Below, piece after piece: positions 1-34,839 of a DNA stretch of 34,839 nucleotides (the first letter of the stretch is position 1; every line of letters begins with the position of its first letter). The notes under the pieces are model-generated. The model made no database searches, was not told where the DNA came from, and was given only the letters and a program-made list of their open reading frames with translations. The DNA comes from Intoshia linei (taxonomy: Eukaryota; Orthonectida; Rhopaluridae). Both the position numbers and the translations under genes were made by a program. Where the stretch lies: assembly GCA_001642005.1 (NCBI GenBank), contig LWCA01000278.1, positions 1 through 34,839 of the forward strand, written 5' to 3'.

Positions 1-270
1 TTTAAGTTAGATTTTCAACGTGAATTTATTTTTTTGGTATAATAAAAGAGTGCTGTTTGTACGTAGTACAAAACTGCCAAGCTAGTGTAAGTATATTTAT
101 GATTGCTATGTTTTTAAAGTATAATTTTCCAAAAAGTCAGGCCCACGTCGACAAAATTGTTTCCTAAAATATATAATATATATATAATTTCGTAACTTTG
201 TCATTTAGTTTATTTTCATTATACAGGCTAATTCTTCGTTAACGGAAAAAAATTCAGTTTTTAATTTCTT
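1..270. other. AT-rich non-coding DNA, nothing recognised
   Basis: No open frame of note, no family resemblance and no clear repeat was seen in this stretch. It is dominated by A/T runs. Confidence 0.5.
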
Positions 271-272
271 TC

Positions 273-824
273 TTGTCAGTACATAATTGCATTTTTGTCA
301 GTAAATATATTAACTAAATCAGTTTTCATTGAAAATTGTAAGTAACTCAACAAAAAAGTATATAAAAATAAACAAATTTTATAAAATAATATTTTGTCAG
401 TAAAAAAATTGAATTGTAAATTTGATGATTTTGGAGTGTCAGTATAAAAATTAAAAATCTAGTTGTTGAAATAATATATCATCCACTACAGACCTAAGTT
501 AAAACTGAAATATTAAGATACCATATTATAATTACAAACCATATTACAAAAAAATTAGAAATATTTTATCGTGTTCACACCAGAGAATATTTTCATTTTA
601 TACAGAAGATTCAATTTAAATACTGACAGTATAGGTAAAGTACTGACAAAATAATTTTTTGTACTGTTCTTCCAATTTAAATACTGACAATCAATTATTT
701 ATACTGACACCTTGTCAATTGACACCTAAAATACTGACAAACTATCTACAATACTGAAAAATCAATGTTTCTACTGACAAACCATCACCAATATTGACAA
801 ATCAATAAGAAAAATACTGACGCG
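273..824. repeat. Opposed clusters of TTGTCAGTA and TACTGACAA
   Basis: The left half carries the word TTGTCAGTA (or GTGTCAGTA) at about 273, 295, 394 and 436. The right half carries its reverse complement TACTGACAA or near matches at about 621, 641, 682, 702, 732, 752, 772, 792 and 815. The switch of orientation around 450-620 gives an imperfect inverted layout. The spacing in the right cluster is about 20 bp and irregular. It may be the eroded termini of a foldback element or a cluster of protein-binding sites; TGACA is the core bound by MEIS/PKNOX/TGIF-class TALE homeodomains, which is known biology, but its use here is not shown. Confidence 0.6.
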
Positions 825-1059
825 ATAAATGCACGCCATTAAAATTTGTATACTTTAATTCGCTTGTTTTTGAAATTACACTTTGTATAAGTATAATAAA
901 AGTTATTTTTATCAGGGAATACGTAGATTTTTGGCTTAGAAACTTTGTAAATGTATCAACTGGAATAAGCTGTATTAGAATAACTTTTTTTAAATTCTAA
1001 AGCCATTCCTTATTTCAAATTGTCTGTTTACAAAAATGAATTGTTAGCAAATAAATAAA

Positions 1060-1340
1060 AGTCAATACGAAAGTGCTTTTTTGACCGTGAAGTCGTCAAT
1101 TTATTAAATTGAATTTTTTTATGTATTAAATGGATATAGATGTACCAATTTTATTATTTTTTTTAAATTTTAAGAGTATTTTCATTTTTTAATAAAAGGA
1201 TAGTCTGTTGTTTTCGATCGTGAAAATGCACTTTTTTGAGGTTCTCTTTTTTATAATGCTTATGATTTGAAAAACTATCCCAGAATGTGTTTTATAAAAT
1301 TTTTTCATTTTTACCACACATGGCAATTTGTGGTTTTAAC
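1060..1340 (+). repeat. Dispersed repeat family A, copy 1 (left part)
   Basis: Two or more modules of roughly 120 bp share the pattern GTGCTTTTTTGACCGTGAAG, then a T-rich stretch and TTATGATTTGAAAA. The same succession of phrases recurs at 24505-24990. The copy is interrupted at 1340 by a hAT insertion and resumes at 2095. Confidence 0.65.
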
Positions 1341-2094
1341 TAGTGATTGTGATTTCCCGGGAAATGACAAAAGTCGAGAACCGGGAAATAAAAAAATTTT
1401 ATTCATAGATAATATAGAAGCATTACAAATTTTAGAAACAAAAAAAAATTTAATTAATGAAATAACACAAATCTAGATTAAAATTTACAAATTTAGTTAG
1501 AAAAAAATATATTTATTTTAGATTGTTGAAAAAGTGTTTCAAAACACACATAATATTGATAGATTCATCTTTTAAACGCGTTCTACGTTTTGTAACGAAA
1601 TTAGAAGCAGTAGAGAAATTTCTTTCATTTTGTGTTGATATAGGTTGAACGGTAATAGGGGATCCTTTAATTTTAACAATCTTGATGATAGCGTTCCAGT
1701 TCGTAACAACTTATAATATTGGAAAAAGAGGATAATTCTTTTAAGCGTTAGTAATTTGTGGTTGAAATAAGAGATTTTTAAAAAAAGTATTGGAAAAAGG
1801 ATATTTTTCAATTAAGGGCTGGAAAATTAGATTTTTTATTTGTGGTTTGATGAAATGGATTTTTTTCATAAGATTTCGCAAAATCTGATTTTTGAAAAGA
1901 ATATCGGTGTAAGTCAATTTTTCCATGAGAGCTTGAAATGGTATTTTGGATGAAATTTTATTAGTGGTGGGATTTTTGAAATGGTAAATATTATAATATC
2001 ATATTTTCATAGTAATAACAAATATAAATCAAATACAGGTATGTCTCAATTTTTTTTGAGAAATCCCGGGAATTTTTTCCCGGCACTATCACTA
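1341..2094 (-). mobile_element. Defective hAT transposon, about 754 bp, with target duplication
   Basis: The left end reads TAGTGATTGTGATTTCCCGG and the right end closes with CCCGGCACTATCACTA, so the termini are imperfect inverted repeats (TAGTGAT / ATCACTA plus CCCGGGAA blocks). Flanking 8-mers GTTTTAAC (1333-1340) and TTTTTGAC (2095-2102) agree at 6 of 8 positions, the size expected of a hAT target duplication. Removing the insert rejoins a family A module (TTTTTGACCATGAAGAT). A decayed transposase C-terminus lies inside on the minus strand. Confidence 0.75.
1513..1740 (-). pseudogene. hAT transposase C-terminal dimerisation domain remnant
   Basis: The minus-strand frame ending at the stop at 1513-1515 shows the hATC signature: NERNFSTASNF followed by KRRTRLKDE and a final hydrophobic segment. 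In hAT transposases this is the C-terminal dimerisation region (the ER-FSTA-N...RR-RL pattern). Upstream in the same frame a Tyr-Pro-Leu-Phe stretch and a Trp fit the preceding part of the domain, but an in-frame stop separates them. No N-terminal BED finger or catalytic core was found within the 754-bp element, so the copy is dead. Confidence 0.7.
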
Positions 2095-2290
2095 TTTTTG
2101 ACCATGAAGATGTAAGTTTCTGAGGTCTACATCTACGATAATGTTAACGATTTAAAAAGCTGACCCAGAATGTACGTTGTTGAACATTCATCGACTATTT
2201 TAATTTACAGAAAACGTAGGGTCATTTGTGTTATGCCTAAGAAGGTATCATTTTCTGAAATATAAATTTACGATAAAAAATCTCTATCGA
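2095..2290 (+). repeat. Dispersed repeat family A, copy 1 (right part)
   Basis: It starts TTTTTGACCATGAAGATGTA, with TTTCTGAGG and TACGATAA following, then a second module with TTTCTGAAATATAAATTTAC. It is the continuation of the repeat split by the hAT element. Confidence 0.6.
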
Positions 2291-4060
2291 AAATATAACA
2301 GTATTAAAATATTGGGTTTTTTTAATTCTATGACTCATAAATTTGTAATTAAACGGTAACACACTGATATTTATTTGTATAGAGGTAAAGCATTACCGTC
2401 AGCGGTGGAGAAAGTGTGGGAACCACTGCTGTATGAACCTAAAAATCTTTTTATAAAATGTCCGAAAATCAATTCGGCAAACACTGCATTATTGTATCAA
2501 ATATTGGTACAAATTATTTACAATAGAAACATCTTTTGTTATATACTATCTTTTCATCAATCAAGAAACTAGACAATGAAGAAAAATTAATCTTATTATT
2601 ACCGCGTATTAACAAATGATTACATTAATGAATCGGATACATACAAACATTACTTAATGTGTCCTTTAATTATGTTATTAACGGTTACTTTGAAATGTGA
2701 AAAACTGTGGGTACACTAAAAGTATAATACTCGCATAAAAATAACGGTATTTTGACCTTTCCATTTAAATATAAATGTATTATAGTAGTAATAGTAGGTT
2801 AGAATAAATCAAAATAGGCATAAATAGTTATTGTAATTGTAATTCATAGTAGATTAATCGATAAAATAAATATATTAACATGATTATTTGTAATATTGAT
2901 CCGAATTTTAAGTTAAATGACAATGCAAGATTTCGATTGAAACTATTCAGTCAATAGTTGGATTTGTTTATCTAATTTGGTATATTGAATGAAATGTGAA
3001 ACGGTTATAAAATATTACACTTGAATTGAAAAAATAACAAGTTTGGGTTACAATACAATGTACGAAATGTAGCAATATTATCTTTATCTTTACCAGCAAA
3101 ATAAACAATAGAATAAATTACACATAAACCATGTAATAGAGTACACTACTACTTTTATAGTTTTGTAATTTTGAATAGTGACAGACGTAGTAACACTTGA
3201 TTCATAAAAGGTGTTGATGGTAAGACTGAACGAATGAACCAAAATTGCAGTGCAATATAGTCACTACATTAGATTCAAATTATCTTGTTAGTAGCCTCGG
3301 AAATGTCTATTATCCAGACTCAAATTGCGTGACTTTTGTTTGCAAAAACATAGATAACATCAGAACCAACTAATTTAGTAAATTGATATAAGAATCCCAC
3401 TTAAACAATGTAGTTTATGGTAATAATATGATTAACTGAGGTACCGTTAGCAAGTTGGAACAAAATTTATTCTACATAATATATTGCAATTTTATGATAA
3501 ATTTATGACGTTTATTTGTAATAATGATTAACATTGATTTTTATTACACTTTATGATAAATTTTGTATTATAAATACTGCTCTGCTCGTAATAAATGTTT
3601 ATTCATTAAACAATTACTCAAAATTATAATATTCCGCACAGTGATATCGATTAGCAATTTATTGATCCAAATTACTGTCCGACTGACTTTTGTCTCATTC
3701 GGCCAATAAACTCGCGAATTTTAAAATTACCGCCCATGTGTAAAAAATTGCGCATCAACTGAAAGGCTAATTCATTTATTCATCAACAAACTTTCATTCA
3801 AAGCTGGCAATCTCAATTTTACGACGCATTGTATAGACATTTTCGTTTACCGGCCAAAGTGCTAATTCATCACTATTCACGCGACATTCATTCACAAATG
3901 ATCTCACACCAAGATGACAATTGTAACTTTCATGAATAGCAATTGTATAACTTTAAATCACTCCAATATAAATGCCGTTTAATTGCACGTCGAGACCCCA
4001 ATTATTAAATATTTTACACACAATTTTCTCTCATAAACTATATAACTCAATTACCCATTG
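2291..4060. other. AT-rich region upstream of the Pbx gene
   Basis: No coding exon, RNA gene or repeat was recognised. Short open frames here (for example 2375-2572) have no family resemblance. The promoter and any 5' untranslated exon of the downstream homeobox gene would be expected in this interval, but no element could be pinned down by eye. Confidence 0.45.
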
Positions 4061-10645
<6,585 letters not shown>

Positions 10646-10762
10646 TAACGATCAAATAAGTTCAAATTCAAAAATGTTTTCTCCTATTCCTGTAATATAT
10701 TTTTTTTAAATTTTATCAAAGTTTAGACATCAAATATGAACACTGATAAATACTCAAATTTA

Positions 10763-10768
10763 AATAAA
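10763..10768 (+). promoter_or_regulatory. Candidate polyadenylation signal of the Pbx gene
   Basis: AATAAA lies 118 bp after the stop codon of the homeobox gene. It is the first canonical hexamer seen downstream, but in AT-rich DNA this motif also occurs by chance. Confidence 0.35.
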
Positions 10769-10888
10769 GGGTTACAACCACCACCAAGTGGGTACTAAGG
10801 AAATACACTTTTAAATTTCCACTCGATACAGGGTAAAATTTAATTTTTACATTAAATGTAATTTAGTATAATTTTAAAATAAATTTTT

Positions 10889-11848
10889 TTAAATATCATC
10901 TTTCACATGGTAAACGTCGAATCGATGGTTGGTGTTGGGTAGAGAATGTATCGCAACATGAGAACCTAGTCCTCCATGGCTTGTTTTCTTTTGATAAAAT
11001 ACTGTTTTAATGCGACTGTGTAGTAGAGCCATTGAGCACATTATGCAAGGTTCAAAATGAAAAAATGCGTGCATATTTGTGCACAAATAATTGTTAAATA
11101 TTTCATCCAGTTTAATACAAGTTTCATTTTTATATTCATGTTGTATGGATTTGGTCAGTTGACATTTTGAAATTATATCGACAATATCCATAAAACCATG
11201 CCCCTTGATAAATTTATTACATTCTTTGGTTGGTACTCTCTTATGTAACTGTGATATTTTTTGATAATCATTCAATTCAGGTGAAAATATAAATATATTT
11301 GCTGGACTAATTAATATATTAAAATTTGATAGAGCGACCAAATTGTATTCTGAAGATACAATTAGCAATATTTTATCAATAAAATTTCTCTGAGAAATGA
11401 AAACATTATCAACTAATTTGTTTTCAATCAATGCGTCCTTTTTAAAATATATTGGCCAATAATGTGACACCATTTTTTTCTGAATTGACGTAAATACAGG
11501 CAAGGATGGTAGGTTTAAACAGAAAATACAAATTATGTCTCGACAAATATTTTTATCCGTTACGTTTATAATGGAATTTTTATTTCGCTTTTCATATACT
11601 AAATTGTATATATTAAAAAGAGAACAAGTTTTTTCAGAACAAATTAAAATATCGACATAATTATTTAATTTGATTGATCGGATTTGGTGAAAATGTTTAG
11701 GTAATGTATTGTTTAAATTCACATGACCCTTTAACCAATTTAACAATATTGCCACTGATTTTGTCTTTCGTATTCGAATCGCAACATATTTACAAAGGTT
11801 TATATCAGTTTCTGTATATTTTTTATCTAATATTGCTTCAATCTTCAT
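10889..11848 (-). CDS. ADAT3: ADAT3-like subunit of tRNA A34 deaminase, intronless
   Basis: The protein has 319 residues in one exon, starting at the ATG complementary to 11846-11848. ADAT3 partners ADAT2 to convert A34 to inosine in tRNA anticodons and is the structural, non-catalytic subunit. The C-terminal third is a CDA-type deaminase fold: zinc ligands His217 (KGHGFMDIVD) and Cys268/Cys271 (EPCIMCSMALLHSRI), then HGGLGSHVAIH and LPNTNHRFDVYHV, all characteristic of ADAT3. The catalytic Glu of active deaminases, two residues after the His, is Phe219 here (HGF); the family usually has Val. Residues 1-200 are diverged. It converges with Pbx (244 bp between stop codons). Confidence 0.88.
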   Translation of the reverse strand: MKIEAILDKKYTETDINLCKYVAIRIRKTKSVAILLNWLKGHVNLNNTLPKHFHQIRSIKLNNYVDILICSEKTCSLFNIYNLVYEKRNKNSIINVTDKNICRDIICIFCLNLPSLPVFTSIQKKMVSHYWPIYFKKDALIENKLVDNVFISQRNFIDKILLIVSSEYNLVALSNFNILISPANIFIFSPELNDYQKISQLHKRVPTKECNKFIKGHGFMDIVDIISKCQLTKSIQHEYKNETCIKLDEIFNNYLCTNMHAFFHFEPCIMCSMALLHSRIKTVFYQKKTSHGGLGSHVAIHSLPNTNHRFDVYHVKDDI

Positions 11849-11919
11849 TAATAATCTAAAAAAATATATAGACTCAACAACGCATCTGATTCAAATAACG
11901 TCGAAGGTTAATTTTAAAA

Positions 11920-11995
11920 TGGTAATTTGGGTTATTGATCATGACGATATAAATTTATCGTAATTAAGACACTTAAAAAAACTGATTTATTTTAT
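11920..11995 (+). repeat. Short fragment of repeat family A
   Basis: GGGTTATTGATCATGACGAT followed by ATAAATTTATCGTAATTAAG follows the family A module order, in a degenerate form. Confidence 0.35.
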
Positions 11996-12476
11996 AATTT
12001 CTGACATTGTCAGTTTTCTAAATAAATAGTTACAAGACAAAAACATTGATCAACTTTTACAACTTATCAAACTAAAAATCAGACAAACTCTTTAAAATAT
12101 CTCTAAATGACTTAAGGAATAATAATTTGATACTGGTAAAAAGCGAAGGCCAAATTGTGAAATTGAAACAGATTTTGAGTTGTTAGTAAAAAAGTGTACC
12201 ATCTATCCAAGTGGAACCTACCACTGATTAAAATTAACCCCAAAGTATCCATTTTTTATTAAAAAAATGAATAGAGTCCCAAAATTTAAAAAAACTTAAG
12301 ATAAAGATTTTAAACTTAAAAATACCGGCTAACATTCAGTTAAGCAACATAATTATAAATTTTGATAATTAGTACTATTGTTGATTTTTTGACCAAATTT
12401 TTGTTGTTCTTTTAAGGGAAATTTTTTTCACCAATTTTTAAAAATAATTTTGGACCCAAAATTTGGTAGACTTTTT

Positions 12477-12848
12477 TGTCTTAATGCGACATAATCATCG
12501 CTTTTAATAATTTATCATATTGATTTTTTCACGAAATAATTGTGGGATTCTTTTGGGAAAATTTTTCGACCCAATTTTTAAAGATTTTGAAAATAATTTG
12601 GTAGGATTTTTAAGGGAATATAATTTATAAACAATAAGTTTCTAGGGTTTATTTTTGACGTTTTAAGGGATCTTGAAAATTTTTAAAAATTGTGTTAAAA
12701 AAATATTCCCTTAAAAACCCTACATTATTATCTTCAAAATCTATAAAAATTGGGTCGAAAAATTATCCCAAAAGAATCCCACAATTATTTCGTGAAAATA
12801 TCAATAATATGATAAATTATTAAAAGCAATGATTATGTCGCTCTAAGA
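12477..12848. mobile_element. Long foldback element
   Basis: The left arm (12477-12620) and right arm (12704-12848) are inverted copies of about 140 bp with an 83-nt loop. Matching phrases include GCGACATAATCAT against ATGATTATGTCGC, GAAATAATTGTGGGATTCTT against AAGAATCCCACAATTATTTC, and TTTTCGACCCAATTTTTA against TAAAAATTGGGTCGAAAA. The arms stay near-identical apart from a few substitutions and indels. An additional direct copy of the GACC-AA-TTTTTA block lies at about 12380-12475. It has no coding capacity and would form a very stable hairpin. Confidence 0.85.
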
Positions 12849-13142
12849 CAGCAGTTCTCAAATGGGGTACTGGTACCCCCTAGGGTTCGTCTTATCAGTC
12901 TTATTTGGTTAGTTCGTCTTATCCTATGACTCACACTTTATGATTCATAAATTATAAATATTTTTAAAATTTCATAATACATTTATGTATCTATTTTTGA
13001 TGTTGTAGAGTTTAACTATTTTATTTGATTTTTTTTAATTTACATGGTATCATAGTTACAATAAATAGAAATTATTATGCAGTACCAAATTATATTTTTA
13101 TAGTTTAGGGGTACCAACTGCGAAGTATGTTGAGAACCGCTG
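12849..13142. mobile_element. Non-autonomous hAT element with perfect 8-bp target duplication
   Basis: Termini CAGCAGTTCTCAAA at the left and TTGAGAACCGCTG at the right are inverted repeats with one mismatch in the first 13 positions, typical of hAT ends. The element is flanked by exact direct copies of CTCTAAGA (12841-12848 and 13143-13150). Inside both ends are GGGGTAC / GTACCCC blocks. The 294 bp have no transposase. The perfect duplication implies a fairly recent insertion, later than the foldback whose end it splits. Confidence 0.9.
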
Positions 13143-13150
13143 CTCTAAGA

Positions 13151-13503
13151 CAATGGTTTCCGATTTAAATAGTGTACAGACCTCATTTCAGAATATTTAT
13201 TTTTTTAGACTCCAAAGGAAGCAAAAAACTAAAAACGTTTAGGAAAAAATTAAAGATACAAAAATTTGGAAATTCTGTAATAAATAATATCATTACATTG
13301 TATTCGAAAATATTCAAAGATTAAAAAAGATAAAAATATAAAATCGTAATAATACAAAATGATTTTAATAATTACTATGTTAAATTTAGTATAGAATATT
13401 TGATATTGAAAATAACATTTCACTTACAATCTAAGGTCAAATCTAATCGATACTAAAATCGTCAAAACAAAATAAAAATTTATCACAATTTTTTTTCACA
13501 AAA
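13151..13503. other. AT-rich spacer downstream of RIOK1
   Basis: No gene, repeat or RNA was recognised between the hAT element and the RIOK1 stop codon. It would contain the RIOK1 3' untranslated region. Confidence 0.5.
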
Positions 13504-14913
13504 TTATAATTTTCCACTCTTCTTTTTTTTAATATATTTAGGTACTTTGGTTTTAAGTTTTTCCTTTCGAATTAACCTTGCTGCATTTTTTCTTTCTTTT
13601 TTAGAAGCCAAATCTTCACCCCTTGGGCGAATAATGGTCAAATCAATTTTATCTACATTTTCTATAAATGTGTCGTCATCAGATTCCGTATTGAGACAAC
13701 TAGATTTACTTACATTTGAATTTTCAGATTGATCGTCATTTATAGATAAATCTCGAATATTTTTATTGTCAAACAAATGAGATTTTTGCAGTCTGTCCTG
13801 TTCATTTTCGTCTTCAAGATTTACAACGTCGTGTAAAGTGCGTGGTAAATAATCGTGTATAAACCCTGTATCGTCCAATCCAATATCTTGATCGAAACTT
13901 TCTTCAATCATTGAATCAATTAAATTTTCAAGGTGTACATCTAAGAAAGTCATATAATCATCTGAAACAGTTTCATTTAAATTTCTTTTAATTCTATTTT
14001 TATAACCATCCTCAAACGCGACAGTTCGTTTAATGATAAAATCAAACAGTCTCGTTAAAGACATGACGTTAGCTCCTGATTTATAAAAAAAATGGGTAAC
14101 GTTTTTGCAATCTTTTCGCAAGAAATGGAAAGCATTAGGATGATCGTGTTCGACTGCCTGAGAAACATCAATAACGGTTAAGAGTTCACTGGAATTATCA
14201 TACAACATATTAAATTCGCTTAAATCAGCGTGTACTAAATTGGCAACATTGTAAATTTGATACATGAGTCTAACACAGTCTTTATAAGTCTTGTCTATAT
14301 CACAAACTCTGGCTTTTTGTAACGTTTGCGTGGGCCATCCATCCTTACCCATAAATTCCATTAATAAAACATGCGAGTTGAGTAAAATTGGTTTGGGAGA
14401 TCTGATTTTGGCTTTTTGTAATCTAATTAAATTTCTAAACTCTTTTTCTGCCCATAGGCGAACCATTTGCGTAGGGTTGCGTTTTCTGTACCCTCTTCTA
14501 AATCGATAATCACCAATGACATACTTTTCACGGTCTCTAAAAACTAACACTGATGTTTTATATATTTTAATAGCACAGTGATCTCCATTTGGCGTTTGAG
14601 AGTGGTACACATTGGCCTCTTTTCCAGTACTAATGCAACCATTGATCAATTCCAAAATTCCTTTGTGAATCAACCTGCATAAAATAAGACGTGTTTTAGG
14701 ATCAATCACCTGTTCGATGGTCGCTCTGTCAGATTTGTCCTTTTCTCTACATTCACCAACTTCCTGCATTTGTAAGCAGGTTTCAATATTTTGGTTGGAT
14801 ACTGCTGGTTCATAACATGATAGACTTATTTTTGAATCATATTTTTCGTATTTTTGAATCTTACGTTGATAAGTTTTATCCACGGATACAGAAAAGTCTT
14901 TAGTTTTATTCAT
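13504..14913 (-). CDS. RIOK1: RIO1-family atypical serine kinase, intronless
   Basis: The protein has 469 residues in one exon. RIO1 kinases act in late cytoplasmic maturation of the 40S ribosomal subunit. Features: flexible N-terminus (1-70); RIO P-loop STGKEANVY at 95-103; ATP-site Lys116 in AIKIYK; RFRRGYRKRNP near 137-147; catalytic loop LVHADLSEFN with Asp230 and Asn235; metal-binding or phospho-acceptor Asp249 in IDVSQAVEHDHP. All key residues are present, so the enzyme should be active. After the kinase domain (about residue 335) comes an acidic stretch (370-425), then a Lys/Arg-rich tail (432-469), as in eukaryotic RIOK1. The start at 14913 gives the usual short N-terminus; the protein is shorter than vertebrate RIOK1, mainly at the N-terminus. 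ADAT3 lies downstream on the same strand. Confidence 0.96.
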   Translation of the reverse strand: MNKTKDFSVSVDKTYQRKIQKYEKYDSKISLSCYEPAVSNQNIETCLQMQEVGECREKDKSDRATIEQVIDPKTRLILCRLIHKGILELINGCISTGKEANVYHSQTPNGDHCAIKIYKTSVLVFRDREKYVIGDYRFRRGYRKRNPTQMVRLWAEKEFRNLIRLQKAKIRSPKPILLNSHVLLMEFMGKDGWPTQTLQKARVCDIDKTYKDCVRLMYQIYNVANLVHADLSEFNMLYDNSSELLTVIDVSQAVEHDHPNAFHFLRKDCKNVTHFFYKSGANVMSLTRLFDFIIKRTVAFEDGYKNRIKRNLNETVSDDYMTFLDVHLENLIDSMIEESFDQDIGLDDTGFIHDYLPRTLHDVVNLEDENEQDRLQKSHLFDNKNIRDLSINDDQSENSNVSKSSCLNTESDDDTFIENVDKIDLTIIRPRGEDLASKKERKNAARLIRKEKLKTKVPKYIKKKKSGKL

Positions 14914-15905
14914 TGTGATTGTTCAAATATTCTAATTTCAAATAAAACAAGTTTTGAAGATACAGATAAATTTTAATTATATAAATATCCAAAATGTATA
15001 AAAATGACTAATAATACTAATGTTTAATCTGTAAAGTTTAAACAGCATACGACTTAAAAATTTCACATGTAGTTATATAATTTAACAAATTTTAAATGTA
15101 GAGCGATAACACCATAAAACGTATTTAAACGATTGCACCATTTTAATTCAAAGGATTTTGTAGTAAAAATGTACAAGAAACAATTTAAATATGTATAAAA
15201 ATTACTTTTTTTTTTTTAATTGTAGTAAAGTTATTATCAAGTAATAAAGTATTATTAAAATTGATTAACCATGATTAACTAATTAGGTATTCAATTGAAA
15301 TGTATCAACATTGGAAGAACTAATGAGATTTAACTAATTAATTTAAAAATATTTGAATTACCATGATTTATTATACAATTAATGTTGGTGACGCCAAAAA
15401 TATAAACTGTTATACTAATGTTATAGCAACAAATTTCAATAAACTGTTCGACAGTTACTGTATTTATTGGTTACAGAACACGTCAGAATAAAATAGGAAT
15501 TTTCGAATGGTTTACATATCAAATGGTATTTTTAACAAATTAAAATTGGAAGAAATTTTCATTTAGGGAATATTCACGATAGAAGGCCCTTCTCATTAGA
15601 TTATATAAAAGAAATATTTTATTATATATACCAACTCATCGCTTTGTTGTAATTTTGCATTGATTTAAATTTTTAATTCTTTAATTTTGATACATAATTT
15701 TAGTTTTTCAACACTAATTGAGCCATTTTCAAATTTATCTGTTACTTCAAATTCCAATAACAAAGACAATGGACATTATCGAGGTGGTGGAAGGAGAATG
15801 GGAGGCATAAATCATAGTATATATTTTTATCAATATTTGGGTGTTGCAAAAAGTAGAAAATTTATTTTAATCATTCAGAAATTTAATAAATCCTACGTGA
15901 CATAG
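14914..15905. other. AT-rich region upstream of RIOK1, nothing recognised
   Basis: The RIOK1 promoter should lie at the left end of this interval. The open frame 15687-15905 contains a Gly-Gly-Gly-Arg-Arg stretch but no recognisable domain and is probably fortuitous. Confidence 0.4.
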
Positions 15906-16079
15906 TGTTAGTGATAACTCATCACTAAGGCAAGTTTTTTTTTGACATTTTAGTTTTTATTTACATTATATCACAAATGACGATTTATATAACTAAGCAA
16001 AAATGGAAATTATATGAAAGTTATTTTTTGACAATTTATATTGTATTTTGACAAAAACCTGCCCTACTTATCACTAACA
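15906..16079. mobile_element. Small inverted-repeat element
   Basis: TGTTAGTGATAA at 15906-15917 is exactly mirrored by TTATCACTAACA at 16068-16079. Just inside, AAGGCAAGTTTTTTTTTGAC and the inverse of TTGACAAAAACCTGCCCT also pair loosely. The 174-bp unit looks like a MITE; no convincing target duplication was seen. Confidence 0.5.
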
Positions 16080-16102
16080 GGTATGAATTTTTTTTTAGTG
16101 AA

Positions 16103-16182
16103 CTTTTCATCAAAAATGGTACGCACAATATCGCTACTTATTTATTTTCAAATGTTCGCGACTAATAGTTTGAAAAACACTG
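16103..16182 (-). mobile_element. hAT-like terminal fragment
   Basis: Read on the minus strand from 16182 it begins CAGTGTTTTTCAAACTATTA then GTCGCGAACATTTGAAAAT, a common hAT terminal sequence. The element would extend leftward, but the partner end was not found. Confidence 0.4.
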
Positions 16183-16267
16183 TTCTGACATTTGAAAATA
16201 TATTATTATAGAACATGTATAACACGTGATGCATCGTAAGTTATCAATTTAAAAGGATTAATTTTTG

Positions 16268-16370
16268 ATAAACGTCTAATATCAATTCATTTCTGAAGCG
16301 CTCCTTTAAAATATTTAGCCTTGACAGTGAACGCTCTGCAACTTCATTTGTCAATCGTACATGCACTTTA
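16268..16370 (-). pseudogene. hAT transposase C-terminal fragment
   Basis: A minus-strand frame reads NEVAERSLSRLNILKERFRNE, the hATC dimerisation motif (ER-FS-L--IK---R). Little else of the transposase is readable around it, so this is a decayed fragment. A sequence resembling another hAT end (GGGCAAACTACGGCCCGCG) lies at about 16685. Confidence 0.55.
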
Positions 16371-16763
16371 GGTTTATATATGTATTTGTGTTTATTTATA
16401 AATGAAAGGCCATTTTTGTTTATTTTAAGACTTAAAAAAATTTAAGAGATTAACTTCATTTTTCATAGATTTTCTGAATCTGCATCATCCTCAAAATCTG
16501 TTTTTTAAATTTTTATTTTAAGGCTTTTATATTATTTGAAACATCATTCGCCACTATCGCCCTCTTTCCGGACTTACAAATACTACCTAAATTGAATAAT
16601 GACGTTAACAAAGAACTCTATACTTCCAATGCTGTGTTTTATGACTAATTATATTATCTCCATTGTAAAGTTTAAATCAAAGATGGGCAAACTACGGCCC
16701 GCGAAATCATACTTCATACTTATGTTTACATTGTAAATTTTCCATGTCACATTCCATTTAGAT

Positions 16764-17390
16764 CAGTGTTTCCCAACCTTTTATTTTCCAATGCCCCCTT
16801 ATAAAAGGTTCACATAATAGCGCCCTCATTAAAATTGAATACAATCGATATAACAGATTAAATTGTTAAACCTTTTCCATTCTATTTTATTGATTCATGT
16901 ATGAATGTAATAAATTATATATTGTGGTAGCGACCTAAGCAGTGAAGTGGAATTAGCAGACAAATAAAACTATCGCATGATTTCAAGAAAATTTAATGTT
17001 AAAACGTATTATTCACAATATAAAATATTTATTCAAATCAGTATCACAAATTAATGAGTACCCTGAGGATGAGCCTGTGACAACTTATCAAGATCAGGAT
17101 CAATGTTCGAAAGAAAAAGTCTGAGATCACCCCATTTTTCTATTTTTAGTCTATTGTTTTTTTTTGTAAGCAAATTTACAACCGCACTGAATCCTCTTTC
17201 AACAAGATAGAAGGAAGGAAATGGTAACAGCAAAAGTTTTACTTTTTCCCATAATCTCGGATACCTGTGGCGTTGTTTAATCCAAAAATTTTATAACCAA
17301 ATTGTTGATACATTTGTCGCCATTCTACATCATTTCTAAGGTCTATCAAACCCTCTAGATAGTTGAATCTATTATTATGTCGATGTCAAT
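16764..17390 (-). mobile_element. Truncated hAT transposon with transposase 3' end
   Basis: The left end at 16764 begins CAGTGTTTCCCAACCTTTTA, a classic hAT terminus. On the minus strand the transposase C-terminus runs from about 17385 to the stop at 17051-17053: YLVERGFSAVVNLLTKKNNR, then GDLRLFLSNIDPDLDKL. This resembles the ZBED5/SCAND3-like hAT lineage. A one-base frameshift near 17290 separates this from the upstream segment DLRNDVEWRQMYQQFGYKI. No right terminus is present; the element stops where the gypsy-like sequence starts. Confidence 0.75.
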
Positions 17391-17539
17391 ATAGAATTTT
17401 ATGATAGAATCGATTTTGACTTGAAATGATCGATTTGGAGACTGGATTGTTTGTTTTTTGGTTTGTAGATCTGGTTTGGTATTGATGTGCTCGTCTTGAT
17501 GGTTTTTATGTTTAGATTAATCTTATTATATTTGTTGAT

Positions 17540-19096
17540 TAAGAGGGTTGTGGTCAGTGTATATTTTGAAATGTTTCCCAAGTAAGTAGTATCTGAATTT
17601 CTTTAAGGCCCAACAAATTACCATTAATTCTAAATCTACAGCAGCATAATTTGATTGGGTAGGGTTAAGTTTTTTTAATATGTATGATATTGGTTTATTG
17701 TTTTGAAAAAGAACTGCTCCCAGTTCTAATTGTGAAGCATCTGTTTCAATATAAAATTGTTTTGTGAAATCAGGTGGATTTGATATTATTGACTTGATTT
17801 GGTCTAAAATTGATTGGCGTTGTTTATTCCATTGTATTTTCCTGTTTTTTATTTGGTTATATATAATGGACTAGCAATAGAGTTAAATTTTGGTATATAC
17901 TTTTGAAGGTATGCAAACATTCCTAATATTCGCTGAAGTTCTTTGATTGTTGTTGGTGTTGGAATATTTTTAATGGCTTCCGTTTTTTCCGGATCTGCTT
18001 TTGTGAGACGTTGTTTTACCATGAGACGTTGGCATGTGGAAGGGCATTTTTGAGTCTCTGTGGCATTACTCTGTTTTGATATTGAGTTTTTTCCATATCC
18101 TGTCGTGAATGCAGTTTTAAATCGAATAGTTATTTAAAGGAATTTGCCAGTAACCTGACTGGAGATCCAAGGTAGAAAATAATGTTTGTTCGCTCAATGA
18201 ACTTAATATGTTTTCAATATTTGCATGAGGATAGCTATCGCTGTGTGTTATTTTATTTATTTCTCGAAAGTTTCCCAACCAACGATATGAACCATCTTTC
18301 TTCTTTTTCATGAAGTGTGGGACACGAAAACTGCTATTTGATGGTTCAATCTGATTTTCATTTATCATACTTTTAATTAATTGTGTTCTGCTTGTTGGAG
18401 ATGCTTTGGAGTGGGGTAGTTTTTTGCTACTGGATGTTTAGAGCCTTCTATAATAGGTATTTCGTGATTAATGTTGTGTGTCAATCCGGGTTTAGTATCA
18501 AATACATCAGATTTTATCACTATTTATTTATATTTATTATTTATAATTTTTGGTAGATATTTCATTTAATTGTTTGGTTTTTATATATCCTAATTTTATT
18601 GAATCAGTTAATCGTAATAGATTGTCAGTGTTTTTTGTAATCATAAATTCGGAGGATAGCTGTTTGTTTAAAACAATTTTACCTTTCCGATTAAGTGTAA
18701 CTTTTGATTATTCGCCGCCAACAAAGTTTCATTTGTCTGTTGTATTTGAAGAGTAATGTCAAACTGGTTCAAGGTTTCTAAATTTAAACAGTTATCTTGA
18801 GTGCCAGTATCAATTATGCAATTAACTATTACCTCATCAGAGTTTGTTGATAATTTCACGTTTTCGCGCAAGTTTTTATTTTCAACTAGACGTACCTTTT
18901 TTTTGTAATAATTGTTGTTTTGATAGGGTTTTTGTGAATTATTCAATTCTTTATAAGTTTTCATAATGCTTATTAATTGTAATGGTTCATATCTCGTATA
19001 GCATATTTTTAGATCTGTCGGTATATCTATTCGACATCTCGCACCCTCAAGGATTAAGAACATATAAACATGGAACAACGGCGCTTTCTTTAGCAT
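17540..19096 (-). mobile_element. Degraded Ty3/gypsy-type retroelement pol remnant
   Basis: In minus-strand order: an aspartic protease segment (about 18840-18720, IIDTGTQDNCLNL; DTG is the catalytic motif), an RT fragment (18368-18117, with FREINKIT and STLDLQSGYWQIPL), an RT thumb/connection fragment (about 18010-17870), and an RNase H start (about 17810-17545, with the IETDAS catalytic-Asp motif and YTDHNPL). The region that should carry the RT catalytic Y-x-DD box, between the palm fragment and the thumb, is missing. Frames are broken by stops and shifts. No integrase or LTR pair was found. The order PR-RT-RH is that of gypsy elements. It is inactive. Confidence 0.85.
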
Positions 19097-19169
19097 AAAC
19101 AGTAAGTTTGACCATATTCAGAAATTCTTGTATGTTTAGCTTTAAATTGACGTCTGGGTAAATATTAGA

Positions 19170-19660
19170 CCAACGATTGTATTGTTAATACATGAAACTT
19201 CGAGTTATTTCAACATTCTCTTTTGCTACTGTGAAATTGATAACATGTACCGACCTATATTCAGTAATATTAATTAGTCCATCTCCTATCCCTGCATTTT
19301 GAACCCATATATCCAAGTGAGAACCAGATTCTTTAATGATAATAATATCCCTAGTTGTACTGTTTAATAGACAACCTGTGAAGGTACCATGACTTCATTG
19401 ATAATATTCAAGTCTTTTAAAATTCTACGCAGTGAATATATACTATCTATTCCATACTTTGCGTCTATGCACGGTGTGTCATCTAAATTCAGGTTTAAAT
19501 CTCCACACCAATTATCAACTTCTTCTGGATTATTATCAGCTTCATTATTTACATTGCCCAGATTTATTTTATCATCATCATCCTCACCAAAATTGACTAA
19601 TGTATTCCCGTTATTCGCATATTGTGCGACGTAGTCATGTATCTTATTCTTCCATAAAGA
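19170..19660 (-). pseudogene. Unidentified decayed reading frames next to the gypsy remnant
   Basis: On the minus strand one frame is open from about 19655 to 19380, acidic and Asn-rich (it includes NFGEDDDDKINLGN and GIDSIYSLRRILKDL). A second frame continues after a shift near 19385 down to a stop near 19186 (it includes GSHLDIWVQNAGIGDGLINI), and beyond the stop further in-frame sequence runs to about 19050. Composition looks protein-like rather than random AT-rich, and stops are few. No family is recognised with confidence. It may belong to the same retroelement, to another mobile element or to an endogenous viral fragment. Confidence 0.35.
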
Positions 19661-20263
19661 AAAATAACCCTAATTCTTTGCATAAATTCGAAAATTTTCT
19701 TGATATTAACGGTCTAGTTTAGATATAATTCACAATTTTCACCACTTGGTTTAGAACAATTTTGATTTCTACTCATGCTTCTCGGTGAAGAAAGCAATGA
19801 GTTGTTATCATGTTAAAATTTTCCATTATAGGGATATGATGTCATAATTGGTTTATATTTGCCTCTTTAGTAATTATTTTGATAAACTTTCTATTATACT
19901 AGATAAATCTTTAATATTATGAACCTTGTGTCTAAGTAGTTCGAAATTTATGTGACATTATCATATTCAGGATATCGCAGGTACCTATAATTGTAAGATG
20001 TATTTAAAATAAATACGAATACAAAAACTACATTCTTATAATTCCTGATTGACATTTATATTTATCTTATATTTAGATAGCGCTCCAAATGCCCCACCTA
20101 TGGGAGGCGGCTGAGGATAAAGATGACAATTTGTTTAGTTAAAACAAATTGTCTACCTCTGAAAAATTTTAATATAACATGATAACTATTGAAAGAAAGT
20201 AATATTTTCAATAGTCTGACAAATATTTGTAATTTTTCAAATTTAATAAATTATTATACATGT
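19661..20263. other. AT-rich spacer with a short hairpin
   Basis: No gene was recognised between the decayed frames and the MBD2/3-like last exon. The only structure noted is the hairpin at 20125-20153. Confidence 0.45.
20125..20153. repeat. Perfect 12-bp hairpin
   Basis: GACAATTTGTTT (20125-20136) and AAACAAATTGTC (20142-20153) are exact reverse complements around a 5-nt loop AGTTA. It lies about 110 bp beyond the stop codon of the MBD2/3-like gene, so it would be in or just past its 3' untranslated region. Confidence 0.6.
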
Positions 20264-21514
20264 TTAAATTGTAGTTACTCCACAGTAAATATTTTTGTTT
20301 TTAATAAAATCAATCAATTGATTTCTTTTATTTGATATCTTTTCTACCTGATCGGTAATATCTTGATTAGTAACGTGAATGTTCTAAATTTTATGTAAAT
20401 AAAATTATAAAAATCAATTTTGTAAACCAATGTTTCTTAAATTGCGGTTCGTGGAAAATTGTGTACTATTTATGTTCATAATATAAATTCCATGGACCGA
20501 AAAAATAATTTGTAATTCTTTAAATATATTGTATTTTATGTAAATTTTTACATCCCAAACCAGTCTTTCACAATCGAATCGATGAAAAATTTTTACAAAG
20601 CAATTAATAAACATTCTAATTTATTTTTGACATTATTAATTCAATTTTTGTTTTGCAAAAAAGATAAAACGCTACAGTATAGTGGTTGCTCGTCAACTGT
20701 CATGTTAAGTTTAAAAATATTAATTGATATACATGTATAAGAGATTGATCGTCATCGATGGATCCATACTGACTGAGGGGAAGGTTAGGTAAATACTGCT
20801 GTTCCTCTAAACCTGCAACAATCGATTGAATTGAATTTGGTACATTTTTATTTTCTATAATAAAAATTTATAATACACTTTAAATAATTAAAATACGTTT
20901 AATGCAGGGTGGAACGTCATTGTCTTTTATATTCAATCGGCGATTCCAGTACATCTAAATGGTACATTTTAATGAAATAGATACTGTAATCAAATTGAAT
21001 CATGTAGTAAATTAAAGTAATCAGTTGAAATTTATTTGGGTTTAACTCAAGTATTAAAAAATGCACTATTGATAAATATCCTGAACATAAACTCCTTATA
21101 CCAACATGTGAACTAGCAGTGGTCAAAGCTGAAAAAAATCACCAAATATTCTAGTTGTAGCCTACCAGTATTATTTTGCTCACTTAGGCATATATTTCTA
21201 GAATAAACTGAAAATTACCTGTCTGGGTCTGAGTTGTTGATTTTGTGTAATACCGTTGGATTTTGAATTATCAAATTTCATAGCATGACGACGAGAAGGA
21301 AAATCAACACTCACATCATAATTTTCTATAAATCAACATGTAAAAAAAAAAAAATAATAATGAACCATTTCGCTTGATTTTATCAATATTATTTTTCTTT
21401 CTATTTCTAGATAAACGATAAGTTCCAGTATCATAATCAAAATTTGACAAATCAATCAACTCGCCTAACTCGTGCGCCAATTCCGCTTTGTTTTTGCAAA
21501 TATGCCCCGTGGGT
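20264..21514 (-). CDS. MBD2/3: MBD2/3-like methyl-CpG-binding-domain protein, partial model
   Basis: Exons read from the right: 21366-21514, 21219-21325, 20733-20854, 20264-20383. The first gives the C-terminal half of an MBD: PTGHICKNKAELAHELG then IDLSNFDYDTGTY, matching the family's SPSGKKFRSKPQLARYLG...DLSSFDFRTG. The second (VDFPSRRHAMKF) fits the linker. The third ends in GSIDDDQSLIH. The last has HVTNQDITDQVEKISNKR, the family coiled coil that binds GATAD2/p66 in the NuRD complex, then a stop. Junctions 21366/21325 and 20733/20383 keep phase. The join 21219 to 20854 does not, and the expected segment with a conserved Phe-Trp is absent, so an exon there is missing or decayed. The N-terminal MBD half was not found. 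It is either a fast-evolving gene or a decaying one. Confidence 0.68.
20428..20455 (+). mobile_element. Isolated hAT-like terminus
   Basis: CAATGTTTCTTAAATTGCGG followed by TTCGTGG resembles a common hAT end (CAGTGTTTCTTAA-C-GCGGTTCG). No partner end was found; it sits in the last intron of the MBD2/3-like gene. Confidence 0.3.
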
Positions 21515-21693
21515 CTAAAATTAATATAAAGGGGGCATTAATATTTAATTGTAGCTAAATTTTAAGTCATTTAAATTGTCAAAATAGAAACATAATATTA
21601 TCAATAGGTCTACCCGGTACGTATGCATATTGATAATGTTACGGACGAAATATAATTAAAAAGTGTCATTTTTAAATGAAAATATATTATATC

Positions 21694-22223
21694 TTAACCC
21701 ATATACTCCCAGTGTGACCATATGGTCACATAACATTACATTTATAAAAACACGTATCAAATTGAAACAGTTAATTAAATGAATTAGTATATTATATAAA
21801 ATTCGAGTATATTAGTTATGAGTTTTCACCGATTAGCCTCCTGTGTCACTGACAGTGGCCCAAAATGATTTTTCAAAGCAAAAAAAAATTCACTGAAAAA
21901 ATTTTTTATATTTTTTTTGTTAAAGTTGTAATAACTGAATTTAATGAATACCATATGATGAATTCATGTATTGGCTACAATTTGATGAAATAATTAGGTA
22001 TATTGACGATGCGGTTTTATATATACACGCTTTTATTTGCCTTATTCTCCCAATGTGAACATATGGAATGTGAAATAATTCCATAACTACAATTGGTAAT
22101 TACCTAAAATTATATATGGTGAGAAATAGGCAAATATGTATTAACTTCCCAAATTTTTAGAAAAATCCAGGCCAAAAAATTGGAAAAAATTGGAAAAAAT
22201 TTGTCTGGGAGTATATGGGTTAA
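21694..22223. mobile_element. piggyBac-type MITE with TTAA target duplication
   Basis: TTAA + CCCATATACTCCCAG (21694-21712) is perfectly mirrored by CTGGGAGTATATGGG + TTAA (22205-22223). A TTAA duplication and ends starting CCC are diagnostic of the piggyBac superfamily. Inside the left end is a 16-bp perfect palindrome GTGACCATATGGTCAC (21714-21729), and a related phrase CTCCCAATGTGAACATATGG recurs near 22048. The 522-bp element has no transposase. It lies between the MBD2/3-like gene and XPA. Confidence 0.9.
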
Positions 22224-22921
22224 TATTTAGTGCAGTAAAATCGAAATTTTTTATTTTCCAATGGCCCATGTTAGACAACACTAATGGTCGTCATTATTTT
22301 ATTTCAGTGCCACCTCTTTTGTGAACATTACACCAATCACAAAATTACTTACAATTGACAACAATGTATAAGAAAAATTAACAAAATATAAATTTGTATA
22401 AAAATTACGAAACATATTCAACTATCTTTGTACATCTTAAAATTCCACCATATTTCAATTCTACTTCTAAATATGAAATTAAAAAATTAAGTACATTGTA
22501 TTAAAATTATAATTACTTTTTTTCCAATCTTTAGGAAGTGAATTTATATTAAATATTCCAGTTTTTACATCCATATTAAATTTAATTTTTTGAAATAAAA
22601 ATATCAATGACAACTGTTACCATATACTAAATAATCATAATTTATAAATAAATAAATTAATTTCAATTTTTCAATTTTTAAATAGAAAGTTACTAGTAGT
22701 AACTGTTACTGTTGTTCTTGGCCACAAAATAAATTTACTTTATTTACAATTACAATGTTAGTTAATTTTCTTATAAAAAAATGAAAAATGTGTAAATTAT
22801 TTAAAATTCTTTAAAGTTTAAATAGATTATAATTATAATCTTTATATATATAAAATTTATAATTATAATTTTATAAATTTTTATAACGTTTACTAAGATA
22901 TTTTATAATTTAATTAATTAG
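22224..22921. other. AT-rich spacer upstream of the first XPA exon found
   Basis: No gene or repeat was recognised. The first coding exon and promoter of XPA, and possibly the missing N-terminal exon of the divergent MBD2/3-like gene, may lie here but were not identifiable. Confidence 0.45.
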
Positions 22922-23908
22922 CGTAAACATTGACGACGATTCGGGTTCAGGATTTTTCCATGAAAAGAAGAAAGAAAATTGTGAAATAATTAGAGGTTAA
23001 AATTTTTGAAATGATAAAATAACATGTAGAAATTGTCAAGTGTATGGAATGCCACAAAAATTTCCATTTACCGCAATTTTACCATGCATTTGGAATAGAA
23101 ATTTGTTTCTCATGCAGGTATACACTATTGTGGACAATTTTCAATAGTTATTTTTAAGCTAAAATTTGAATTTTTAAAAATTCAGTAAAATTACTTTGTA
23201 AAACTATTAGTCATTCCAATCCGTTTGGTTTTGACACCTATGCCACACCCATACCTTTTATTCCCGAGTATTTCTGTAAGAACAAAACCAACTACAGTAC
23301 GTTTAAAATTAGCTGATTAGTTGACACAAATTTTGTGTATTATATTTTTTTAATATTTATACATTAAAGTTTTAATGTGTAGTTATTTAGTAGTAAAATT
23401 GATAAATACAAATGTATAACCCGAACTGACTGCAAAAAGAAATATTTATTGAAAGATTCTGATCTTGATAATAATGAACCTTTAAATTTTATGCTTAAAA
23501 ATACTTTTCGCCAAATTCGAAATAAAAAGGTCAAAATTTCCATTAAATTATACCTCAAAAGTCAAGTTGTCGAAAAATCTCTTAAAATATGGGGTTCCTT
23601 GGATAAAATCGAAGAAATTAAACTAATTAATCGTGATAAATTATCAGCTCGAAATACTAAAAAATTTGAAAAAGAAATAAAGAGTAATTTTTAAATATTA
23701 TACCTTTAAATTATACATTTTGTACAAATTTAGGTTTTTAGTAATATTCATAATATATTTTTTAGATATGAGATTTAAAACCAACCAAATTCCTTTTAAA
23801 ATTAGTGAACCCCATCACCACAATTTTGAAATTTTAAACGATAAAAATGCAACCGGAACAAAACGATGTATTATTTGTGAAAAAATTGTTGAATATGAAA
23901 TTTTATAA
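22922..23908 (+). CDS. XPA: XPA DNA-damage-recognition/verification protein, 5'-incomplete model
   Basis: Exons 22922-22995, 23030-23117, 23391-23683 and 23766-23908 join in phase to 198 residues and a stop. XPA is a nuclear scaffold of nucleotide excision repair that binds damaged DNA and RPA. Exon 1 has the acidic Gly-Phe motif (DDDSGSGFF). Exon 2 holds the C4 zinc finger: CMEC, 17 residues, CFSC, the same spacing as human XPA. Exon 3 has YLLKDSDLDNNEPLNFML and LKSQVVEKSLKIWGSLDKIE, matching the family DNA-binding domain. Exon 4 has HHHNFE and a final CIIC. There is no start codon in exon 1: its frame meets TAA upstream after a potential acceptor, so a short first exon is missing. The exon 3 acceptor is tandem (TTAGTAG; 23391 or 23394). 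Confidence 0.92.
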
Positions 23909-23912
23909 TAAA
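23907..23912 (+). promoter_or_regulatory. Candidate polyadenylation signal overlapping the XPA stop
   Basis: AATAAA begins within the TAA stop codon of XPA (23906-23908). A signal this close to the stop would give a very short 3' untranslated region; in AT-rich DNA it may be incidental. Confidence 0.3.
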
Positions 23913-24504
23913 TATTTTATTTACATGTTAATTTTTACAAGACTTTAGTTTTGTGAATCATGAAGAGCCGAATAAAATATGTCCTACATTTTTGCCCTAT
24001 AACCCTATACAATGGTAACTTACCATTGCAAGTAGCCACCTCTCCATAGACCGGGACTTAGAGTTTCAATTTGGCACAAAATAGTTATGATATTATAATT
24101 CTCAATTCGGAAAACTGTCGTTAATGCATCTGAACATGCATAACGTATTTGTATTGAAGGATCGGCTCTGGAATAATTGTTATTTGTTTTTATCTTTATT
24201 TTTAACTTAAAATGTAATTAAAGTATACTTTATTTTTTAGTAAAGTATTCATCTTATTAAATTTGAATAACTAATAGCAAATTTAATTATCGATAATAAA
24301 AAAATTAAATTTAAAAAGATACTATTTAAGTAATTAACAGAACTAATTAACTAATAGATATTTCTAAGTTTAAACTCTAACATGGTTAATTAAATAAATA
24401 TTTTAAGAAAGGAAATTAAGTTTTTGCCGATGAAGATATCAATTTGTGAAAAATAATTAATCACTAAATTTTTTGTTAATAAAATAATTCCGAAATATAA
24501 AAAA
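23913..24504. other. AT-rich region with one family B module
   Basis: No gene was recognised. The only repeat noted is the family B module at 24085-24175. Confidence 0.45.
24085..24175 (+). repeat. Dispersed repeat family B, module 5
   Basis: TTATGATATTATAATTCTCA, ATTCGGAAAACTG and GGATCGGCTCTG match the order of phrases in the Pbx intron modules, more than 14 kb away. Confidence 0.5.
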
Positions 24505-24990
24505 ATGAATACCCAAGTGCTTTTTTGACCGTAAAAGCGTCACTTTGTCAGATTGAAACTTTTTATGTGAAGACTGGATATAACTGTATCAGCTGTAATT
24601 TTTTTTATAGTACTAGCATTATTTTCATTTTTAAAAAAGTGTAATCTAGGGTTTTGATCCTTGAAAATGCACTTTTTTGGGTTTACGTTAATGATTTATG
24701 ATGTTTATGATTTGAAAATTAGATATGTTATATAATATTCTATACTTATTTTATAAAAAAAAGAGTAATCAGGGTTTTGGCCATGAAGATATAAGATTTT
24801 AAAATTGAAATTTATTATAATGTTGATGATTTTGAAATGATTATCAGATTGTATTTTTTTATAATTCTAGGACTCGTTTGATTTTTAAAAAAAAAAGAGA
24901 TAATTGGGATTTTTGACTTTGAATGACTCAATTTCTGAAAATCAAATTTGCGATAACCTCAGCCTCGAAAAACTATATTAGAAATATGGA
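24505..24990 (+). repeat. Dispersed repeat family A, multi-module copy
   Basis: At least four modules of about 120 bp follow one another, each with a TTTTGACC / TTTTGATCC / TTTTGGCC / TTTTGACTT start, a GTGAAG/TGAAGAT-like phrase and a run such as TTTATGATTTGAAAA. The first two modules align with 1060-1340 (AGTGCTTTTTTGACCGT, then GAAAATGCACTTTTTTG). It is a tandem array dispersed in at least three places in the window. Confidence 0.7.
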
Positions 24991-25295
24991 ATTTTTAAAA
25001 CTAGACCCTCTTACTTTCTTAAACTGGTATACTGGATAAACTGGAACAGATAAATAGATTAATAAATAAACAGACATTTATTTTTACCGTTATTACTTTG
25101 TAAGGATCAACAATATCATCATTCGGAAAGATTATGTAGTTTAAAAAATAAAAATATTAACATGTAAATAAATTTATTAACGAATAAATGCGATTAAATA
25201 TGTATATTAAATTATATTGAATTATATCTTATAATAATTAAATTGACTCATTTACTTTGCCTAAATAATTAAAACATTAAAAACTGGTAAATATA
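24991..25295. other. AT-rich spacer beyond the mucin stop codon
   Basis: This is presumably the 3' untranslated and downstream region of the minus-strand mucin gene. TTTATT at about 25173 (AATAAA on the minus strand) is a possible polyadenylation signal. Nothing else was seen. Confidence 0.35.
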
Positions 25296-25727
25296 TTATA
25301 TACTGCAAGTAACTTTCCATGGCTCAAGTGGTTTACATGGTTTACATGATGAACACGCGCATGTAAGCGCACTGACCCATTTATCTGAACATTTCTTTCC
25401 ATCTTTGAATCCATTAATATTTTTAGTTTCTAATTAAACATAAGATGAAATAATAAATGAATTAAAATTAAAAATACTCGTGACTAAACATGTTAAACAG
25501 TGATGTGTGTTGTGTCTATGACTCTTTGTAATATCCTTAACCCTATGAGTATGTTCATAACCGACACAACATCCGTAGCAATAACCGAGATGCTATACAA
25601 TTATATTAAAAATTATAAAATGCTTCATTTTACGTATTCGCATCCGCTAACTTTGTCAATGACCGTTTCATGATATAGAGCACATTCTGTAATTGGCCTG
25701 AGAGTGGTAATGATTGTAGTACTTGGA
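25296..25727 (-). other. Mucin C-terminal cysteine-rich (cystine-knot-like) region
   Basis: Exons 25634-25727, 25478-25592 and 25296-25429 encode the end of the protein. Thirteen cysteines occur in about 95 residues, with GYCYGCCVGYEH in the middle and ALTCACSSCKPC near the end. The final C-x-C-x2-C and the central C-x2-CC clusters fit a C-terminal cystine knot (CTCK), the dimerisation module that ends VWF and gel-forming mucins. Cys spacing is not canonical throughout, so the assignment is probable rather than certain. The donor at 25476-25477 (GTATTT) is chosen because it alone keeps the frame open. Confidence 0.65.
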
Positions 25728-28700
25728 CTAATTTGATATAAATAATATTAAAATAATTCTTACGTTGTTGACGTTGAAGTACTTGTTGTTGGAGAACTAA
25801 TATATGGTTTGACATTAATATACAGTTATTATTATAAAAGTGTTACAGAATATAACATGGGGTAGGTGAACAGTTTTGATAAATGTAAAAAAATAATTTC
25901 ATTAATAATAAAAAGACCACACCATCACCTCGTTTTCGTCGCAAAATTCAAATATATCATATATGGTTGGATATGGATTATTATAATTCAGTGGTCATTC
26001 TTATGTATTATTTATTCTCTGCGGGTTTGCTAGGACCATCATCACTGTAGTAATGATTTTTATGTATAATGAAAAGTTTTATTTCTTTAACAAGGCCTAT
26101 TTACCATCTTAGATATGATACAATGCAAACGAGGATATAATTATATTGTGCATTGGACTGCATATATTTATATTTATTTACTTACGTAGTTGATGAAGTT
26201 AAAGTTGAATTAGGTATGATAATTAATGGTAATAATTTAAAATGTACCTTGTGGATGTCGATGTTGTAGTTGGAGTAGTAGTCGAACTTGTTGATGTTGT
26301 TGAGGTTGTAGGAGTACTGTTAAATTAAAAAATCAATATTATCAAAAATTATGCATAAGAAATTACGTTGTAGAAGTTCTAAAATAAATAATCAATGATA
26401 CAAATCAAAATACATTATCAAAAATTACGTGGATGTTGTAGGGGTAGTAGTAGTAGTTGTAGGGGTGGTAGTAGTAGTTGTAGGGGTGGTAGTAGTAGTT
26501 GTTGTTGTTGGGGTTGTTGTAGTTGAAGTTGTTGGGGTTGTTGTAGTCGAAGTTGTGGGGGTAGTAGTGGTAGTTGTTGGAGTTGAGGTAGTAGTAGTGG
26601 TTGTAGTGGTTGTAGGTGTTGTTGAAGTGGTAGAAGTAGACGATGTCGGTATTGTGGTTGTTGGTGTAGTAGTAGTTGTAGTACTAATATAAATATTACA
26701 TAATTATGAGTATTGTTATGAGTAAATATTAATAAAATATTACGTTGTAGATGTAGTAGACGTACTAGAATAAAATTATTAGAATTGATTTTAAAATTTT
26801 TTCAATAATTAAAAAAATAAATAAATACAAATATGATATTTTACAAAATTATTACCTTGTCGTTGTTGGTGTAGTAGTAGTTGTGGTTGGAGTGGTGGTA
26901 GTTGTTGTAGGAGTTGTAGTAGAAGTGGATGAGGTTGTCGTCGGCGTACTAATGATTAAAATTTTGCATGAATATATTTATAATGTTAGTGAATAAATTA
27001 CATTGTTGTCGTTGAAGTTGAAGACCTATTATAAAATAGAATAATCAATAAATAATTATTAAATGGACAATGTACATCATTATTAATGTTCTTAACTTAT
27101 AAAAATGTCAATGTATGTCTGTATTTTATGAATCATTTATTTAAAAAACTTAATTAAATATTTACATACTTATTTAAAAATATTCATTTAATCGTTTGAA
27201 TAGGTGTATTTTTTTATACTGAAAAGTATCTAACTATTTAAATTTATAAAAAAATTTTAAAATTACGATGTTGTCGTTGTAGGCGTAGTGGTTGTTCTAG
27301 TTGTTGGTGTTGTGGTAGATGTTGAGGTAGTTGAAGTAGTTGTAGGCGTTGTCGAAGTAGTTGATGTTGAAGAAGTTGTTGTGGGTGTAGTAGTTGTAGG
27401 TGTTGTAGAAGTAGTTGAAGTACTAGATGTACTAGTGGTTGTCGGTGTAGTTGTGGTAGTAGTGGGAGTAGTCGTAGATGTTGATGTTGTGGGAGTTCTA
27501 ATATTAGAAATATATTAATGTTTATTAAAGGCATACGTAGTAGTCGAAGTGCTAAATGAAAAGGTTATATAAATAAAACTGAATTTAATTTCTAAATGTA
27601 CCTTGTAGTGGTAGTTGAGGGAGTTGTAGTAGACGTAGATGTTGTCGTTGGTGTTCTAAACATTCCAGTTTAATAAATATTAATAGAGAACATGTATAAA
27701 ACTTAAATACACACCCTAATTTATCAGCGTATTTACTTCTACAAACCAATAATTTTACATATACATTTACATTTACAACAAATAATAAATAACAATGATA
27801 AATATCAACCATACATTTTACCACCATACAACTTTTATTATACTAATAAAATACATCTAAGGAAATTGACTTGTAGATCTACAATACGTTCCGCATTGAA
27901 GTAATAATAACATTATTATATAATTATAGCATAAACATACGTTGTAGTTGTTGGCGTAGTAGTTGTAGTGGTAGTAGTTGTAGTTGTGGGTGTCCTGTTA
28001 AATGAAAATAATAATTAAAAATATATTTACTTAATTGTTCATCTTAACCTTTTAACAATAATCATTAATTTTTATAATTTTATAAAAATTACGTTGAACT
28101 AGTGGTTGTAGGAGTCGTAGTTGTAGTTGTGGGAGTGCTAATATAATTATATATGATAAAATTGCATTATTATTTCAATGTAATAATATACCTTGTTGAA
28201 GTACTAAAATATTTATTTATTAATAAATCAAAATACACTCAAATTACCTCGTTGTAGAGGTTGTGGGAGTTGTGGTAGTTGAAGTGGTTGGAGTCGTTGT
28301 TGTACTTGTAGACGAACTAATAATTATATTTAGAAAACAAATTAAATAAATTGACTATTGAAATTAATGCTACCTAGAAAACATATAATAGTCTTATAGA
28401 TATTTCAAATATACATTATTAGTGTAAAGCTGACAAAAAATGCATATCAATAATGTCTAAACGTTGTTGGTATCATTATTAGAATGATGATATTAACTGT
28501 TCTCATTTAAAACTTTTAATATTATCATTTAAAATTACGTTGAAATGGTAGAAGTAGGTGTTGTTGTAGTTGTTGTTGGAGTAGTGGTTGTAGTTGTTGG
28601 AGTAGTAGAAGTAGTTGAAGTACTACTAAATTAGATTTATTGTAAATAATGTTTAAAACAGTACACATTAAAAATAAACTAATATACATTTACAAAATAT

Positions 28701-31700
28701 TATACCTTGAAGTACTTGAACTTGTCGTTGAAGTGCTAAATATTAAAATAAAAAAAATGTAATTCAAATATTAAAAAGATATTACCTGGTAGTTGTTGGG
28801 GTAGTAGTTGTTGTAGTTGTAGTAGTTGGGGTAGTAGTAGTAGAAGAAGTTGTCGTAGTAGTGGGTGTACTATAATAATGTTGAATTTATGGTAGTAATA
28901 TTATATTTAATTTTCGAATTTTTTGAATAAACTTACGTGGATGTAGTCAAAGTACTAAATTATACGATTATGATATGAATAAAAATGTCATTTAAACTAA
29001 ATTACCTTGAAGTAGAAGTGGAAGATGTAGTTGTGGGAGTTGTTGTCGTTGTTGAAGTAGAAGTTGTGCTGGTTGATGTGGTTGGACTTCTAATACAATG
29101 TAAAATTGAAAAAATTAATGTTATAAAATGTCATACGTAGTTGACGTCGTACTAAAATATAGTATAAATGATTATATAAATACAAACGTGGGAGTAGATG
29201 ATGTTGAAACAGTTGTACTTGTTGTTGAAGTTGTAGTACTTGTTGGACAATCAGTTATATTGACGCATATGCCATCTAGAATGTATATAAGAGTGGACAA
29301 AGTAATTCATACGATGTAAAACCAAATCTCTCTCACAGAAGCATCCGGCATAACAAGGAATATCACTGCAATTGTTGTGATTGTGAGGATGAATTCCAAT
29401 ATGGTGTTTATGTTGATGATTTCCACCAATTCCTAGACCATTAGCATTAGAGTTCTGGTACAAATGCATATCCCAGTAATTATCGCAAGTTAACTATATA
29501 GAATTTAAGTTACATTTTAACACGTAAATCAATAAATTAACTTGAATTCCACAAGGATGATAGTGAGTGCAATGATCACACATGATCGCTATAAATTTAT
29601 AATGAATTTTTAAATTTTAATAAATTGAAAATGTGTGCATTACGGCACAAATGTTGAGTTCTCCAATACACGTGAATTCCAACCAATGAACATTGAGATG
29701 CAAAATTTGAAATGGCAGTACAAACACATTCACATGCTCCTCCGGTTCGACAACTAAATTAACATTTAACATATGTTTTATTTTGTAAAAATACGCGCAG
29801 GCTTCATTAAGACATTCTTCATAGAAGTGCATGTACGAAGTAGCGCCCAAAACATCTCGGCATTCCTATTAATGAAAATGAATTTAAAAAACAAGATTAC
29901 TTCAAATTCAGGTCCTAATTTGATAATACGACAAACTTTGATGGCCCAAAGTTTACGGTTGTTTCTCTAAAATATTTGTAAAGTCACTTTGAGCATGTTG
30001 TTTTACCTCCAAACATTTTTCTGTGACGGCATTTTGAGTTGAATATGTTTGACATGGTTGGTAATCCAACATGTACTTATCGGTATATTCCAATACTGAC
30101 AACGAAACTTCATTAAATTCAAAATCGTTCATAGACATTCCATTGTAGTCACCGCAAAGTCCAGTCGTTGTCCCCATGCTGATATTTGGCATATATACGT
30201 GAACACGAGCTCCAACTAAAAAATTTTGATGAAATAATAATAACAAAAACTTTTCATATTCGATAAAAGATTAAAATTAGATTAAAATAGTTTACTTCTA
30301 TCCCAGTGAATAACGAATTTTGAAGAATATAAAACCACCCATATATTGTTGACATCAACAAACATGTTTTTGGCGTCCAATAAATTAATTTCCGGGTTAC
30401 TGATGAAATTTTTTGCGTTATGTAATGAAATTTCAATATCATCAATCATGATTGTAATTGCAATGGAGCAAGGCCTATCGTGATAGGTGCATAATTCCCT
30501 TTGCATCACAATTTCGACATCATCGTTTTTGACCAAAACAAATTTGCAAATACTGTTCAAATAGTAATGCGCATTATCGAAGGTCGTAATAGACCAACCA
30601 TGGACATTGCATTGTTGCATTGGGTGGAAACTTGTATCTTCCATAAGCTTCCATTCAAAGTCGTAGCATTTACTAATAAATGTATTTATATAAATAAAAC
30701 GTTTAAAGCAGCGCTCAACAACCTTAACGGTTCAACCAGTTTCTTATAATTAAACTTACTATGAAAGACATCCTTTTACGATTATACTTCCTGGTCCATA
30801 TGCTTTTCCACTGTAGTAACATGGGCATTTATTTTTTTCGACACATTTCCCCTAAAATTGTTTTATTAATTAAAATGCATTATAAACTTGATCGTTGTAA
30901 TATAATCCTTCAGGACAACCACACGCATTTTTTTCATGAACAAATGAAGGGCATTCCAATTCACTGTTAATATCTCTGCATAGTTTACCACAAAGTGGAC
31001 TCTTTTTTAAAAGTTGAGTATTTTTGCTGCATCGATCACAATTTTCACAATCCCATTTTCCATTTTGACACAAACTACAATATTGGATGTCATATACATA
31101 TATAATGTCATATAAAAAACATGTCATATAAAAAAAAAGATAAATTTTGAAAATCAATGAAATTACCATTTTTTACAAGATGGGGTTGCAATTGAAGCTC
31201 CAGAATTGTGATAGACAATGGAACCATCAATGTTAACAGGGTAATAACAACTACACTCTTTGATGTGTTTACATCTTGACAGATGATCTTTTAGGTAATT
31301 GTTACCACATCTACACCCTTGTACGCTTATATAATTGTCCGAAACAACGTCAAATTGTTGACCCAAGCAAGTAAATATTTGTCCTTCTGAATAATCAAAA
31401 TAGATTTCATTTTCTTTACATTCATACTCGGGAAGAGCTAAAAATTCATACTTATTTAATGTGAAATAGCTAAAATATACATGTATGTCTGTAAATTTGT
31501 CTGTTTGCCCATAATCATTTAATTATCAAAGAAAGAGGTCTAGAATTTTAAAAATACAAAATCTAGGAGGGCTTTTAAAATTATAAATTTAATTTATAAA
31601 TCTATCATAAACTTCAACATGAAAAACGCATTTTACTATTTAGATATTTAGATATTAAAATTTTTTATTTTTTAGGCTCATATTCCAAATCAAAAATGGA

Positions 31701-34700
31701 CACCTTCACCGTTGATTTTAAAATTAACACGAAAGACATAACAGACAAGCTATTATTTATCTAATTACTAGAGCAAGATTCCTCATTTGGCAATATTTTC
31801 TTGTAAATCCATTCACTCAAGTCTAAATGTTTAATACCATTCAAAATCGCTTCATGGATAAAATCAGCCATTAAAGCGCACAAAATTCTAGCATGTTGCT
31901 TGTAATCATTTTCCACAATTTTGTCAACACACCTGGCAATTGTTTCATCGACTTCATCTATTTCAATAACTTTTTGACAATTTGTAAAGACGGGGTGTTT
32001 GAAAACCTTGCAAACACTTCTAGCATAAGCTAAAGTGGATTTGGAAGGTAATTTTTTGGATCCCAAAGTATGGATGCTTTCTTTCACAGTGTTCAGATTG
32101 CATTGAGATCTGTACATTAAAACATATGATTCCTCATCACCTCCATCGAGTGAGTTATCCAATCTAATGTCATCAGTTACTTTCTCATTGTTATTTCCTA
32201 AACTTTAATTAATATTTAAATTTTTCCACAAAACCGCATAATCCTTTGACCTAAAATTATTATAAAATAAATTTAAAGCAAAACAACCTTTTTGTGTAAA
32301 ACTTCAGAAGCTTTAATGTATATACGTTGGAATTTAGTGTCATATGCGACAACAATTGTTTTATAGGAAACAGTTGTTATTTGATTGGTGGGTTGCTAAA
32401 AATAATAACTACATTTGAATAAACCAAACCTTGATGACGAATGATTTGTATTCATAAGGAATAGCCGATACATCTTCAACAGATAAAGATATTTCACCAA
32501 TTCTTACGTGACCCGACGAGGTAACAGTTACTGTTGTCTCATGATCCGTTATAATGATTTCATCAATAACATTTCCATGGTCAAATCTAGCGGAAATTTC
32601 AAAATCATTGTGCTAAATTAAATGGAAATATTTAAAATGACATTTCTAACATTGTAAATTTAAATAAAACCTTGACAAGCACGTATTTACAGGCTTTAGT
32701 TTCAATTTTGTATCTGTAATTATCAAAAGTTTTAATGCTTGGAGCACTAAATCCCATTATTCGACAATAAGACTCACAACCTTCGCCTTCTTTTGTTTTA
32801 TCACATTCCCATTCGCCACGTTCTTTACATGTACTAAAATGATACTTTACAATTTCCAATCAAATTTAGTACCATTGCACACATTTTATTTTTACTGAAA
32901 CTCCAACACTGTATGAATTTCCGTTGTAAATACAAGGACAACTTGAAACAGGTATGCAATTTTTTTTGTGATCAACATGGTCTAATAGAGGATGTAATTA
33001 GAATTAATTAAATTAATTTTTTTACTTGGATTAATGCAATGACATCCAGCGTAATTGAATTTGGCTGGTTTTTCTTTGAAATCCATGCAAGTTTTAGGGT
33101 ATCCGTTTCGATATGACATGTCAGCTCTAGGACATTTTGGAACTATAAATATACATTTACATTAAATAATAAATAAATAATGTTAAAGTTACTTGACTCG
33201 CAAACGGCATCCCATTGCAAATCGTTATCAGGGTTTTCTAAAGCCATAAGAGAGAAAATGGGGCATTTTGAATCATTTTCTTGGCATAACAATTTACTGC
33301 ACATTTTTTGCAAGATTCGAACATTATTTTTCTATTTATTGTTTAAATTATTCAATTAAAATAAATACATGAAATATTCATAAATATTATAAAAATTTAG
33401 AAAAATCTAAAATTACATAAAACGGATTGTCTTGGAACGCAATCATGTAGTTGCATCTGTTGGTGGCAGAATCTTGGGATTCTTGAGGACATTGATGTTG
33501 AACAATTTTACAATTTTCAATTATGCACTATATTAAAGTTACAAGTATTAAATTAGTAAATACATTATCTCCATAAACGAAAAGATTGGATAATCGTGGA
33601 ATGCAAATTTCATCATCATTATGTTCCTTTGAAACATATGCTAAATGTACAATTAAATTATTATAAAATTAAAAGGCAAACCTTTAATATCTTCTTCTGT
33701 TACTGCACAAAAACCACCAAAATCAGCTGGCTTCAATCGTTCAGTGTATATTCTCCAAAATCTCATGAGTTTATCAATAGAAATTTTGATTGAAAAAATT
33801 TCCAATTCAACCAATAATTTTGCTCGACGTGAAATCATGGCTCCTTTATAATGTAACGTTGATTTTAATAATTACAACCATTTACCTAGTACAAAGTCTG
33901 TCTCACTTTCATATGAATATTCTTCATCATTTAAATACAAAACTCCTCTGTCGAATTCAAAAATTACATTTTCGCCGTTAAAGTTGTATGATATTATTAT
34001 GTTGTTAAACTAAATTGATATATAATATATGCTATAATAGATAAACGAAAGAGATGAACATTAATTAATAAATTATGTATAATAAAATTTATTTTTATTC
34101 AAAAAGTTTTTCACACATTTTTCTGCCTTTTTCAATAATAAAATAAATTTTTACCAAAATACGCAATATAAACCATCGGCGAAAAGTAGATACATAAAGT
34201 GATTTGAAAAAATTAAATTTAATTTACCATTTCAATGCTACTTGTTTCATCTTTGCAGTTGAATTTAACATCTATTATTAAGGTGCCTTCCAGAAAATCG
34301 AAAATTCGATATTTACAAGATTTTGGATGCCAATAAAACACTCTTCCATTTAATAATTTCATTGAAGACCATTTTGCATTTCCAACAGAGAAGCACGAAA
34401 ATTCTTCGTTATCTCCTTCATTCTGTACACATTCTAAAATTTATTTATTATTAATTGCATTTGTTTATGCTTATTAAATTACTTTCCATATGTCCGTCAT
34501 AATCGTATATTTTTCCAACGTTTTTATTCAAATCTAAATCAGCGCTATCTTTATATTTACGTGTTATTTTTATTTCATCCTTTTGTATAGATTTTTGCCT
34601 TTCGTCGTCTTCCTCACGTCGTCTTGCATCATTTATTGCTTCATCTTCGTTATTAATTTTATTTGTGGGTCTGTTGCCATTGTCATGGTTATCATTCTCA

Positions 34701-34839
34701 TCCCACCTATCGTTATCTTTTTCTCCTACATTTTCATTGGTATTATTATCGTTATCTCTATTGTTCCTTTCTTTTGTAGGTCGTTTTCCATTGTCGTGAC
34801 CATCATTTTCATCCCACCTATCATTATCTTTTTCTCTTA
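25296..34839 (-). CDS. Secreted mucin-like protein: three VWD assemblies, Thr/Ser/Pro domain, cysteine-rich C-terminus (5'-partial)
   Basis: This is a 48-exon model that enters from the right edge and stops at TAA (25296-25298). All exons join in phase; the window holds 1880 residues. The order acidic repeat, VWD, VWD-C8-TIL, TIL, VWD-C8-TIL, PTS, cystine-rich end is that of gel-forming mucins and von Willebrand factor (D1-D2-D'-D3-PTS-CK). Hemocytin and other VWD proteins are relatives. Such proteins are secreted, O-glycosylated on the Thr/Ser part and cross-linked through Cys to make mucus or clots. Signal peptide and N-terminus lie beyond the window. Introns are mostly 35-60 bp. The first Cys of the CGLC multimerisation motif is absent from both readable D domains (VKGLCG, TTTGLCG). 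No neighbour is functionally related. The family is clear; the exact orthologue is not. Confidence 0.9.
25764..29151 (-). repeat. Mucin Thr/Ser/Pro domain encoded by 20 symmetric exons
   Basis: Exons, left to right: 25764-25796, 26248-26316, 26367-26378, 26429-26683, 26744-26764, 26856-26948, 27002-27025, 27267-27497, 27537-27551, 27602-27655, 27941-27994, 28093-28137, 28192-28203, 28248-28316, 28539-28622, 28706-28735, 28786-28869, 28937-28954, 29006-29089, 29137-29151. Lengths are 33, 69, 12, 255, 21, 93, 24, 231, 15, 54, 54, 45, 12, 69, 84, 30, 84, 18, 84 and 15 nt: all multiples of three and all in phase 2, totalling 434 residues, almost only Thr, Ser and Pro. Each is bounded by an AG acceptor and a GT donor. 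Such domains are heavily O-glycosylated. Confidence 0.88.
29188..29753 (-). other. Mucin D3 C8/TIL exons with a His-rich insertion
   Basis: Exons 29644-29753, 29542-29588, 29313-29493 and 29188-29275. The first has the C8 hallmark CRTGGACECVCTAISNFA and VYWRTQHLCP. A TIL-like unit follows (MCDHCTHYHPCG, LTCDNYWD, CYAGCFCERDLVLH, GICVNITDC) and runs directly into the Thr/Ser/Pro domain. Within it, between LTCDNYWD and the CSDIPC cysteines, lies NHQHKHHIGIHPHNHNN, nine His in 17 residues. The intron at 29276-29312 is only 37 bp; without it the frame would stop at once. Confidence 0.8.
29795..30672 (-). other. Mucin third VWD (D3-like) domain and start of C8
   Basis: Exons 30296-30672, 30007-30215, 29901-29966 and 29795-29865. 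The domain opens with CNVHGWSITTFDNAHYYL and ICKFVLVKNDD, the VWD start, and closes with TTTGLCGDYNGMSMNDFEF, the calcium-loop-like end. ECRDVLGATSYMHFYEEC begins the C8 module. All joins keep phase. Confidence 0.88.
30760..32197 (-). other. Mucin D2 C8 module, TIL domains and D' region
   Basis: Exons 31769-32197, 31167-31437, 30888-31074 and 30760-30851. The first, following GLCG, has ARSVCKVFKHPVFTNCQKVI, a C8 module, then a hydrophobic stretch with fewer cysteines than usual. The second is a TIL unit (CKHIKECSCYYP). The third carries CLCQNGKWDCENC and a second TIL (ACGCPEGLYYNDQ); with the fourth (GKCVEKNKCPCYYSG) it corresponds to D' of VWF and mucins. Confidence 0.82.
32235..32833 (-). 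other. Mucin second VWD (D2-like) domain with a 16-nt exon
   Basis: Exons 32671-32833, 32430-32612, 32288-32395 and 32235-32250. The first ends a VWC/TIL-type linker and opens the VWD (IKTFDNYRYKIETKACKYVL). The last is only 16 nt and encodes VKGLC plus one base; it is supported because it restores phase and supplies the conserved GLCGNNN motif when joined to 32197. Confidence 0.85.
32873..34433 (-). other. Mucin first VWD (D1-like, diverged) domain, C8 and TIL
   Basis: Exons 34228-34433, 33886-34009, 33682-33843, 33564-33640, 33417-33527, 33193-33331, 33026-33142 and 32873-32981. SCKYRIFDFLEGTLIIDVKF fits a VWD core; its end is GGFCAV instead of GLCG. A Cys-poor C8-like part follows (CIIENCKIVQHQCP, KMCSKLLCQEND), then a TIL (KCPRADMSYRNGYPKTC, YAGCHCINP) and VSSCPCIYNGNSYSVG. 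It is the most diverged of the three assemblies. Confidence 0.75.
34483..34839 (-). other. Mucin N-terminal acidic repeat exon (runs off the window)
   Basis: An open frame from the window edge down to the donor at 34481-34482 encodes a very hydrophilic Asp/Asn/Glu/Lys/Arg stretch. A 111-bp (37-residue) unit is tandemly repeated: EKDNDRWDENDxHDNGxRPT occurs twice, from about 34665 to 34839, and more copies may lie outside. The tail (about 34490-34640) is charged, with RRREEDDER. Confidence 0.8.

What the first reader, a model, noticed from the sequence alone, without database searches (positions are those of the whole stretch)
25764..29151. Mucin Thr/Ser/Pro domain built from 20 symmetric exons as short as 12 nt
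Mucin PTS domains are usually coded by one very large exon with tandem repeats. Here the same type of protein sequence is split into 20 exons of 12-255 nt, every one a multiple of three and phase 2. Lengths recur (84 nt three times; 69, 54, 15 and 12 nt twice each). Any exon can be skipped or included without breaking the frame, so alternative splicing could make length variants of the glycosylated domain. Repeated exon-plus-intron duplication is the likely origin. Each boundary is visible in the sequence; the splicing consequence is inference.
Basis: partly seen in the sequence, partly recalled or inferred. Interest (0 to 1): 0.82.

Follow-up and report, generated by a model that had tools for sequence, protein, structure and literature searches.

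The report
Mucin domain split into tiny exons
A mucus protein gene of a tiny parasitic worm codes its sugar-carrying region in twenty small exons that can each be left out without breaking the reading frame, which is a real but not unprecedented gene design that could let the animal vary mucin length by splicing.

Summary
The window is one contig of the orthonectid Intoshia linei. On the minus strand a gel-forming-type mucin gene (VWD, C8 and TIL assemblies related to MUC2, MUC5 and VWF) has a 435-residue Thr/Ser/Pro region in 20 exons of 12-255 nt, all GT-AG, multiples of three and phase 2. A predictor that enforced neither frame nor phase found them; the deposited protein 'Ovomucin, beta-subunit, partial' contains 17 of the 20 and lacks 27941-27994, 27002-27025 and 26744-26764, all in frame. 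That is either a splice variant or an annotation gap; I cannot tell which. One detail is wrong: 84 nt occurs twice, not three times. New here: short Pro-free exons never adjoin each other but sit between longer exons that mostly begin T/S-P-T-T; introns tend to be long where two longer exons meet, and one holds what looks like a decayed short exon. The proposed exon-plus-intron duplication has no clear DNA support: introns and synonymous codons resemble each other no more than shuffles, so any duplication is old. Multi-exon mucin domains are known (chicken Muc13 and MUC2, schistosome SmPoMuc; MEGs for symmetric micro-exons). New variant of a known kind, medium interest.

The parts
29188..29275 (-). 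Flanking exon E0: end of cysteine-rich region and start of Thr/Ser run; leaves phase 2
29137..29151 (-). PTS exon E1, 15 nt, Pro-free, phase 2-2
29006..29089 (-). PTS exon E2, 84 nt, starts SPTT
28937..28954 (-). PTS exon E3, 18 nt, Pro-free
28786..28869 (-). PTS exon E4, 84 nt, starts TPTT
28706..28735 (-). PTS exon E5, 30 nt, Pro-free
28539..28625 (-). PTS exon E6, 87 nt
28248..28316 (-). PTS exon E7, 69 nt
28192..28203 (-). PTS exon E8, 12 nt, Pro-free; present in the deposited protein
28093..28137 (-). PTS exon E9, 45 nt, starts TPTT
27941..27994 (-). PTS exon E10, 54 nt, starts TPTT; absent from the deposited protein
27602..27655 (-). PTS exon E11, 54 nt, starts TPTT
27537..27551 (-). PTS exon E12, 15 nt, Pro-free
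27267..27497 (-). PTS exon E13, 231 nt, starts TPTT
27002..27025 (-). PTS exon E14, 24 nt, Pro-free; absent from the deposited protein
26856..26948 (-). PTS exon E15, 93 nt, starts TPTT
26744..26764 (-). PTS exon E16, 21 nt, Pro-free; absent from the deposited protein
26429..26683 (-). PTS exon E17, 255 nt; contains a near-exact 21-nt tandem repeat (26435-26502)
26367..26378 (-). PTS exon E18, 12 nt, Pro-free; present in the deposited protein
26248..26316 (-). PTS exon E19, 69 nt, starts TPTT
26185..26199 (-). Candidate decayed short exon inside intron 25797-26247: Thr/Ser codons running into GTAAGT, no AG acceptor between the intron start and it
25764..25796 (-). PTS exon E20, 33 nt, starts SPTT
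25634..25727 (-). Flanking exon E21: end of Thr/Ser run and start of C-terminal cysteine-rich region; entered in phase 2
25241..25592 (-). Last three coding exons (25478-25592, 25304-25429, 25241-25260): cystine-knot-like C-terminus, weak Pfam match
29313..34825 (-). 24 upstream exons of the deposited model: acidic N-terminal part (cut by contig end), then VWD/C8/TIL assemblies

Best explanation
This is a gel-forming-type mucin gene of Intoshia linei. Its Thr/Ser/Pro domain (435 residues with all exons in) is spliced together from 20 phase-2 symmetric exons separated by introns of mostly ordinary size for this animal. The array behaves as a repeat of a two-exon module: a short Ser-rich exon without Pro, and a longer exon that mostly starts T/S-P-T-T. 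Modules were gained long ago and some short exons have since been lost by splice-site decay. Because every exon is phase 2-2, inclusion, skipping or decay of any one changes only how many O-glycosylation sites lie between the polymerising D domains and the C-terminus. Shown: exon anatomy, phases, domain content, placing of the exon classes, and a deposited protein that lacks three exons in frame. Inferred: old module duplication, decay, tolerated or used skipping, and O-glycosylation.
For: Exon anatomy: 20 of 20 without enforced phase. 17 of 20 in the deposited I. linei protein, including both 12-nt exons. Phase 2 in 18 of 18 PTS introns of that model versus 4 of 27 others. Domains: VWD E=1.3e-25 and C8 E=1.6e-13 in P0121; VWF, Mucin-2 and Mucin-5 solved chains down to 7e-65. 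Module: class string BABABAABAAABABABABAA, no two Pro-free exons adjacent (P=0.010); introns between two Pro-containing exons 98-451 nt (4 of 19) versus 39-241 nt for the other 15 (p=0.001); Pro as second full codon in 9 of 20 exons (p=5e-5); short exons (33 nt or less) richer in Ser, 19 of 51 versus 57 of 364 codons (p=7e-4). Fossil-like Thr/Ser stretch with intact GTAAGT in one long intron. Three exons absent in frame from the deposited protein.
Against: Introns show no clear similarity (best score 34, shuffle maxima average 35.8; the mean pair score is slightly above shuffles, 18.48 against 18.03 with sd 0.26), and synonymous codons between different exons do not exceed shuffles. The exon classes were defined after seeing the data, and lack of Pro is partly a length effect (Pro 1 of 51 versus 40 of 364, p=0.044). 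Intron 27026-27266 (241 nt) is long without lying between two Pro-containing exons. Sense T/S/P runs in introns number only 2 (antisense 1), a level reached in 6 of 300 shuffles; only one of the two looks like an exon. The internal GT dinucleotides of the exons are phase 2 in only 6 of 16. No RNA evidence was available; the absent exons may be an annotation gap.
Confidence: 0.55

Rival explanations
1. Independent intron gain into an old uninterrupted Thr/Ser/Pro repeat. In text made almost wholly of ACN, TCN, CCN and AGY codons, AG falls only at codon positions 1-2, so the usual exon-end and acceptor signals fall in phase 2; uniform phase would then reflect codon grammar, not common descent of exons.
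For: 8 of 21 split codons are AG|Y while AGY makes up only 11 of 415 inner codons (Fisher 3.7e-7). All 12 internal AG dinucleotides of the 20 PTS exons lie in phase 2, against 48 of 148 in 22 of the 29 other exons. No clear intron similarity. Another T/S/P-rich stretch of this genome (C106) is one undivided run of about 290 nt, so an undivided state exists here.
Against: Does not by itself explain the recurring T/S-P-T-T exon start, the placing of the classes, or long introns where two longer exons meet. The AG|Y enrichment can also come from selection for good donor sites after duplication. 11 of 21 split codons are AC|N. The grammar does not hold for donors: internal GT is phase 2 in 6 of 16 and phase 1 in 10 of 16.
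Confidence: 0.3
2. Regulated cassette splicing: stage- or tissue-specific sets of exons make defined mucin lengths, as described for schistosome micro-exon genes. (Compatible with either origin.)
For: Every exon is frame-neutral. The deposited protein lacks three. The smallest exons (12-18 nt, five of them) were kept in that model while exons of 21, 24 and 54 nt were not, so size alone does not explain the omission.
Against: No transcript data seen. The three absent exons rank 2nd (E10), 4th (E14) and 9th (E16) weakest of 20 by a splice score trained on 27 other introns of this gene, as expected also for a missed prediction. Chicken MUC2, with a multi-exon mucin region, yielded one characterised splice variant (PMC3549977, passages).
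Confidence: 0.25
3. Neutral bookkeeping: the exons are spliced constitutively, and the symmetric layout persists only because gain or loss of such exons is harmless in a domain that tolerates any length. (Compatible with either origin.)
For: Ordinary intron sizes (median 53 nt here; species median 57 bp, PMC6543705 passage). One fossil-like exon. No sign of recent copying of exon-intron units.
Against: The deposited protein is not the full set, though this may be an annotation gap.
Confidence: 0.4

Closest known systems
Gel-forming mucins and von Willebrand factor (MUC2, MUC5AC, MUC5B, VWF)
   Same: VWD, C8 and TIL assemblies followed by a Thr/Ser/Pro domain and a cysteine-rich C-terminus; solved-structure matches down to 7e-65.
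   Different: Human MUC2 has its repeats on one large exon (PMC3549977 passage); here the domain is in 20 small exons. Cystine-knot match is weak (Pfam E=0.38). N-terminus cut off.
Chicken and zebrafish Muc13 (PMC1552070, abstract and passages)
   Same: Mucin domain in several exons; for chicken, each exon codes one repeat, and length control by splicing was already proposed there.
   Different: Muc13 is a transmembrane SEA mucin; the chicken exons code near-identical 20-residue repeats; here lengths run from 12 to 255 nt and sequences have diverged.
Chicken MUC2 (PMC3549977, passages, one short section, and part 1 of 5 of the section with its exon table)
   Same: A gel-forming mucin with its repeat region over exons 32 to 44 or 45, and one characterised in-frame splice variant.
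   Different: The listed exons there (exons 32-38: 603, 239, 198, 11, 423, 244, 44 nt, several of them affected by assembly gaps) are not uniformly multiples of three; here 20 of 20 are.
Schistosoma micro-exon genes, MEGs (PMC5825161 and PMC4015677, passages)
   Same: Symmetric micro-exons that can be skipped in frame; secreted or membrane-anchored products, some predicted to be O-glycosylated.
   Different: MEGs are micro-exons over about 75-80% of the coding sequence; here they form only part of the Thr/Ser/Pro region of a large multidomain mucin, mixed with longer exons.
Schistosoma mansoni polymorphic mucins, SmPoMuc (PMC2576457, passages; also PMC4015677)
   Same: A parasite mucin whose repeat region is made of a repeated 27-bp exon; splicing adds to length variation.
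   Different: There exon and introns repeat as about 1-kb units whose intronic part is more than 94% identical, in several genes; here introns show no clear similarity, and VWD and C8 searches of the assembly hit only this gene.
CD45 exons 4-6 and titin PEVK exons (recalled, no call)
   Same: Frame-neutral exons that tune the length of a flexible or O-glycosylated region.
   Different: Unrelated proteins; not compared here.

Membership tests
Gel-forming mucin | VWD-C8-TIL assemblies before the mucin domain | tested here: met
   VWD 2 stretches and C8 2 stretches, both families above cut-off in P0121, TIL 2 stretches at 22.2 bits against a cut-off of 24.5 (24.7 bits in my own model); VWF and mucin solved structures.
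Gel-forming mucin | Thr/Ser/Pro-rich domain | tested here: met
   294 Thr, 76 Ser and 41 Pro among 415 whole codons of the 20 exons.
Gel-forming mucin | C-terminal cystine knot | tested here: inconclusive
   Right place and cysteine-rich, but Pfam Cys_knot E=0.38, below its cut-off; the only solved-structure match up to E 10 was an unrelated thioredoxin (E=0.028); protein search with this part scored none of 3 candidates at E 1 or better.
Gel-forming mucin | Signal peptide and complete N-terminus | not testable with these tools
   The contig ends inside the gene; the deposited protein is marked partial.
Gel-forming mucin | Three VWD domains | tested here: inconclusive
   Pfam reports 2 VWD stretches; a further, more N-terminal cysteine-rich part resembles an assembly only by eye.
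Schistosome-type micro-exon gene | Symmetric micro-exons (6-36 bp) make up most of the coding sequence | tested here: not met
   9 of the 20 PTS exons are 36 nt or shorter, 180 nt in all (lengths), beside a deposited protein of 1849 residues.
Schistosome-type micro-exon gene | Exon-skipping variants in RNA or protein | not testable with these tools
   No transcripts held; only the deposited model lacking 3 exons.
SmPoMuc-type exon repeat | Exon plus flanking introns repeated at high identity | tested here: not met
   Best of all intron pairs no better than shuffles.
Muc13-type multi-exon mucin domain | One exon equals one near-identical repeat unit | tested here: not met
   Lengths 12-255 nt; codon matches between different exons within the shuffle range.

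The most novel reading that the evidence does not exclude
A gel-forming mucin (the only such gene found in this assembly) whose brush length is set by combinatorial inclusion of up to 20 frame-neutral exons of two interleaved classes. The Thr/Ser/Pro codon grammar makes acceptor-type splice choices frame-safe (every internal AG in phase 2, though not every internal GT), so the mucin domain tolerates splicing variation as an evolved or exapted property. The deposited protein without three exons would be one such natural variant.
Probability: 0.22. Interest if true: 0.7.

Novelty: new variant of a known kind. Interest (0 to 1): 0.42.

Why it matters
If RNA confirms variable inclusion, this would be a gel-forming mucin whose glycosylated length is set by splicing and not by repeat alleles, in an animal with a very reduced body. 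Independently, the codon argument (AG only at codon positions 1-2, hence phase-2 acceptors) is a simple, testable rule for why introns inside Thr/Ser/Pro regions may share one phase, and could be checked in any genome with multi-exon mucin domains.

Tried and rejected
Recent exon-intron duplication: rejected. Best intron-intron score 34, reached in 43 of 60 shuffles; mean pair score 18.48 against 18.03 with sd 0.26, a slight excess. Codon-level comparison of different exons stays within 150 shuffles that keep the protein fixed; the internal repeat of exon 17 scores 28.0, against a shuffle mean of 15.7 and a shuffle maximum of 28.0 for that comparison, and is also seen as a 21-nt tandem repeat with 97% matches.

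Readings of the intervals as coding sequence: rejected, since 21 of 21 introns carry an in-frame stop.

Chance micro-exons: rejected by 2000 shuffles with no hit. The 12 control loci in that call were chosen because they hold Thr/Ser/Pro-like patterns, and some overlap (L018 lies in L029, L019 in L030); they gave 2 matches, both 21 nt, possibly one site counted twice, and not inspected.

A general habit of this genome: the phase-2 acceptor pattern has 18 exact matches in the assembly (a lower bound by the tool's own note), all on the minus strand of their contigs; 14 lie in this region (10 at exon acceptors, 4 at internal AG) and 4 elsewhere (reversed-pattern control 4+3). Phase-0 and phase-1 versions gave 2 and 5 scattered matches (controls 1+1 and 4+8). 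The two C106 matches lie inside one undivided T/S/P run; those on C617 and C1130 lie on loci with only short runs and were not analysed as genes. The 12-nt exon pattern gave 1 match in the assembly, control 2, so that pattern alone is not rare evidence.

Stronger splice sites in short exons: not significant (p=0.26).

Mitochondrial COX1 for naming the species: no match. RIO1 kinase search gave only distant named animals among the 120 listed of 5669. Isoform fragments via the C-terminus: none. The 2016 I. linei genome paper is not held, so how its gene models were made was not read; a passage of PMC12249979 mentions an RNA-seq assembly for the species.
Full report
What it is. The window is the whole of contig C582 in a 34.65-Mb assembly. 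A protein search with my rough gene model returned 'Ovomucin, beta-subunit, partial [Intoshia linei]', 1849 aa, on a contig of 34,839 bases, 94% identical over 93% of the query; this record maps exactly to the window. Intoshia linei is an orthonectid. The other 3 of the 4 proteins that passed E 0.001 among 2573 candidates were a Trichogramma hemocytin, a Festucalex 'mucin 5e' and a Plectropomus 'mucin-2-like'. In the deposited protein Pfam finds VWD (1.3e-25), C8 (1.6e-13) and TIL (22.2 bits, cut-off 24.5; 24.7 in my model); solved chains of VWF, Mucin-2, Mucin-5AC and Mucin-5B match down to 7e-65. The C-terminal part is cysteine-rich but matches the cystine-knot model only at E=0.38. In the assembly, VWD and C8 searches hit only this gene (six-frame, so introns reduce sensitivity).

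The observation. Reading the minus strand from 29151 to 25764 gives 20 Thr/Ser/Pro exons of 15, 84, 18, 84, 30, 87, 69, 12, 45, 54, 54, 15, 231, 24, 93, 21, 255, 12, 69 and 33 nt, 1305 nt or 435 codons in sum. All have GT-AG introns and phase 2 at both ends. A gene model that enforced neither frame nor length recovered 19 of 20 and, with weights adjusted after that result, 20 of 20; it favoured T/S/P codons. The deposited protein, which does not depend on my model, uses 17 of 20 including both 12-nt exons; the parse is unique. In it, 18 of 18 PTS introns are phase 2, against 4 of 27 others (12 phase 1, 11 phase 0), Fisher 4e-9; non-PTS internal exons are multiples of three in 8 of 26 counted cases. 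The 21 introns of the region have a median of 53 nt (36-451); the species median is 57 bp (PMC6543705, passage).

Not chance. With a strict definition (pyrimidine-AG, only T/S/P codons, GTR), the gaps between the larger exons hold 5 micro-exons of 12-21 nt; none of 2000 dinucleotide shuffles gave one, and the plus strand of the window has none. Symmetric phase-0 or phase-1 candidates of the same size were absent from the region. Retaining any of the 21 introns brings a stop within nine codons, 13 of 21 times as the second codon: a phase-2 intron that starts GTAA reads as xxG-TAA.

Structure inside the array. Eight exons have no Pro among their whole codons (E1, E3, E5, E8, E12, E14, E16, E18; 12-30 nt) and twelve have some. 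In order they read BABABAABAAABABABABAA; two Pro-free exons are never adjacent (P=0.010), and introns between two Pro-containing exons are long (98, 222, 285, 451 nt against 39-241 for the other 15, p=0.001). Nine of the twelve Pro-containing exons begin T/S-P-T-T (9 of 20 exons with Pro at that place, p=5e-5). Exons of 33 nt or less are Ser-rich (19 of 51 versus 57 of 364 codons, p=7e-4). I chose these features after seeing the data, and lack of Pro is partly a matter of length. The longest intron (25797-26247) contains at 26185-26199 a short Thr/Ser stretch running into GTAAGT with no AG between the intron start and it (sequence), like a short exon that lost its acceptor. All sense T/S/P runs of four codons or more in the introns number 2 (antisense 1), a level reached in 6 of 300 shuffles. 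B-like text (SSTSTTSTT) also occurs inside exons E13 and E17, seen directly in the translation.

Origin. Present-day DNA gives no clear support to recent exon-plus-intron copying: the best intron pair scores 34 against a shuffle mean maximum of 35.8 (43 of 60 shuffles reach it), with a slightly raised mean score (18.48 against 18.03, sd 0.26); codon identity between different exons stays within 150 shuffles that keep the protein fixed; only E17 has a near-exact 21-nt internal repeat. So either the modules are old and have lost DNA similarity, or introns entered an existing repeat. For the second view: 8 of 21 split codons are AG|Y while AGY is 11 of 415 inside, and all 12 internal AG of the exons (11 AGY and one AGA) are phase 2, against 48 of 148 in 22 of the 29 other exons. 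Against a full grammar rule: internal GT is phase 2 in 6 of 16 and phase 1 in 10 of 16, so alternative donors inside exons would often break the frame. For the first view: regular exon starts, the placing of the classes, and long introns where a short exon seems missing. I favour old modules with later decay, at moderate confidence.

Splicing. All 20 exons can be left out in frame. The deposited protein leaves out E10 (54 nt), E14 (24 nt) and E16 (21 nt) while keeping five exons of 12-18 nt. By a splice score trained on the 27 non-PTS introns, E10, E14 and E16 rank 2nd, 4th and 9th weakest of 20, p=0.045 as a group, which fits either real skipping or a missed prediction. RNA sequence for the species exists according to a passage in PMC12249979, but I could not read how this gene model was made.

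Comparison. Multi-exon mucin domains and the idea of splicing-controlled length are in print: chicken Muc13 (PMC1552070, abstract and passages); chicken MUC2, with repeats over exons 32 to 44 or 45 and one characterised in-frame variant (PMC3549977, passages and exon table). Symmetric micro-exons with skipping are the mark of schistosome MEGs (PMC5825161 and PMC4015677, passages), and SmPoMuc mucins repeat a 27-bp exon with nearly identical introns (PMC2576457, passages). A search for Intoshia linei with mucin found 0 papers. The other listings, several of them capped (4 of 4; 35: 15 of 49; 36: 15 of 29; 39: 8 of 9; 49: 12 of 119; 62: 0; 63: 10 of 12), showed no title or abstract start on this exon layout in a gel-forming mucin; that covers only the held open library. 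The gene is therefore, as far as I can see, a new variant: an invertebrate gel-forming-type mucin with a fully phase-2 exon array reaching down to 12 nt. CD45 and titin parallels are recalled only.

Verdict. Observation sound; functional reading possible but unshown; origin story without clear DNA support; known in kind. Interest 0.42. The confidences of the rivals overlap, since origin and splicing use are separate questions.

Noticed in passing
window 34483-34839, minus strand: The N-terminal part of the mucin, cut by the contig end, is an acidic, Asn/Asp-rich repeat (KDNDRWDENDxHDNG twice), which I would not expect before a VWD region.
   Followed up: no
window 32235-32250, minus strand: A 16-nt exon outside the PTS region in the deposited model, not a multiple of three, between VWD-region exons.
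   Followed up: no
window 13504-14922, minus strand: RIO1 kinase gene in one open frame; apart from itself the 120 listed hits are 38-48% identical.
   Followed up: partly
window 10889-11890, minus strand: Open frame with a weak C-terminal deaminase match, below the curated cut-offs; looks like an ADAT3-type protein (recalled).
   Followed up: no
window 17526-18437, minus strand: Reverse-transcriptase and RNase H pieces of a retroelement in separate open frames.
   Followed up: no
L028 5132-5422 (C106), minus strand: Another Thr/Ser/Pro-rich stretch in this genome, undivided over about 290 nt; neighbouring frames look ShK-like by eye (name recalled).
   Followed up: partly
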